Assembly: GCA_902617025.1 (NCBI GenBank)
Contig: CACMVB010000007.1
Coordinates: 1 to 62,982 of the forward strand
Reading direction: 5' to 3'
Length of the DNA stretch: 62,982 bases
From: an uncultured Pelagibacteraceae bacterium
GTDB taxonomy: Bacteria; Pseudomonadota; Alphaproteobacteria; Pelagibacterales; Pelagibacteraceae
Positions 1 through 62,982 of this stretch are shown here, piece by piece. How positions within the stretch are numbered: the stretch's first letter is position 1; each line of letters begins with the position of its first letter. The notes beneath the pieces are model-generated. The model made no database searches and was not told where the DNA came from. It was given only the letters and a program-made list of their open reading frames with translations. The translations under genes and the position numbers were made by a program.

Positions 1-141
1 TTATTTGTATATTTGTGAAAATAAAATAAAGGAAACCAAATAATATAAGTAAATAGGAAATGCCTAAAAATATTTTAAGATTTTTACTCATAATTTACCT
101 GTACAATACACATCAATTAAAATATATACCTTAAAATATTT
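1..141. other. Upstream region of rpmH, no gene seen
   Basis: This AT-rich stretch has no convincing open reading frame on either strand. It must hold the promoter for the rpmH-rnpA run. A TACAAT hexamer at 102-107 is the best -10 candidate, but I see no good -35 at 16-18 bases in front of it, so I do not call a promoter. Confidence 0.5.
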
Positions 142-276
142 ATGAAAAGAACATACCAACCAAGCAATTTAGTAAGAAAACGAAGACACGGCTTTAGAGC
201 AAGAATGGCAACTAAGACTGGTAGACAGCTAATTGCTCGTAGAAGAGCTAAAGGTAGAAAAACCTTATCAACTTAA
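142..276 (+). CDS. rpmH: 50S ribosomal protein L34
   Basis: This 44-residue protein is the small basic L34 of the large ribosomal subunit. It begins [18 protein letters not shown] and continues through the diagnostic [20 protein letters not shown] segment, which covers nearly the whole family profile, and the length is the family norm. It is followed after 6 bases by rnpA, the classic rpmH-rnpA-yidD-yidC order found next to many bacterial replication origins. I saw no dnaA or origin in the 141 bases upstream. Confidence 0.97.
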
Positions 277-282
277 ATTTAG

Positions 283-630
283 ATGGTTAAGCTTGAAAGT
301 TTAAAAAAAAGCAACCAATTCAGACTAGCTCTTAAAGAAAAAAAATTTCACACAGACTATTTTTCTATATTCGCAGCAAAGAATTTTATTAAACCAAAAC
401 ATAAAGCTAATTTGCTCATAAGTTTCATTATTAAAAAAAAAATTGGAAATGCAGTCAAAAGAAACAAAATAAGAAGAAAATTAAAAGCAATAGTTCAGAA
501 ATTATTGAAAAAAAAGAGTGCAATTAATAAAGATTACACTTATATAGTTTTCGGTAAGTCTAATGCTTATACTCAAAAACAAGATGTACTTTTGCAATTA
601 ATGGAGAAAAGTTTTAGTAAATTTAAATAA
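283..630 (+). CDS. rnpA: Ribonuclease P protein component
   Basis: This 115-residue basic protein is the protein subunit of RNase P, which helps the catalytic RNA process the 5' ends of tRNA precursors. The conserved RNR-type helix is visible as [20 protein letters not shown] around residues 50-70, preceded by the usual F-x(n)-F aromatic region near residues 22-30. Length is normal. It sits between rpmH and yidD, 6 bases after the first and 4 before the second, so it is almost certainly cotranscribed. Confidence 0.95.
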
Positions 631-634
631 TAAA

Positions 635-883
635 ATGACAAAAATTCTCATTTTCATAATCAAAATTTATCAATATTTAATTTCTCCACTATTAGGTAAT
701 AGATGTAGATTTTTACCTTCTTGTTCCGAGTATTTTATTGAAGCACTTAAAACTCAAGGTTTAATAATAGGAATTAAATTAGGGTTAAAAAGAATTTTAA
801 AATGTCATCCATTTAAAAAACTTGGTGGTAGTCACGGTTTGGATTTTGTGCCAATTCCAAAAAACAAAAAAGGAGAGCAATAA
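635..883 (+). CDS. yidD: Membrane protein insertion efficiency factor YidD
   Basis: This is an 82-residue YidD-family protein (DUF37), a small inner-face membrane-associated factor that assists YidC-dependent insertion. Conserved features are the N-terminal amphipathic helix with [10 protein letters not shown], the [10 protein letters not shown] motif with its two cysteines at about residues 24-31, and the later CHPF and GLDFVP segments. Its stop codon overlaps the yidC start by one base (TAATG), which indicates translational coupling. Confidence 0.96.
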
Positions 884-2565
884 TGGATAGAAATGTTTTT
901 GTTGCAATAGCACTTTCAATGTCTGTTTTGCTTTTCTGGGGCGCTTTTTTTGAAACCCCTAAAAAAACATCTGAGCAACAAATAGATCAAAAGTTAGAGC
1001 AAAAGACAAAGCAAAACTCCATCACGCCAACAATTAATCAACCACTAATAATAAATAAACTTACCAGAGAAGAGTCTATTAATACTAATAAAAGAATTAA
1101 AATTGAAAATGATAGTGTTGTTGGTTCAATAAATTTAAAGGGTGCTTTAATTGACGATATATCTTTCAAAAAACATAAACAAAAAGTTGAAGATGGGAAA
1201 AATATTATTTTTTTAAATCCCTCTAACACTGAAAACGGATTTTACATTGAGACAGGTTGGACGAGTATTGGAAATAAAATTAAAGTTCCAACAAAAGAGT
1301 CTGAATGGACAGTAAAAGGTAATAATATTTTAAGTGAAAACTCTCCTGTTACTTTGCAATGGAATAATAAAGAGGGCGTCACTTTTGAAAAAAGAATTGA
1401 GTTAGATGATAAATATTTATTTAAAATATCACAACAGGTAAAAAATAATTCAAATTCGTCTATTGATCTATACCCGTACGCACAGATGACAAGGAATAAA
1501 ATCCCCGAAGATATTCAAAATTTTTATATTCAACATGAGGGTTTTATCGGTGTATTTGATGATGAATTAAAAGAAGACGATTATGATGATGTAGAAGAAA
1601 AAAAAATAGTGAGAGACTCAAGTGAAGGTTGGCTTGGAATAACAGACAAATATTGGATGACTGCCTTTGTTCCTGAGTCAGGTAAAAATTTTAAATCTAC
1701 GTTCCTTTATGAAAATGGATTCAAAGCAAATTATATTATTAATGAACCAGTAAATATTGGTAAATCATCAACTGGAGTAAATAATCTAAGATTATTTATT
1801 GCCGCTAAAGAGGTTGAGACTATTGATGGATATGCTGCAGATCAAAATATTAATAAATTTGATTTAGTTATAGATTGGGGATGGTTCTACTTTTTCACAA
1901 AACCTCTATTTTTCGTAATAGATTATTTATTTAAAATTTCAGGAAATTTTGGAACAGCAATAGTGTTACTAACTATTGCTATAAGACTTATTTTCTTCCC
2001 ACTAGCTAACTTCTCTTTTAGGTCAATGGCAAAAATGAAAGCGGTTCAACCAGAAATGATGAGGCTTAAAGAACTGCACAAAGATGACAAGGTTAAACTG
2101 CAACAAGAGATGATGGCATTATACAAAAAAGAAAAAATTAACCCTGCATCAGGTTGCTTACCCGTTTTAATTCAAATTCCATTCTTTTTTGCAATTTATA
2201 AGATGCTGTTTATCTCATTAGAAATGCGGCACCAACCATTTTTTGGTTGGATAAAAGACTTATCAGCACAAGATCCAACTTCCTTATTCAATTTGTTTGG
2301 TTTAATTCCATGGGATCCCCCAGGGTTTATGATTATAGGCATTTGGCCAATATTAATGGGCGCTTCAATGTGGGTTCAGCAAAAATTAAACCCGGCTCCT
2401 GCTGATCCTATACAAGCAAAAATATTTGCTTTCTTTCCATTATTTTTAACAATCATACTTGCGTCTTTCCCTTCTGGATTAGTTGTTTACTGGACGATAA
2501 ATAATATTCTCACAATTGCCCAGCAGTACGTAATTGTTAAAAAAACGACTGTGAAAACAAATTAA
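883..2565 (+). CDS. yidC: Membrane protein insertase YidC
   Basis: YidC inserts and folds inner-membrane proteins, alone or with SecYEG. The 560 residues show an N-terminal membrane anchor (about 5-22), a large periplasmic beta-domain (about 60-335), then the conserved five-helix core. The core carries the hydrophilic-groove arginine in IAIRLIFFPL (about R368), the cytoplasmic helical hairpin (RSMAKMKAVQPEMMRLKE) and the C-terminal FPSGLVVYW motif. Length and order are typical of the Gram-negative form. An AGGAG Shine-Dalgarno sits just before the start. argB follows with no gap. Confidence 0.97.
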   Translation: MDRNVFVAIALSMSVLLFWGAFFETPKKTSEQQIDQKLEQKTKQNSITPTINQPLIINKLTREESINTNKRIKIENDSVVGSINLKGALIDDISFKKHKQKVEDGKNIIFLNPSNTENGFYIETGWTSIGNKIKVPTKESEWTVKGNNILSENSPVTLQWNNKEGVTFEKRIELDDKYLFKISQQVKNNSNSSIDLYPYAQMTRNKIPEDIQNFYIQHEGFIGVFDDELKEDDYDDVEEKKIVRDSSEGWLGITDKYWMTAFVPESGKNFKSTFLYENGFKANYIINEPVNIGKSSTGVNNLRLFIAAKEVETIDGYAADQNINKFDLVIDWGWFYFFTKPLFFVIDYLFKISGNFGTAIVLLTIAIRLIFFPLANFSFRSMAKMKAVQPEMMRLKELHKDDKVKLQQEMMALYKKEKINPASGCLPVLIQIPFFFAIYKMLFISLEMRHQPFFGWIKDLSAQDPTSLFNLFGLIPWDPPGFMIIGIWPILMGASMWVQQKLNPAPADPIQAKIFAFFPLFLTIILASFPSGLVVYWTINNILTIAQQYVIVKKTTVKTN

Positions 2566-3435
2566 ATGTCAAAAAATATTTCTCTAGATGAGATTAAAGA
2601 ATTTTGGCCTGATAAAGCTCCAGATATTAATATTGTTCAAAAATATATAAAAAAATATGAGAATGAAAAAATTGTAATTAAATATGGTGGTAATGTTTTA
2701 ATAGATAGAAATGTCTTTAATAATTTTATATCTGACATAAATGTTCTAAATAGATTAGGTTTATCTGTAGTTGTAGTTCATGGTGGTGGTCCAAGAATTA
2801 AAAGAGAATTAGATAAGAAAAAAATTGTATCGAAATTTATAAATGGGTTGAGGGTTACAGATAAAAACATAATTGATACCGTGGAGGAAGTTTTAATTGA
2901 TTTTAACAAAGACATAGCTAGTTCCCTCAAGAAATTAGGTTCTCAAGCAGCTATGTTTCATACTAAGACTAAAAACATTATAGAAGTTGAACCTGAAAGA
3001 GAAGAACTTGGATTTGTTGGAAAACCAAATAAAATTAACGATAGTTTAATTCAAAACGCATTAAATGAAAATAAAATTCCAATTATAGCGCCCTTAGGTT
3101 TAGGAAAGAATGATCAAACTTATAATATTAATGGCGACACTGCAGCAAGTGCAATTGCAAAAAAACTTAAATCTAGAAGACTAATATTAATGACAAATGT
3201 TGATGGTGTGTATGACGATAAAAAAAAGCTAATATCAGAAATTAAACCTTTAGATCTTGAAAATCTTATTAAATGGAAAGTTGTTCAAGGAGGTATGATT
3301 CCAAAAATACAAAATTGTGTCGATGCTGTACAAAATGGAGTGAGAGGTGTAGTAATTCTAGATGGAAGAAAACCCCATTCGGTTCTACACGAAATTTTTT
3401 CAGATAAAGGATCTGGTACACTTATTCGAGAATGA
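2566..3435 (+). CDS. argB: Acetylglutamate kinase
   Basis: ArgB phosphorylates N-acetylglutamate in arginine synthesis. The 289 residues contain the amino-acid-kinase signatures: the IVIKYGGNV lysine loop (about 36-44), the VVVVHGGGPRIKRELDK glycine-rich loop (about 68-84), NGLRVTDKN, and the INGDTAA substrate/nucleotide motif. About 33 residues precede the first kinase strand; in this family such an N-terminal helix goes with hexameric, arginine-inhibited enzymes, so feedback control is likely but inferred. The start directly abuts the yidC stop, and the stop overlaps the next gene by 4 bases. Confidence 0.95.
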   Translation: MSKNISLDEIKEFWPDKAPDINIVQKYIKKYENEKIVIKYGGNVLIDRNVFNNFISDINVLNRLGLSVVVVHGGGPRIKRELDKKKIVSKFINGLRVTDKNIIDTVEEVLIDFNKDIASSLKKLGSQAAMFHTKTKNIIEVEPEREELGFVGKPNKINDSLIQNALNENKIPIIAPLGLGKNDQTYNINGDTAASAIAKKLKSRRLILMTNVDGVYDDKKKLISEIKPLDLENLIKWKVVQGGMIPKIQNCVDAVQNGVRGVVILDGRKPHSVLHEIFSDKGSGTLIRE

Positions 3436-4097
3436 AAGATTTAAAAGATATAAAATTTTGGTTATTTGACTTAGATAATACCCTTTATGATGGTGCTACC
3501 AAAGTTTTTGACCAAGTTGATAAAAAAATGTCAAAATTTATTTCTGAAAAACTAAATGTCAGTATTGAAGAGGCTAGAAAAATTCAAAAGAATTATTTTC
3601 AGGAATATAATACAACTTTAAACGGAATGATAAAAAACCACAAAATAGATGCTGATGAATTTTTAGAATTTGTTCATGATGTAGATCTAAGTTTTTTAAG
3701 TAAAGATAAAGATTTAGAGAATGAGATCAAAAAATTAGATGGAAAAAAAATAATTTTTACAAATGGCTCTAAAGCACACGCCGTTAATGTTACGAAACGA
3801 ATAGGAATAGACAAGCTTTTTGACGGAATTTTTGACATACGAGATTGCGAATTTATTCCAAAGCCCTCAAAAGAGCCTTATAAAAAATTAGTAGAAAATT
3901 ACAAAATTGAGCCACAATATTGTATATTCTTTGAAGATATTGCAAGAAATTTAAAGCCAGCATACGAATTAGGAATGAAAACTGTTTGGATTAAAAATGA
4001 TGAGCCTTGGGCGGCAAAATATTCTGATTCAGAATTTATCAATTATAAAACTGATAATTTGGCACGATTTTTAAAGGAGATTAATGAGTTACGATAA
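3432..4097 (+). CDS. HAD-family phosphatase, pyrimidine 5'-nucleotidase type
   Basis: This 221-residue protein is a haloacid-dehalogenase hydrolase. Motif I is [13 protein letters not shown] near residues 10-22 with the nucleophile and acid Asp pair, motif II is IIFTNGS, and motif IV is IFFEDIARN. The DLDNTLY form and the length match the pyrimidine 5'-nucleotidase (SDT1-like) branch seen beside argB and dapD in other alphaproteobacteria, but the substrate cannot be read from sequence. It overlaps argB by ATGA and dapD by 14 bases, so it is embedded in the operon. Confidence 0.88.
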
Positions 4098-4911
4098 ACT
4101 AGAAAAAATAATAAACCTTAGTTTTGAAAAAAAAGAAAAAGTAGGTCCAAAATCAGATAAAAAATTAATAAGAGCTATTAATGAAACTATCAATTTAGTT
4201 GATAGCGGAAAAATTAGAGTGGCAAATAAACAAAATGGTAGTTGGGTTGTAAATCAATGGATTAAGAAAGCTATTTTATTAAGTTTTAGAATAAACAAGA
4301 TGGAGATGATGAAAGGTCCATACACCACTTGGTATGACAAAGTGCCTGGAAAAACAGTCAAGTGGAAAGAAAAAGATTGGAAAAAAGCAGGTTACCGTCA
4401 TGTCCCAAATGGAGTTGTTAGAAAAGGAGCGTACATTGCTAAAAATGTAGTATTAATGCCTAGCTTTGTGAACTTAGGCGCATATGTTGACGAAGGTACT
4501 ATGATTGACACTTGGGCCTCTGTAGGTTCATGTGCTCAAGTTGGAAAAAATTGTCATATTTCAGGAGGCGCAGGTATTGGAGGTGTTCTAGAACCGCTTC
4601 AAGCTGGTCCAGTGATTATTGAGGACAATTGCTTTATCGGTGCTAGATCTGAAATCGCAGAAGGCGTTTTGGTTGAAGAGGGAGCAGTGTTATCCATGGG
4701 AGTTTATATCGGAGCATCTACAAAAATAATTGATAGGAACTCTGGAGAGATACATTACGGTAAAGTTCCAGCGTATTCAGTTGTAGTTCCTGGAAGCTTG
4801 CCTAATAAAACTAATCCGGACGGACCCTCATTGTATTGTGCCGTTATAGTTAAAAAAGTTGATGAAAAAACTAGAAGCAAAACCTCTATTAACGATTTAT
4901 TAAGAGACTAA
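4084..4911 (+). CDS. dapD: Tetrahydrodipicolinate N-succinyltransferase
   Basis: DapD succinylates tetrahydrodipicolinate in the succinylase branch of diaminopimelate/lysine synthesis. The 275 residues have an N-terminal helical domain and then a left-handed beta-helix of imperfect hexapeptide repeats (about 100-240). Family-specific stretches such as [20 protein letters not shown] and [20 protein letters not shown] are present, and the length is normal. An AAGGAG Shine-Dalgarno lies before the start inside the upstream gene. dapE follows with a one-base overlap, so consecutive pathway steps are coupled. Confidence 0.97.
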
Positions 4912-6068
4912 TGACCATAGTTAACGCATTAAAATTGTCCAAAGATTTAATAAGATTTCCAAGTGTTACTCCAAAAGATGCCGGAGCTATTAAATTTCTA
5001 AGTAACAAATTAAAAAAATTGGGCTTTAATTGTAAAATACTAGAATTCAAAGATAAAAAAAGTAAACCAATAAAAAATCTTTACGCTCGAATTGGTAAAG
5101 AAGGATCAAACTTGTGCTACGCTGGTCATACTGACGTGGTGCCACCTGGGAATATAAAAGACTGGACTATAAATCCCTTTAAACCTTCAATTAAAAAAAA
5201 TTATTTAATTGGAAGAGGTGCTAATGATATGAAAAGTTCGATAGCATGCTTTGTAGCAGCAGTAAGTAAATTTTTGCAAAAAAACCGAAAATTTAATGGA
5301 TCAATAAGTTTTTTAATAACCGGTGATGAGGAAGGTTATGCGATAAATGGAACAAAAAAAGTTGTAGATTATTTACGAAAAAGAAAAGAGAAAATTGATT
5401 TTTGTATTGTCGGAGAGCCAACAAATCCGAATAAACTTGGAGAAATGATTAAAATTGGAAGGAGAGGAAGTCTTTCAGGGAAGATTGAAATTACTGGAAC
5501 TCAGGGACATATAGCATATCCTCATCTTTCAAATAATCCCATAAACACCATGGTTGCCATATGTAAAAAACTTAAGGAAAATAAACTCGATAAAGGTAAT
5601 AAAAATTTTCAACCCTCTAATTTAGAATTTACGTCAATAAATGTAGATAATAAGGCTCATAACGTTATTCCAGCTAGAGCTCGGGCTCAGTTCAATATTA
5701 GATATAATAATTTGCACACATCTAACTCTTTAAAGAAAAAAATAAGCTTTATAGTGAAAAAAATAAGTAAAAAAAATAAATGTAATTATAAAATTGATTA
5801 TATGGCAAACGGTGATGCTTTTTTAACAAAGCCAGGAAAAACTATATCTATGGCAAAAAAAGTTATTAAGAAAATAACAAAAATAAATCCAAAATTATCT
5901 ACGACTGGGGGTACTTCAGATGCAAGATTTATTAAAAAAATTTCTCCTTGTCTTGAATTTGGGTTGGTTAATAAAACTATGCATAGAGTAGATGAATGTG
6001 TTTCATTGACAGACTTAAGAAAACTTACAAAAATATATCATGATATTTTAGTTGAGTATTTTAAGTGA
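4911..6068 (+). CDS. dapE: Succinyl-diaminopimelate desuccinylase
   Basis: DapE is a zinc M20 peptidase-family enzyme that removes succinate from N-succinyl-LL-diaminopimelate, supplying lysine and cell-wall diaminopimelate. The 385 residues show the metal ligands in CYAGHTDVVPPG (about 70-81), GRGANDMKSS (about 100-109), the catalytic-base region TGDEEGYA and VGEPT, then the dimerisation domain after GRRGSLSG, and the C-terminal TGGTSDARF and histidine of NKTMHRVDE. The stop overlaps a GTG start of the next gene (GTGA). Confidence 0.96.
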   Translation: MTIVNALKLSKDLIRFPSVTPKDAGAIKFLSNKLKKLGFNCKILEFKDKKSKPIKNLYARIGKEGSNLCYAGHTDVVPPGNIKDWTINPFKPSIKKNYLIGRGANDMKSSIACFVAAVSKFLQKNRKFNGSISFLITGDEEGYAINGTKKVVDYLRKRKEKIDFCIVGEPTNPNKLGEMIKIGRRGSLSGKIEITGTQGHIAYPHLSNNPINTMVAICKKLKENKLDKGNKNFQPSNLEFTSINVDNKAHNVIPARARAQFNIRYNNLHTSNSLKKKISFIVKKISKKNKCNYKIDYMANGDAFLTKPGKTISMAKKVIKKITKINPKLSTTGGTSDARFIKKISPCLEFGLVNKTMHRVDECVSLTDLRKLTKIYHDILVEYFK

Positions 6069-6526
6069 AATTATACAAAATTAAAAAATCAAAAATTGAT
6101 AAAAATGGTTTGTATGCAAGCCGTAATATAAAAAAAGGAACTCGCATTATTGAATACAAAGGAAAGATAATTACAGCTAAACAAAGTGAATTAGATCCTA
6201 AATTTGATAACCTTAAAGCAATTTATCTTTTCAACATCAATAAAAGATTTGATTTGGATGGAAATTTTAAATTCAATACAGCTAGGCTTATCAATCATTC
6301 TTGTGATCCTAATTGTGAAGTTTTTGGCTCTGGGTTAAAAGTTTGGGTTTATGCAATGAAAGATATAAGTAAAGGTGATGAATTATCATATGATTATGGT
6401 TTTAGTTTTGACGAAGATTATAAAAATTATCCATGTAAATGTCAGTCAAAGAATTGTGTAGGATACATTGTAAGAGAGGGCTCGAGATGGCGTATAAAAA
6501 GAAAAAGAAAAAGAAAAATAAAATAG
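6065..6526 (+). CDS. SET-domain protein-lysine methyltransferase-like protein
   Basis: This 153-residue protein is a nearly bare SET domain. It has the N-terminal GLYASRNIKKGTRIIEYKG strand, the pseudoknot motif RLINHSCDPNCEV (about 78-90), ELSYDYGF (about 106-113) and a post-SET zinc motif CKCQSKNC near the end. SET enzymes transfer methyl from S-adenosylmethionine to protein lysine; the bacterial target is unknown. The start is GTG, overlapping the dapE stop. The C-terminus is a Lys/Arg run (RIKRKRKRKIK) encoded by an AAAAAG repeat that also encodes the start of the next gene. I am sure of the fold, not of the substrate. Confidence 0.9.
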   Translation: MKLYKIKKSKIDKNGLYASRNIKKGTRIIEYKGKIITAKQSELDPKFDNLKAIYLFNINKRFDLDGNFKFNTARLINHSCDPNCEVFGSGLKVWVYAMKDISKGDELSYDYGFSFDEDYKNYPCKCQSKNCVGYIVREGSRWRIKRKRKRKIK

Positions 6527-7254
6527 ATATTATTTTACCGAATTATAATAGTTCAAGGTATATAGAGGAGACTATTAAAAGTGTAGTGGAACAGACTTTC
6601 GCTCACTGGAACCTAATTATTGTTGATGATTTTTCTGATGAAAAAACAAAAAAAATCTTAAAAAAATTTACAAAAAATAAAAAAATAAAAATTTTTTGGT
6701 CAAAAAAAAATAGAGGTGCGGGTTATTGTAGAAATTTAGCAATAAAAAATGCAAGAGCACCTTATTTAGCTTTTATTGACTCAGACGATTTGTGGAAAAA
6801 AGATAAACTTGAAACACAATTACGATTTATGGAAAATAATAATTACTCTTTCACTTACACAAGCTATGAAACATTTGGAGTCAAAACAAAGTACATAAAT
6901 CCTCCAGATGAATTTAATTTTGAAAAATTTATAAATGACACCTCAATTTGTACTAGCTCCATGATTATAAAAAAAAGCATTATAAAAGACGCTAAGTTTT
7001 TAAATACAAAAATTTGTGAGGATTATTTTTTTAAATGTAAAATATTGCAAAATAATAACGCATACTGTTTAAATGATTATCTTACAAAATACCGTATTAG
7101 AAAAAATTCTCTTCAAGCGAGTAGCTTAAAAAATTTCTATTGGATTTGGAAAATTAACAAAGATTTTAATAAATTATCTATTTTTAAAAATGTCCTATCA
7201 TTACTATTTATCTCGCTAAGTTCTCTAAAAAGATATGGATTTAAAAGTTTTTAA
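6487..7254 (+). CDS. Family 2 glycosyltransferase
   Basis: The 255-residue product is a GT-A fold, family 2 sugar transferase. It shows the N-terminal IDIILPNYNSSRYIEETIKS strand, the VDDFSDE acidic motif and the DxD-type metal site FIDSDDLW near residue 98. I chose ATG 6487, which is preceded by a GAGAGGG Shine-Dalgarno, rather than the ATG at 6439, which would add residues that merely read the SET gene in another frame. Even so it overlaps the SET gene by 40 bases. The N-terminus is a lysine run. The sugar and acceptor cannot be deduced; a role in cell-surface glycan is likely. Confidence 0.88.
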   Translation: MAYKKKKKKKNKIDIILPNYNSSRYIEETIKSVVEQTFAHWNLIIVDDFSDEKTKKILKKFTKNKKIKIFWSKKNRGAGYCRNLAIKNARAPYLAFIDSDDLWKKDKLETQLRFMENNNYSFTYTSYETFGVKTKYINPPDEFNFEKFINDTSICTSSMIIKKSIIKDAKFLNTKICEDYFFKCKILQNNNAYCLNDYLTKYRIRKNSLQASSLKNFYWIWKINKDFNKLSIFKNVLSLLFISLSSLKRYGFKSF

Positions 7255-7260
7255 TTTTAC

Positions 7261-8013
7261 TTAATATTTTATATTTTTCAGGAATAAGCCACACGCTGGC
7301 GCAGGTGGGGCACAGTTAAATCTTTTTTTTGATTTAAATGCTTTATTAAACTCTCTTAATGACCACTTTCCACTCGACAAATATTTTAATGATCCAACCA
7401 TAGATCTAACTTGATTTTGTAAAAATGACTTTGACTTAAAAGTAATTACAATTTGACTCCCGGTTTTTTTAACATTAACCATATTCATTTTTTTAATTGG
7501 AGATGTTGCTGAACATGTCGATGCTCTAAATGTTGAAAAGTCATGAGTTCCCTTAAGTACTCTGGCTCCTTTTTTTAATAAATTTATATCTAACTTTTTC
7601 TTTACATGCCAAGCTTTATTATTATTAATCGATAAAGATCCCTCTCTATTAATAATTCTATATTCATATGTTCTTTCTTTAGCATCAAACCTAGAATGAA
7701 AAAAACTATTCTTTCTTTTTATATTTATAATTGAAATTAAATTTTTACCTAAAAAATAATTTAATGAAGCTAAAAATTTTTTTTCACTTTCAATCTTTTT
7801 GTTTACTTTAAAATTAGCAAATTGTGCTAAAGCATGAACGCCCTTATCTGTTCTACCAGCCCCTATTATTCTTATTTTTAATTTTAAAATCTTTTGGAGA
7901 GCCTTTTCAATTTTTTCTTGAATTGAAATTCCGTTTTTTTGACGTTGCCAACCTACAAAGTTAGTTCCATCATATTCTATTTTTAATACGTAATTATACA
8001 CCTTAATTGACAT
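7261..8013 (-). CDS. truA: tRNA pseudouridine(38-40) synthase
   Basis: TruA converts uridines 38-40 of the tRNA anticodon arm to pseudouridine. The 250 residues include the N-terminal IEYDGTNFVGWQRQ strand, the catalytic aspartate in GAGRTDKGVHA (D56), the FHSRFDAKERTYEY segment and the C-terminal FLQNQVRSMVGSL. Length is usual. It overlaps the end of fmt by 11 bases and is last in the minus-strand def-fmt-truA set. It runs convergently toward the glycosyltransferase, with 6 bases between the stops. Confidence 0.96.
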   Translation of the reverse strand: MSIKVYNYVLKIEYDGTNFVGWQRQKNGISIQEKIEKALQKILKLKIRIIGAGRTDKGVHALAQFANFKVNKKIESEKKFLASLNYFLGKNLISIINIKRKNSFFHSRFDAKERTYEYRIINREGSLSINNNKAWHVKKKLDINLLKKGARVLKGTHDFSTFRASTCSATSPIKKMNMVNVKKTGSQIVITFKSKSFLQNQVRSMVGSLKYLSSGKWSLREFNKAFKSKKRFNCAPPAPACGLFLKNIKY

Positions 8014-8923
8014 TTGAACCTATAAGAAGTTTATTGCCTTTTAAATATTCTGAGGCTTTCATAATTTTTTTACCCTCTTTTTGGATTTCTAAAAGTTGTA
8101 CTGCATTTTTTGCACATGCAACTGTAAAATTGGGTTTTATTATTTGTCCTGGTTCTCCAGTTTCCTCAATTTCTATAGCTTTAAGAATTTTTAATCTCAT
8201 TCCATTATGAATAAACCAAGTGCCAGGTTTTGGATACAAGGCATTAATTTTTGCAATCACTTTTTCAGCATGTTCTTTCCAATTAATTTTGGACTCTCTT
8301 TTGTCAATTTTTTTTGCATATGTTACTTCATTTTCATTTTGATCTATAAATTTCTCTTTTCCATTTTCTATCAGATTTAATGATTGTAAAATTAATTTTG
8401 CACCTAATTTAGATAATTCTTGACTTAATTTTTTGTAATTTGTTTCTTTAGAAATTTTTATCCTTGATGTCATCATTACAGGACCAGCATCTAATTTAGG
8501 AATTATTTTCATAATCGATATTCCAGTTTCATTATCTAAATTCATAATTGATCTTTGTATTGGAGCAGCTCCTCTCCATTTAGGGAGTAAAGAAGCATGT
8601 ATGTTTATAAATCTAATATTATGAATATCTAATATTTTAGCAGGTATAATTTTACCGTATGCTACCACAATTATTACATCTGGATTGCTCTTTTTTATAA
8701 AACTTATCTCTTCTTCTGTATCAAGTTTTTCAGGATATCTAAGTTCTATATTATTTTTTTTTGAAAATTCATAAACAGGTGTAAAATTTATTTTTTGTCC
8801 TCTATCTTTTTTTTTGGGGGATTGGGTGTAGACACTTAAAATACTGTGGTTTGACTCATACAATGATTTGAGAATTGGAACAGAGAACTCTGGGGTTCCC
8901 ATAAAAATAATTTTCAGAGCCAT
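8003..8923 (-). CDS. fmt: Methionyl-tRNA formyltransferase
   Basis: Fmt formylates initiator Met-tRNA with 10-formyl-tetrahydrofolate. The 306 residues begin IIFMGTPEFSVPIL, with the formyl-transferase active site NIHASLLPKWRGAAPIQ (Asn and His of the N-x-H pair near residues 107-109) and the catalytic Asp in KLDAGPVM, followed by the C-terminal OB-type tRNA-binding domain with LYPKPGTWF. It sits 6 bases downstream of def, which removes the same formyl group, the usual def-fmt pairing. Confidence 0.96.
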   Translation of the reverse strand: MALKIIFMGTPEFSVPILKSLYESNHSILSVYTQSPKKKDRGQKINFTPVYEFSKKNNIELRYPEKLDTEEEISFIKKSNPDVIIVVAYGKIIPAKILDIHNIRFINIHASLLPKWRGAAPIQRSIMNLDNETGISIMKIIPKLDAGPVMMTSRIKISKETNYKKLSQELSKLGAKLILQSLNLIENGKEKFIDQNENEVTYAKKIDKRESKINWKEHAEKVIAKINALYPKPGTWFIHNGMRLKILKAIEIEETGEPGQIIKPNFTVACAKNAVQLLEIQKEGKKIMKASEYLKGNKLLIGSNVN

Positions 8924-8929
8924 TTAATA

Positions 8930-9454
8930 CTATAAAATAATTTTATTTATTTCTTTTTTGTGTTTTATTAATTTTTTTATAATCATATCTTTTTTTAATT
9001 TTGATAGATAATCAATAAACAAAATGCCATTTAAATGATCGATTTCATGTTGTAAACATGTAGCTAAAAGACCATCGGCTTTTAGTAATTTTTCTCTACC
9101 ATTGTAGTCTATATAGTTTACGTGACATTCAGATGGTCTTTCTATTTCAGCAAAGTGTCCAGGTAAAGATAAGCAACCTTCCTCGTAAACTGAAGTTTTT
9201 TTCGATTTATGTGTGATTTTTGGATTAACCAAGAATATTGGTTTTTTTTTTTGGTCATCTTTTGAAATATCAATGACAATAACTCTCCTCAAAATACCTA
9301 CTTGTACAGCAGCCAATCCAATACCTGGAGCCTCATACATTGTTAACAACATGTCGTCCATGAGTTTTCTAACCTGATCGTCTACATTTTCTATTAAAGA
9401 ACTTTTTTTTCTTAAGATAGGATCAGGCTCAATTACAATTTTTCTTTTTGGCAT
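8930..9454 (-). CDS. def: Peptide deformylase
   Basis: Def removes formyl from the N-terminus of new proteins. All three metalloenzyme motifs are present in 174 residues: GIGLAAVQVG (about 45-54), EGCLSLPG (about 92-99, with the metal-binding Cys) and QHEIDHLNG (about 134-142, two His ligands and the catalytic Glu). The motif I residue that is often Pro is Val here, which the consensus GxGxAAxQ allows. It heads the def-fmt-truA trio and lies 19 bases after the large exported protein gene. Confidence 0.96.
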   Translation of the reverse strand: MPKRKIVIEPDPILRKKSSLIENVDDQVRKLMDDMLLTMYEAPGIGLAAVQVGILRRVIVIDISKDDQKKKPIFLVNPKITHKSKKTSVYEEGCLSLPGHFAEIERPSECHVNYIDYNGREKLLKADGLLATCLQHEIDHLNGILFIDYLSKLKKDMIIKKLIKHKKEINKIIL

Positions 9455-9473
9455 AATTAAATTCTTGACCTAA

Positions 9474-11201
9474 TTAAACTCTTAAAGGTAGTGCTGAAGT
9501 TAAAACTCTATTTCTTATTTTTATCAAATCTGTATCATTTAATAGTTTCGTAATAAAATAAATTGTTTCTGGATCTAATTGATATGGTTCATCTTCACCA
9601 ATAATCTCAACTATTTTAAGAGCTAAAAAGGCATTTTGTTTTTTTTCAATTAGTTGCATCAAATTTTTAGGTACTTCATATTTGTCTGCTATGTCTTTTT
9701 GATTAAAATTATCTGGAATTTTAAAACCATCTTTTAATAGCGCATCAACTAATGCTAAGTCTTTCGCAGAATAAAAATATTTTCTATTTTTACTTATTTT
9801 TTTAAAAATTTTGTCTATATCTTTTTGAATTTTTTTTACATCTTCTTTTTCAACATACAATTTAATTATTTTTGATTGATGTAAAATTTTGTCATTATAT
9901 TTTACTTTTCCAAAATTGACACTTTGTTCAGTGTTAATTCTTTTTTCAACTATTTCTTTATAATTATCTGGTATATTTTCAATACCAATCACATTTAAGT
10001 TTTTAATAAGCTCTTTTGTAAATATATTTTGGATTTTGTTAGATTTGAATAGCTCCTCAAGTAAAAAAAGGTAATCAAGTTTTGAGGAAATTTCTTCCGA
10101 TAAAAGGTACTTCTGATAAATTAAAGATCTAGCTTCAATATCATCTAGTGTTTGATAAATATTTTTAGCATTAATAAGAGTGTTCAAATTAAATGGAATT
10201 TGCCTATAAATATCAAAAATTAATTTTGTATCTATTTGACCCGCATTTGCTGCGACTTCTAGCTCTTTAATTTTTTGTTTATCATTTAGGTCTTCTAACT
10301 TAATTAAATTAGCTGCGTTTAAGTATTTCCAGATTTCTTGTTTAGTTTTATTTGATGGTGTGTAATCGAAATTTTCTATTGTCACGCTAGATAAATAAAA
10401 ATTTAATAAATTTTTTTCATTTATCTTGTTGGAGGTCTTACTTGTAATACCTAAAAGGTAATTTATTTTATCATCAAAAAACTGATCAGATTGATTTTGC
10501 TCTCTTAATAAGTCTAATAACAATTGTGCTTGAGAATTTTTTTTATTAAAGACTAAACAATAAATTTTAAATTTTTCTAAATAAGAGTCTTTAATTGTGC
10601 TATCAATAAATTTTACCTTTTCACAACCTTCTTTAATATTTGCTTGAGCGATATTCGAGTCTACTAAAAATTGAACTGCTTTACTTTTCCCATCAAATTC
10701 TTTGTTTTGGATTAAAAAATTTTCTATTAAATCAAGACGATTATTTTTTATGAGCCACTCGATTTTCAAGTTCACAAACTCCTTTTCATCCATGCCCTGC
10801 GGGGGATAAGAAAAAGAAAGTAGTACATTTTCTAATATCTCATTTGAGGTTTTAGAAAGTTTTATTTTTTTTATTCTTTTTAAGCTAGCTCTTACGTCCT
10901 CTGCTTTGGTAGTGGACCACATATTTAAATTAAAATTGTTATCCGCAGGATCATATATACCAAAAACCTTTACTTCATCATCACTTACACCAACATTCTC
11001 TTCTATCTTAATATCTGTTTTCGGCTCAACAATTAAAGTTTTTTTCAAATTTATATCGCCGGATTTTTTTGGAGATTCTAGTTCTTTTATTGTTTTGTTT
11101 TTATTTTTCCAAATATCGATTTTTTCTTCACTATTTAGTATCGTAGCTGAAAAAGAAAAAAGTAATAAGCCTAAGACTATTTTAAAGCTTCTTAATATCA
11201 T
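9474..11201 (-). CDS. Large exported protein of unknown function
   Basis: I do not recognise this 575-residue protein with certainty. It starts with a clear export signal (MILRSFKIVLGLLLFSFSA), then a Lys/Glu/Ser-rich linker to about residue 75, then a long mostly helical domain rich in Leu, Ile, Lys and Asn with no cofactor motif. The layout suggests a periplasmic, perhaps helical-repeat, protein. ATG 11201 was preferred to ATG 11219 because it gives a cleaner signal peptide and less overlap with the small membrane protein upstream. Being ahead of def-fmt-truA suggests cotranscription but does not reveal a function. Confidence 0.8.
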   Translation of the reverse strand: MILRSFKIVLGLLLFSFSATILNSEEKIDIWKNKNKTIKELESPKKSGDINLKKTLIVEPKTDIKIEENVGVSDDEVKVFGIYDPADNNFNLNMWSTTKAEDVRASLKRIKKIKLSKTSNEILENVLLSFSYPPQGMDEKEFVNLKIEWLIKNNRLDLIENFLIQNKEFDGKSKAVQFLVDSNIAQANIKEGCEKVKFIDSTIKDSYLEKFKIYCLVFNKKNSQAQLLLDLLREQNQSDQFFDDKINYLLGITSKTSNKINEKNLLNFYLSSVTIENFDYTPSNKTKQEIWKYLNAANLIKLEDLNDKQKIKELEVAANAGQIDTKLIFDIYRQIPFNLNTLINAKNIYQTLDDIEARSLIYQKYLLSEEISSKLDYLFLLEELFKSNKIQNIFTKELIKNLNVIGIENIPDNYKEIVEKRINTEQSVNFGKVKYNDKILHQSKIIKLYVEKEDVKKIQKDIDKIFKKISKNRKYFYSAKDLALVDALLKDGFKIPDNFNQKDIADKYEVPKNLMQLIEKKQNAFLALKIVEIIGEDEPYQLDPETIYFITKLLNDTDLIKIRNRVLTSALPLRV

Positions 11202-11361
11202 TCGTAATATCAATATCAAATTTTTTTTCGGGGCTTGGAAATTTAATTTTTTCTATTAGAAAAATTGCAATTATAAATATAACTATTGCTATCAAGAGCT
11301 TAATAAATGTTTTTACTAAAGTACTTCCTAAGCTTGGTTGTCTGTTGTATTTAAGTTGCAT
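11182..11361 (-). CDS. Small single-pass membrane protein, 59 residues
   Basis: A short reading frame of 59 residues opens at ATG 11361 and ends inside the start of the exported-protein gene (20-base overlap). It has a basic N-terminus (MQLKYNRQPSLGSTLVKTF), one strong membrane helix at about residues 19-36 (rich in Ile, Leu, Phe, Ala and Val), then a charged tail beginning EKIKFPSPEKKF. The Lys/Arg-rich N-terminus predicts a cytoplasmic N-terminus. It fills an otherwise empty 230-base gap and ends by overlapping the next gene, which supports it as real and coupled. Function unknown. Confidence 0.65.
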   Translation of the reverse strand: MQLKYNRQPSLGSTLVKTFIKLLIAIVIFIIAIFLIEKIKFPSPEKKFDIDITNDIKKL

Positions 11362-11434
11362 AGTTTAAGAATTAATTTAAACTCAATAATTAAGACATAT
11401 TTATGAAAAATCAAATCGTAATTCGGAAAATAAA

Positions 11435-11956
11435 TTGAATAAAAGCCTTGTTTTAACTGGAATGATGGGAGTAGGTAAATCTACAGTAGGTAAAAGCCTA
11501 GCAAACAAGCTTAATTATACATTTGTTGATGTTGATAAATTAATAGAAGCCAAAGAAGGTTGCTCAATAAACGTTATATTTCAAAATAAAAGTGAGAGTT
11601 ATTTTAGAAAGCTTGAAAATGAGATAAGTTTAAAAGAATTAAAGAAAAATAGATGTGTAATTTCTCTAGGTGGAGGTGCTTTTCTTAATAATTCAATCAG
11701 GCAAAGAGTAAAAAAATCTTCTATAAGTTTTTGGCTTGACGTAAACTTGGGTGAATTAATTAAACGATTAAAAAATTCAAAAAAAAGACCTCTATTAATT
11801 AAAAAAAATTTAAGTGAGGCAGTTAGTAAAATTTATTTTGAAAGAAAAAAAACTTATAGTGAGGCAAACTTTAAGATAAAATGTAATTTCTTAAAAACAG
11901 AGGAAATAGTCAAAAAAATACTAAAACATTATGAAAGCTCAGGAAATAAAGTTTAA
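11435..11956 (+). CDS. aroK: Shikimate kinase
   Basis: AroK phosphorylates shikimate with ATP. The 173 residues have the P-loop GMMGVGKSTVG (about 8-18), the VDVDKLIEAKEG shikimate-binding Asp region (about 31-42), the FRKLENE arginine segment and SLGGGAFLN. The start is TTG at 11435; no in-frame ATG lies between it and the upstream divergent gene. It overlaps aroB by 26 bases, the usual aroK-aroB pairing. Confidence 0.94.
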   Translation: MNKSLVLTGMMGVGKSTVGKSLANKLNYTFVDVDKLIEAKEGCSINVIFQNKSESYFRKLENEISLKELKKNRCVISLGGGAFLNNSIRQRVKKSSISFWLDVNLGELIKRLKNSKKRPLLIKKNLSEAVSKIYFERKKTYSEANFKIKCNFLKTEEIVKKILKHYESSGNKV

Positions 11957-13043
11957 AGATTTAAATTGTAGTTATTCAGTAATAATAGGTAGCAATATCA
12001 TGAGTGAGCTTCCAAAAAGAATTAAAATTTTATGTCCAAAAACAAAGAAGATTGCAATAATTTTAGATAAAAATGTGCCAATAAAATTCAAATCAGATTT
12101 AAAGAAAAAATTGAAGAAGTATAATTTATTTTTTTACATTTTTAACCCTAGTGAAAAGACTAAATCATTTAAAGTGATAAATAACTATTTAAACAAATTA
12201 TTTAATAAAAATTTAAACAGATCTGATCTGATTTTAAGTGTTGGAGGAGGTATCACAGGAGATACTGTTGGTTTCTTAGCGAGTATTTATAAAAGAGGTA
12301 CAAATTTTATTAATATTCCAACAACATTATTAGCACAAGTCGACTCGGCCATAGGAGGGAAAACTGGGGTTAATTCTGCTCACGGAAAAAATCTAATTGG
12401 ATCGTTTTATCAACCCAAGTTAGTAATTAGTGATACGAACTTTTTAAACTCACTGCCGAGAAAAGAAATGATTTGTGGTTATGCAGAAATATTAAAACAC
12501 TCAATTATAAAGGATAAATTTTTTTTTAATTGGCTTAAAAAAAATACAAAGCAAGTTTTTTTGAAAAAACCAAAATACTTAATTTTTGCAATTAAAAAAA
12601 GTTGTAAAATTAAAATGTTTTTTGTTAGTAAAGATGTAAATGAAAAGGGCTTAAGAATGAAATTAAACTTTGGTCATACCTTTGCTCATGCAATTGAGGT
12701 AAAAAATAATTACTCTAAAAGATTAACTCACGGAGAAGCTGTGTTATCTGGGATGATGCTTGCAAGTAGACTATCTGTGATAAAAAAAGTTTGTAATTTT
12801 AAAACTATTAATGAGTTGGAGAAAATTTATAAACAAAATAAATTATCTTATACTTTTAAAAGGTATTCCAATACAAAGTCAATCACTGATCTTATTCCTT
12901 ATTTAAAAAATGATAAAAAAAATGATGACAGTAAAATAAATTTTATTCTTTTAAAAAGCATAGGTAGGACAACTAAACCTGGGGTAAATAAAATTTCAAT
13001 TAATACTCTAAAAAAATATTGTAAATCTATTTCTCAATTTTAA
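11931..13043 (+). CDS. aroB: 3-Dehydroquinate synthase
   Basis: AroB cyclises DAHP to 3-dehydroquinate with NAD and a divalent metal. The 370 residues carry the NAD-binding VGGGITGDTVGFLASIYKRG (about 101-120), IPTTLLAQVDSAIGGKTGVN (about 126-145), the metal ligand Glu of CGYAEILKH, and the histidines of NFGHTFAHAIE and LTHGEAV. Length is typical. It starts inside aroK, and its last 17 bases overlap the convergent bolA stop region. Confidence 0.96.
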   Translation: MKAQEIKFKDLNCSYSVIIGSNIMSELPKRIKILCPKTKKIAIILDKNVPIKFKSDLKKKLKKYNLFFYIFNPSEKTKSFKVINNYLNKLFNKNLNRSDLILSVGGGITGDTVGFLASIYKRGTNFINIPTTLLAQVDSAIGGKTGVNSAHGKNLIGSFYQPKLVISDTNFLNSLPRKEMICGYAEILKHSIIKDKFFFNWLKKNTKQVFLKKPKYLIFAIKKSCKIKMFFVSKDVNEKGLRMKLNFGHTFAHAIEVKNNYSKRLTHGEAVLSGMMLASRLSVIKKVCNFKTINELEKIYKQNKLSYTFKRYSNTKSITDLIPYLKNDKKNDDSKINFILLKSIGRTTKPGVNKISINTLKKYCKSISQF

Positions 13044-13284
13044 TTTCGATCGCATGAATTTTATTTTTAAGATCTTTTTCTAAAATCTTCATTATTTTTT
13101 TTTGTGCATTTAATCTAGAAATTGAATTTAAATATTCTGATTTAATTTTAAGTTCTAAGTGAAATTTATTTACAGAAAAAAATTTATGTTTTTTATGCTT
13201 GTGTGAATTATCAATAATTTCTATATTTTCTAAATTGATATTTTTTTTAATTTTTTGTTTAATTTCTTCAAAATATTCTTTCAT
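13027..13284 (-). CDS. BolA-family protein
   Basis: This 85-residue protein has the BolA fold pattern. The HKKHKFFSVNKFHLELKIKS strand and the SISRLNAQKKIMKILEKDL helix correspond to the family's F-x-G-x-x-x-V-x-R-H-R region, followed by the IHAIEIKIEK strand that is IHALxxxxxTP in relatives. BolA proteins partner monothiol glutaredoxins in iron-sulfur handling. The start is ATG 13284; a longer frame upstream runs through the divergent promoter and is not used. bolA lies divergent from a J-domain gene, a pairing known in alphaproteobacteria. The histidine usually found in the RHR motif is not evident. Confidence 0.8.
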   Translation of the reverse strand: MKEYFEEIKQKIKKNINLENIEIIDNSHKHKKHKFFSVNKFHLELKIKSEYLNSISRLNAQKKIMKILEKDLKNKIHAIEIKIEK

Positions 13285-13314
13285 TATTAATTTTTTTCTA
13301 TATAGAATCGTTAT

Positions 13315-13830
13315 ATGAAAATTATATGTGATTGGGAAAATTGTAAAGAAACAGGCTCTTATAAGGCTCCGATTGAAAGAGATAATAGTAAAAAATATAG
13401 GCTTCTTTGTTTGGAGCATATAAAAATTTTTAATAAAAATTGGAATTATTTCGAAAATATGAATAATGAGGAAATAGAGTTCTTTATCAAATCTGACTTA
13501 ACCTGGCATAAATCTACAAAGAAATTTGGATCATCCGAAAACTTCTTTAATATTTTATGGAATAATGCTTTAGAAGATAAACTAAACATTTTTAATAGTT
13601 CTAATTATAAAGATTTTAAAAAGACTAAAATTTCTCAAACTGATAGAGATGCTTTGCAAGTAATGGGGTTAAGTGATGACGTTAAATGGGATCAAATACA
13701 CTTAAAATTTAAAGAACTTGTAAAAAAATATCATCCTGATAAAAATCATGGGAATAAACAGTTTGAAGAAAAATTAAAAAAGATTACTTTAGCTTACAGT
13801 CAGTTAAAGAAAACTTTAGGAAAAAAATGA
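13315..13830 (+). CDS. DnaJ-domain protein
   Basis: The 171-residue protein ends in a J domain (about 112-168) with the HPD tripeptide in KKYHPDKNHG, the motif that stimulates DnaK ATPase. The N-terminal half begins with CDWENCKETGSYKAP and LLCLEHI, a Cys-containing segment typical of the alphaproteobacterial J-domain proteins found beside bolA and cobS. It lacks the Gly/Phe and zinc-finger regions of true DnaJ, so it is a specialised co-chaperone. The stop overlaps the cobS start (ATGA). Confidence 0.9.
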   Translation: MKIICDWENCKETGSYKAPIERDNSKKYRLLCLEHIKIFNKNWNYFENMNNEEIEFFIKSDLTWHKSTKKFGSSENFFNILWNNALEDKLNIFNSSNYKDFKKTKISQTDRDALQVMGLSDDVKWDQIHLKFKELVKKYHPDKNHGNKQFEEKLKKITLAYSQLKKTLGKK

Positions 13831-14804
13831 GTTCAGAAATATTCACACAAAAACCGGATATGAAGCTTTCGGTCAAACAAACGTTCGGGTTTGAAAGTGA
13901 TATGAAAGTAGGCGCTTTCTCAAAAAAAAACGAATATGTCCCAAAAATTGATCCTGACTATAAATTTGATAAAGACACTACTTTAGCAATTTTAGCTGGT
14001 TTTTCATTTAATAAAAGAGTTTTAATACAAGGCTATCATGGAACTGGTAAATCTACTCACATTGAGCAAGTTGCTGCAAGATTAAATTGGCCATGTGTTA
14101 GAGTAAATTTAGATAGTCACATAAGTAGAATAGATTTAATTGGAAAAGACGCAATTGTCCTCAAAGATGGAAAACAAATAACGGAATTTAAAGAAGGAAT
14201 TCTACCTTGGTCAATTCAAAATCCTGTGGCTTTAGTATTTGATGAGTATGATGCTGGTCGCCCAGATGTAATGTTTGTTATTCAAAGAGTTCTGGAAAGT
14301 AACGGGAATTTTACTTTATTAGATAAAAATAAAGTCTTGGAGCAACACGACTTTTTTAGAATATTTGCAACAACAAACACTGTAGGATTGGGTGATACAA
14401 CTGGACTTTATCATGGAACACAACAAATTAACCAAGGTCAAATGGACAGATGGAATATAGTTTCTACACTAAATTATCTACCGTTTGAAAAAGAGTTGGA
14501 TATAGTCTTGTCAAAAAATAAAGGTTTAAATAATCGGGATGGCAAAGAATTGGCATCTAATATGATAAAAGTAGCTGACCTAACAAGAAAAGGTTTTATA
14601 AATGGAGATATCTCTACAGTGATGAGTCCAAGGACAGTTTTGCATTGGGCAGAAAATACTGAAATTTTTAAAGACAAAGGTTACGCTTTTAGAACTACAT
14701 TTTTGAATAAATGCGATGATTTGGAAAAGAAAATCATTTCTGAATATTATCAAAGATGTTTTGGTGAAGATTTGCCCGAGTCTTCAATAAATGTAATTTT
14801 GTAA
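13827..14804 (+). CDS. cobS: CobS-type AAA+ ATPase (aerobic cobaltochelatase subunit)
   Basis: The 325 residues are a MoxR-like AAA+ ATPase of the CobS family. Walker A is GYHGTGKST (about 69-77), Walker B is [17 protein letters not shown] (about 133-149), and there is a sensor-1 FATTN. CobS supplies the ATPase ring of aerobic cobaltochelatase together with CobT and CobN. cobT follows after a single base. CobN and other cobalamin genes are not seen in this window, so the cobalamin role is doubtful here; the pair may act as a general MoxR/VWA chaperone. Confidence 0.92.
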
Positions 14805-14805
14805 A

Positions 14806-16605
14806 GTGCAAAATAAAAAAGAAAAATTAGAAGATTTTAAAGCAGCAATTTGTTCTACAGTAAAATCAATATCAAACTCTCATAAAATAGAGGTTTATTT
14901 TGGAAATCAAAATGCAAAATCATCTCAAAATTCAATAAAATTACCTGATATAGAACAAAATAAAAATAAAATTAATTTTGAAGAAATAAGGGCGATAGCA
15001 GACTCAAAATCTTTAAGATTAAGATTTTCAAACAGAGATACTTACAAAAAATTTGAACCTGAGGGAAATATCTCTAAAAAACTTTATAATATTTCTGAAA
15101 AAATAAGATGCGAAAAAATTGGAACTAGTTACTTTAAAGGTGTCAAAAATAATATTGAAAAATTTTATCAAAAGAGAATATCTTATCTAGATCTAAAAAG
15201 TAGTGAGGATAAGATAGTTGAATCTTTTGAAAATTATTTAAGAGTAAAATTTCTAGATTTCAAAACAGAAAATATAATAGATAAAAAGCTCAAGACATTC
15301 AAAAAAGATGTAAATGAAAAATTCAAGAATGATATAACACAATTAAAAAAATTGGCCTTAAACCAAGAAAAATTTAACTATCTGATATCCCAACTGATAT
15401 CCAAAATGAGCCTTGATGAAAACATCGAAAAAGATGAAAAAAAAAATGATGATGAAAATAAAGAAAATCAAGAAACTAAGACTCAAAACCAAGAACAAAA
15501 AATAAAAGAAAAAGATGAAAAACAAGAGGAAATGTTAATTGATGCTAGCACTCCTGATTTAGAAAATGAGGCTAAAGAATCTGACAAAGCTCAAGAGGAA
15601 TATGAAATGGAGGACAGTTCACGACCAGATTTAAAAAAAAGAATTAATACCAATTTTGGTGACATTAAATATAAAACATACACTGAGGAATATGATGAGA
15701 TTATAAAAGCAGAGAATCTTGAAAGTTCAGAAGAATTATCAAGGCTTAGAAAAAATTTGGACCAACAGTTGTTACAACTTAAAAATTTTATTTCAAAGCT
15801 TGCAAATAAATTGCAAAGAAAACTATTAGCTAAACAAAATAGATCTTGGAACTTTGATTTGGAAGAAGGGTTATTAGATAATTCAAAGCTTCCAAGAATT
15901 ATAATGGATCCTTTTAATTCTTTGTCATTTAAAAAAGAAAAAGATATCGAATTTAAAGATACTTTAGTAACTATACTTATAGACAATTCCGGTTCTATGA
16001 GAGGAAAGCCTATCTCTGTAGCAGCGATATGTGCTGATATACTTGCCAGAACCTTAGAAAGGTGCTCAGTAAAAGTTGAAATTTTAGGATTCACAACTAA
16101 ACATTGGAAAGGTGGTCTTGCCCGCGAAAAATGGATGAAAAATAACAAACCTAATTTTCCTGGTAGATTAAATGATTTAAGACACATTATCTATAAATCA
16201 GCTGATGCTCAGTGGCGACTTGCAAAAAATAATATGGGGTTGATGCTTAAAGAGGGATTGTTAAAAGAGAATATTGATGGAGAAGCTTTGAAATGGGCAT
16301 TTAATAAAATGAATAAAAGAAAAGAAGACAGAAAAATTCTAATGGTTATTTCTGACGGTGCTCCAGTCGATGACTCAACGCTCTCTACAAATTCAAGTGA
16401 TTATTTAGAAACAAATTTAAAAAGAACTGTTAAATGGATTGAGGATAAGTCGAATATAGAGGTACTCGCTATTGGAATTGGTCATGATGTAACAAGATAT
16501 TATAATAGAGCAGTGAAAATAACAGACGTTCAAGACTTAGGTGATGTGATGATTAATGAGCTGACTGATCTTTTTGAAGAAAAAAATAAAAAAACAATTC
16601 ACTAA
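14806..16605 (+). CDS. cobT: CobT-type VWA protein (aerobic cobaltochelatase subunit)
   Basis: The 599-residue product begins at a GTG one base after cobS. It has an N-terminal helical region, a long charged linker extremely rich in Glu, Lys, Asp and Gln (about 200-275), and a C-terminal von Willebrand A domain from about residue 385. The MIDAS metal motif is DNSGS (about 393-397), and [10 protein letters not shown] follows. This is the CobT layout and near the usual length. It should bind the CobS ring. The strand pairs closely with a convergent transporter gene (4-base overlap of the stops). Confidence 0.92.
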
Positions 16606-17177
16606 AGCTTAATTTTAGAGGATGCGTTTTCAGTGTAATCTCTAATTTTATTTAAGAGTAGTCTAAAAGGTATTAGCATTATTAAAGTTATAAATAATTT
16701 TACTATTAAGTCTCCTAGAGCTAATGTTAACCATGGTATTCCTGTTGCATAAAAAGCTATAGAAAAAAATAAAAATGTGTCAACTATTGATCCAATTGTT
16801 GATGAAGTTAGTGGAGCAATAAACCAACTTTTTTTTCTTAATTTATCAAATATTTGAACATCTAAATTTTGAGCAACAAAAAATGCTATTCCGGAACCAA
16901 GCGCTATTCTAATTGAAATTAAATCAGAAAAGTTTGTCGAGATAAATAACGTTAAGATTATGCCAACTATGAAACCAAAGTAAACTACTTTTCTGGCAGC
17001 TACTTTACCATAAGCACGGTTAGCTAAATCAGTTATCAAAAAAGTAATTGGATAAGAGAAAGCTCCGTAGGTTAATATTTCATTTAGACCTAAATACTGA
17101 ACTGGAAATTGAACTAAATAATTTGATAATACTACTACTATTCCCATTAAAATTGAGAGCTTGTAGTATAAATTCAT
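16602..17177 (-). CDS. Queuosine-precursor transporter family (YhhQ/VUT) protein
   Basis: This is a 191-residue, six-helix membrane protein. [21 protein letters not shown] (split as about residues 38-58) is the hallmark of the vitamin-uptake-like YhhQ family, with the Asp of TDLANRAYG thought to be in the substrate site. Later helices contain [20 protein letters not shown] and [18 protein letters not shown]. YhhQ imports the queuosine precursors preQ0/preQ1. It lies one base after rpmB on the same strand. The substrate is inferred from the family. Confidence 0.85.
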
Positions 17178-17178
17178 A

Positions 17179-17457
17179 TTAAGATTTTGTTGAAATAGAA
17201 GTTTTTAATTTTCTTACTTTATTTGAAAGATTTGCATTTTTTGCATTTTTGAGAAATTTATCTAAGCCACCTTTGAAATCAACAGTTCTTAAAGCAGCAT
17301 TTGCAACGTTCAGCTTAATATTTTTATTTAATATATCGCTTCTGAAAGTAACTTTTTTTAGATTCGGCAAAAATCTTCTTTTAGTTTTATTTTTGGCGTG
17401 ACTAACGTTATGACCTTTTAAAGGTGAAACTCCGGTTAATTCGCATCTTTTTGTCAT
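17179..17457 (-). CDS. rpmB: 50S ribosomal protein L28
   Basis: The 92-residue basic protein starts MTKRCELTGVSPLKGHNVSH, the standard L28 opening with its single N-terminal Cys, followed by NKTKRRFLPNLKKVTF and the C-terminal ALRTVDFKGGLDKFL. Length is normal for proteobacteria. A TCTAGGAAA Shine-Dalgarno and a good promoter lie immediately upstream, so it can be transcribed independently of pyrD. Confidence 0.96.
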   Translation of the reverse strand: MTKRCELTGVSPLKGHNVSHAKNKTKRRFLPNLKKVTFRSDILNKNIKLNVANAALRTVDFKGGLDKFLKNAKNANLSNKVRKLKTSISTKS

Positions 17458-17474
17458 ATGATTTTCCTAGAGTT

Positions 17475-17503
17475 ATATAATTGTACAGCTACAACGGGTC
17501 AAG
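17475..17503 (-). promoter_or_regulatory. Candidate sigma-70 type promoter for rpmB
   Basis: On the minus strand a TTGACC hexamer (17498-17503) is followed after exactly 17 bases by TATATA (17475-17480), about 18 bases before the rpmB start codon. The -35 overlaps the last codons of pyrD. Spacing and hexamers are among the best in the window; the call is by eye. Confidence 0.5.
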
Positions 17504-18545
17504 TACTAATTCCAACTGCTTCGCTTATATTTTTAATATTTTCTTTCTTTAAGATTGAAATTAACTCTTTTTTCATATCTTTAACAAGTCCTGGGCCTTT
17601 ATAAACCATTCCAGTATATAATTGCACTGCATTTGCGCCAGCACATATTTTTTCAAATGCTGATTTACCTGAGTCCACGCCTCCTACACCAATTATTTGT
17701 ATATTTCCTTTTCTCTCTTTATAAAATTTTTTTATTAGGTTTGTTGAAATATTTTTAAGAGGATGTCCAGATAAACCGCCTTTTTCGTTTTTTTGTAAGT
17801 CAGAGAGATTTTCTCTATTACTATCAGTTGTATTGGATACTATAATTCCCTCAATTTTGTATTTAATGGTCAATTCAATAATTTTACTTATTTCATTATT
17901 ATTAATATCTGGTGACAGTTTTACTGCTATTGGCTTCAAAATATTTTTATCTTTTTTGATTTTATTAATACCTGTAAGAAGCTTTTCAAATTCTTGCTGA
18001 TCATGAAATTCTCTGAGTCCTTCAGTGTTCGGTGATGATATATTAATTGTAATATAACCTGCATAAGTTGATAGATTAGAAAGGCAAGTATAATAGTCCT
18101 CTTCTTTTTTTTTTGTGTCTTTATTAGGTCCAATATTAATTCCTAGGAAACCACTAGGTAAATTATCTGAAATTCTTTTAGAAATTATTTCAGAGCCATG
18201 GTTATTAAAACCTAATCGATTTATTAAAGCTTTATCTTTTTCTAATCTAAATACCCTTGGTTTGGGATTTCCAAGTTGTCTTTTTGGAGTAACAGTTCCT
18301 ACCTCGACAAAACCATAACCAAGTTTAAATAAAGAATTATATACCTCAGCACTTTTATCAAAACCTGCAGCTAAACCAATTGGATTAGGTATTTTACGAC
18401 CTAATAAGTTTGTTTCCAGCAGCTCCTCGTTGGCCACATTAAATATACCGCTTGGTAAAACATTAAATTTTAATGACTTTATTGCTAAATCATGGGCAAC
18501 TTCAGGGTCGAGTGAGAAAATATAGGGTTTAAAAATAGAATACAT
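17499..18545 (-). CDS. pyrD: Dihydroorotate dehydrogenase (quinone), class 2
   Basis: PyrD oxidises dihydroorotate to orotate in pyrimidine synthesis, passing electrons to membrane quinone. The 348 residues carry the class 2 N-terminal membrane-associating helices (FSLDPEVAHDLAIKSL), FMN-binding NPIGLAAGFDKSAEV and EVGTVTPKRQLGNPKPR, the catalytic serine in NISSPNTEGLR, and the C-terminal GVGGVDSG and GANAVQLYTG. A catalytic Ser with this N-terminal extension distinguishes class 2 from class 1. The start overlaps the lysK stop by one base. Confidence 0.96.
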   Translation of the reverse strand: MYSIFKPYIFSLDPEVAHDLAIKSLKFNVLPSGIFNVANEELLETNLLGRKIPNPIGLAAGFDKSAEVYNSLFKLGYGFVEVGTVTPKRQLGNPKPRVFRLEKDKALINRLGFNNHGSEIISKRISDNLPSGFLGINIGPNKDTKKKEEDYYTCLSNLSTYAGYITINISSPNTEGLREFHDQQEFEKLLTGINKIKKDKNILKPIAVKLSPDINNNEISKIIELTIKYKIEGIIVSNTTDSNRENLSDLQKNEKGGLSGHPLKNISTNLIKKFYKERKGNIQIIGVGGVDSGKSAFEKICAGANAVQLYTGMVYKGPGLVKDMKKELISILKKENIKNISEAVGIST

Positions 18546-20107
18546 TATTTTATTTTATCATTTATTAACTTAATTGTTTCCTGAAGTCCAAAAAAACTTA
18601 TAAAAAATCCTAGTCTAGGTCCATTCTCTTCCCCGAACACAACCTGATAAATTAGTTTAAACCAATCTCTTAAATTCTTTTCATATCCATTTTCCTTACC
18701 AACTGTATAAACGTTTGTTTGAATTTCTTCTGGACTTAGTGACTGATTTAATTGTTTAAGTTTTATAATTAGGCTTTCTAAAGCTTTTTTTTCTTGAGTA
18801 TTTGGCTTTTTATATTTTTTGCGTGGCTCAACTTTATCCTTAAAATAATTAATTGCGTACTCTGTAAGACTATCGAGTATTAGATGGTCTTTTGGATTAA
18901 TTTCTTTATGAAATCTATTTATAAATTTCCAGAGTATTTGCTTGCTATCTGCATTACTTGAACCAACTAAATTCAATAACATTGAAAATGGCATTACAAT
19001 TTTTTCTTGTGGTGGTTTTCCATTATGCACGTGCCATACAGGATTTAAAATCTTATCCTTCAATTCTTGAGTATGATATTTTTCAATATAAGAAAGATAC
19101 TCATCCACAGTTTTAGGAACTACTTCTGAATAAAGCTTTTTAGCTCTTTTGGGATTAGGATACATATATAGCGCTAGACTTTCAGGTGAGGCATACCTTA
19201 ACCATTGTTCAATTGTAACTCCATTACCCTTTGATTTCGAAATCTTTTCACCTTTTTCGTCTAGAAACAACTCGTAAGCAAAACCGTTTGGCGGATTTTT
19301 CCCTAAAATACGACAAATCTTATTAGATAAAATTGCACTTTCAGTTAAATCTTTTCCATACATTTCAAAATCAACATCAAAAGTAAACCATCTCATTGCC
19401 CAGTCAACTTTCCATTGTAATTTACAGTTACCATTTAAAATACTTGTTTCAAATTTTTTACCTTTATTTTCAAAAATTACTTTTCCAGACTTTTTATCCA
19501 TACCTAATAAAGGTATTTCAAGAACCTTGCCAGTTTCAGAACATATAGGTAAAAAAGGAGAGTAAGTTTTTCTTCTTTCTTCTCTTAAAGTTGGTAGAAT
19601 AATATTCATTATCTCATCAAATTTTTCCAATACTCTCATTAAAGAATTATTAAAAATACCTTTTTTGTAATTTTCAGTAGAACTTTTAAAATCAAATTTA
19701 AATTTAAATTTTTGTAAAAATGCTTTTAGCATTTCGTTATTATGCTCTCCAAAACTGTTAAATTTATTGAATGGATCAGGTATTGATGTCAGTGGTTTTC
19801 CCAAATTTTTTTTTAATATTTCATCATTAGGAATATTATCTGGTACTTTTCTTAATCCGTCCATGTCATCGGAAAATGTAATCAATTCATGATCAATTTC
19901 TTTCATATGATTAAGTGCATTTATCATCATTGTAGTTCTTGCAACTTCACCAAATGTTCCGATGTGTGGTAATCCACTTGGGCCATACCCAGTTTGAAAA
20001 GTAATTTTATTCTTTTTTTTAATTAATTCCTTTCTATCCTTTAAAAGCTTCCTAACCTCAACAAAAGGCCATGACGTAGTAGATTGAATAAGGTTGTTAT
20101 CAAGCAT
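18545..20107 (-). CDS. lysK: Lysyl-tRNA synthetase, class I
   Basis: The 520-residue enzyme is the class I (LysK) type that charges tRNA-Lys, not the commoner class II LysS. It has the HIGH-type motif GPSGLPHIGTFGEVART (about 42-58) and the KMSKS-type motif KISKSKGNG (about 288-296), with the C-terminal anticodon-binding region beyond. Class I LysRS is typical of archaea, spirochaetes and alphaproteobacteria, which supports the lineage assignment. It is divergent from trkH across a 92-base gap. Confidence 0.95.
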   Translation of the reverse strand: MLDNNLIQSTTSWPFVEVRKLLKDRKELIKKKNKITFQTGYGPSGLPHIGTFGEVARTTMMINALNHMKEIDHELITFSDDMDGLRKVPDNIPNDEILKKNLGKPLTSIPDPFNKFNSFGEHNNEMLKAFLQKFKFKFDFKSSTENYKKGIFNNSLMRVLEKFDEIMNIILPTLREERRKTYSPFLPICSETGKVLEIPLLGMDKKSGKVIFENKGKKFETSILNGNCKLQWKVDWAMRWFTFDVDFEMYGKDLTESAILSNKICRILGKNPPNGFAYELFLDEKGEKISKSKGNGVTIEQWLRYASPESLALYMYPNPKRAKKLYSEVVPKTVDEYLSYIEKYHTQELKDKILNPVWHVHNGKPPQEKIVMPFSMLLNLVGSSNADSKQILWKFINRFHKEINPKDHLILDSLTEYAINYFKDKVEPRKKYKKPNTQEKKALESLIIKLKQLNQSLSPEEIQTNVYTVGKENGYEKNLRDWFKLIYQVVFGEENGPRLGFFISFFGLQETIKLINDKIK

Positions 20108-20199
20108 AAATATGGTTTATTAAATTTTATGCGCAAAATACAGTTATAAATTTACGATATTAAGTTGAATTTTAAAACTATTTAAATAATCTCATTTTA

Positions 20200-21648
20200 A
20201 TGGCAACAAACAAAACTGTTTTTTTTTTAATCGGTGTATTATTGATTGTTTTAGGTGGTTCTATGCTGGCTCCGTATGCATTACAAGTTACCCTAAACGA
20301 GGGAAGCCATAGTTTTATATCTGCATCATTTATTACAATTTTTATAGGTGTTTTGTTTATTTTAGCCAATTTAGAGAAAGAGTTTAAACTTAATTTAAGG
20401 CAAACATTTTTATTTTCCTCTTTAGCTTGGATAATGGTCGCTGCATTTGGAAGTCTGCCATTTTTGTTATCTTCTCAAAATTTTAGTTTTAGTGAGGCTT
20501 TTTTTGAGAGTATGTCTGGAATTACTACGACTGGAGCAACTATTATCTCTGATTTAGATAATAGCCCAAAGAGTATTTTATTATGGCGAGCTATAATGCA
20601 ATGGTTAGGGGGTATTGGTATAGTTGTGATGGCTATTACAATTTTACCCCTTTTAAAAGTCGGTGGTATGCAATTATTTAAAATGGAAGGACCAGATAGC
20701 ACTGAAAAAATTTTACCTCGAACTATTGAAGTAGCTACTATAATTATATCAACGTATATTGTACTTACATTTCTTTGTGGTTTTTTCTATTGGGTTTTTG
20801 GTATGTCTATTTTTGACAGCGTAAGTCATGCAATGACCACGATAGCAACAGGTGGCTTTTCTACACATAATGATTCTATAGGTTTTTTTAAAAATCCAAA
20901 TATTGAAATAGTTGCAAGTATTTTTATAATTCTTGGAAGCATACCGTTTATTTCTTATTTAAAATTTGCTCAAGGCAACAAGATGGTTTTTTTTCAAGAC
21001 GTTCAAATCAAAGGTTTAATATACTTGCTTCTAATTTCGATAATTATAATGTTCATTTATCTTTTATTTATTAAATATGAAAGCAGTTTATTCGACAAAA
21101 TAAGAATTTCATCTTTTAATGTAATTTCAATTTTATCAGGCACAGGATACGTAACAGATGATTTCGGTTTGTGGGGAAAATTTTCATTAATTTTTTTCTT
21201 ATTTTTAATGTTTATTGGTGGTTGTGCTGGATCAACTGCATGTGGTATTAAAATTTTTAGATTACAGATGTTGTTAATATTTTTAAAAAATCAGATTAAA
21301 AAGCTTATTTCGCCTAATAGCGTAATTATTACAAAGTACAATAATCAGAAGATATCAGATAATTTTATAAATTCAGTAATAATCTTTATTTTTACTTTTT
21401 TATTTATATTTTTAATTATTGCAATGCTTTTATCAATTAGTGGCTTGGACTTTATCACGTCAATATCTGGAGCGGCAAGTTCAATTTCAAATGTTGGTCC
21501 AGGTCTTGGTGATATCATCGGTCCTAACGGAAACTATAAAGATATTCCAGATTTATCAAAATGGGTTTTATCTTTTGGTATGTTGCTAGGAAGATTAGAG
21601 TTATTTGCGGTTTTGGTATTATTCTTTCCGTCTTTTTGGAGGAATTAA
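20200..21648 (+). CDS. trkH: Trk-type potassium uptake membrane subunit
   Basis: The 482-residue polytopic protein is a TrkH/KtrB family K+ channel subunit. Its four pore-loop repeats are recognisable: SMSGITTTGATI (about 105-116), MTTIATGGFSTH (about 213-224), ISILSGTGYVTDDF and AASSISNVGPGLGD. The GGCAGSTACGIK segment precedes the last repeat, and WLGGIGIVVMAITILP is a conserved helix. TrkH usually needs the NAD-binding TrkA ring, which is not in this window. Four bases after it begins an MFS gene on the same strand. Confidence 0.94.
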   Translation: MATNKTVFFLIGVLLIVLGGSMLAPYALQVTLNEGSHSFISASFITIFIGVLFILANLEKEFKLNLRQTFLFSSLAWIMVAAFGSLPFLLSSQNFSFSEAFFESMSGITTTGATIISDLDNSPKSILLWRAIMQWLGGIGIVVMAITILPLLKVGGMQLFKMEGPDSTEKILPRTIEVATIIISTYIVLTFLCGFFYWVFGMSIFDSVSHAMTTIATGGFSTHNDSIGFFKNPNIEIVASIFIILGSIPFISYLKFAQGNKMVFFQDVQIKGLIYLLLISIIIMFIYLLFIKYESSLFDKIRISSFNVISILSGTGYVTDDFGLWGKFSLIFFLFLMFIGGCAGSTACGIKIFRLQMLLIFLKNQIKKLISPNSVIITKYNNQKISDNFINSVIIFIFTFLFIFLIIAMLLSISGLDFITSISGAASSISNVGPGLGDIIGPNGNYKDIPDLSKWVLSFGMLLGRLELFAVLVLFFPSFWRN

Positions 21649-21651
21649 ATT

Positions 21652-23025
21652 ATGCAAATATATAGAAAACAATCTTTAGCTGAAACTTTCCAAGTTTATT
21701 TTGACAAACGAATGATTAAAATATTGTTGCTTGGTGCAATTAGTGGTTTTCCATGGGTGATTATAGGAAGTAGTTTAAGTCTTTGGTTAAAAGAAGATGG
21801 TTTGAGTAGAAGTACAATAGGTTGGGCAGGATTAATTTTTGCTGTTTACGCTTTTAATTACTTGTGGGCTCCAATAATTGATAGAATTAGAATTCCTTGG
21901 CTAACAAAAAAAGTCGGTCATAGACGTGGTTGGATAATAACAATGCAAACTGTAATATTAATAAGTTTAGTTTGTTGGAGTTTGATCGATCCAACAACAA
22001 ATTTAGCCTTAATAATTAGTGTCGGTCTTATAATTGCTATAGCTTCAGCAACTCAAGACATTACTGTTGATGCTTTAAGGATTGAGCAGATTGGAGAGAA
22101 TGAAGGAAAATCTATGCAAGCCGGTGCGGCTATGGCAGTCGTTGGTTGGTGGACAGGTTATAAATTAGGTGGCGTTGTAGCATTAAATGCAGCAGAATTT
22201 TTTCAGCAAGCAGGTTTCGAAAACTACTGGCAAATTACTTTTTTAGTTTTAGGTATAATTATTATTTTTTGTAATATTGGACTTTTATTTGTTAATGAAC
22301 CCCAACCTGTAGATAGAGCAGAAAGTCAAAGACAAACTGACAAAATGATTGAAGATAAATTAGGTTCTTCAAATATTTTAACAAGCGTGATTGCCTGGTT
22401 GACTGGTACTGTGATTGGTCCTGTAATAAGTTTTTTTAGAAAAAATGGCTTTAATATTGCAATAGCTATTTTAGGTTTTGTCTTTCTTTTTAAAATTGGT
22501 GAAGCTTTCTTAGGAAGAATGTCTGTTATTTTTTATAAAGAGATAGGATTTACCAAATCAGATATCGCTTTATACTCTAAAGGCCTTGGTTGGATTACCA
22601 CTGTTATATTTACATTGCTTGGTGGATTATTTGCAATTCGTTCTGGAGTTATAAAAGCAATGTTCGTGTCTGGAATACTTATGGCTTCTACAAATCTATT
22701 ATTTTCTTTTCTTGCTTGGTCAGGAAAGTCCGAATTATTATTCGCAATTGCAGTAATTTTTGATGACATGGCTGCAGCTTTTGCAACGGTTGCATTCGTT
22801 GCTTTTATTTCAATGCTAGTAGACAGAACTTATACTGCAACTCAATATGCTCTTCTTTCTTCTATAGGGACAGCAGGAAGAACTACGCTTGCAGCGTCAT
22901 CTGGAGCTTTAGTAGATTGGTTAAATGGAGATTGGGGTGTTTTCTTTATCATTACAGCGTTGATGGTAATACCGTCACTAATATTTCTCTATATGATTAA
23001 GGATAAACTTAAGTTGAATGACTAA
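21652..23025 (+). CDS. AmpG-like MFS transporter
   Basis: The 457-residue, about 12-helix major facilitator protein belongs to the AmpG/PAT branch. LWAPIIDRIRIPWLTKKVGH (about 79-98), RRGWI, SATQDITVDALRIE and YTATQYALLSS are the characteristic segments. AmpG relatives import anhydromuropeptides released by cell-wall turnover for recycling. The direct linkage to an NlpC/P60 peptidoglycan hydrolase gene, whose start overlaps by 8 bases, supports a cell-wall recycling role, but the exact substrate is inferred. Confidence 0.87.
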   Translation: MQIYRKQSLAETFQVYFDKRMIKILLLGAISGFPWVIIGSSLSLWLKEDGLSRSTIGWAGLIFAVYAFNYLWAPIIDRIRIPWLTKKVGHRRGWIITMQTVILISLVCWSLIDPTTNLALIISVGLIIAIASATQDITVDALRIEQIGENEGKSMQAGAAMAVVGWWTGYKLGGVVALNAAEFFQQAGFENYWQITFLVLGIIIIFCNIGLLFVNEPQPVDRAESQRQTDKMIEDKLGSSNILTSVIAWLTGTVIGPVISFFRKNGFNIAIAILGFVFLFKIGEAFLGRMSVIFYKEIGFTKSDIALYSKGLGWITTVIFTLLGGLFAIRSGVIKAMFVSGILMASTNLLFSFLAWSGKSELLFAIAVIFDDMAAAFATVAFVAFISMLVDRTYTATQYALLSSIGTAGRTTLAASSGALVDWLNGDWGVFFIITALMVIPSLIFLYMIKDKLKLND

Positions 23026-23758
23026 GTATTTTACAAATAATTTTACACTTATAAATCTTCACAAAAAACCCTCGATCAAATCTGAAGTTGTAACACAAAT
23101 GATTTATGGAGATACGTTTTCAATATCAAAAAGAAGCAAAAAATGGTTGAAAATTAAGATTAAAGAAGATGGTTACAATGGTTTTATCAAAAATAGGAAG
23201 TTTTCTAAATTTACAAAACCTACTCATAAGGTAAATATACTAAAATCAAAAATTTTTAAGCTTCCAAATAAAAGAATAAAAACAAATGAGATTTCATTTG
23301 GGTCAAAAATAAAAGTAATAGAAAATAGAAAAAATTTTTTAAAATTTTCAAAAGGTTGGATAAACAAAAATGATGTGAAGCCTATTTCTTATAAAGAAAA
23401 AAATCCTTTTAGAAAAATATCTATTTTCAAAAACATTAAATACAAATGGGGTGGAAAATCTTTCAAGGGAATAGACTGCTCAGCATTAATACAAATTTTT
23501 TTGAACTTTAACAATAAATTTTGTCCAAGAGATGCGAAAGACCAGGTCAAATTTTTCAAAAGAAATATCAAATTAAGAGAAATAAAGAAAAACGATATTA
23601 TTTATTGGAAAGGTCATGTGGCTCTAGCACTATCTAATAAAAAACTTATTCATGCCTATGGTCCAATGAAGAAAACAGTTGTTATGGGAATTAATCAAAC
23701 GATCAAAAGAATTGAAAAGACTGCTAAATTAAAAGTGATAGGAATTAAAAGGCTGTAA
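23018..23758 (+). CDS. SH3b/NlpC-P60 peptidoglycan endopeptidase
   Basis: The 246 residues combine two SH3-like beta domains (about 1-125) with a C-terminal NlpC/P60 cysteine peptidase (about 130-246). The catalytic Cys is in KWGGKSFKGIDCSALIQ (about 145-161), the catalytic His in WKGHVALAL (about 197-205), and HAYGP supplies the third polar residue. Such enzymes cut gamma-D-Glu-diaminopimelate bonds. No signal peptide is visible, so like YkfC it may act on cytoplasmic muropeptides, which fits the AmpG-like importer upstream. It is the last gene of the trkH run. Confidence 0.88.
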   Translation: MTKYFTNNFTLINLHKKPSIKSEVVTQMIYGDTFSISKRSKKWLKIKIKEDGYNGFIKNRKFSKFTKPTHKVNILKSKIFKLPNKRIKTNEISFGSKIKVIENRKNFLKFSKGWINKNDVKPISYKEKNPFRKISIFKNIKYKWGGKSFKGIDCSALIQIFLNFNNKFCPRDAKDQVKFFKRNIKLREIKKNDIIYWKGHVALALSNKKLIHAYGPMKKTVVMGINQTIKRIEKTAKLKVIGIKRL

Positions 23759-23761
23759 ATA

Positions 23762-23840
23762 GCAAAGGCAGCTTCAGTCTCCCTCCACTGCCCTTAATAG
23801 AAACTTAAACGATTCGAGCGTTAACCTTAATACTCTTTTT
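23762..23840 (+). ncRNA. Candidate 3'-UTR small RNA / terminator with C-rich loop
   Basis: The 101-base gap between two convergent genes holds two inverted repeats. The first pairs GGCAG (23767-23771) with CTGCC (23788-23792) around a loop containing CTCCCTCC, unusually C-rich for this window and resembling an anti-Shine-Dalgarno sequence. The second pairs TTAA(A)CG with CGTTAA (about 23805-23824) and is followed by CTCTTTTT, a possible terminator for the trkH-ampG-NlpC transcript. The sequence is visible; a stable RNA product is inference. Confidence 0.35.
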
Positions 23841-23859
23841 AGTTGCATGTGGATATCAA

Positions 23860-25590
23860 TTAGAAATTTAATTTAAATCCAAAATTAACATTTAGGCTTC
23901 CAACATTTTGATTAGTATTTTTTGCAGAAATACCAGCAGTAAATTTTCCGTTATCTGTAATCTTTTTTTCGTAATCTAAATTAGCCACCAATGAAATCTC
24001 TCTTGTGAGAGCATTATCTTGTTTGTATGTAGCACTTGTGCCATTAATTGAATAAACTTGAGATTTATCTCCTATCAAACTTCTAAAATCTAACAACCAA
24101 CCTATATTTAAATTATTATTGTTAATAAGATTGTATTTATCGGAAAAAAATATAGATAAATTTCCCACTTTTCTATTTCTCCATGAATAGTATTTACTCT
24201 CATCATAACTTGGAGTGATTGAAAAACTTCCTGTTAATCCAAGGTTTGGAATAAGGTTAGAATTTGTTTTCGTTACACCAGAATGAAATTCAATAGTTTG
24301 ATAATCACTGTCTATATCTAATTTACCAGATGATGTTGTGTTAGTTAAAATTGTTCTCTCACTATTTTTCAAAGAAATTCCACCTATAAAAAAAGAGTCT
24401 AGGTTCAAAAGATATTTATTGCTTGGTAGATATAATCCAGCAGAAACATTTTGATATGTGATTTTATGATCTGCTTCAAAATCTTGAGCTCCAGCTTCAA
24501 AAGCAAGAATGAAGTCTGAATTTTCTAAAGGTGAAATTAAATTAGCTCCTATATTAAATAAATCATACTCTAAAGCTAAGTTTTCAGTGTGTCCTTTTCG
24601 ATTTAAAAGAGAGGTATAAGTTTCTCCCCATCCATTACCATCATATAAATTTTCTGAGTCTTTATATCTATTTAAAAATTGTCTTATATTCATAGATTTA
24701 TAACTTAAAAGTTCATCTAACGTCTCGCTTCCCCCTTGGCCAACTGATCCTGCTGATCCTTTAACTACTTGGTTGCCATCAAGATCTTCTAATGTGAATG
24801 AACCCTCGGTTTCATAAAAGTAAGATTGACCAGCTCCATGATTAATTTTTAATGTACTTCCAGTCCTTAAAAGAGCATCTAATTTTCCAACTACTATACC
24901 TTTGTCTTTTAAAGTAATTGTGGAATTGTTTCCGTACAATTTGATAGCATCGTTTCCAACATCATTTTTTATTGTTCCGCTATTGATAACTGAAGAACTT
25001 GCGCCAACTCTTATGGTTGCGTTACTACTGTCAGAATTTGTCATAGTACCACTTGAGTTATTTGTTACTGTAGCTGCAGTATTAGAGTCAGCTGCAAAAA
25101 TTGCAGAACCTTGGTCAGTTGCTTCAATTGTTCCAGAGTTGGTAATTGTCAAGCCTGTAGTGCTATTACTAGTGGATTTACTAATTCTAATTGTATTTCT
25201 AGTTGCAGAAATCTGACCACCAGAATTGTTTGTAATGCTTGCATCGGTTGTTCCTTTAACATCTATTGCCACTATTCCGCTTGCGCTGATTGTGCCAGAA
25301 TTTGAAATTGTTAAATCAGAAGTATCGTCTGCAAAAATACTAACTGTATTTGATGTTATTGTGGAACCAGAGTCAACGGTAACACTTACAGTGTCCCCGG
25401 TAATGTTTGCAGGTTTAGTTGCGCTAGTATTTAAGGTTGAATTATTTGTAACTGTTAAAAATTCATCATTCCCATCAATATTTTGCTGACTGGTAGTTGT
25501 AGCGCCATCATTTAGAGTTGCGCTGTCAGCTAAGACAACTTGGGATAAGAATAAAAAACTAAAAAAAAGTAAAATTAGCTTCAAATACAT
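23860..25590 (-). CDS. Small autotransporter-like outer-membrane protein
   Basis: The 576-residue product has a signal peptide (MYLKLILLFFSFLFLSQVVLA), then a Ser/Thr/Asn/Gly-rich passenger (about 22-265) of irregular repeats around NSGTI (for example TISNSGTISASG, TITNSGTIEATD, VINSGTIKNDVG), as in beta-helix adhesins. The last about 280 residues are alternating polar/aromatic strands ending in the outer-membrane signature NVNFGFKLNF with a C-terminal Phe. This is the type V secretion layout with an unusually short passenger. Binding target unknown. It contains no cysteine. It is separated from tRNA-Ser by 65 bases. Confidence 0.8.
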   Translation of the reverse strand: MYLKLILLFFSFLFLSQVVLADSATLNDGATTTSQQNIDGNDEFLTVTNNSTLNTSATKPANITGDTVSVTVDSGSTITSNTVSIFADDTSDLTISNSGTISASGIVAIDVKGTTDASITNNSGGQISATRNTIRISKSTSNSTTGLTITNSGTIEATDQGSAIFAADSNTAATVTNNSSGTMTNSDSSNATIRVGASSSVINSGTIKNDVGNDAIKLYGNNSTITLKDKGIVVGKLDALLRTGSTLKINHGAGQSYFYETEGSFTLEDLDGNQVVKGSAGSVGQGGSETLDELLSYKSMNIRQFLNRYKDSENLYDGNGWGETYTSLLNRKGHTENLALEYDLFNIGANLISPLENSDFILAFEAGAQDFEADHKITYQNVSAGLYLPSNKYLLNLDSFFIGGISLKNSERTILTNTTSSGKLDIDSDYQTIEFHSGVTKTNSNLIPNLGLTGSFSITPSYDESKYYSWRNRKVGNLSIFFSDKYNLINNNNLNIGWLLDFRSLIGDKSQVYSINGTSATYKQDNALTREISLVANLDYEKKITDNGKFTAGISAKNTNQNVGSLNVNFGFKLNF

Positions 25591-25655
25591 TTTGTGTAAT
25601 TTATTTAAGATAGAATTAATATCAATTTTAAAAAAGCTAATAAAATCCTGGATAA

Positions 25656-25745
25656 TGGCGGAGAGAGAGGGATTCGAACCCTCGAAACGGTTTCCCGTTT
25701 ACACGCTTTCCAAGCGTGCGCCTTCAACCACTCGGCCACCTCTCC
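25656..25745 (-). tRNA. tRNA-Ser (GGA anticodon)
   Basis: Read on the minus strand the gene starts GGAGAGG and ends TCTCTCC-G-CCA, giving a seven-pair acceptor stem with an encoded CCA. The anticodon loop reads CTTGGAAAG, hence GGA for serine UCC/UCU. There is a long variable arm, as serine tRNAs require, and a standard T arm GAGGG-TTCGAAT-CCCTC. The first tRNA base coincides with the last base of the glycosyltransferase stop codon upstream. Confidence 0.97.
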
Positions 25746-26767
25746 TATTTAAAATCATCAATTGCTTTTGCAAATTCTTCATTGAATTCTTTATTTAAAG
25801 GAAGTTTATTTTTCATCATATCTTTTTGAATTTTTTTATAATTTTTTTTAATATGATTAAGAGTTCCGAAAAAATTTAAAAAATTTCTTTGAGTAATAAA
25901 AACACCTTTTTTATTACCTATTACATGTTTAATTTCCTCAAAAATTATTACAGGTCTTCTTCTGGCTAAGGCTTCTAATAAGACCATAGGATGCCCCTCG
26001 GTAAATGAGGGTAAAACAAAAATATCATGATCATCATAGTATTTAATAAGTCTCGCTTTGTTACTTTGAGTTAATTGAATGTTTATATTACTTTGATTTA
26101 TTTTGTACGAGGTATTTTTTTCTGCACCAACAATTGTTAAAGATATATCACGCTTATTTTTAATTAAGTTAGCAAGTGAATAAATACCTTTTTCTACTCT
26201 TATTCTTCCAACATATAAAAGTTTAAAATTTTTTATCTCTTGATTTTTTTGCTTTTTGAGCCATACAGAGTCAAGTTGAGATGGAGAAACAACTTTGCCT
26301 TTTTTGCCTCTCAAAATATAATTTCTACAACTTATTAAATTTGAAATTAGTGACGTAAAACTAAACATTAGATGGTAAATAAAAATTCCAATACTTCCTA
26401 AAATAGCCTTATACTCTCCATAACCATCACTTCTTAAATAAACAATTGGAGTTTTTCCGTATAGTCTTAGAAATAAACAAATTAAAAAAGTATAAGGAGA
26501 TATAGAAATAACTAAAAACTTTGTATTATCATTTTTTGTAGATTTAATTACTTCAGATAAATAAGAAAAGATATTAGAAAAAATCTTTAGTTTTTTTAAT
26601 TTTATCTCATGAGCTCTTTTCCTAGAAGATTTTCGTCCAAAAAGATTTACCTCAAATTTTTTATTTAATCCCTCTGGGCTTGATTTAAGATCAATATTAT
26701 CACAAAAATATTTTTCATCTTGAAAAAAGATACTTTCATTTGTGAAAATAAATAATTTTTTTTTCAT
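25745..26767 (-). CDS. Family 4 glycosyltransferase
   Basis: The 340 residues are a GT-B fold sugar transferase. The C-terminal half has [13 protein letters not shown] (about 185-197), [20 protein letters not shown] (about 250-269, including the GT4 E-x7-E motif) and the following RRRPVI turn. The N-terminal half is divergent and has a hydrophobic stretch around [19 protein letters not shown] that may touch the membrane. The start overlaps the lepA stop by one base, and its stop TAG runs into tRNA-Ser. Donor and acceptor are unknown; surface glycan assembly is the likely context. Confidence 0.85.
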
Positions 26768-28575
26768 TAAGCGTCTTTATTAATTTTTAAAACTCCAATA
26801 AATGCTTCTTGCGGTATCTCTACTTTTCCAAACTGTTTTGATCTAGCCTTACCTTTTTTTTGTTTTTCTAGTAGCTTTCTTTTTCTATCTGTTGCTCCAC
26901 CACCATGTATTTTTGTTAGTACATCCTTTTTAAATCCTTTAATGGACTCCCTGGCCACAATTTTTCCCCCGATAGCCGCTTGAACTGGTATCATAAAGTT
27001 ATGTCTTGGAATTAAATCTTTTAATTTTTCACAAACTTGCCGACCTGTTTTTTGAGCAAAATCTTTGTGAATAATCATTGCTAAAGCATCTACAGGTTCA
27101 GAATTGACTAGAATTCCTAATTTGACGAGATCACCTTCTCTATATCCAGATATTTCATAATCAAAACTTGCATAACCACTGGATACAGATTTTAATCTAT
27201 CGTTAAAATCAAATACAACTTCATTAAGTGGTAAATCATATGACAATACTGCTCTGCTCCCAGAGTAAGATAAATTAGTTTGGACTCCTCTTTTATCTTG
27301 GCAAATCTTTATAATTGAGCCTAAATACTCGTCAGGAGTAATGATAGTTGACTTGATCCAAGGTTCCTCAATTTTTTCTATTTGTGACGGATCTGGCATG
27401 TTTGTAGGATTTTGTAAATCCAAAATTTTTCTTGTAGTCGTATGAACCTTATAAATAACCCCCGGAGTAGTTGTTATTAAACTTACATCAAATTCTCTTT
27501 CGAGCCTTTCTGTTATAATCTCAAGATGTAGAAGACCTAAGAAACCACATCTAAACCCAAGTCCTAATGCACTTGAAGACTCAGGTTCATATGAAAAACT
27601 CGCATCATTTAATTTGAGTTTAGCTAAACCATCTTTTAATTTTTGATACTCTGAGCTATCAACTGGAAATAGACCACAAAATACAACTGGCTTGCTCGGC
27701 TTAAATCCAGGCAGAGGATTATTAATTGGGTCATTAGCATCACATATTGTATCTCCGACTTTTGTTTCTGAAAGAGATTTTATACCGGTAATTATGAACC
27801 CAATTTCTCCTGAGTTAAGTTCATCTATATCGGTAGGTTTAGGAGTAAAGACTCCAACCTTCTCTAATAAATAGTCTTGGTTATTAGACATTAGTTTTAT
27901 TTTCATTCCTTTTTTTAATTTACCGTTAATAACGCGAACTAAAATAACTACTCCTAGATAACTATCGTACCAGCTGTCCACCAATAAGCATTTAAGTTTA
28001 TCTTTAGAAATACCCTTAGGCGGGGGTAGCTTATTTATTATTGCCTCTAAAATATCGTCAATTCCCTCGCCAGTTTTTCCTGAGCAAGGAATCGCGTTTG
28101 TAGTTTCAATTCCAACGACGTCTTCTATTTCTTTTTTTGTTTTTTCTATATCTGAAGCGGGTAAATCTATTTTATTTAATACAGGTATTACCTCATGATT
28201 TATCTCAAGTGCTTGGTAAACATTGGCCAAAGTTTGAGCTTCGACTCCTTGGGTACTATCAACTATCAAAAGTGAGCCTTCACATGCAGATAATGATCTG
28301 CTTACTTCATATCCAAAATCTACGTGTCCAGGTGTATCGATTATATTCAGTTTATAAATTTGACCGTCTTTGCTTTTATAATTGAGTTTCACTGTTTGAG
28401 CCTTTATTGTAATACCTCGCTCTCTTTCTATATCCATCGAGTCTAAGACTTGCTGTTTCATTTCTCGGTCTGTCAAACCTCCACATTTATGGATTATTCT
28501 ATCTGCTATAGTAGATTTACCGTGATCAATATGCGCAATTATAGAAAAATTACGTATTCTTTTTATATCTGACAT
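26767..28575 (-). CDS. lepA: Elongation factor 4 (LepA)
   Basis: LepA/EF4 is a translational GTPase that back-translocates or remodels stalled ribosomes. The 602 residues begin with [20 protein letters not shown] (P-loop), then DTPGHVDFG (G3) and NKIDLP (G4), EF-G-like domains II, III and V, and the LepA-specific C-terminal domain with [11 protein letters not shown]-like and [13 protein letters not shown] segments. Length is standard. It lies between pheT and a glycosyltransferase, each overlapping by one base. Confidence 0.97.
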
Positions 28576-30977
28576 TAGGACCTAATTGTAGCGCCTGTTT
28601 TTTCTTTGACTACATCAATAATTTTTTTACTTATCTGATCTATATCTTTCTCACTCAAGGTTTTATTTAGAGACTGTAAAGTAATATTAATTGCTACTGA
28701 TTTTTTATCTCTTGGAATATTTTCACCTTCGTAAACATCAAAAGTTGTTACTTCTTGAATAAGCGATTCATCTATTTCTTTAATAATCTTTTCTAACAAA
28801 CCAATCTTAAAAATTTTATCAATTACAAAGGCAAAATCCCTTTGAGATTTTTGAAAATCTGAAGGTTGAAAACTTTTTTTAGTTTGTCTAATCTTTTTAT
28901 TAGGTTCAGGAATATTCTTTAAGAATATTTCTAATCCATAAATATTTGGCTCTTTAAAATCTAATTTTTTTATTATAGCAGGATGTAATTCTCCAAAGTA
29001 AGCAAGGAGAGATCCTTTTTCTGACTTTAAATTTACAGATCCAGATCTTCCTGGATGGTAACACTGTTTTGTTTTATCATTTATAAAAAGATCTTTTTCA
29101 GATACTCCAAGTTCAATTAAAGTTTTGACTACGTCACTTTTAATATCAAACACATCTATATTTCTCTCCTTTTCAATCCAGCTTTTTCTATTTACTTTCC
29201 CTGACTTTAAAGCGCCAACTACAATCTGTTGTTCTCCAGGATTTTTTCCAAAAAATACTGGCCCTATTTCAAATAAAGAGACGTCTTCATAACCTCTATC
29301 TTGGTTTTTTTTTAGGTAAAGTGAAAGATTTGAAAAGATTGATCTTCTTAGAACATCAAGGTCAGAAGAAATAGGATTTAAAATTGGAATTTCCTTTTCA
29401 CCTTTTGAAAATTGACTATCAATTTTAGAGTCTGTAAATGACCAAGTAACTGACTCAAGAAATCCTTTTGATGCAAGGGATCTTTGTGACAAATGAAATA
29501 GCTTTTGTTTGAAATTTAAAGTTTCACTTTCTCTAATTCTCTTAGGCGCTACTAGTTTTATATTTTTGAAACCTTTAATTCTAATTAGTTCCTCAATTAT
29601 GTCTACATCTTGATTGATATCTGGTCGCCATGAAGGAATTTCTACTTTAAGATTATTTTTTCCTTTTTTACAAATGAAACCTAGTGAAATCAAAATTTTT
29701 TGTGCCTCATTAACAGATATTGGTATACCAATTAAATGTTCAAAATTATTAATATCAAAATTTATAATTTTACTTTTTTGAAAATTTTTTCCAGTAATCG
29801 TAAATTTACTTGCTTCCCCACCACATATTTTCAATATTAAATCAGTTGCGACTTGAAGACCCTCTAACACTGAGTTGGGATCGATACCCCTCTCAAATCT
29901 ATATTTAGCATCAGTGTTAATTGCTAACTCTCGTGATGTTTTTCTAATGGAAGATGGTAGGAAATATGCAGATTCAAGTAAAATATTTTTGGTATCAAAT
30001 TCTGTCGAAGTTTTTGTTCCCCCAATAATTCCACCAAGACCAAGAACGCTAGACTTATCAGTAATAACACACATACCTTTTTTAAGTTTATATTTTTTAT
30101 TATCTAAGGCCTCAAACTCTTCATTCTCTTTTGAGTCTCTGACAATAATCTCTCTATCAATTTTATCTGCATCGTAAGCATGTAATGGACGATTTAAATC
30201 AAACATCACATAATTAGTGATATCGACAACAGCAGAAATTGGTTTTAAACCAAAAGCATGAAGTTTATTTTTTAACCAATCTGGACTCTCTTTGTTTACT
30301 ATATTTTTAATATAACAGCTTCCAAATGTGAGACACCCTTGATACTTATCTTTAGTTATTGAGGTCTTAACTTGATGCTTGGAGCTTTGTTTAAACTTTT
30401 TTCTTTTTGAAGTTATTAATTTGCCTATTCCAGTAGAAGATAAATCTCTTGCAATGCCTCTTATACCTAAACAGTCTGGTCTATTTGGTGTAATTGAAAT
30501 ATCAATTGTTTTTTCTGATTTGCTTTTGAAATAACTTTTTCCTATTTCTTTTTCTTTATTATTTAATTCTATTATTCCATCACTCTCATCTGATAAATTT
30601 AATTCACTCTCAGAACACAACATGCCACGAGACTCGACTCCCCTTATTTTGGCAATTTTTAATTGGAACTTTGTTTTAGGTATTACAGCCCCTGGTGGAG
30701 CATAAATTGTTATTAATCCAACTTTTGCGTTAGGTGCTCCACATACTACTTTTAAAGTTTCTTTTCCGCCAACGTTTACTTCGCACACCTTTAATTTGTC
30801 TGCGTTAGGATGTTTCTCAGCTTTAATAATTTTAGCTATTTTAAATTCACTCAACTCTCCAGAGTTCTCTTTTACATTTTCAACCTCTAAACCAATATTA
30901 GTGAGTTTGTTTATAATTTCGTTTTCGTTTGCATTAGTTTTTAAATGCTCTTTTAGCCATGGAAATGTAATAATCAT
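28575..30977 (-). CDS. pheT: Phenylalanyl-tRNA synthetase beta subunit
   Basis: The 800-residue beta subunit of the alpha2beta2 PheRS has the expected domains in order: N-terminal tRNA-binding OB domain (about 40-150, [20 protein letters not shown]), B3/B4 editing domain (about 210-380), B5 domain, the inactive synthetase-like core, and the C-terminal FDX-ACB anticodon-binding domain (about 705-800, [20 protein letters not shown]). Full length. It overlaps pheS by 4 bases and lepA by one. Confidence 0.97.
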
Positions 30978-32041
30978 TTACTCAATCCTCTATAGTTTGT
31001 CGGCACATCTAAAGGGTCAAAACCAAAATGACTTAACCATCTGTAATCCGTTTCAAAAAAAGCTCTTAAATCATTAATTCCATATTTTAACATAGCTAAA
31101 CGATCAATACCCATCCCGAATGCAAATCCTTGATATTTTTTTGGATCAACTTTTGCATTTTTTAGAACGTTGGGATGAACCATTCCACAACCTAAAATTT
31201 CTAACCATTTGTTACCTTCACCGATCACTATTTTTTCATTCTCAATTCTGTATCCAATATCTACTTCAGCAGATGGTTCGGTGAATGGGAAATGGCTTGG
31301 TCTGAATCTCATTTTAACATTTTTGACTTCAAAAAATTCTTTAATAAAATAATCTAAACACCCCTTAAGATGACCCATAGTAATATTTTTATCAATGTGA
31401 AGACCTTCTAATTGATGAAACATTGGAGCATGAGTTTGATCACTGTCACATCTATAAGTTCTACCAGGTACAATTATTTTAAATGGAGGTTTTCCATTAA
31501 GCATTGCTCTAATTTGAACTGGAGAAGTATGTGTTCTTAAAAGGAGTTTTTTATTTTTTTCTAAATAAAATGTGTCATGCATATCCCTTGCTGGATGATC
31601 CTCCGGTGTATTTAACGCCGTAAAATTATTATACTCGGTTTCAACATCTGGGCCTTCTGCAACAGTAAAACCAATTTCAGAAAAAATAGAGGAAATTTCA
31701 TCTATAACTTGAGATACCGGATGAATTTTTCCTTGATGATATGGTCGGATCGGTAAAGTTACATCAACTTTTTCATTTTTTAATTTATCGCTGATTTCTG
31801 CATTCTCTATTTCAAAACTTTTCTGTTCAATCTGATTTGATAAATCATCTTTAATTTTATTTAAATTTACTGCAAAATCTTTTCTCTTATCAGGTTCAAG
31901 TGTACCTAGTGTTTTAAATTGCTGTGTGATCTGTCCGTTTTTTCCAAAAAATTCCGTTTTTAAATTTTGAAGATCTTCCTTATTTTTAACAGAGTCAATC
32001 TTTGCGTTAAAAATAGAATTTATTTTATCTAAATCACTCAT
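30974..32041 (-). CDS. pheS: Phenylalanyl-tRNA synthetase alpha subunit
   Basis: The 355-residue catalytic subunit has an N-terminal coiled-coil (about 1-95) and the class II core: motif 2 region [20 protein letters not shown] and the HQLEGLHID stretch, then the C-terminal [18 protein letters not shown] motif 3. Length is normal. It follows rplT after 49 bases and its stop overlaps pheT, continuing the infC-rpmI-rplT-pheS-pheT order known widely in bacteria. Confidence 0.97.
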
Positions 32042-32090
32042 CGGGTAATTGATTTTTTATATTAAAGTTTGCGTTAAATCAAAGACCCTT

Positions 32091-32447
32091 TTATCCAAGG
32101 GAGGATTGAACCTTTTTTACCACTGATTTAAAGACTTCTGGATTATTGTAAGCTAATTCAGCTAAAACTTTTCTATCTAATTTAATTTTAGATTTAGCTA
32201 AACCATTAATAAATTTAGCGTAGGTCAATCCTTCTGCTCTCACTCCAGCATTTATTCTTTGTATCCATAATGATCTAAATTCTCTTTTTTTTGCTTTTCT
32301 ATCTCTGTAAGCATATTGCATTGCTTTTTCCATAGCTTGGCGAGCTATTCTTATTGTATTTTTTCTTCTTCCGTATTGACCTTTAACTAACTTTAGAACT
32401 TTTTTATGTTTTGCTCTACTGACAACACCACGTTTTGTTCTAGCCAT
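32091..32447 (-). CDS. rplT: 50S ribosomal protein L20
   Basis: The 118-residue basic protein is L20, an early large-subunit assembly protein and, in many bacteria, the translational repressor of the infC-rpmI-rplT operon. It begins [20 protein letters not shown] and contains [20 protein letters not shown] and [20 protein letters not shown] (about 58-77). One base separates it from rpmI. I could not identify an L20-binding leader with confidence. Confidence 0.97.
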
Positions 32448-32448
32448 A

Positions 32449-32655
32449 TTATCCTCTTAAGTTATATGGCATATACGATTTTACAATTTTTGTGTCTTGT
32501 TTTGTCATTATCGTAGTACCTCTTTGTTTTCTAATTTGTGAATTTGTTCTTTTGATCATACCATGACGTTTGCCAGCTTGAGGCATTTTAATCTTACCAG
32601 AAGATGTAAACCTGAACCTTTTTTTAGCTGAACTTTTTGTTTTAAGTTTTGGCAT
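32449..32655 (-). CDS. rpmI: 50S ribosomal protein L35
   Basis: The 68-residue basic protein is L35. It begins [20 protein letters not shown], followed by [13 protein letters not shown] and the C-terminal AxxKxxKxxxPY-type ending VKSYMPYNL. It precedes rplT by one base and lies 59 bases after infC. Confidence 0.96.
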
Positions 32656-32689
32656 AAATATTTCGGACTTATATAGGCATTATCTAATC

Positions 32690-32704
32690 TTAGCAAGTCG
32701 CTAA
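32690..32704. other. Short hairpin in the infC-rpmI gap
   Basis: The 59-base gap between infC and rpmI contains a perfect five-pair inverted repeat, TTAGC and GCTAA, around a five-base AAGTC loop. In other bacteria this part of the operon carries the L20 control region, so it could be part of a leader structure, but the repeat is short and not diagnostic. Confidence 0.25.
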
Positions 32705-32714
32705 TAATAACGAT

Positions 32715-33260
32715 TTAGATAGGTTGAATGATCATTACCATTTGCCTGCCCTCAAATTTAGGGTGGCTCTCTACTTTAGCTATATCTTTAGTTTCATCAA
32801 TAATTTTATTCATAAGCTGTTTTCCTAATTCCGTATGTTGCATTTCACGACCTTTGAATTTTACAGTGAACTTGACTTTGTCACCTTTAGAAATAAATTT
32901 TTTCGCATTTTTTATTTTAAAATTATAATCGTGTGTTTCGGTGCCAGGTCTTAATTTTATTTCTTTTAATGATACTATTTTTTGATTTTTCTTTGCTTGA
33001 TTAGCTTTTTTTTGTAAGTCATACTTATGTTTACCCATATCCATAATTTTGCAAACAGGTGGATTGGCATTCGGAGATATTTCTATCAAATCTAGTTCTT
33101 CATGTTTTGCAAGTTCGATAGCTTTATTTAAAGGCATTACTCCTTGATTTGATCCGTCGCTACCAATTACTTGAACATCTAATGCCCTTATACGCTCATT
33201 AGCTCTAGGGCCTTGAGGTTTAGTTCTTCTTTGAAAGTAATTTGGTTTTGAATTTGACAC
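32715..33260 (-). CDS. infC: Translation initiation factor IF-3
   Basis: IF-3 keeps the 30S subunit free and checks the start codon. The 181 residues have the N-domain (RANERIRALDVQVIGSDGSN, about 19-38; then MPLNKAIELAKHEELDLIEI), the lysine-rich linker (CKIMDMGKHKYDLQKKA) and the C-domain with KEIKLRPGTETHDYNFK and FKGREMQHTELG. The start is GTG, directly abutting the thrS stop. The rare AUU start and autoregulation of the enterobacterial gene are not seen. Confidence 0.96.
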   Translation of the reverse strand: MSNSKPNYFQRRTKPQGPRANERIRALDVQVIGSDGSNQGVMPLNKAIELAKHEELDLIEISPNANPPVCKIMDMGKHKYDLQKKANQAKKNQKIVSLKEIKLRPGTETHDYNFKIKNAKKFISKGDKVKFTVKFKGREMQHTELGKQLMNKIIDETKDIAKVESHPKFEGRQMVMIIQPI

Positions 33261-35180
33261 TTAGTTTAAAGGCAACTTATTTAAGTCTAACATATGTTTA
33301 ATCAATTTTTCTCTTTTTATAATTTCTTGTTTTTCTGAACCAAGTTTTCTAATGGTAACAGTATTATCCTCTACCTCTTTTTTTCCACAAACTAAGATAT
33401 ATGGGATCTTGGCCAAAGAGTGTTCTCTAATTTTATAATTAATTTTTTCATTTCTTAAATCCATTTCACATTTTATACCTTCTTTAAACAAATCTTCAAA
33501 TAACTTTTTAACATAATTATTATTTTCCTCTGCTATAGTGCATACTACAGCTTGTGCTGGCGATAACCAAAAAGGCAATTTACCTGCGTAGTTTTCAATT
33601 AATATTCCTATAAATCTTTCTAAAGATCCAAATAAAGCTCTATGTAGCATCACCGGAACTTTTTTTGTTCCGTCTTTTGAAACATAAGAAGCTCCAAGTC
33701 TACTTGGAAGATTTAAGTCTACCTGAAGAGTACCACACTGCCAATCTCTCCCTATGGCATCTCTTAGAACAAACTCAATTTTAGGACCATAAAAAGCTCC
33801 CTCGCCTTTATTAATCGTATATTCTAATTTAGATTTTTTAATTGCAGTTAAAAGAGCTGCTTCAGACTTATCCCATACACTATCATCGCCAACTCGTTTT
33901 TCAGGTCTGTCTGAATATTTTAAAATCACATTTTCAAAACCAAGATCTTTGTAAATTTCTAAAATCAAATTGGTAACCGATAAAGACTCTTGAGTAATTT
34001 GATCCTCTGTGCAAAAAATATGTGCGTCATCTTGGGTAAAAGCTCTCACTCTCAATAAACCATGTAATGCGCCTGATGGTTCGTATCTATGCACTTTACC
34101 AAATTCTGATAGCTTCAGAGGTAAATCTCTATAGCTTTTTAATCCTTGATTAAATACTTGAACACAACCTGGACAGTTCATAGGTTTAACAGCAAATGTT
34201 TTTTCATCAGGAGTTTCTGATGTAAACATATGCTCTCCAAATTTTTCCCAGTGTCCGGACTTCTCCCACAGACTTTTATCTAAAAGTTCAGGGGTATTTA
34301 TTTCTTTGTAACCTGCAAGTCTTTGTTTCATTCTCATAAATTCAACTAATCTTTGAAATAATAACCAACCTTTTTCATGCCAGAAAACTGAGCCTGGGCT
34401 TTCTTCTCTAAAATGAAAAAGGTCCATATCCTTGCCCAATCTTCTGTGATCTCTCTTCTCAGCTTCTTCTAATCTGTGTAAATAATCATCTAAATCTTTT
34501 TTTGAGCTCCAGCACGTACCATATATTCTTTGTAACATTTCATTTTTTGAATCCCCTCGCCAGTAGGCACCTGAAACTTTTGTTAATTTGAATGCCTTAC
34601 CGATTTTTCCAGAAGAGGATAAGTGTGGTCCTCTGCAAAGGTCGTGCCACGTATCACCATGATGGTATACTGAAAGTTCTTCGTTTTTAGGAATACTCTG
34701 AATAATTTCTGCTTTATATTTTTCACCAATTTTTTTAAAATGAGTTATAGCTTTTTCTCTTTCCCAAACTTCTCTTTTAGTTTTTACATCCCTATCGATT
34801 ATTTCAGACATTCTTTTTTCAATTTTTTTTAAATCCTCACTAGTGAATGGGTCTTTTCTAGCAAAATCATAATAAAAACCGTTTTCAATTACTGGTCCAA
34901 TCGTTACTTGAGTACCTGGAAATATCTCTTGCACAGCCATAGCCATTATGTGTGCTGCATCATGTCTTATAACCTCTAGACCCTCTTTATCCTTTGAAGT
35001 AATTATTCTTACTTTTGAGTCTTTTGTTATTACATGACTTAAGTCTTTTAATTGACCATCTACTTCCATTATCAGCGCAGACTTTTCTAAAGTTTTACTA
35101 ATTTTCTTAATAATTTCAAATCCGTTCATTGATTTTGAAAATGAAATTTTTTTTCCGTCTAATAACTGAATTTGAGGCAT
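33261..35180 (-). CDS. thrS: Threonyl-tRNA synthetase
   Basis: The 639-residue ThrRS has an N-terminal TGS domain (about 1-60), the editing domain with HDAAHIMAMAV and its zinc-site partner (about 70-220), the class II core with the zinc ligands Cys and His in KPMNCPGCVQVF and RVRAFTQDDAHIF, and the C-terminal HGxTxA-type anticodon domain. Threonine editing and charging should both be intact. infC follows at once, the widely conserved thrS-infC linkage. The start overlaps a glycosyltransferase stop by one base. Confidence 0.97.
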   Translation of the reverse strand: MPQIQLLDGKKISFSKSMNGFEIIKKISKTLEKSALIMEVDGQLKDLSHVITKDSKVRIITSKDKEGLEVIRHDAAHIMAMAVQEIFPGTQVTIGPVIENGFYYDFARKDPFTSEDLKKIEKRMSEIIDRDVKTKREVWEREKAITHFKKIGEKYKAEIIQSIPKNEELSVYHHGDTWHDLCRGPHLSSSGKIGKAFKLTKVSGAYWRGDSKNEMLQRIYGTCWSSKKDLDDYLHRLEEAEKRDHRRLGKDMDLFHFREESPGSVFWHEKGWLLFQRLVEFMRMKQRLAGYKEINTPELLDKSLWEKSGHWEKFGEHMFTSETPDEKTFAVKPMNCPGCVQVFNQGLKSYRDLPLKLSEFGKVHRYEPSGALHGLLRVRAFTQDDAHIFCTEDQITQESLSVTNLILEIYKDLGFENVILKYSDRPEKRVGDDSVWDKSEAALLTAIKKSKLEYTINKGEGAFYGPKIEFVLRDAIGRDWQCGTLQVDLNLPSRLGASYVSKDGTKKVPVMLHRALFGSLERFIGILIENYAGKLPFWLSPAQAVVCTIAEENNNYVKKLFEDLFKEGIKCEMDLRNEKINYKIREHSLAKIPYILVCGKKEVEDNTVTIRKLGSEKQEIIKREKLIKHMLDLNKLPLN

Positions 35181-36337
35181 TAAATTTTTAATAATTTTTT
35201 GTACTCTCTTAAATTTGAATCACACATTGCTTCCACATCAAACTTTTTTGCTATGTTTTTTCTACCTTCGTTTCCCATTAATTTCAACTCTTCTGGATTT
35301 AATTGAATAACAGTATTTAAATTTTTAGCAAGTTCTCTAGGGTCATCATATTTATATAAAAATCCTGTTTTTTTATCTAAAACTGTTTCTTTTGATCCCC
35401 CAATGTTACTAGCAATAATTGGTTTACCCATTGATTGAGCTTCGACGGCTACTCGGCCAAAAGCCTCTGGTTCTATTGAGGCTGAAACTACTACATCTGC
35501 AAGAGAGTACGCTAGCGGCATATCTTTACAATGACTAATAAATCTAATTTTTTTAGTTAAACTATATCTCTCAGCAAGACTAAAAAGTTTTTTTGAGTAA
35601 ACTTTTCTGCCTTGGTCGGAACCAAGTAAAATTGCTTGAAAATTTGTGATATTAAAATCTTCAATTAGAATATTTAATGACTCAATAAACTTTTCTTGTC
35701 CTTTCCAAGATGTTAATCTACCTGGCATTAAAATAGTAAAATTATTAGGCTCTAATAACCATTCAGCTTTTAGCTTTTCTTGCTTCAACATTGAAACATT
35801 TTTTTGATTAAAATAGTCAATATTTATTCCTCGAAATATGACCCTCAATTTATTTTTCTTATTTAAATATTCATTATAGTTGTCATTGATATGTTCAAAA
35901 ATAAAGTTTGAACCTGCAATGGTTAGCTTAGATCTAAGCATTATACTATTATAAAATTTTTTAAACTTATTTTTAAAATTATAAGTCCCATGAAAGGTAG
36001 TAACAAAAATTGTATTTGTAATAATACAAGCTAAATAACATGACCAAGCTGGTGCTCTACTTCTTGCGTGTACTATATTAATTTTTTTGAAAATAATAAA
36101 AAAAGATAAAATCAATGCATTGAAGAGTATCAGCAATGGGTTTTTTGAGTGAACAGGAAGCTTTAAAATTCCTACTTTATTTTTTTTTACAAATTTAAGT
36201 AATTCTCCTCCAGATGTGGCAATAAATGATCCGCAATCCTTTTCGGATAGAAAATGAGCAATATCATAACAGCCTGTTTCGGCTCCCCCATATCCAAGCT
36301 TTGGGATTACTTGTAAAACATTTATTTTAGTAGTCAT
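35180..36337 (-). CDS. Family 4 glycosyltransferase
   Basis: The 385-residue GT-B enzyme starts MTTKINVLQVIPKLGYGGAE, with the GGAE donor/acceptor loop typical of GT4 enzymes of lipopolysaccharide and capsule synthesis. Further signatures are ILMPGRLTSWKGQEKFIESL (about 202-221) and ADVVVSASIEPEAFGRVAVE (about 281-300, the E-x7-E site), then GKPIIASNIGG. ATG 36337 was chosen over an ATG seven codons upstream because the family N-terminus begins there. It is first on the minus strand ahead of thrS and divergent from a hydrolase gene by 36 bases. Confidence 0.88.
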   Translation of the reverse strand: MTTKINVLQVIPKLGYGGAETGCYDIAHFLSEKDCGSFIATSGGELLKFVKKNKVGILKLPVHSKNPLLILFNALILSFFIIFKKINIVHARSRAPAWSCYLACIITNTIFVTTFHGTYNFKNKFKKFYNSIMLRSKLTIAGSNFIFEHINDNYNEYLNKKNKLRVIFRGINIDYFNQKNVSMLKQEKLKAEWLLEPNNFTILMPGRLTSWKGQEKFIESLNILIEDFNITNFQAILLGSDQGRKVYSKKLFSLAERYSLTKKIRFISHCKDMPLAYSLADVVVSASIEPEAFGRVAVEAQSMGKPIIASNIGGSKETVLDKKTGFLYKYDDPRELAKNLNTVIQLNPEELKLMGNEGRKNIAKKFDVEAMCDSNLREYKKLLKI

Positions 36338-36373
36338 TATATTTATATATAATAACAATTAATTCTTCGTTGT

Positions 36374-37129
36374 ATGAAAAAATTTAAGTATCTAAAAATT
36401 ACCAATGCTAAAAAACTTAGATATATAGACAATTATTTTAGAAAGAAGCTATATATTATTTTTCTTCCTGGTTTTATGTCTGATATAGAAGGTGAAAAAC
36501 CTAAAACTCTTTTTAAATTTGCAAAAAAGAACAAATTAGGTTTTTTAAGTTTAGAATACTCAGGGCATGGAAAATCTTCAGGTATTTTTACTAAGGGGAA
36601 CATAAGTGTTTGGTCAAATGATACTAAAAGGGTAATAACAAAGATTGTTAATAAAAATAATTTTATACTAATTGGCTCCAGTATGGGAGCCTGGATTGCG
36701 TTGAATCAATTCAAATACTTTAAATCTCAAATTAAAGGTTTTGTTGGAATAGGTTCAGCTCCAGAATTTTTAACAAGACTTATGTGGAACAAATTTCCGA
36801 ATAAAACAAAAAAGGAATTAATTAAAACCGGAAAAATTTTAATCAAGAATGGAGATTATGAATATCCAATAACTTTACAATTAATAAAAGATGGTAAAAA
36901 AAATAAAGTTTTGAATAAAAAGATTAGTACAAATATAAAAGTAACTATGATTCACGGTCAAAAAGATGAAGTTGTACCAATTATATTCTCGAAACATGTT
37001 TTAAAAATATTTAGTAAAGCTGATAAGAAAATGGTTATTATCAAAAATGGTGACCATAGTTTATCTCACCAAAGGCCTTTAGGTAGAATAGTTAAGGAAT
37101 TAGACGCTATTGTTAAAGATATAAGCTAA
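36374..37129 (+). CDS. Alpha/beta hydrolase
   Basis: The 251-residue protein is an alpha/beta-fold serine hydrolase. The oxyanion segment is IIFLPGFMSD (about 29-38), the nucleophile elbow is LIGSSMGAWIAL (Ser about 99), the acid is in HGQKDEVVP (about 196-204) and the histidine in NGDHSLS (about 223-229). The size and motif spacing resemble the ABHD10/Bem46-like group of small esterases and thioesterases. The substrate cannot be assigned. It converges on an SDR gene, overlapping by 30 bases. Confidence 0.85.
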   Translation: MKKFKYLKITNAKKLRYIDNYFRKKLYIIFLPGFMSDIEGEKPKTLFKFAKKNKLGFLSLEYSGHGKSSGIFTKGNISVWSNDTKRVITKIVNKNNFILIGSSMGAWIALNQFKYFKSQIKGFVGIGSAPEFLTRLMWNKFPNKTKKELIKTGKILIKNGDYEYPITLQLIKDGKKNKVLNKKISTNIKVTMIHGQKDEVVPIIFSKHVLKIFSKADKKMVIIKNGDHSLSHQRPLGRIVKELDAIVKDIS

Positions 37130-37978
37130 TCCCTCTTCGTATGTTGGAAATTTTAGATTATATTTAAAAAAAGCTTTCATTTTTTTGTTATCTACTTTTT
37201 TTGAATCCTTATAAAAATTTTTTAACATTTCATTTTCAATATTTTCCAGTTTAACTAGAGCTGGTTGTTTCATTTTAAGTAATTTTGCTCCATAGACTAC
37301 CACTTCATTCTGTGAAGCAGGTTTATCATCACAAATATTGTAAATTTCATTATTCTTAAAGTTTTTAAGAGACTTAAATAAAATATTTCCTATATCCTCA
37401 ACATGAATTCTTGAAAAAAAATGATTTTTTTGATCTACGATTTGTGTTTTTCCAGACTGTAATCTTTTCAAAATATTAAACTCATTTGAATATATTCCTG
37501 CTAACCTAAAAATTTGTAATGGGTAATTTTTTTTATTTGACAAACTTAACCAAGTATTTTCTGCTTGTAGTCTACTTTTGCCGTTAGGTGAGGAGGGTTT
37601 AGTAGTGCTATTTTCATCTACCCAGTGACCTTTGTGATCCCCATACACACTTGTTGCTGATAAATAAGTAATCCACTTACAATTAATTTTAATTTTTTGA
37701 TTTGTTTCAATATAACTAGCAACAATATCTTTCCCTTCAACAGGTGGAATTGAAACCAAAATATAATTTGCATCTTCTAATTCTTTTATCAAAGAGTTGT
37801 CAATTTTTTCTTTAGAAAATTGGTATGAATTTATTTTGATATTATTAAAATCCATCTGATGAGTTTCTTGTCTAGAGGTTATACTTAAATCAAAATCTTT
37901 TTTTTCATTAATCAATTTATTAATAAAACTCTCTGCGACTTGGCCAAAGCCAAAGCAAAAGACTTTAAGTTTATTCAT
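37100..37978 (-). CDS. Atypical SDR / NAD(P)-dependent epimerase-like protein
   Basis: The 292-residue protein has a Rossmann-like N-terminus (KVFCFGFGQVAESFI, about 4-18) and the ITYLSATSVYGDHKGHWVDE segment (about 122-141) typical of the YeeZ-like atypical SDR group. The usual YxxxK catalytic pair is not evident: NGKSRLQAEN stands where it is expected, as in other atypical members, so a binding rather than redox role is possible. Its start overlaps the gltB stop by one base and it is last in the gltD-gltB run. Function unknown. Confidence 0.78.
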   Translation of the reverse strand: MNKLKVFCFGFGQVAESFINKLINEKKDFDLSITSRQETHQMDFNNIKINSYQFSKEKIDNSLIKELEDANYILVSIPPVEGKDIVASYIETNQKIKINCKWITYLSATSVYGDHKGHWVDENSTTKPSSPNGKSRLQAENTWLSLSNKKNYPLQIFRLAGIYSNEFNILKRLQSGKTQIVDQKNHFFSRIHVEDIGNILFKSLKNFKNNEIYNICDDKPASQNEVVVYGAKLLKMKQPALVKLENIENEMLKNFYKDSKKVDNKKMKAFFKYNLKFPTYEEGLAYIFNNSV

Positions 37979-40900
37979 TAACCTGCTTTCTTACTATGAG
38001 GTCTTAAAGTAATGGGGTTGTCTAATTTATCAAGCATTTCTATTGGGCACACTTGTTTAAAATTTTTAAGTTTAGTTTTAAAATTCCCAAGTATTTCTCT
38101 AGCTTTTTTAGAAGAAGTTTTATTGGCAAAATCTTCAATACTTTCTTTTAAGAACTTTTTCCAATAATCTGTTTCTACTGTTTGCCAAATAATTGATGCA
38201 GGATTTGCAAAATTTTCAAATTCATTTTTTTCATCATAAATGAAAGCCATTCCGCCAGTCATTCCAGCTCCAAAATTATCTCCAACTGCTCCTAATATAA
38301 TTGCAGTTCCTCCAGTCATATATTCGCATCCATGAGCTCCGCAACCTTCTATGATTGCAAAACTTCCAGAGTTTCTCACTGCAAATCTTTCCCCGGCTTG
38401 CCCTGAGGCGTATAGTTTCCCTGACGTAGCGCCATATAAAACTGTATTACCAATAATTGTGTTTTGATCTGCATCTAATTTACTCTTACTTGAAATTTTG
38501 ACAATTATTTCACCTCCAGATAAACCTTTACCGACATAATCATTACAATCACCCTCGACTGTAAGACTTATTCCCTTTGTTAAAAACGCTCCTAAAGATT
38601 GGCCGGCTGAACCAGTTAATTTAATATTTATTGTATTATTTTTAAGTTTTCCATTACCAAATTTTTTATAGACATGATGTGAAAGTTTAGTCCCTACAGA
38701 TCTAGACGTATTTTCAATTTCGTATTCAAAATTATTTTGATTTAAAGGATCGATTTTATCTTCAATGTCCGACCATATTTTTTCATCTAAAGTTTCAGGA
38801 ACTTTATTTATATGATTGTCTTTACAGTATCTTAAGTTTTCGCCTGGGTCTGCTTGGACTAATAAAGGATTCAAATCTAAATCATCTAAATTAGAGGCTC
38901 CCTTATTTACCTGAGATAATAAATCAGTACGACCAATAATTTCATTTATAGACTTAAATCCTAATGAAGATAAAATTTCTCTAACTTCAGTTGCAACAAA
39001 CTTAAATAAATTCTCAACTTTTTCTGGTGTACCAGTAAATTTTTCTCTCAATGATGGATCTTGGCTGCACACACCTACTGGGCATGTATTTGAGTGACAT
39101 TGTCTTACCATTATACATCCCATTGCGACTAAAGATGATGTGCCCATGCCGTATTCTTCTGCACCCATCATTGCTGCGATCACTACATCTCTTCCTGTTT
39201 TTAATCCTCCATCAGTTCTTAGAGTTACATTATGTCTTAAATTATTTAAAGTAAGGATTTGATTAGCTTCAGTTAAACCCATTTCCCATGGTATGCCTGC
39301 ATACTTTATACTTGTTTGAGGACTGGCCCCAGTGCCTCCGGAGTGTCCGGAGATTAAAATAATATCAGCTTTAGCTTTTGCCACTCCTGCTGCGATTGTA
39401 CCTATTCCTGTTGAGGCAACAAGCTTTACTCCTACTCTTGCATTTGGATTTATTTGTTTTAGATCATAAATTAATTGAGCTAAATCTTCGATTGAGTAAA
39501 TGTCATGATGAGGTGGAGGAGAAATTAAGGTAACGCCAGGAGTTGAATGTCGTAATCTAGCTATTTCCTCAGTTACTTTAAATCCTGGAAGCTGTCCTCC
39601 CTCACCAGGTTTAGCACCTTGGGCGATTTTAATCTCTATTTCATTTGCATTATTCAAATAGTCTACTGTTACCCCAAACCTTGCAGAGGCGATCTGTTTC
39701 ACTCTTGAATTAGCGCTATCTCCATTAGGAAGAACTCTAAATCTTTTTGCGTCCTCACCTCCCTCACCGCTACATGAAGCACCTTTAATTCTGTTCATAC
39801 CCATAGCAAGTGTTTCATGTGCTTCAGCTGATAGAGCTCCATGTGACATACTTCCGCTTCCAAATCTCTTTAAAATTTCTTCAATTGGCTCAACTTCATC
39901 GATGTTTATTGCATCTTTAGACTTTTTAAATTCTAATAAATCTCTAATATTTATTGGTGGGAGATTATGTATACCAGCTGAATATTTTTTATATTGCTCA
40001 TAAGACCCGCTTCCTACTGCACTTTGAAGTAAATGAATTAATCTTCCCTGGTATTGATGATCCTCTCCACTTTTTCTATATCTATAAAGTCCCCCAATGG
40101 GTAAGGTAAATACATTTTTTGAATTAAATTTTGCGTGAAGCTCTTTAATCTTTTTTTCAATACCTTTTACACCTATACCAGATATTCTTGAAGTCATTCC
40201 TGGAAAGTAATCAGAAACTATTGCTCTACTCAGACCGACGGCCTCAAAATTGCATCCACCCCTATAAGAACTTATTACAGATATACCCATCTTAGACATT
40301 ATCTTAAGTAGTCCAGCATCGATTGATTTTTTAAACTTTGTTACACAGCCCTCAAATTCAGATTTGCCAAATAATTTTTTTTCAAATCTTTGATAAATAC
40401 TGTCTATAGCTAAATAAGGGTTTACAGTTGTTGCACCAACTCCAATGAGCACAGCAAAAGAATGTGTATCTAAAGCATCTGAGCACTCTACATTTAATGA
40501 GCAATATCCCCTTAAGCCATGCTTTACTAAATGAGAATGAACTGCCCCAACTGTCAGTATACTAGGTATACTTGCTCTTTGGTTATTGATATTTTTATCA
40601 GACAAGATTAGACATGTGCTTCCTTCTCTTACTGAAGTTTCTGCTTCTACTCTAATCTCCTCTATCCTTTCTTTTAAAGACAAAGAAATATCAAAAGAAC
40701 AGTCAATTACTTTTGCTTTTTTTGAAAAAAATTTTTTAAATTTCCTAAATTGTGAATTCGTTAATATCGGACTATCTAAAACATAAATATTTTCCTCTGT
40801 AAGATTATCAAAATCTAATATATTGCCAAGATTTCCAAATCTAGTTTTTAAACTCATTACTTTGTTTTCTCTTAATGAGTCAATTGGAGGATTTGTAACT

Positions 40901-42474
40901 TGGCTAAAGTTTTGTCTAAAGTAATGTGATACAGGTCTGAAGTGACTAGACAATACTGCTACAGGTGTGTCGTCACCCATTGAACCTGATGCTTCTTTAC
41001 CTTCTTCAGCCATGGGATGAAGAATCAGCTCTAGATCTTCTACACTTAATCCGGATAAATACTGTCTCTTTCTTAAGTCTTCTCCGATGAAATTCGGTTT
41101 TTCATTTTCATTTGAGATTTTTTTTTCAAGATCAATTATTTGTTTATTATATTTTTTATAATCTTTGGCCAATAAATCTTTAATTGCCTTATCTTTAAAC
41201 AATTTTCCTTTTTTTAAATCTATTGCAATTATTTGTCCTGGACCTAATTTACCTTTTTCAATAATTTTTTCTTCAGGGATTTTTATCATACCAGTTTCAG
41301 AGCCAGCAAAAAATAAGTCATCTGAGGTAATTGTATATCTTAAGGGTCTCAATCCATTTCTATCAGAGGATGCTAGAACCCATTTTGCATCAGTTGCACA
41401 AATTGCTGCGGGGCCGTCCCAGGGTTCAATAGTGCTATTTAAAAAATTAAATAAATCCTGATGATTTTTTGGAACGGTCTTGCTTCTTTTCGACCAAGAG
41501 TCAGGGATCATCATTAATTTTATAAGAGGGGCTAATTTTCCAGAGTGAACCAATAGTTCAAAAACGTTATCAAGTGCACCTGAGTCAGACGAACTTCTAA
41601 TTACAGGTTTTAAATCTTTTACATTTTTAAACAAAGAACTAGACATATCTTGCTCATGAATTTTCATCCAATTTATATTCCCTCTTAGAGTATTTATCTC
41701 ACCGTTATGTGCTAAAGTTCTGAATGGTTGTGCAAGATCCCAGCTTGGAAAGGTATTAGTTGAATATCTTTGATGAAAAACTGCAAACCTAGAACTTAAT
41801 TTCTCATCATTAAGATCAGGATAAAACTCTGAAAGCATCTCAGCTAAAAACATCCCTTTATAAACAATTGATCTCGAGCTGAATGAACAAATGTAGAAAT
41901 CTTTTAATTGGCTTTCTCTCGCTACTTTTTCAATTTTCTTTCGGGTTTCAAATAAGTCTCTCTCAAGATCATTGGTTTTTAAATTTTCATTCTTTTTGAA
42001 CATTACTTGAGCTATTTCAGGTCGGCTTTGATCTGCAGTTTTTCCAAGGACGCTTGGATTTATGGGTACTTGACGCCATCCATAAATATAATAATTACCT
42101 TCTAACAATGCAGACTCTATGATTTCTCTGCATTTTTCTTGCTCAGAATAATCAGTCCTTGGAAGAAAAATCATACCTACACAAATTCTTTTTTCTTCGT
42201 CTAGAGTATGCCCAGTGTTAAGAATTTTTTCTTTAAAAAAATCTGGAGCTATCTCTATTTGGATACCAGCACCATCACCAGATTTTCCATCTGCATCCAC
42301 TGCTCCTCTGTGCCAGATTGCTTTTAATGCTTCGATGCCATACTCCACTACCTTCCTAGACTTTTTTCCATTAGTTGATGCAATTAACCCTACTCCACAA
42401 GCATCATGCTCCATATCTGAGCTATAGTTATGTGTTTTTTCTAGAAGAGATTTATTTTTTATATATTTATCCAT
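37978..42474 (-). CDS. gltB: Glutamate synthase (NADPH) large subunit
   Basis: GltB makes glutamate from glutamine and 2-oxoglutarate. The 1498 residues have a short propeptide, then the class II amidotransferase nucleophile Cys in EHDACGVGL (C26), the central domain, the FMN synthase domain with the 3Fe-4S ligands in CIMVRQCHSNTCPVGVC, and the C-terminal GXGXG beta-helix region (GGEIIVKISS, GATSGKLYASGQAGERFAVR). Full length. It overlaps gltD by one base. Confidence 0.98.
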   Translation of the reverse strand: MDKYIKNKSLLEKTHNYSSDMEHDACGVGLIASTNGKKSRKVVEYGIEALKAIWHRGAVDADGKSGDGAGIQIEIAPDFFKEKILNTGHTLDEEKRICVGMIFLPRTDYSEQEKCREIIESALLEGNYYIYGWRQVPINPSVLGKTADQSRPEIAQVMFKKNENLKTNDLERDLFETRKKIEKVARESQLKDFYICSFSSRSIVYKGMFLAEMLSEFYPDLNDEKLSSRFAVFHQRYSTNTFPSWDLAQPFRTLAHNGEINTLRGNINWMKIHEQDMSSSLFKNVKDLKPVIRSSSDSGALDNVFELLVHSGKLAPLIKLMMIPDSWSKRSKTVPKNHQDLFNFLNSTIEPWDGPAAICATDAKWVLASSDRNGLRPLRYTITSDDLFFAGSETGMIKIPEEKIIEKGKLGPGQIIAIDLKKGKLFKDKAIKDLLAKDYKKYNKQIIDLEKKISNENEKPNFIGEDLRKRQYLSGLSVEDLELILHPMAEEGKEASGSMGDDTPVAVLSSHFRPVSHYFRQNFSQVTNPPIDSLRENKVMSLKTRFGNLGNILDFDNLTEENIYVLDSPILTNSQFRKFKKFFSKKAKVIDCSFDISLSLKERIEEIRVEAETSVREGSTCLILSDKNINNQRASIPSILTVGAVHSHLVKHGLRGYCSLNVECSDALDTHSFAVLIGVGATTVNPYLAIDSIYQRFEKKLFGKSEFEGCVTKFKKSIDAGLLKIMSKMGISVISSYRGGCNFEAVGLSRAIVSDYFPGMTSRISGIGVKGIEKKIKELHAKFNSKNVFTLPIGGLYRYRKSGEDHQYQGRLIHLLQSAVGSGSYEQYKKYSAGIHNLPPINIRDLLEFKKSKDAINIDEVEPIEEILKRFGSGSMSHGALSAEAHETLAMGMNRIKGASCSGEGGEDAKRFRVLPNGDSANSRVKQIASARFGVTVDYLNNANEIEIKIAQGAKPGEGGQLPGFKVTEEIARLRHSTPGVTLISPPPHHDIYSIEDLAQLIYDLKQINPNARVGVKLVASTGIGTIAAGVAKAKADIILISGHSGGTGASPQTSIKYAGIPWEMGLTEANQILTLNNLRHNVTLRTDGGLKTGRDVVIAAMMGAEEYGMGTSSLVAMGCIMVRQCHSNTCPVGVCSQDPSLREKFTGTPEKVENLFKFVATEVREILSSLGFKSINEIIGRTDLLSQVNKGASNLDDLDLNPLLVQADPGENLRYCKDNHINKVPETLDEKIWSDIEDKIDPLNQNNFEYEIENTSRSVGTKLSHHVYKKFGNGKLKNNTINIKLTGSAGQSLGAFLTKGISLTVEGDCNDYVGKGLSGGEIIVKISSKSKLDADQNTIIGNTVLYGATSGKLYASGQAGERFAVRNSGSFAIIEGCGAHGCEYMTGGTAIILGAVGDNFGAGMTGGMAFIYDEKNEFENFANPASIIWQTVETDYWKKFLKESIEDFANKTSSKKAREILGNFKTKLKNFKQVCPIEMLDKLDNPITLRPHSKKAG

Positions 42475-43919
42475 TAAGCAGCCTCTACAGATTTCCTTTT
42501 ATTCATTTTTGATTGTAAGTATTTTTCTATTTGCTCTGCAGCATCTCTTCCATCTTTTATAGCCCAAACAACTAAAGAAGCTCCTCTTACAATATCACCA
42601 GCTGCAAATACTCCATCGAGGTTTGTCTGCATTGATTTTAAATCGATTTTAATTGTTCCCCATTGTGAAACAGCCAGTTCCTCTGCATTAAATAATTTTG
42701 GTAAATTCTCTGGGTCAAAACCTAAAGATTTAATTACAAGATCAGCTTTTATTTTGTATTCTGACCCAACTTCAATCTCTGGACGTCTTCTTCCAGATGA
42801 GTCTGGGTCTCCAAGCTTCATTTTATTTACTTCGACAGCCTCCACTTTATTTCCGCCGATAAATTTTTTAGGACTACTTAGCCAAACAAACTGTACGCCT
42901 TCTTCTATAGCATTTCCAACTTCCCTCGATGACCCTGGCATATTTTCTCTATCTCTTCTATATAAGCATTTTACTGATTTTGCATTTTGTCTAATAGAAG
43001 TTCTTACGCAGTCCATTGCGGTATCTCCACCACCTATAACAACAACGTCTTTACCTTCAGCATTGAGAGTTCCATTGTCAAAAAGTTCTACTTTGTCTCC
43101 TAAACCTTTTCTGTTAGAAGCTGTTAAAAATTGCATAGCGGGAAATATATTTTTTAAATCGTGACCTGGAATATTTATTTCTCTAGCTTTGTATACGCCT
43201 GTAGCAATTAAAATTGCATCATGGTTTTCTTTTAACTCATATAGTGTTTTATTCCGGCCCACCTCAAAGTTTTGAACAAATTTAATACCGCTATCTTTTA
43301 AAAGTTTTGTTCTTCTCTCAACTACAAATTTCTCTAATTTGAAATTTGGAATTCCATAAATCAGAAGTCCCCCAGGTCTATCATACCTGTCGTAAATCGT
43401 GACTTGATATCCCATTTTTCTTAATTCTTCTGCGCATGCCATTCCTGCAGGTCCTGCTCCTATAATTCCTACAGATTGTTTAAGCTCTTTTTTAACTTTA
43501 ACAGGTTTTACCCAACCTTTCTCCCATGCTGTATCATTAATGTACTTTTCTACTGAACCAATTGTAACTGTTCCGTGACCAGATTGTTCAATTACGCAAT
43601 TTCCCTCACAAAGCCTGTCTTGAGGACAAATTCTTCCGCAAACTTCTGGCATATTATTTGTGCTTTGAGAAATTTCATAAGCTTCCTTTAACCTGCCCTC
43701 GGCGGTAAGTTTTAGCCAATCTGGAATATTATTGCTTAATGGACAATGTATTTGGCAAAAAGGTACTCCACATTGAGAACACCTGCTTGATTGTTCTTTC
43801 GCTTTCTCAGTTATAAATTCGTCATAAATTTCATTGAAATCTGTCTTCCTTTTTGATGTGCTTCTTTTAAAAGGAGTTTCCTGTTTTAAATTTACAAATT
43901 TAAGCATTTTTTTAGTCAT
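42474..43919 (-). CDS. gltD: Glutamate synthase (NADPH) small subunit
   Basis: GltD passes electrons from NADPH through FAD and 4Fe-4S clusters to GltB. The 481 residues show two cysteine clusters (CSQCGVPFCQIHCPL about 45-59; CGRICPQDRLCEGNC about 94-108), the FAD loop GIIGAGPAGMACAEELRKMG, the NADPH loop VVIGGGDTAMDCVRT and the C-terminal VFAAGDIVRG. ATG 43919 is used; an internal Met at residue 5 is a possible alternative. It leads the gltD-gltB-SDR run and is divergent from uppP. Confidence 0.97.
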   Translation of the reverse strand: MTKKMLKFVNLKQETPFKRSTSKRKTDFNEIYDEFITEKAKEQSSRCSQCGVPFCQIHCPLSNNIPDWLKLTAEGRLKEAYEISQSTNNMPEVCGRICPQDRLCEGNCVIEQSGHGTVTIGSVEKYINDTAWEKGWVKPVKVKKELKQSVGIIGAGPAGMACAEELRKMGYQVTIYDRYDRPGGLLIYGIPNFKLEKFVVERRTKLLKDSGIKFVQNFEVGRNKTLYELKENHDAILIATGVYKAREINIPGHDLKNIFPAMQFLTASNRKGLGDKVELFDNGTLNAEGKDVVVIGGGDTAMDCVRTSIRQNAKSVKCLYRRDRENMPGSSREVGNAIEEGVQFVWLSSPKKFIGGNKVEAVEVNKMKLGDPDSSGRRRPEIEVGSEYKIKADLVIKSLGFDPENLPKLFNAEELAVSQWGTIKIDLKSMQTNLDGVFAAGDIVRGASLVVWAIKDGRDAAEQIEKYLQSKMNKRKSVEAA

Positions 43920-43942
43920 AAGTACGTCTTATTAATTAATTA

Positions 43943-43972
43943 ACCATAAAATTTATACCTTTTAAAGGTCAA
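43943..43972 (-). promoter_or_regulatory. Candidate gltD promoter
   Basis: On the minus strand TTGACC (43967-43972) is followed after 18 bases by TATGGT (43943-43948), which ends 23 bases before the gltD start codon. The -35 is strong, the -10 matches only four of six positions and the spacing is one longer than ideal. Confidence 0.35.
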
Positions 43973-44020
43973 TAATAATTACCTAAAATTTATAAATCTA
44001 ATGTTTTTGATGTTATTTTT

Positions 44021-44037
44021 TGCATAACTGCTATGCA
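44021..44037. promoter_or_regulatory. 17-bp palindrome, NtrC-like operator candidate
   Basis: The divergent gltD/uppP gap contains the perfect palindrome TGCATA-ACTGC-TATGCA. Its outer TGCA-N9-TGCA geometry equals that of the NtrC consensus (TGCAC-N7-GTGCA); only the inner C/G pair differs. It also satisfies the T-N11-A pattern of LysR-type regulators. It lies about 50 bases upstream of the gltD -35 candidate and just before a TTATAAAAT stretch facing uppP. Confidence 0.45.
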
Positions 44038-44084
44038 TTATAAAATGTCACTAAAAAAACAACCTTCCGATTTAGTTATTTAAA

Positions 44085-44843
44085 ATGATTGAAATATTAA
44101 TACTTTCTTTTATTCAGGGAGTTTCTGAATTCTTGCCTGTAAGCTCTTCGTCACATCTCATTATAATTTCTAAGTTTTTTAATTTTGAGAAACAGAGTTT
44201 ATCTATTGATGTTAGTTTACACATAGGATCTTTTATTGCTGTTGTCACTTATTTCTATCAAGATATTTTTAATTTCATAAAAAACAAAATGCTTTTTTTA
44301 AAAATTATACTTTCTTCTATTCCTGTGATGTTTGTTGGATACATATTAATCAAATCAAATTTTATTGAACAGTTAAGAAGTATTGAGGTGATAGGTTGGA
44401 CAACTTTTACCTTCGCCATTCTATTGTATGTTAGCGATAAATTAAAATCTAATAAGAACATTAAAAAAAACTTCAGTTATAAAGATGCTATCATTATAGG
44501 AATATTTCAAATTTTATCGTTAATACCAGGTGTAAGTAGAGCTGGTATTACAATTACAGCAGGAAGATTTCTTAGATACAATAGATACGATGCATCCAAA
44601 ATTTCTTTTTTGCTTTCAATTCCTACTCTTGGAGTAATTTCAATTTACGGCTTAAGTGAGATTACATCTTATGATGATTTGAGTTTTTCAATTATAAATA
44701 TAAATTCGATTGTTTTATCTTTTATTTTTTCATTAATCACAATAAAATTTTTTTTAAAATATATACAAAAATCGAGTATGGCAATATTTGTATTATACAG
44801 ATTAATTTTAGGAGGAATTTTAATTCTTTATACTTATTTATAG
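44085..44843 (+). CDS. uppP: Undecaprenyl-diphosphatase
   Basis: UppP (BacA) recycles undecaprenyl pyrophosphate to the lipid carrier used for peptidoglycan and surface glycans. The 252-residue polytopic protein has the first active-site motif SFIQGVSEFLPVSSSSHLII (about 8-27) and the second, LIPGVSRAGITITAGRF (about 147-163), with the essential Glu, Ser and Arg residues. It is a little shorter than the enterobacterial enzyme (about 273). It stands beside a cluster of sugar-transfer genes that need the same carrier. Confidence 0.95.
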   Translation: MIEILILSFIQGVSEFLPVSSSSHLIIISKFFNFEKQSLSIDVSLHIGSFIAVVTYFYQDIFNFIKNKMLFLKIILSSIPVMFVGYILIKSNFIEQLRSIEVIGWTTFTFAILLYVSDKLKSNKNIKKNFSYKDAIIIGIFQILSLIPGVSRAGITITAGRFLRYNRYDASKISFLLSIPTLGVISIYGLSEITSYDDLSFSIININSIVLSFIFSLITIKFFLKYIQKSSMAIFVLYRLILGGILILYTYL

Positions 44844-44915
44844 AATAAAAGTAAGACCTACTAATATTACTAAGATTAAAATAAAAAAAATAATTACTGC
44901 TTTTTGTAATGACAT
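44838..44915 (-). CDS. Possible 25-residue membrane peptide
   Basis: A tiny frame runs from ATG 44915 to a TAA at 44838. It encodes MSLQKAVI followed by a continuous run of Ile, Leu, Val, Phe and Gly long enough for one membrane helix. It begins 9 bases after the GT2 stop on the same strand and its end overlaps the last bases of uppP on the other strand. Position after a lipid-linked glycosyltransferase makes a helper peptide conceivable. The frame is short enough to arise by chance. Confidence 0.3.
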   Translation of the reverse strand: MSLQKAVIIFFILILVILVGLTFIL

Positions 44916-44924
44916 GTTAAATTC

Positions 44925-45638
44925 TCATTTCTTTATATTTAATAAATTCTTCTCGATAAAACAATAAATTAAAGTGAACAAGTATTTGGATCTTAGTTCT
45001 TTAATTTTAAACTTTGATTCACCTTTTTTTCTTCCCATCCAATTGATTGGAACCGTAATATAGTCATAGTTCCTTGAAATAATTTTAAGTGGTATTTCTA
45101 GAAAAACATTAAAGCTTTCTGAGATCAGAGGCATTATTTCCAACAAGGCTTTTTTAGTGTAAATTTTAAATGCATTAGTATAATCATTATATTTATTCCA
45201 AAAAATCAAACTTACAAAAAAATTAAAGATCCTGTTAAGAACTAATTTTTGTAATGGATAATCATTAACTTTTGACTCTTTCATGAATCTTGATCCTAAT
45301 ACAGCATCATATTTTTCTGTCTTTATAAGATCGAAGTATTTTATTAAGTCATTTATATCGTCAGACTGATCAGCCATCATAATAGCAATATAGTTTCCCT
45401 TAGATTCCAGAACGCCAAGGTTTATCGCGCCCCCTAAGCCTTTTTTTAAATTGTTGCAAATTCTGAAATTTTTATAACTTTGTGCCAAAGTTTCAGCCTT
45501 TAATAACGTGTCGTCAATACTAAAATCATTTATTATCAAAACCTCAAAATTTAGGTTTTTAAGGTTATCGTTAAAATAATCGAATACGCTTTTTAGATTT
45601 TCTGACTCATTTCTAACTGGTACAATTATTGACAACAT
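44925..45638 (-). CDS. Polyprenyl-phosphate glycosyltransferase (DPM1-like, GT2)
   Basis: The 237 residues begin LSIIVPVRNESENLKSVFDY and contain IINDFSIDDT, the KGLGGAINLG loop, the DxD-equivalent MMADQSDD (about 89-96) and GSRFMKES, followed by the C-terminal basic WMGRKKGESKFKIKEL. This is the pattern of dolichol/undecaprenyl-phosphate sugar transferases that make lipid-linked sugar donors. A GT-C membrane transferase that could use such a donor is encoded nearby at 47.7 kb on the other strand. The sugar is unknown. Confidence 0.87.
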   Translation of the reverse strand: MLSIIVPVRNESENLKSVFDYFNDNLKNLNFEVLIINDFSIDDTLLKAETLAQSYKNFRICNNLKKGLGGAINLGVLESKGNYIAIMMADQSDDINDLIKYFDLIKTEKYDAVLGSRFMKESKVNDYPLQKLVLNRIFNFFVSLIFWNKYNDYTNAFKIYTKKALLEIMPLISESFNVFLEIPLKIISRNYDYITVPINWMGRKKGESKFKIKELRSKYLFTLIYCFIEKNLLNIKK

Positions 45639-45681
45639 AAGTTTGTTTATTTTTTATCATTAGTAAGATATTTATTTTATA

Positions 45682-46710
45682 ATGAAAATACTTATTACAG
45701 GTGGATGTGGGTTTGTCGGTTCAAATTTAGCCATTTTTTTAAAAAAAAAAATAAAAAATTCATCGGTATTTACTCTGGACAATCTCCTGCGAAAAGGATC
45801 GATGCTTAATAAAAAAAGATTAAAAAAAAACAAGATTCATAATTTTAATTTAAACATAGAAAATTCAAAGAAAATTAAATTACTTCCCAAATTTAATTTA
45901 ATAATTGATTGTTGTGCTGAACCAGCAATAGAAGCATCTAGAAAAGATCCGTCAAGAGTTTTTAACACAAATTTAATTGGAACTTTCAATATTTTACAAA
46001 AATGTATTAAAGATAAATCTAATCTCATTTTTTTGTCCTCGAGTAGAGTTTATTCTATTCTTTCACTAAGAAAAATTGTTAAAAATTTAAATATCTCTAA
46101 ACCATTGAAAATTAAAAAAACTATTGATGAAAATTTTGAGTTAAATGCACCAAGTTCTTTATATGGATTTACAAAGTCTGCGTCTGAAAAATTGATACAA
46201 GAATTTTTTTACGAAAGAAAAAATAAGTTTATAATAAATAGATTTGGTGTAATAGCTGGGCCGTGGCAGTTTGGTAAGCAAGACCAGGGTTTTGTTCCTT
46301 TGTGGATTGCTAAGCACCTTTTGAATAAAAAAATCAATTACATTGGGTTTGGTGGAAAAGGAAACCAAGTTCGAGACGTAATCCATATAGACGATGTTTG
46401 CGAAATTATTTTTTTACAAATTAAAAAATTGAATCTTATTTACAATAATATTTTTAATATTGGTGGAGGTAAGGCTAATACGATATCACTAAGAGAACTG
46501 ACTTATAAATGCAGAGAGATAACAAAAAACGATATTACAATTGGAAAAATCTCAAAAACTTCAATTTTTGATATTCCATATTATGTTACTAATAATAATA
46601 AAATCAAAAAAATGTATAATTGGAAACCATCAAAAAATATAAATGATATTTTAAGTGATATTAAAGTTTGGTTACAAAATTATACAAACGTATTGAGTTA
46701 TTTTAAATGA
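45682..46710 (+). CDS. NAD-dependent sugar epimerase/dehydratase (extended SDR)
   Basis: The 342-residue protein starts MKILITGGCGFVGSNLAIFL (Rossmann GxxGxxG). It has FLSSSRVYS and the catalytic LYGFTKSASEKLIQ with the YxxxK pair intact (about 159-163), then the substrate region GVIAGPWQFGKQDQGFVPLW and QVRDVIHIDDV. The last features resemble CDP-paratose/tyvelose 2-epimerases (RfbE-like). The exact nucleotide sugar is not certain. The next gene, a second SDR of similar type, overlaps by 4 bases. Confidence 0.85.
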   Translation: MKILITGGCGFVGSNLAIFLKKKIKNSSVFTLDNLLRKGSMLNKKRLKKNKIHNFNLNIENSKKIKLLPKFNLIIDCCAEPAIEASRKDPSRVFNTNLIGTFNILQKCIKDKSNLIFLSSSRVYSILSLRKIVKNLNISKPLKIKKTIDENFELNAPSSLYGFTKSASEKLIQEFFYERKNKFIINRFGVIAGPWQFGKQDQGFVPLWIAKHLLNKKINYIGFGGKGNQVRDVIHIDDVCEIIFLQIKKLNLIYNNIFNIGGGKANTISLRELTYKCREITKNDITIGKISKTSIFDIPYYVTNNNKIKKMYNWKPSKNINDILSDIKVWLQNYTNVLSYFK

Positions 46711-47759
46711 GTGTAGCTTTAATTACAGGTTCGTGCGGTTTAGTGGGCTCAGAATCTGCTTTATTTTTTTCAAAAAAAGGGTTTGAAATTATAGGAATTG
46801 ATAATAATTCACGTAGATTATTTTTTGGAAAGGATGGTGATATATCATGGGTAAAGTCAAAATTAAAAAAAGAAATTAAAAATTATTACCACTTCAATAC
46901 TGATATAAGAGACTATAACTCACTAGAAAAAATTTTCAGAAAATATAAAAAAAATATCAATATTATAATTCATTCTGCTGCTCAACCGTCGCATGATTGG
47001 GCAAAGGGAAAACCTTTTATTGATTTTGATATTAATGCTAAAGCAACGCTTAATTTGTTAGAATTAACAAAAAAATATACGCCTGAATGTCCTTTTGTGT
47101 TCATGTCAACAAATAAAGTTTATGGTGATAATCCCAACAAACTTCCATTGTTAGAAAAAAAAACAAGATGGGAGATTAACCCTAAACATAAATTCTACAA
47201 AGGGATAGACGAGTCTATGAGTTTAGATAATTGCACTCACAGTTTCTTTGGAGCATCAAAAGCTTATGCTGACTTAATCGTTCAAGAATATGGAAAGAAT
47301 ATTGGTTTAAAAACATCTTGTTTTAGAGCAGGCTGTATTACAGGTCCGATGCATTCTGGTGCAAAGCTTCACGGATTTTTATCCTTTTTAGTAAAAGCAT
47401 CAATTAAGAATAAGAAATATACATTAATCGGTTATAAAGGAAAACAAGTTAGAGACAACTTGCATAGCAATGATTTAGTAAAATGTTTTTGGGAATTTTA
47501 TAAAAAACCTAGAAATGGTGAAGTTTATAATACTGGAGGTGGAAAATTTTCAAATTGTTCTATTTTAGAGGCATTAAAAATTGTTGAGGATTCGATTAAA
47601 ATTAAAATTAAAAAAAAAGTAATTAGAGAAAATAGAGTTGGAGATCACATTTGGTATGTTTCAAACATGAATAAATTTAGAAAACATTACCCAAAATGGA
47701 AGCAAATTTATTCGACAAAAAAAATAATATATGAACTTATTGAAAATTTTAAATCATAG
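46707..47759 (+). CDS. Second SDR epimerase, CDP-paratose 2-epimerase-like
   Basis: The 350-residue protein begins MSVALITGSCGLVGSESALF and has IIHSAAQPSHDWAKGKPFID (about 91-110), VFMSTNKVYGDNPNKLP, and GCITGPMHSGAKLHGFLSFL, all typical of CDP-paratose/tyvelose 2-epimerase relatives. At the catalytic site it reads SFFGASKAYADL, so Phe replaces the Tyr of YxxxK; I recall this substitution in relatives, which suggests a subfamily trait rather than damage. Overlaps the preceding SDR by 4 bases and the following membrane protein by 29. Confidence 0.83.
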   Translation: MSVALITGSCGLVGSESALFFSKKGFEIIGIDNNSRRLFFGKDGDISWVKSKLKKEIKNYYHFNTDIRDYNSLEKIFRKYKKNINIIIHSAAQPSHDWAKGKPFIDFDINAKATLNLLELTKKYTPECPFVFMSTNKVYGDNPNKLPLLEKKTRWEINPKHKFYKGIDESMSLDNCTHSFFGASKAYADLIVQEYGKNIGLKTSCFRAGCITGPMHSGAKLHGFLSFLVKASIKNKKYTLIGYKGKQVRDNLHSNDLVKCFWEFYKKPRNGEVYNTGGGKFSNCSILEALKIVEDSIKIKIKKKVIRENRVGDHIWYVSNMNKFRKHYPKWKQIYSTKKIIYELIENFKS

Positions 47760-48960
47760 ATTTTTAGAAAAAAATTTTAATTTTTATATATTAATTTTTT
47801 TATCTGGAATGATTGCGAGATCTTTCATTGCACTAAATTACGGTGATAAAGTCTTAGAAAATGAATGGAAGATTTTGGTTTATAATCTTTACAATTTTAA
47901 TTCCTTTTCAATGTTAAAATTTGACGATTTTTTTGTACCCAATCTTTGGATGCCACCAATTTACGGTTATTTTATTTATTTACATGCCCTTATATTTGGA
48001 ATTGAGGAGAAACTAGTAATTAGCGTTATTATTTCTCAGATAATCATTTCTTCATTAACAACTTTAGTTTTTTTTAATATTGTCACATTTTTTTTTAAAA
48101 GGGAAATATCAATTTTAGGTTCAATAATATTTTGTTTTTTTCCAATAATAGTATTTTCTTCAAGTCAAATTTCATCTGTTACAATATATTTATTTTTATT
48201 TTTGTTATTTATTTTTTTTCTTTTAAAATTAACAAAAAATAAGTCTAATCTTTTAATCTTATCAATTGGAATTATTTCAGGAATATTAGTCCTAACAAGA
48301 AGAGATTTTATCTTAATTTATTTTTTTTCATTAATATATTTTTTTCTTTTCTTTAGGGTGAACTGGAAAAAAATCCTTCTCACAACATTAGTTTTGGCCA
48401 TTACTATATCTCCATACTTAATACGAAATTATATTGCTTTTGATAAAATTATTCTTCATTCAGGTTTTGGATTTAATGTTTGGAAAGCCTATAACCCAAA
48501 AGCTAAAGTCGAAGGATATTACATAGAGGAAGAGGAATTAATATCAAAAATCGAAAATGTAAAAAAAGATGTAAACTATAGAATCAATCAAGATAAAATT
48601 TATCTTAAAGAGGCTAAAAAATATATTCTGGATGATCCTATAAAATATTTTAAACTTTTTTTAAAACGAATATATTCATTTTATTTTTTAGACTTGAATT
48701 CTACATATGAAAATTATTATAATTTAATTCATACACTACCAAATTTACTTTTATCAATTTTATCCATCTTGGGTTTAATAGTATGTAAGAAAAAGAATTT
48801 AAGCTTGAATTATTTAATATTAATAATGTTTGTAATTTTATTTATCTACTCTTTTTTCGCCATTCTACCAAGATATAAAATTTACATTATTCCTTTTCAG
48901 ATAATTTTAAGCCTTTCTTTCTTAGATTTTTTATTAAAAAAATTAATTAAAAAGAATTAA
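47731..48960 (+). CDS. Polytopic glycosyltransferase-like membrane protein (GT-C/PMT type)
   Basis: The 409-residue protein has about ten hydrophobic helices. The first loop holds the acidic, aromatic segment LKFDDFFVPNLWMPPIYGYF, followed by the GIISGILVLTRRDF helix pair (about 179-192) and a soluble loop (about 250-310) before the last helices. This is the layout of ArnT/PMT-type transferases that use polyprenyl-phosphate sugars. It is rich in Phe and Ile. It starts inside the preceding epimerase gene (29-base overlap). Assignment is to the fold class, not to a reaction. Confidence 0.75.
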   Translation: MNLLKILNHRFLEKNFNFYILIFLSGMIARSFIALNYGDKVLENEWKILVYNLYNFNSFSMLKFDDFFVPNLWMPPIYGYFIYLHALIFGIEEKLVISVIISQIIISSLTTLVFFNIVTFFFKREISILGSIIFCFFPIIVFSSSQISSVTIYLFLFLLFIFFLLKLTKNKSNLLILSIGIISGILVLTRRDFILIYFFSLIYFFLFFRVNWKKILLTTLVLAITISPYLIRNYIAFDKIILHSGFGFNVWKAYNPKAKVEGYYIEEEELISKIENVKKDVNYRINQDKIYLKEAKKYILDDPIKYFKLFLKRIYSFYFLDLNSTYENYYNLIHTLPNLLLSILSILGLIVCKKKNLSLNYLILIMFVILFIYSFFAILPRYKIYIIPFQIILSLSFLDFLLKKLIKKN

Positions 48961-49734
48961 TTGACCGCTTTGTGTTTGAAATCCTTTATCAAGATCAATT
49001 TTCAAATCTTTTACAGCCTTTTTTACTCCCTCTTGGTTAATAAAATTAAAATCATCAAATAATATTATAGCATTTTTTTCTAATCTTTCTTTTACAAAAT
49101 TAAAACTATCTAAAGTAGATTGATACAAATCATAGTCTAGATGCACGAAACTAAATTTTAAGTTAGAAATTTTTGCCATACATTCTTTATTTAAATTTGG
49201 AAAATAACCTACAATTGTTTCTAGATTTGAATTTTTTTTCGAAAGAATTTCATTAAGATTTTTAGTCATTTGAACATGATCAAAATCTTTAAATCGAGTT
49301 TGCTTTGTAAAAGGCCTATATGAGCCTTGGTAGTGTTCATCAAATTTTGAGATATTTTCTTTAATTTCTTTTGCATGAAATCCGAAGCTATCTACAGAAA
49401 ATATTTGAGAGTCCTTTTTGATAAATTTAGAAATTGTTGTTAATGTTGCTCCACGATCTGTACCAAATTCAATAATATTAGTATGCATACCCTCAAAAAT
49501 TTTATTATGCAGCTTGACAAGTTGATAAACAGTAAAGTTTCTCTCTTTATCTTGCGAGGATTGGTTTTTTATATTTTTCCAATTTATTCTAAAATCTTCG
49601 GGATAATCTATTACAACGCTTAAAAAGTATTTTCTTAAACCCCAAAAAAAATTTGAAAGTTGCAAAATTATTTTCATTTGCATATTTTCACTAAATAATC
49701 TTCCTACTAATGATCTTATTTTTTTAAATACCAT
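48943..49734 (-). CDS. TylF-type O-methyltransferase / class I SAM-dependent methyltransferase
   Basis: The 263-residue protein has the SAM-binding strand NIIEFGTDRGATLTTISKF (about 86-104), FSVDSFGFHAK, and the TylF-family FVHLDYDLYQSTLDSFNF followed by IILFDDFNF (metal-binding Asp pair). Relatives methylate sugar hydroxyls. ATG 49734 is the true start; the longer frame reads backward through the tRNA-Arg and is spurious. It converges on the GT-C gene (18-base overlap) and sits 11 bases downstream of the tRNA. Confidence 0.83.
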   Translation of the reverse strand: MVFKKIRSLVGRLFSENMQMKIILQLSNFFWGLRKYFLSVVIDYPEDFRINWKNIKNQSSQDKERNFTVYQLVKLHNKIFEGMHTNIIEFGTDRGATLTTISKFIKKDSQIFSVDSFGFHAKEIKENISKFDEHYQGSYRPFTKQTRFKDFDHVQMTKNLNEILSKKNSNLETIVGYFPNLNKECMAKISNLKFSFVHLDYDLYQSTLDSFNFVKERLEKNAIILFDDFNFINQEGVKKAVKDLKIDLDKGFQTQSGQLILFN

Positions 49735-49745
49735 AATTAATCGCC

Positions 49746-49822
49746 TGGTGCGCCTGCAAGGATTTGAACCCTGAACCTCCTGGTCCGTAGCCAAGCGCTC
49801 TATCCAGTTGAGCTACAGGCGC
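49746..49822 (-). tRNA. tRNA-Arg (ACG anticodon)
   Basis: On the minus strand the gene opens GCGCCTG and closes CAGGCGC-A-CCA, giving a perfect seven-pair acceptor stem with encoded CCA. The D arm contains AGCTCAACTGGATAGAGC, the anticodon loop reads GGCTACGGACC (ACG, read as ICG for arginine CGN), and the T arm has GGTTCAAATCC. It bounds the surface-sugar gene group on its right side. Confidence 0.97.
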
Positions 49823-49884
49823 CTAGACATGAATTATCAAAGAAAGTATTGTATTTAAAGGTTAAACATCTATATAATTAAGAA

Positions 49885-51063
49885 ATGAGTGACAATTCAG
49901 TGGTAATTACTTCAGCATTAAGGACTGCAGTAGGATCTCTTAATAAAAGTTTAAAAAATGTACCTGGTTTTAAGCTCGGATCTGCAGTGCTCTTAGATAA
50001 TTTAAAAGATTCAAAATTAAGACCAGATGAAATAGATGAAGTTATCATGGGACAAGTTTTAACTGGCGGCGCTGGTCAAAACCCAGCTAGACAAGCATTA
50101 ATTCATTCGGGTATTCCAAAAGAAAAACCAGCATATGTTGTAAATCAGGTTTGCGGGTCTGGAATTAGGTCTGTTGCGTCTGGTTTTCAAAGTATTTTGT
50201 CAGGAGACTCAAAGATTGTTATTGCTGGTGGACAGGAAAGTATGTCTTTAGCTCCACATGCAGTGCATTTAAGAGATGGAAAAAAACTTGGCGATACAGA
50301 ATTGACTGACACAATGATTAAAGATGGACTTTGGGATGCTTTCCACGGATATCATATGGGCATCACAGCAGAAAATGTTGCTGAAAAGTTTCAGGTAACA
50401 CGAGACGAACAAGATAAGTTTGCCTTAAAATCTCAGCAAAAGGCTATTAACGCCCAAAAAGATAACAAGTTTAAAAATGAAATAATAAACTTTAAAATAA
50501 AATCAAGTAAAGCTTCAATTGATTTTAATTTTGATGAACATCCTAGAGACGGGATAAATTTAGAGGCTCTTAAAAGGTTAAAGCCAGTTTTTAAAAAAGA
50601 CGGGACTGTCACAGCAGGAAATGCGTCAGGAATAAACGATGGTGCTGCTGCTGTTACCCTAATGAGTTCATCAGAAGCAGAAAAAAGAGGTTTAAAAAAA
50701 TTAGTTAAAATAAAGTCTTGGGCTAGTTGTGGAGTTGATCCAGCTTTAATGGGAACGGGTCCTATTCCATCTTCAAAAAAGGCATTGGAGTTAGCCGGAT
50801 GGTCTGTAAAAGATTTAGATCTTCTTGAAATCAATGAGGCTTTTGCTGCTCAAAGTATAGCTGTTCTAAAGACATTAGGTGCTCCAGAGGAAAAAGTTAA
50901 TGTTAACGGAGGAGCTATTGCAATAGGTCATCCTATTGGGGCTTCTGGTACAAGAATTCTAGTTACTCTCATTCATGAAATGATTAAAAGAGATGCAAAA
51001 AAAGGACTAGCTACTCTTTGTATAGGAGGTGGAATGGGAATCGCAATGTGTGTTGAAAGATAA
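49885..51063 (+). CDS. Acetyl-CoA acetyltransferase (thiolase)
   Basis: The 392-residue biosynthetic-type thiolase joins two acetyl-CoA to acetoacetyl-CoA or reverses this. The acylated cysteine is in NQVCGSGIRSV (about C89), the histidine in NGGAIAIGHPIGASGTR (about 339-355), and the second catalytic Cys in CIGGGMGIAM near the C-terminus. Length matches PhaA/AtoB. HDAC follows after 14 bases, and an acetoacetyl-CoA synthetase gene lies within 4 kb, which fits acetoacetate or storage-polymer metabolism. Confidence 0.95.
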   Translation: MSDNSVVITSALRTAVGSLNKSLKNVPGFKLGSAVLLDNLKDSKLRPDEIDEVIMGQVLTGGAGQNPARQALIHSGIPKEKPAYVVNQVCGSGIRSVASGFQSILSGDSKIVIAGGQESMSLAPHAVHLRDGKKLGDTELTDTMIKDGLWDAFHGYHMGITAENVAEKFQVTRDEQDKFALKSQQKAINAQKDNKFKNEIINFKIKSSKASIDFNFDEHPRDGINLEALKRLKPVFKKDGTVTAGNASGINDGAAAVTLMSSSEAEKRGLKKLVKIKSWASCGVDPALMGTGPIPSSKKALELAGWSVKDLDLLEINEAFAAQSIAVLKTLGAPEEKVNVNGGAIAIGHPIGASGTRILVTLIHEMIKRDAKKGLATLCIGGGMGIAMCVER

Positions 51064-51077
51064 AATACTATCTTTAA

Positions 51078-51971
51078 ATGGAACTTCCTATTGTTAATCA
51101 TCCAGATTATGTTGCAAAAATAAATGATGATAACAAATTTCCTATAAAGAAATTTGGTGCCTTAGCAAATCATCTCTTGGAAGCTAAAGTGGTTCAGAAA
51201 TTTTATATTCCTAAAGAATGTTCAGTTGAAACAATGAAAACTTCTCATTCATTAAAATATATAAATGATATTAAGAATAAGACCCTAGATATTCAAGCTC
51301 AGAAAAAAATTGGTTTCCCAATCAATGATAGCGTTGTAAGGAGATCTTTTGTTGCTACCGGAGGGACTGTGCTGGCTAGTAAACTTGCTTTAGAGTCTAG
51401 GCTTGCTTGTAATACCGCTGGCGGTAGTCATCATGCTACTTTTGATTATGGAGCTGGATATTGCGTTTTTAATGATACTGCTGTTGCGGCCAATTATTTA
51501 AAAAACAAGGGGTATGCAAAAAAGATACTAATATTAGATTTAGACGTCCATCAAGGCAATGGAAATTCAGAAATATTTCAAAACGATAAAGATGTTTTTA
51601 CTTTTAGTATGCATTGTGCTTCAAATTATCCTGCAAAAAAATCTAAAAGCGATATTGATATAGAGCTTAAAGACAATATGGAAGATAATGAGTACTTAAA
51701 TGTTTTAAATAAAAATCTGAAGGAGCTAAATTATAACACTTATGATTTTGTTTTCTATATTGCAGGGGTTGATATTCATCATGAAGATAGACTTGGTAAA
51801 CTAAAAATCTCTGACGGGGGCATTAATAAAAGAGATCAAATAGTTATTGAAAACTTTTATTCTAAAAATATTCCTTTATGCGGTGTTCTTGGAGGAGGTT
51901 ATAACAAAAGTTTTCAAAAGCTTATTGAACTTCATTCAATGTTGCACAAAAATTGTGCAGAATATTTCTGA
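51078..51971 (+). CDS. Histone-deacetylase-family hydrolase
   Basis: The 297 residues form an arginase/HDAC-fold zinc deacetylase. The tandem histidines are in GGSHHATFDYGAGYCVFND (about 114-132), the zinc ligands in LDLDVHQGNG (about 154-163) and AGVDIHHEDRLG (Asp), and the C-terminal GVLGGGYNK glycine loop is present. Bacterial members act on acetyl-lysine, acetylpolyamines or similar; AcuC reverses acetyl-CoA synthetase acetylation. Linkage to a thiolase and an acyl-CoA synthetase makes the last idea attractive but unproven. Confidence 0.9.
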   Translation: MELPIVNHPDYVAKINDDNKFPIKKFGALANHLLEAKVVQKFYIPKECSVETMKTSHSLKYINDIKNKTLDIQAQKKIGFPINDSVVRRSFVATGGTVLASKLALESRLACNTAGGSHHATFDYGAGYCVFNDTAVAANYLKNKGYAKKILILDLDVHQGNGNSEIFQNDKDVFTFSMHCASNYPAKKSKSDIDIELKDNMEDNEYLNVLNKNLKELNYNTYDFVFYIAGVDIHHEDRLGKLKISDGGINKRDQIVIENFYSKNIPLCGVLGGGYNKSFQKLIELHSMLHKNCAEYF

Positions 51972-51974
51972 TTA

Positions 51975-52091
51975 GTCCTGGCTTAAGATGGTAAAATTAG
52001 GGACTTAAGCCAAGACTTAAATTCATAATATTCTTAAATAAAATTATAGTTAATTTATAAAACTGACGCGCTACAATTTAAACGGTGTCAG
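51975..52091. repeat. Two inverted repeats in the 175-base convergent gap
   Basis: The gap 51972-52146 has no gene. It holds a long stem, GTCCTGGCTTAAG (51975-51987) with CTTAAGCCAAGAC (52004-52016), twelve pairs with one mismatch around a 16-base loop. A second stem pairs CTGACGC (52063-52069) with GTGTCAG (52085-52091), six Watson-Crick pairs plus one G-T. Neither is followed by a clear T run, so they are not simple rho-independent terminators. A minus-strand TATAAT lies between them, so a small RNA is possible. Confidence 0.5.
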
Positions 52092-52146
52092 AAAGCTTCA
52101 CTCAATAAAAATTTGCTAAAACTTGTTAAAATTACCCTTATAATCA

Positions 52147-52998
52147 TTATTTTTTACTCGTTAATAACTTGCTTCTATTTTTATTCATACTAAATCCAGT
52201 AAAATATATAGTGTGGGATGGGAATTGATATCCCTCAGGATAATTAGCACCACCATATTCGGGATGCGAATATGTACCATATTTAATGTCAACATAATCA
52301 TGATGAGCTGTTTTAAACCCCGATCTATTAACTTTTAATTCATCATTTATATAAACTTTGATAAAACCATCATAATCTTTTGAGTATCTAATATTAAACT
52401 CAACTTTGTGCCACTTATCTTTAAGATTTTTTTCATCAATTACATGATTACCTTCAATAGAAAGTTTCCCGTGGTAAATAGATGCGGAAAATTGAGGCGC
52501 ATAACCGCCTACGGTTTGACCGCCTTTGCGATTAACACCATAAAATTGTGTTATGTAAGGTTGTAAAAGTTTATCTTTAAAATTTTCAGGTGTGTTAGGC
52601 ACATAAAAATAGTAACCTATCCATATTTCTTTTGCTTTCTTACCTATTCTTAAATCTCCGCTTGAAGCAACTTCAAGTCTTAATCTATTGCTATTACAAT
52701 CAGTAGTTCCAGTTCCTATTTTGACTTTATTCTCTTTCCAGAAATGACCAGCTGTTCCACAATCTCCTTTTCTAGGGCTAAAGTTTTCAATTAATTTAAA
52801 AGGTGATGTGCCTGTAGGGTCTTTAATTATAGTATAATTATGTTTACGTAATTCTTTTTTTAAATAATTTGCTATATGAACCTTGTCGATCTTGCCCCTT
52901 TTTAAATAGTTCGGATTTTTAGACACAACATCGGCCAACACAACACCGATCATCATAAAAAAAATCATACTGGTATAAAATATAATCAGTTTTTTCAT
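52147..52998 (-). CDS. Secreted polysaccharide lyase-like protein (heparin lyase I fold)
   Basis: The 283-residue protein has a signal peptide (MKKLIIFYTSMIFFMMIGVVLA) and a beta-jelly-roll body. Segments RLRLEVASSGDL, EIWIGYYFYVPNTP (about 124-137), ITQFYG, DKWHKVEFNIRYSKDYDGFI and IKVYINDELKVNRSG follow the order seen in the Polysacc_lyase/heparin-lyase-I family, in which the R-x-E region and the W-H strand line the cleft. Substrate unknown and activity unproven; a carbohydrate-binding role is the alternative. Its stop side faces the stem-loops, and its start is 12 bases from the AACS stop on the same strand. Confidence 0.72.
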   Translation of the reverse strand: MKKLIIFYTSMIFFMMIGVVLADVVSKNPNYLKRGKIDKVHIANYLKKELRKHNYTIIKDPTGTSPFKLIENFSPRKGDCGTAGHFWKENKVKIGTGTTDCNSNRLRLEVASSGDLRIGKKAKEIWIGYYFYVPNTPENFKDKLLQPYITQFYGVNRKGGQTVGGYAPQFSASIYHGKLSIEGNHVIDEKNLKDKWHKVEFNIRYSKDYDGFIKVYINDELKVNRSGFKTAHHDYVDIKYGTYSHPEYGGANYPEGYQFPSHTIYFTGFSMNKNRSKLLTSKK

Positions 52999-53010
52999 TT
53001 TTAAATTTTG

Positions 53011-54939
53011 CTAAGAATTGAGTTGTGGCAAATTTTCATAAAACTTCAAAGCTTCAGGATTCGCAATGGCTTCTTTATTATTGATCTTTTCTCCATTAAT
53101 TACCTGTCTTACAGCTAACTCCACGATCTTACCACTTTTGGTTCTTGGAATTTCTGGAACTTTAATGATTATTGAAGGAACATGTTTTGGTGAACAGTTT
53201 TTTCTTATTCTAGATTTAATTGATTTAATTTTTTCATCGTTCAATTCCTCATTATTTTTTGTTGTTACAAATAGGATTACTCTTACATCGTCATTGTAAT
53301 CTTGACCGATAACTAGACCTTCTGTGATAAAATCAATGTCCTCAACTTGCTGATAAATTTCTGCTGTCCCTATTCTTACGCCCCCAGGATTAAGAGTGGC
53401 ATCAGACCTTCCGCGCATTATAAATCCGTTATTTTTAGTTCGCTCGATGAAATCACCATGATGCCAAATATTTTTAAATTGAGTAAAATAAGCTTTATGA
53501 TATTTTTGTCCGTCACCATCATCCCAAAATTTTATTGGCATGGATGGAAAAGGTTTTTTAACTACTAACTCCCCTTTCTCTCCATCTTTTACGCTTTTTC
53601 CTTTATCCGTAAAAACATCAACATCAATACCTAGGCTCTGGCCTTGGATTTCTCCCATGTATACATTTGAATAAAGGTTTCCTAAAACTAAACAACCAAC
53701 TAAATCTGTTCCACCAGCAATAGATGCGAGATGAACATCTTTTTTTATTTTTTCGTATACATACTTGAAACTTTCCTCAGCTAAAGGAGAACCTGTTGAA
53801 GTTATTATTTTTATTGAGCTTAGATCAAGGTTTTTACTATCATATTTTTCATTCTTTAAATGATCAATGTATTTAGCGCTAACTCCAAAAAGATTAATTT
53901 TCTTGTTTTGACAATACTCTAAAAGAACATCTATTTTTGGATAAACAGGTGACCCGTCGAATAAAAATATAGATGAGCCTGTTGCTAATCCTCCAACTAA
54001 CCAATTCCACATCATCCAGCCAGTAGTAGTATAGTAAAATAATTTTTCGTTTTCTCTAATATCGCAATGAAGCATAAACTCTTTATTATGTTCAATTAAT
54101 ACATTTCCTGATCCATGAGTAATGCATTTTGGTTTCCCTGTGGTACCGCTTGAAAAAAGAATATAAATAGGATGATTAAATTCAAATCTTTCAAAAACCT
54201 CATCTAAGTTGATCTTTAAAGTCTCTTCAAAATTAATGGAATTCTTTAAACTTTCTCTTTCTTGTTTATTATAATTAAATGCAATTACTTTCTTAATTGA
54301 TGGTATCTGTTTAAGAATTTTTTCTACTTTATCTAAAATATTTATTTTTTTTCCATTGTAATAATAATAATCGCATGTAATAAAAACTTTTGGTTCTATC
54401 TGCTTGAACCTGTCTACAACTCCCTGAGCTCCAAAATCAGGTGAACAAGAAGACCATATAATTCCATTTTTTGCACAAGCCAAAAAACAAATGATCGTCT
54501 CTATTTTATTAGGCACATACGCTGCAACTCTATCTCCTTTCTGAAGATTTAGTTTTTTGAGATAAGATGAAAATTTACAAACTTTTTCATATAATTCATT
54601 CCAAGTAATATTTTCCTCAAAACCTTTTTCAGATAAAAAATTAATAGCTAATTTATCAGATTTTTTTTTAAGGATATTTTCTGTGTAGTTCAATTTTGAG
54701 TCTGGAAAAAATTTGGTTTTATTGAATACATTATCTTTTTTAATTATCTCAGATCCCTTATCTCCAATAATTTTCGAATAATCCCAAAACTTTGACCAAA
54801 ATTCATTTGGGTTATCAATAGACCATTGCCAAATCTCTTTAAAATTAAATGAAGATTGAAAATTTATAAACTTACAAAAATCTCTTAATAAGGAGTTTTC
54901 TTTTAATTTTTCTGAAGGTTGCCAGAGTGGTTTATTCAT
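53011..54939 (-). CDS. Acetoacetyl-CoA synthetase
   Basis: The 642-residue ANL-superfamily enzyme activates acetoacetate with ATP and CoA. The family opening LWQPSEKLKENSLLRDFCKF is that of AACS rather than acetyl-CoA synthetase. The ATP loop is ILFSSGTTGKPKCITHG (about 257-273), then YYTTTGWMMWNWLV, the adenine-site GGTDLVGC, RGRSDATLNPGGVRIGTAEI (the hinge) and the C-terminal catalytic Lys in PRTKSGKIVELAV. It probably works with the nearby thiolase. Confidence 0.93.
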   Translation of the reverse strand: MNKPLWQPSEKLKENSLLRDFCKFINFQSSFNFKEIWQWSIDNPNEFWSKFWDYSKIIGDKGSEIIKKDNVFNKTKFFPDSKLNYTENILKKKSDKLAINFLSEKGFEENITWNELYEKVCKFSSYLKKLNLQKGDRVAAYVPNKIETIICFLACAKNGIIWSSCSPDFGAQGVVDRFKQIEPKVFITCDYYYYNGKKINILDKVEKILKQIPSIKKVIAFNYNKQERESLKNSINFEETLKINLDEVFERFEFNHPIYILFSSGTTGKPKCITHGSGNVLIEHNKEFMLHCDIRENEKLFYYTTTGWMMWNWLVGGLATGSSIFLFDGSPVYPKIDVLLEYCQNKKINLFGVSAKYIDHLKNEKYDSKNLDLSSIKIITSTGSPLAEESFKYVYEKIKKDVHLASIAGGTDLVGCLVLGNLYSNVYMGEIQGQSLGIDVDVFTDKGKSVKDGEKGELVVKKPFPSMPIKFWDDGDGQKYHKAYFTQFKNIWHHGDFIERTKNNGFIMRGRSDATLNPGGVRIGTAEIYQQVEDIDFITEGLVIGQDYNDDVRVILFVTTKNNEELNDEKIKSIKSRIRKNCSPKHVPSIIIKVPEIPRTKSGKIVELAVRQVINGEKINNKEAIANPEALKFYENLPQLNS

Positions 54940-54942
54940 AAA

Positions 54943-54955
54943 AGCTAATTTAGCT
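54943..54955. promoter_or_regulatory. Small palindrome just upstream of the AACS start
   Basis: AGCTAA-T-TTAGCT is a perfect 13-base inverted repeat three bases before the acetoacetyl-CoA synthetase start codon, in the place where a ribosome binding site is expected. It could be an operator or a translation-blocking hairpin. It is short and AT-rich, so chance is possible. Confidence 0.25.
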
Positions 54956-55088
54956 CTAATGAAATTATCTTAATAGATATTTTTTTAATAGAAATTTCTG
55001 AACAATTTGACCTTGATTGCTTCTTATTTCTTTCTTTTTAAACAATAAATTAATTAGCCATTTCATATCTAATAGAAACATCAAGAGG

Positions 55089-55139
55089 TGACAAAAAATG
55101 GCAAAAAATGTGTCAAAAATTGAACTATTCAACTTATAA
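55089..55139 (+). promoter_or_regulatory. Repeat cluster and tiny leader frame upstream of aceE
   Basis: The 267-base gap before aceE contains an inverted repeat TGACA (55089-55093) / TGTCA (55111-55115), over three near-copies of CAAAAAATG spaced 10-12 bases. A strong AGAGGTGA ribosome site precedes an ATG (55098) that opens a 13-codon frame ending at TAA 55137-55139. This could be an operator for the pyruvate dehydrogenase genes or a leader peptide. The rest of the gap shows nothing I can name. Confidence 0.3.
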
Positions 55140-55206
55140 GCGCTATTCTTTCTAGTTTATTATTCAATAACTTTTTTATATGTTCCATCCAGTTTATAAT
55201 AGAGTT

Positions 55207-58200
55207 ATGGCTCAGAATATTTCAGTCCCAGATATAGGTGATTTTAAAGACGTAGAAGTGATAGAAATTTTAGTCAAACCTGGTGACCAAATAAATAAAA
55301 ACGATCCTATAGTTACAATCGAAAGTGATAAATCCAGTGTAGAAATTCCATCTCCTTCAGCTGGCCAAATAAAAGATTTAAAAGTAAAAATAGGAGACAA
55401 AGTATCTGAGGGAAGCTTGTTAGCAACTATTGAAAATGGTCAAGCAGCTTCTTCTCCAAAACAAGAAATAAAACAAGAAGTTGTTAAAGAAGAATTAATC
55501 CAAGAAAAACCAAAAACAAACGGCAACTTAAATCCTGTAAAACAAGTTAAAAAGGTTTTTGCAGAACCAGCTTCAAAAGATGACATTGATCCTGTTGAAA
55601 CAAATGAATGGATAGAATCGTTAAATTCTGTAATTGAGTCTGATGGAGCACCAAGAGCAAGCTATCTATTAAATAAAGTTATTGATCAAGCTTATAAATC
55701 TGGTTTGGTTTTACCTGATACTAGAACAACGCCATATATAAATACTATTCCACCCGAGGCTGAGGCTAAATCCCCGGGTGATCAAAATATTGAAAAGAAA
55801 TTAAGAGCAATTATTAGATGGAATGCCGCTGCCATGGTTGTAAAAGCTAATAAGAAAAGTGCTGAACTAGGTGGACATATAGGAACTTTTGCGTCAGCAG
55901 CAACATTGTATGACGTTGGTATGAATCATTTTTGGAGAGCGAAAAATAATAAATTTGGTGGTGACTTAGTATATTTTCAAGGTCACTCGGCTCCAGGTAT
56001 GTACGCAAGAGCATTCTTAGAGGGAAGGCTCTCAGCAAAACAATTAGATGGATTTAGACAAGAGGTTGGTAAAGATGGTCTATCATCTTATCCTCACCCT
56101 TGGTTAATGCCGGACTTTTGGCAGTTTCCGACTGTGTCGATGGGTCTTGGTCCCATCATGGCGATTTATCAAGCAAGATTTTTAAAATATTTAATAAATA
56201 GAGGTTTAGTCAAAGATGAGGGTAGAAAAATTTGGGTATTCTTAGGAGACGGAGAAATGGATGAACCGGAGTCTATGGGGGCAATCGGTTTAGCTGCAAG
56301 AGAAAAATTAGATAATTTGATCTTTGTAATTAATTGTAACCTTCAAAGACTAGATGGGCCAGTAAGAGGTAATGGAAAAATTATTCAAGAACTTGAGGGA
56401 AGTTTTAGAGGAACTGGTTGGAATGTTATCAAAGTTATTTGGGGATCTTATTGGGATAAACTTTTGATGAAAGATAAGTCTGGCCTACTTGTAAAGAGAA
56501 TGAATGAATGTGTCGATGGAGAGTATCAAGCTTTTAAAGCTAAGGATGGTTTATACGTTAGAGAAAAATTCTTTGGAAAGTATCCAGAACTAAAAGAAAT
56601 GGTATCTACAATGACAGATAAAGACATTTGGAGATTAAATAGAGGTGGCCACGATCCACATAAAGTTTACGCTGCCTATCATTCAGCAATGCAGCATACT
56701 GGTTCTCCAACTGTTATTCTTGCAAAAACAATTAAAGGTTACGGTATGGGAAAATCTGGTGAAAGTATAAATACAACTCATCAACAAAAGAAATTAGATG
56801 AGGAGGATTTACTTTATTATAGAGATAGATTTGGTGTTCCTCTTACTGACAAGCAGGTAAAAAATATTGAGTATTACAAACCAGATGAAAACTCTGAAGA
56901 AATTAAATATCTAAAAGATCAAAGAATAAAGCTTGGCGGTTTTATTCCAGAAAGATCCTCTTTTGCAAAACAAATCAAAGCTCCTCCTAAGGAAATTTTC
57001 GATAACTTCATGAAATCTACAGGAGATAAAGAAATGTCGACTACAATGGCATTAGTTAGAATGCTAACTGCATTACTGAGAGATAAAAATATATCACCAA
57101 GATTAGTTCCTATTATCCCAGATGAAGCAAGAACTTTTGGTATGGAGGGATTCTTCCAAAAGATAGGAATATATGCACATGAAGGTCAAAAATATGAGCC
57201 TGTAGACTCAGAGCAGTTAAGTTCTTACAGGGAAGATAAAAGTGGTCAAGTATTAGAAGAGGGTATAAACGAGTCAGGAGCAATGTCATCTTGGATTGCA
57301 GCTGGTACAGCTTACACAAATCATGATTTAGAGATGATACCAATTTATATTTTTTACTCTATGTTTGGTTTTCAAAGGGTTGGGGATTTGGCTTGGGCCG
57401 CTGGAGACTCTCAAGCAAGAGGTTTCTTGATTGGGGCTACTGCAGGAAGAACTACTTTAGCTGGAGAAGGACTTCAGCACCAAGATGGTCATAGTCATTT
57501 ACTTGCATCAAATATTCCTAACTGTATTAGTTATGATCCTACATTTGCTTATGAAATGGCTGTAATATTAAGAGATGGACTAAAAAGAATGCATGAAAAA
57601 AAAGAAAATATTTTCTACTACATCACTGCAATGAATGAAAATTATTCTCACCCAGAAAAGCCAAAGGGTTCTAATGAGGGAATTCTTAAGGGAATGTATT
57701 TATTTAAAGAAAATAATAACAAGAATAAAACTAAAGTGCAGCTTTTAGGTTCAGGAACAATCTTAAGAGAAATAATTGCTGCTGCAAAAATTTTATCAAA
57801 AGATTATGGTGTAGACTCTGATGTATGGAGTGTAACTAGCTTCAATGAATTAAGAAAAGACGGTATGGAAACCGAGAGATGGAACTTACTAAATCCAAAT
57901 GAAAAAAAGAAAAAATCATATGTTCAAAAGTGTTTAGAAAAAACAGATGGGCCAGTTATTGCTGCATCAGATTACACTAGATCATTTTCAGATCAAATAA
58001 GACCTTACACAGAAAAACCATTTTACTCATTAGGGACTGATGGTTATGGAAGAAGTGATACCAGAAAAAATTTAAGAAAGTTTTTTGAGGTCGATAAAGA
58101 ACATATAGTTGCCTATACATTAAGTGCTTTAGCAAAAGAGCAATTGATTGAGACCAAGAAAGCTGAAAGTGCGATCAAAAAGTTTAAGATTGATAAAGAT

Positions 58201-58224
58201 AGAGATTTTCCATCTAATTTATAA
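55207..58224 (+). CDS. aceE: Pyruvate dehydrogenase E1 (homodimeric type) with N-terminal lipoyl domain
   Basis: This E1 decarboxylates pyruvate with thiamine diphosphate. Of 1005 residues, the first about 75 are a lipoyl domain (VPDIGDFKDVEVIEILVKPG; lipoyl-lysine in ESDKSSVE, K42), then a Pro/Lys/Glu/Gln linker to about 125, then a complete AceE. The ThDP/Mg motif is LGDGEMDEPESMG (about 345-357), and GHDPHKVYAAY and AATAGRTTLAGEGLQHQDGH-type loops follow (the latter about 760-780). ATG 55207 is preferred over ATG 55180 because the lipoyl fold begins there, as in the E2 gene. Standard AceE lacks this domain. E2 follows after 2 bases. Confidence 0.93.
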   Translation: MAQNISVPDIGDFKDVEVIEILVKPGDQINKNDPIVTIESDKSSVEIPSPSAGQIKDLKVKIGDKVSEGSLLATIENGQAASSPKQEIKQEVVKEELIQEKPKTNGNLNPVKQVKKVFAEPASKDDIDPVETNEWIESLNSVIESDGAPRASYLLNKVIDQAYKSGLVLPDTRTTPYINTIPPEAEAKSPGDQNIEKKLRAIIRWNAAAMVVKANKKSAELGGHIGTFASAATLYDVGMNHFWRAKNNKFGGDLVYFQGHSAPGMYARAFLEGRLSAKQLDGFRQEVGKDGLSSYPHPWLMPDFWQFPTVSMGLGPIMAIYQARFLKYLINRGLVKDEGRKIWVFLGDGEMDEPESMGAIGLAAREKLDNLIFVINCNLQRLDGPVRGNGKIIQELEGSFRGTGWNVIKVIWGSYWDKLLMKDKSGLLVKRMNECVDGEYQAFKAKDGLYVREKFFGKYPELKEMVSTMTDKDIWRLNRGGHDPHKVYAAYHSAMQHTGSPTVILAKTIKGYGMGKSGESINTTHQQKKLDEEDLLYYRDRFGVPLTDKQVKNIEYYKPDENSEEIKYLKDQRIKLGGFIPERSSFAKQIKAPPKEIFDNFMKSTGDKEMSTTMALVRMLTALLRDKNISPRLVPIIPDEARTFGMEGFFQKIGIYAHEGQKYEPVDSEQLSSYREDKSGQVLEEGINESGAMSSWIAAGTAYTNHDLEMIPIYIFYSMFGFQRVGDLAWAAGDSQARGFLIGATAGRTTLAGEGLQHQDGHSHLLASNIPNCISYDPTFAYEMAVILRDGLKRMHEKKENIFYYITAMNENYSHPEKPKGSNEGILKGMYLFKENNNKNKTKVQLLGSGTILREIIAAAKILSKDYGVDSDVWSVTSFNELRKDGMETERWNLLNPNEKKKKSYVQKCLEKTDGPVIAASDYTRSFSDQIRPYTEKPFYSLGTDGYGRSDTRKNLRKFFEVDKEHIVAYTLSALAKEQLIETKKAESAIKKFKIDKDRDFPSNL

Positions 58225-58226
58225 AT

Positions 58227-59486
58227 ATGGCTAGTACAAAAATTTTAGTTCCAGATATGGGTGACTTCAAGGATGTAGAGATTATTGAAGTTCTGGTCAA
58301 AGAAGGTCAACGAATAAAAAAAAATGACTCTCTTATTACACTGGAAAGTGACAAATCAAGTGTTGAGGTGCCTTCCACTCATGAAGGAGTTATTGAAAAA
58401 ATAAATGTTAAAGTAGGTGATAAAGTCAACAAAGGAGACTTGATTCTTAGTCTGAATGTGAAGAGTGCTACTGAGGAAAAAAAAGAAGTAGCCAGTGAGC
58501 AAAAAAAAGTAGAACAGACAGAAATAAAAGAGCTCAAACCTCAGAAACCAAAAGAAATTATTCCTGTAGTGCCTACATCACAAGCAGGTAGTAAGTCAGC
58601 TAGTCCAAAGGTTAGAAAGTTTGCGAGAGAGTTAGGTGCCAATGTAGTTGAAATACCTGGTTCTCAAAGAGGTGGTAGAGTTTCTGAGGAAGATGTTAAA
58701 AATTTTGTAAGATCTCAAGTTACAGTCAGCGGTGGAAAAGTAGAAAAGAAAGTTCATAAAGAAGAGTATCCGCATGAAGAGTTTGGTGAAATCGAACTAA
58801 AAGATATACCAAGAGTTAAAAGATTATCTGGTCCTCACTTAGTAAGATCTTGGACTGAAATTCCCCATGTAACACAACATGATGAAGTTGATATAACAGA
58901 AATGGAGCAATTTAGATCATCATTATATGATTACTATACTGGTGAGAAAATAAAAGTGACACCTCTTGCTTTTATAGCAAAAGCACTTGTAAGTGCTTTG
59001 AAGAAATTTCCCAATTTTAATGCTTCAATTGACAGTGCTAACGACAAAATTATTTATAAAAAATATTTTCATGTTGGTTTTGCAGTAGATACTCCTCACG
59101 GTCTAATGGTGCCTAAAATAAGAGATGTTGATCAAATGAGTATAAAAGAAATTGGAAGCGCTTTAAGAAAAACAAGTAGACTTTGCAGAGATTTGAAAAT
59201 TGATAAGAAGGAATTTTTTGGCGGCTCAATGACCATATCAAGCTTGGGTGGCATTGGAGGAACTTTCTTTACCCCAATTATCAATCCTCCTGAAGTAGCC
59301 ATACTTGGAGTCGGAAAAAGTTTCGACAGGTTAGTAAAAGATAATGACAAGTTTGTTTCAAGAAAAATTTTACCTATTTCACTCTCATACGATCATAGAA
59401 TAATTGACGGCGCGGAGGGTGCTAGGTTCTGCGTTTATCTAGGGAAATGTCTTGGCAAGGACTTCGCTTTTAAACTTGCCGTTTAA
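58227..59486 (+). CDS. aceF: Pyruvate dehydrogenase E2, dihydrolipoyl acetyltransferase
   Basis: The 419-residue E2 has one lipoyl domain (about 1-77; lipoyl-lysine in ESDKSSVE, K43), a Lys/Glu/Pro linker, a peripheral-subunit-binding domain (SPKVRKFARELGANVVEI, about 128-145; then GSQRGGRVSEEDV) and the catalytic domain with RVKRLSGPHLVRSW, SSLGGIGGTFFTPIINPPEV and the active site SYDHRIIDGAEGARF. Its lipoyl domain is closely similar to the one on E1. It is shorter than three-lipoyl AceF proteins. No lpd (E3) follows; the next gene is a permease. Confidence 0.95.
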   Translation: MASTKILVPDMGDFKDVEIIEVLVKEGQRIKKNDSLITLESDKSSVEVPSTHEGVIEKINVKVGDKVNKGDLILSLNVKSATEEKKEVASEQKKVEQTEIKELKPQKPKEIIPVVPTSQAGSKSASPKVRKFARELGANVVEIPGSQRGGRVSEEDVKNFVRSQVTVSGGKVEKKVHKEEYPHEEFGEIELKDIPRVKRLSGPHLVRSWTEIPHVTQHDEVDITEMEQFRSSLYDYYTGEKIKVTPLAFIAKALVSALKKFPNFNASIDSANDKIIYKKYFHVGFAVDTPHGLMVPKIRDVDQMSIKEIGSALRKTSRLCRDLKIDKKEFFGGSMTISSLGGIGGTFFTPIINPPEVAILGVGKSFDRLVKDNDKFVSRKILPISLSYDHRIIDGAEGARFCVYLGKCLGKDFAFKLAV

Positions 59487-59509
59487 TCAATTATAAAATA
59501 GTACAAGGC

Positions 59510-60409
59510 ATGAATAAAAAAGTTTTCTCTCTTATTTGTGCTATCAGCTGTTCTTTAATTTGGGGCTCAGCTTTTGTAGCTCAAGATATGGGAATGGATT
59601 ATAATGGACCATTTACTTTTACTTTCGGAAGGTTATTTCTTGGATTTCTCACGTTAGTCCCATTTTTATATATTTTCGAATATAAAAAAGTTAATTCAAT
59701 AATTTTTAAAAGAGTAAATATTTTAAATCTTTTGCTTATTGGATTTCTTCTTTCAATGGGAAATGTCTTACAACAATATGCTCTACTTTATACAGATGTA
59801 GCTAATACAGCAGTATTCACAATTTTTTATGTAATCTTAGTTCCATTTGTTGCTTACTATTTTTTTTCAAAAAATATTCATAAATCTGTTTGGCTATCTA
59901 TAATTATTTGTTTATTTGGAGGTATTCTTTTAACTGAGTTCGATAACATTCAAGTGAGAATAGGAGATAGTATTGCAGTTTTTAATGCATTATTTTGGGC
60001 GTTCCACATTATTTTTATTTCAAGATTTTTAAGAATATTTAATTATCCAATTACTATTGCATGCCTTCAATGCTTAATTGCATCTATATTTGCATTGATG
60101 CCAGCTTTTGTTTTTGAAAGTGTTAAATTTTCAAATATGGTTTTAGATGGAAAAGAGATGTTATACGCTGGAATTCTATCAAGTGGAGTGGCGTTTCTTC
60201 TTCAAATTTACGGACAACAAAACCTTTCTCCAGCGCCTGTAGCTATTATATTTTCACTAGAAGGTGTATTCGCTTCAATTTTCGGATGGATAATTTTAAG
60301 TCAGTTTTTAAATGAAATTAAAATTATAGGAATAATTCTTATTTTATTTGCAGTTATTTTTTCACAATTAGCTCCGTTATATGATAAAAAAAAGTATGGA
60401 CGAGTCTAA
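59510..60409 (+). CDS. EamA/DMT-family transporter
   Basis: The 299-residue protein has ten membrane helices arranged as two EamA repeats. ICAISCSLIWGSAFVAQD (about 9-26), FGRLFLGFLTLVPF and NTAVFTIFYVILVPFVAYY are in the first half, and SGVAFLLQIYGQQNLSPAPV (about 224-243) with ALLFSLEGVFA-like IIFSLEGVFASIFGW in the second. Drug/metabolite transporters of this family export amino acids or small metabolites; the substrate is unknown. It overlaps the thioesterase start by 14 bases. Confidence 0.88.
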   Translation: MNKKVFSLICAISCSLIWGSAFVAQDMGMDYNGPFTFTFGRLFLGFLTLVPFLYIFEYKKVNSIIFKRVNILNLLLIGFLLSMGNVLQQYALLYTDVANTAVFTIFYVILVPFVAYYFFSKNIHKSVWLSIIICLFGGILLTEFDNIQVRIGDSIAVFNALFWAFHIIFISRFLRIFNYPITIACLQCLIASIFALMPAFVFESVKFSNMVLDGKEMLYAGILSSGVAFLLQIYGQQNLSPAPVAIIFSLEGVFASIFGWIILSQFLNEIKIIGIILILFAVIFSQLAPLYDKKKYGRV

Positions 60410-60773
60410 TCAAGGGTTTATGAAACATCTTGGCGGGTTAAAGCTAAAAAAAATTAGCGATACTCAATATGAGTTTACAGTAGAAGTTAAAGAAATACAT
60501 TTAAACACTGGTAAAATTGCACATGGTGGTTTTCTTTCCACTATAGCAGATACTGGTATGGGAACTGCTGCTCACAGAGTTGCTGGCGACAAGAGATGTG
60601 TAACAATTAATTTAGATATGAAATTTATCTCTGTAGGCCAACTTGGTGATAAACTTACCGGAAAAGTAAAAATATTAAAAAAAACTAAAACACTGGTTTT
60701 TATTTCTTGTGAAATTTTAAATTCAAGCGACATAGTTGCCTCTGCAAGTGGTACTTGGAAAATACTACAATAG
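60396..60773 (+). CDS. Hotdog-fold thioesterase (PaaI-like)
   Basis: The 125-residue protein is a single hotdog domain of the PaaI/YdiI type. LNTGKIAHGGFLSTIADTGM (about 35-54) contains the HGG motif at the catalytic helix, followed by CVTINLDMKFISVGQLGD and the last strand DIVASASGTWKI. Members hydrolyse acyl-CoA. ATG 60396 was taken over ATG 60381, five codons upstream, because family members begin close to GFMKHLG; both are possible. Six bases separate it from the next gene. Confidence 0.87.
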   Translation: MDESNQGFMKHLGGLKLKKISDTQYEFTVEVKEIHLNTGKIAHGGFLSTIADTGMGTAAHRVAGDKRCVTINLDMKFISVGQLGDKLTGKVKILKKTKTLVFISCEILNSSDIVASASGTWKILQ

Positions 60774-60779
60774 TATTTG

Positions 60780-62231
60780 ATGAAATCAAAAACTGTCTTC
60801 GTTTCAATTTTATTTATTTTTATTTCAATTAAAAGCGCATCTGCGAATTTTTTTAAAAATATTACAGATTTAATAGATAACAACTACGAAAGTCTCAGAT
60901 ATGGTATTTCTGTGGCTGATGTTAATAACGACGGTACTTATGAATTTATAGTAGCTGGTTTTGGAAGTGAAAATTTAGCATTGTCATACAAAAATAATAA
61001 ACTAATAAATATTGTAAATGATACTAAATTTGCAGATAAAAGAAGTTTTACTATTGGTGTAGCTGCTTGCGATATTGATTCTGATGGATACGAAGAGATT
61101 TATTTTTTAAATACTGATACTTATAGTGGTGAAAAAAAATATTCCGACCGATTAATAGATTTAAAAAATACAAAATTTTTTGATCTTTTTGAACAAAAGA
61201 AGAATCAAATAGATTTAAACTTTACAGCTGGTCGTTCCGTTGTTTGTGTTGATAGAAACGGAAATGGAAAATATGGTATTTATGTTGCTAATTATGGAGG
61301 TCCAACAAGATTTTATGAAAAGTTTAAGGGAAAAATAAAAGATAGGGCAGCAGAGTTCGGCTTGGATAAAATTACTGGGGGAAGAGCAGTCGTTGCTGGA
61401 CATATATTATCAAACAATATTGATATTTTCGCAGCTAATGAAAGAGGAGTAAATTTTTTATACAAAAATGTTGATGGTGTTTTTTATGATGTGGCATCAG
61501 GGTACAATGTTTTAGACCCTTATGAAAATGGAAGAGGAACTGCGCTAAGTGATATTTTGTACAGAGGTCAATTAGATATTGTTAGTGGAAATTGGGATGG
61601 AGAGCACCGTATTTTTATAAAGAAAGAAAACTCTTTTAAAGACATTGCCGATAGCAATTTTAAAAGGCCATCTAAAATTCGAACTGTTATCTCAGCTGAT
61701 TTTGATAATGATGGATATGATGAAATATTTCTTAATAATATCGGCGAAGCAAATAAATTATTCAAAATTAAGGAAAATGGAAAATTAGAGGAAATAGATA
61801 TCACTTCTAACTCTGAAGCAAATGGTCTTGGAACTGGTGCTGCTGTAGCGGACATTGATAAAGACGGAATTTTAGAATTATTGATTGCCCACGGAGAAAC
61901 AGGAAATCAAATACTTACACTTTACAAAGCAAATGTAAAAAAAAATAAGAATTATTTAAGAGTAAAAGCTTTGAATACAAATGGAGCTCCAGCTAGAGGT
62001 GCAACAGTGACACTAACATCCAATTTAAGAAAACATTCTAAAACAATAGACTCTGGTTCAGGATATCTATGCCAAATGGAGCCTGTTGCCCATTATGGAA
62101 TTAGAAATGGTGAGAAAGACTTTGAAGTACAAATTAAATGGACAAATGGGAAAATAAATAATTATAAAATAAAAGAAACAGGGAAGACTTATATTTTTAA
62201 ACAAAGTAAAATGACTATCTCGCCATCCTAA
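60780..62231 (+). CDS. Exported FG-GAP/VCBS repeat protein with UnbV_ASPIC domain (CRTAC1-like)
   Basis: The 483-residue protein has a signal peptide (MKSKTVFVSILFIFISIKSASA) and a beta-propeller of calcium-binding-like FG-GAP repeats: DVNNDGTYEFIVAG, DIDSDGYEEIYFLN, DRNGNGKYGIYVAN, DFDNDGYDEIFLNN, DIDKDGILELLIAH. The end (about 397-480) is an UnbV_ASPIC domain, with GAPARGATVTL, QMEPVAHYGI and VQIKWTNGKI. This matches bacterial relatives of cartilage acidic protein 1. ATG 60780 is used; a TTG one codon earlier is an alternative. Its role is unknown, probably a periplasmic or surface binding protein. The stop end overlaps a convergent gene by 17 bases. Confidence 0.85.
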   Translation: MKSKTVFVSILFIFISIKSASANFFKNITDLIDNNYESLRYGISVADVNNDGTYEFIVAGFGSENLALSYKNNKLINIVNDTKFADKRSFTIGVAACDIDSDGYEEIYFLNTDTYSGEKKYSDRLIDLKNTKFFDLFEQKKNQIDLNFTAGRSVVCVDRNGNGKYGIYVANYGGPTRFYEKFKGKIKDRAAEFGLDKITGGRAVVAGHILSNNIDIFAANERGVNFLYKNVDGVFYDVASGYNVLDPYENGRGTALSDILYRGQLDIVSGNWDGEHRIFIKKENSFKDIADSNFKRPSKIRTVISADFDNDGYDEIFLNNIGEANKLFKIKENGKLEEIDITSNSEANGLGTGAAVADIDKDGILELLIAHGETGNQILTLYKANVKKNKNYLRVKALNTNGAPARGATVTLTSNLRKHSKTIDSGSGYLCQMEPVAHYGIRNGEKDFEVQIKWTNGKINNYKIKETGKTYIFKQSKMTISPS

Positions 62232-62913
62232 TAAAAATATCACCCATACCAATATTCATTTCTTCTAACGGAATATCGTTTTTAAAAGCACAAAATCTAC
62301 CTGTAATTTCATTGGCCTCTATCTTTTTGATATCAGCTTTTTGACATTTTTTGGCTTCATAGAAAAGACCTATCACAAGCTTACCGTCGACGACAAATAC
62401 TTCGTCATCATTTAGTCTTTGATTTTTACAAAAATAATTTCTATTTACTTCCGCAGGAAAATCTTTTTTTGAACAAGGATTGTTAATTAGTAAAACATCA
62501 ATTTTTTTAAGACCGTCTTTAAACTTGTGTTTAATTTTTTTAACTTTTGTATAATTCATTAGATCACAAGAACAAGGCCAACAACATCTATAAAGCTCAC
62601 CACAAATATTTTTTTGTGTTCTTAACTCCTTAACATATATATAATCAGGTTTTTCTCCTGGATTTATTAAAGAACCCGAAACAGGGCAATAAAATTTATT
62701 ATATTCTTTAAACTCTTCATAAGTTAAGTCTTGATCTATTAAATACTTGAAAAACCTTGGACCTGCAGCATTCCTGTTACTGTCTGGAAATATTTTAGAC
62801 CAATTTTTGACGAGGTTTTCGTAATAAAATTTTTTTTGCTGAAAATTAACTTCAGCAAAACTAATCGAATTTAAAAATACACTAAAAATTAAAGCTTTTA
62901 AAAAAATTCTCAT
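62215..62913 (-). CDS. Exported cysteine-rich protein of unknown function
   Basis: I do not recognise a named family. The 232 residues begin with a signal peptide (MRIFLKALIFSVFLNSISFA). The mature part has ten cysteines, including the dense cluster CGELYRCCWPCSCDL (about 103-117) and a preceding FYCPVSGSLINPGEKP. This pattern suggests disulfides or a bound metal outside the cytoplasm. A later stretch, DDEVFVVDGKLVIGLFYEA, looks like a beta-rich core. It converges on the FG-GAP protein, and a further frame lies 4 bases upstream on the same strand. Confidence 0.75.
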   Translation of the reverse strand: MRIFLKALIFSVFLNSISFAEVNFQQKKFYYENLVKNWSKIFPDSNRNAAGPRFFKYLIDQDLTYEEFKEYNKFYCPVSGSLINPGEKPDYIYVKELRTQKNICGELYRCCWPCSCDLMNYTKVKKIKHKFKDGLKKIDVLLINNPCSKKDFPAEVNRNYFCKNQRLNDDEVFVVDGKLVIGLFYEAKKCQKADIKKIEANEITGRFCAFKNDIPLEEMNIGMGDIFIRMAR

Positions 62914-62917
62914 TTTA

Positions 62918-62982
62918 TTATTTAAATAGATTTTTAGATAAAAGCACTGCGCTCTTATGTTGCTGGAGAAGACTTGCTTCTA
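62918..62982 (-). CDS. Partial reading frame, C-terminal end only
   Basis: At the window edge an open minus-strand frame runs in and stops at TAA 62918-62920. Its last residues are EASLLQQHKSAVLLSKNLFK. It ends 4 bases before the Cys-rich protein start, as expected for an upstream operon partner. With 20 residues visible no product can be named. Confidence 0.35.
   Translation of the reverse strand, partial: EASLLQQHKSAVLLSKNLFK

Follow-up and report, generated by a model that had tools for sequence, protein, structure and literature searches.

The window, a 62,982-nucleotide stretch of DNA from an uncultured member of the Pelagibacteraceae (SAR11), contains at positions 44925-49734 a set of five genes (a GT2, two SDRs, a GT-C enzyme and a methyltransferase) between uppP and a tRNA-Arg gene (Table 1). 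The initial annotation had placed the five ORFs, uppP and the tRNA correctly and had overlooked a small ORF next to uppP. The most likely start of the methyltransferase gene is the ATG at 49734, 11 nt past tRNA-Arg and outside the tRNA.

Table 1. Features of the uppP/tRNA-Arg slot and its boundaries (positions are those of the window)
Feature	Position	Strand	Remarks
uppP/bacA, undecaprenyl-diphosphate phosphatase	44085..44843	+	Pfam BacA 215 bits; left slot boundary, not cargo
Small ORF, 25 aa, one hydrophobic stretch	44838..44915	-	Between uppP and slot; conserved
GT2, putative DPMS-type polyprenyl-phosphate sugar synthase	44925..45638	-	PF00535; best solved structure 5mlz
SDR1, epimerase-type SDR	45682..46710	+	Pfam Epimerase; YxxxK kept, SSR replaces TNK of TyvE
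SDR2, epimerase-type SDR	46707..47759	+	Pfam Epimerase; TNK and catalytic Lys kept, catalytic Tyr replaced by Phe (F181)
GT-C membrane glycosyltransferase (PMT_2 type)	47731..48960	+	Weak Pfam match; fold of AlphaFold model
TylF-like methyltransferase	48943..49734	-	Pfam TylF, weak
tRNA-Arg(ACG)	49746..49822	-	ARAGORN and Rfam; right boundary, 3' end towards slot

Two features attributed to the locus at the outset did not hold up. uppP had been counted as a member of the set, supplying its lipid carrier, but it was present in 77 of the 81 near-complete genomes of the family, most of which lacked the cassette as far as they were examined; because the congener sites described below were located through uppP, its presence at those sites is by design. 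The product expected of a DPMS-type GT2 is a lipid monophosphate, for which UppP is not needed, and this also argues for leaving uppP outside the set. The base composition, which had been called extreme, was low but did not qualify as such: the GC content of the five-gene locus was 25.2% versus 30.2% for the rest of the window, and 11 of 582 sliding windows were equally low. The cassette proteins contained 19.8-27.2% Lys+Ile, while the other genes in the window had a mean of 21.3 and a standard deviation of 4.3.

The GT2 (Pfam Glycos_transf_2, 86 bits) is DPMS-like by sequence similarity, the best match among solved structures being the dolichol-phosphate mannose synthase 5mlz at 78.9 bits, with the runner-up at 33.6, and its predicted activity follows from this. 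The solved structures closest to both SDR1 and SDR2 were the CDP-tyvelose 2-epimerases 1orr and 9rl0. In the available part of one report on these enzymes the catalytic triad is given as Thr124-Tyr164-Lys168 and a TNK segment is described (PMC13098431), and an excerpt of another has CDP bound by Trp207, Trp210 and Phe211 (PMC7851689). Neither SDR matched this pattern. In SDR2 the Thr, the Lys and the TNK segment were retained, but Tyr164 was replaced by Phe, and the three CDP-binding positions aligned with F, F and L. SDR1 retained the Tyr and Lys of the triad but had SSR in place of TNK, and F, L and W at the CDP-binding positions, so that the cytidine-binding Trp residues were missing in both proteins. 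The cassette also contains no deoxysugar gene of any kind, so the deoxysugar product that had been suggested is not supported. The paratose route uses a glucose-1-phosphate cytidylyltransferase, and a search for it in the organism's own genome gave only matches below the cut-off, the best on contig C6.

The substitution in SDR2 was not peculiar to this genome. Phe occupied the catalytic Tyr position in all 74 SDR2 homologues from the genome collection (14 SAR11 and 60 non-SAR11 loci; at the other 6 of the 80 genome loci no SDR2 ORF scored high enough to be included) and in 78 of 80 homologues from viral contigs. Judged by sequence, SDR2 is a member of a multi-phylum subfamily with Phe in place of the catalytic Tyr, and its role is uncertain because that Tyr is absent. 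The GT2-SDR1-SDR2 triad recurred in 11 of 66 non-SAR11 loci from several phyla, among the best 80 of 561 places. Ten neighbours of the triad, at 8 of these 11 loci, were tested, and two matched PMT_2, one slightly below the cut-off.

The remaining two genes were assigned from weaker matches. The GT-C gene product matched Pfam PMT_2 with 30.8 bits (cut-off 26.1), and its AlphaFold model (pLDDT 77.5) supports a GT-C membrane fold: the VIA Z-scores were 22.5 to AglB (3waj) and 21.8 to ArnT (5f15), and the top Foldseek rows were GT-C enzymes, the best with an E-value of 0.0016 and none below 0.001. The putative methyltransferase matched Pfam TylF with 27.3 bits against a gathering score of 23. It had relatives at 73-76% identity in three other genomes examined and weak ones elsewhere. 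When a phage source was looked for, viral contigs gave 4 pattern matches, of which 0 were confirmed, and phage records gave none.

Comparison with congeners bore out the suggestion that the locus is variable. At 58 readable congener sites, 35 were empty and 23 occupied, and the complete five-gene set of the window was found at 2, so the same five genes are not conserved in order across the clade. Fifteen sites carried a GT2-SDR1-SDR2 set, 12 of them complete with a GT-C gene on the minus strand and 3 cut by contig ends; GT-C was on the opposite strand in 14 of the 15, and in one the contig ended before it. The other 6 sites consisted of one GT2-SDR1-SDR2-GT-C(-) set with an extra FkbM-type methyltransferase, two with GT-C alone, two with a DprE1-like oxidase, GT2 and GT-C, and one with a Wzy_C gene. 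A GT-C gene of the window's family was present at 21 of the 23 occupied sites, one of the others being cut off ahead of GT-C and one having none, and the sites with GT-C alone mean that it can persist without the sugar-making half. One family genome that has uppP, G341 of genus g9, was left out of the analysis. A further genome (L118) paired with congener L089 in the tree, which does not support placing it in a separate genus.

The two halves of the cassette differed in conservation. Median identity between the window and the first set of occupied congeners was 90% for gltD, 77% for SDR2, 72% for GT2 and 70% for SDR1, but 35% for GT-C. On a tree built from five genes of the neighbourhood (32 rows), presence of the module was scattered (11 changes; 364 of 500 shuffles gave as few), and the empty state was somewhat clustered (8 changes; 19 of 500 shuffles gave as few). 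In strain G010 (L070) the C-terminal tails of GT2 and SDR2 were fused, a deletion scar when set against its relative L069, and the flanks of the two were 93.4% and 90.6% identical in DNA.

These observations are best explained, with a probability of roughly 0.7, if the uppP/tRNA-Arg site is a small insertion and replacement hotspot for interchangeable lipid-linked sugar cassettes. A lipid-linked-sugar decoration set, as initially proposed, is still the best reading of the gene families, and the cassette probably makes one sugar and attaches it at what is presumably the cell surface. SDR1 and SDR2 would make a nucleotide sugar, and GT2, given its similarity to DPMS, may transfer it to polyprenyl phosphate at the inner face of the membrane. 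A flippase would turn the lipid-linked sugar over; no match to a GtrA-type flippase (PF04138) was found in the organism's own genome (98.8% complete), and 4 of 61 genomes had one. The GT-C enzyme, in keeping with its fold, could then pass the sugar to an acceptor outside, be it a glycan, a lipid or a protein, and the TylF-like enzyme would cap the sugar by methylation. Cassettes may be gained and lost by recombination in the conserved flanks; loss by deletion was seen once. Exchange affects the transferase and the methyltransferase, whereas the sugar-making genes are conserved, so strains would differ chiefly in the destination of the sugar and in its cap.

The position of the cargo against the 3' end of tRNA-Arg could instead indicate a mobile element of the integrase type inserted there, as a reported prophage in the tRNA-Val of another SAR11 genome might suggest (PMC7542561, available in part). 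The gap between tRNA and cargo is 11 nt here and 75 and 79 nt at the two other five-gene sites, and among the congeners examined a T-stem change to A-U from U-A in tRNA-Arg occurs in this genome only. The same A-U pair, however, is found in genus g9, whose tRNA-Arg is built differently, and so may be an ordinary compensated change. In the window, none of the site's genes was an integrase, and the direct repeat expected of a tRNA-integrated island was not found. Repeats of the tRNA 3' end had been proposed as a check, but a 20-base piece from that end occurred once in the window with up to 3 mismatches allowed. Besides the gene itself, the genome contained one full-length tRNA-like copy at 78% identity and two matches to the 5' end (24-26 bases). 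No viral contig had either tRNA 3' end as an exact match, and among the matches listed for SAR11 phage integration no title named a tRNA-Arg site. Insertion of such an element is thus very improbable.

It is also quite unlikely that the slot holds an ancient core module that has undergone repeated loss and little if any horizontal exchange, though the deletion scar would fit, as would the full module found at the same site in L117 (= G247), which belongs to a different genus (g9). The GT-C/TylF pair and its orientation are unlike those of the nearest relative, L067; a similar pair lies in another island in g9 genome L277; and unrelated DprE1-like cassettes fill the same slot. Somewhat less doubtful, but still rather unlikely, is that the target of the decoration is an inner glycan or a protein and not an exposed O-chain, with variation unrelated to phages. 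The GT-C fold does include protein glycosyltransferases, but exposed glycans typically vary in such a slot-like manner (PMC4033161), and a Wzy_C-type ORF lay beyond the tRNA in 36 of 53 readable congeners, identified by position or blastp, with one tested by Pfam.

Interchangeable sugar cassettes in a fixed site have counterparts among known systems. With its conserved flanks and differing genes of presumed surface-glycan function at one site, the slot is a variant of the replacement flexible genomic islands of aquatic bacteria, which in the part of their description consulted likewise have fixed flanks, exchanged surface-glycan genes and no integrase at the site (Lopez-Perez 2014, PMC4033161); unlike them, it holds 1-5 genes, is often empty and has parts swapped and not the whole cluster. 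SAR11 HVR2 shares the surface-glycan variability but, in the excerpt available, spans 48 kb between the 23S and 5S genes, while the slot spans 5 kb between uppP and tRNA-Arg (Wilhelm 2007, PMC2217521). Among the literature matches listed, none described the slot, a Tyr-less SDR or the small ORF.

Decoration by ArnC/ArnT and by GtrABC combines a polyprenyl-phosphate GT2 with a GT-C enzyme, the same two transferase types as in the cassette. The five genes include no Arn sugar genes, however, and the missing GtrA match sets the cassette apart from GtrABC. DprE1 is an enzyme of a polyprenyl-phosphate sugar and acts with DprE2 in lipid-linked pentose epimerisation. It was the nearest relative of the oxidase in the alternative cassettes of two congeners, one of which also had an SDR that weakly matched DprE2 among many SDR models, though the scores were far under the NCBIfam cut-offs (162.7 and 147.3 of 500; 51 of 250) and the window has no such genes. 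By analogy, SDR1 and SDR2 could form one functional enzyme pair that inverts a sugar centre, possibly on a lipid-linked sugar, although the odds are against it. In that case SAR11 strains would be exchanging, at a single site, a sugar epimerase of an uncharacterised type for a DprE1-like system. In bacteria such as Chitinophaga sp. YR573 (L124), the Tyr-less SDR subfamily, SDR1 and GT2 together offer a defined target that can be cloned. The compact slot, which is clearly empty in some strains, holds one or the other of two sugar systems in others and varies in its transferase, also provides natural near-paired strains in which to study the effect of a single surface sugar, for example in phage adsorption.

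The small ORF beside uppP was detected at 62 of 93 scanned loci and is 31 aa long in many relatives. Its pN/pS was 0.41 (61 of its 62 loci), with codon position 2 almost fixed, and in other genera it comes after tRNA-Arg.

The locus between uppP and tRNA-Arg was found to be real, variable and compact, and it most likely serves a surface sugar, although function is predicted throughout. All of the ORFs, the uppP gene and the tRNA-Arg of the initial annotation were confirmed at their places in contig C7, one of 16 contigs in this 1.04 Mb genome. Pelagibacteraceae / Pelagibacterales single-cell genomes were its closest named relatives in the genome collection, which places it in SAR11. The GC content of the locus was 25.2%, compared with 30.2% in the remaining window, but the Lys and Ile content of the five proteins, previously called extreme, fell inside the range of the other window genes. 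The uppP gene marks one edge of the slot and does not belong to its cargo.

Features in and around the slot between uppP and tRNA-Arg, with loci of relatives referred to in the text
Feature	Position	Strand	Remark
Flanking genes gltB, gltD, thiolase, acetoacetyl-CoA ligase, aceE			NCBIfam
Small ORF	44838-44915	minus	unannotated 25-31 aa peptide; single hydrophobic stretch, (M..)SLQKSVIIFF...
Methyltransferase start	49734		most likely start; 11 nt off tRNA 3' end
tRNA-Arg	49746-49822
Second slot	49823-49884		between tRNA-Arg and thiolase
HDAC-like gene	51078-51971		name from sequence only; no NCBIfam match
Polysaccharide lyase gene	52147-52998		PF14099; between HDAC-like gene and acetoacetyl-CoA ligase
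Second-slot ORF, example	L067:8389-9705
Broken uppP	L117:3375-4143		Pelagibacteraceae AG-426-I15
SDR1-SDR2 end near tRNA-Ser	L169:4979-7140		another SAR11 genome
SDR2-SDR1-GT2-GTC homologues	L292:5101-9103		G061, complete SAR11-family genome

To survey the slot, uppP was searched in 61 genomes and then in 148 genomes of the family, and the downstream stretches were annotated. The first set comprised 36 congeners, 26 with uppP, and 25 sites were readable, one contig ending inside uppP. Fifteen of the 25 were empty (87-169 bp from uppP to tRNA-Arg), seven carried GT2(-) SDR1(+) SDR2(+) GT-C(-), two had GT-C only, and one had another ORF. The second set, all 33 additional congeners with uppP detected in the family search, had 20 empty sites, five full four-gene sets, three sets broken by contig ends (two inside GT-C, one ahead of it), one four-gene set plus a 231-aa ORF, two sites with the same five-gene layout as the window (genomes G077 and G346), and two with a different cassette (G128 and G351). 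In total, 35 of the 58 congener sites were empty and 23 occupied, and only two shared the window's layout, in agreement with the variability suggested earlier. Because uppP was used to locate sites, a congener that lost it would escape the survey; genome G032, in which uppP was not found, contained the right part of a four-gene set with the 231-aa ORF. This ORF belongs to the FkbM domain family of methyltransferases, and the odd ORF of genome G020 is a Wzy_C protein.

Twelve genomes of g9, another genus of the family, had uppP, and 11 of these were examined: four had SDR2 and a 215- to 250-aa ORF (in one of them the ORF, 215 aa long, is a glutamine amidotransferase), five were empty, and one was cut. 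The last, G247 (AG-426-I15, locus L117), contained the full module and an additional ORF, and its uppP was split into two ORFs. Eight other genera, represented by 22 genomes, did not have uppP adjoining tRNA-Arg.

The slot is bordered by tRNA-Arg and a small conserved ORF, both on one strand, so the tRNA promoter may drive minus-strand cargo. Of the 93 loci scanned, 62 had the small ORF next to uppP: 54 of the 59 congener sites (the window included), 8 of 10 in g9 and none of the 22 from other genera, with the remainder unreadable. Its pN/pS was 0.41, with differences of 0.435/0.074/0.553 at the three codon positions. A wider scan of other genera placed it after tRNA-Arg in 9 of 14 loci, eight directly and one via tRNA-Arg and tRNA-Lys. 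The window tRNA-Arg has a compensated pair change in the T-stem, seen in no congener examined; g9 has the same pair within an otherwise different tRNA-Arg, and no repeat or viral match accounted for the change.

A 'quick' method was used to build a tree from five neighboring genes (gltD, thiolase, HDAC-like, acetoacetyl-CoA ligase, aceE) and 32 rows, seven of them less than half filled. Module presence required 11 changes on this tree, and 364 of 500 shuffles gave a count as low as this. For the empty state eight changes were needed, a count as low as this arising in 19 of 500 shuffles, which indicates that empty sites are somewhat clustered. The window's nearest row, locus L067, had a four-gene set in which GT-C is reversed and the methyltransferase absent. 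At least one difference is a deletion, not an insertion: on the two flanks of the missing block, DNA identity between locus L069 (full) and locus L070 (GT-C only) is 93.4% and 90.6%, and the L070 joint retains the final codons of both GT2 and SDR2.

Median protein identity between the window and the occupied first-set congeners was 90% for gltD, 81% for thiolase, 61% for uppP, 77% for SDR2, 72% for GT2 and 70% for SDR1, and 35% for GT-C, compared with 47% for GT-C among those congeners themselves. The window GT-C was 53-63% identical to that of G077, G346 and G292; all three genomes also have a convergent TylF-like gene (73-76% identity). In G292 the GT-C/TylF-like pair and uppP are on separate contigs, and the two genes of the pair therefore appear to travel together. 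Of the 61 genomes searched, 13 others had weak TylF-like matches.

The AlphaFold model of GT-C, from eight input sequences, had a pLDDT of 77.5 and a pTM of 0.81. Its top Foldseek ranks were oligosaccharyltransferases, ArnT, ALG9 and other GT-C enzymes (best E 0.0016), and VIA Z was 22.5 to AglB (3waj) and 21.8 to ArnT (5f15). The cassette of G128 and G351 consists of GT-C, GT2 and an FAD oxidase. Its GT-C is of the same family as the window's (33-34% identity), that of G351 scoring 22.6 bits against PMT_2, under the cut-off. The top NCBIfam model for both FAD oxidases was DprE1, far under cut-off (162.7 and 147.3 of 500), and the closest solved structures to that of G351 were DprE1. An extra SDR in G128 matched many SDR models, including DprE2 (51 of 250), and a search for solved structures gave no specific relative. 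DprE1 takes its name from a decaprenyl-phosphate ribose substrate; both types of cassette would therefore point to a polyprenyl-phosphate sugar pathway with the GT-C enzyme as the last step.

SDR2 aligned with the CDP-tyvelose 2-epimerase TyvE (1orr and 9rl0) across most of its length, retaining the Thr, Asn and Lys of TNK and the catalytic Lys, with Phe at the position of catalytic Tyr164. Phe was found there in all 74 full SDR2 proteins (14 SAR11, 60 others) among the best 80 of 561 confirmed places, and in 78 of 80 homologs on viral contigs, the other two having Leu. All 31 of 31 SDR1 proteins retained Tyr and Lys, with SSR or TSR at the TNK position. Trp207, Trp210 and Phe211, named for CDP binding in PMC7851689, were absent from both SDRs as read from the alignments. 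The name CDP-tyvelose epimerase was rejected for SDR1, which also lacks TNK, and for SDR2, which also lacks Tyr164.

Among the 66 non-SAR11 loci within the best 80 places, 17 had SDR1 no more than three ORFs from SDR2, and 11 had both SDR1 and the window's type of GT2 nearby, GT2 scores falling clearly apart (177-237 versus 22-53 bits). By record title, these triads were from Bacteroidota, Nitrospirae, Deltaproteobacteria, Oligoflexia, Gammaproteobacteria, Moraniibacteriota and an unplaced proteobacterium. PMT_2 matched two of the ten neighbors scanned at 8 of the 11 loci, one slightly below cut-off. SDR1 was present on only 2 of the 80 viral loci; SDR2 thus often occurs without a nearby SDR1, which argues against the pair being obligate everywhere.

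According to PMC2217521, SAR11 HVR2 is a 48 kb region from the 23S to the 5S genes, and HVR4 has tRNA genes on its flanks and a link to transport and secretion; PMC4033161 proposes that surface islands are exchanged through homologous recombination. No mention of the uppP/tRNA-Arg slot was found in the literature searched. Loci of this kind are already known; what is new is the modular swap, together with the two alternative systems for a lipid-linked sugar and the SDR subfamily that lacks the Tyr.

In another SAR11 genome a few bases separate the SDR1-SDR2 end from a tRNA-Ser. G061 has SDR2-SDR1-GT2-GTC homologs away from uppP, flanked by tRNA-Met and tRNA-Val, with one stop codon in the GT-C match. 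The polysaccharide lyase gene is present, among annotated relatives, in loci L069, L303 and L314. Of 53 readable congener sites, 36 had an ORF of roughly 430-456 aa in the second slot; this ORF was missing in the window and in the five-gene relative L301, and the one tested was a Wzy_C protein (O-antigen ligase family).
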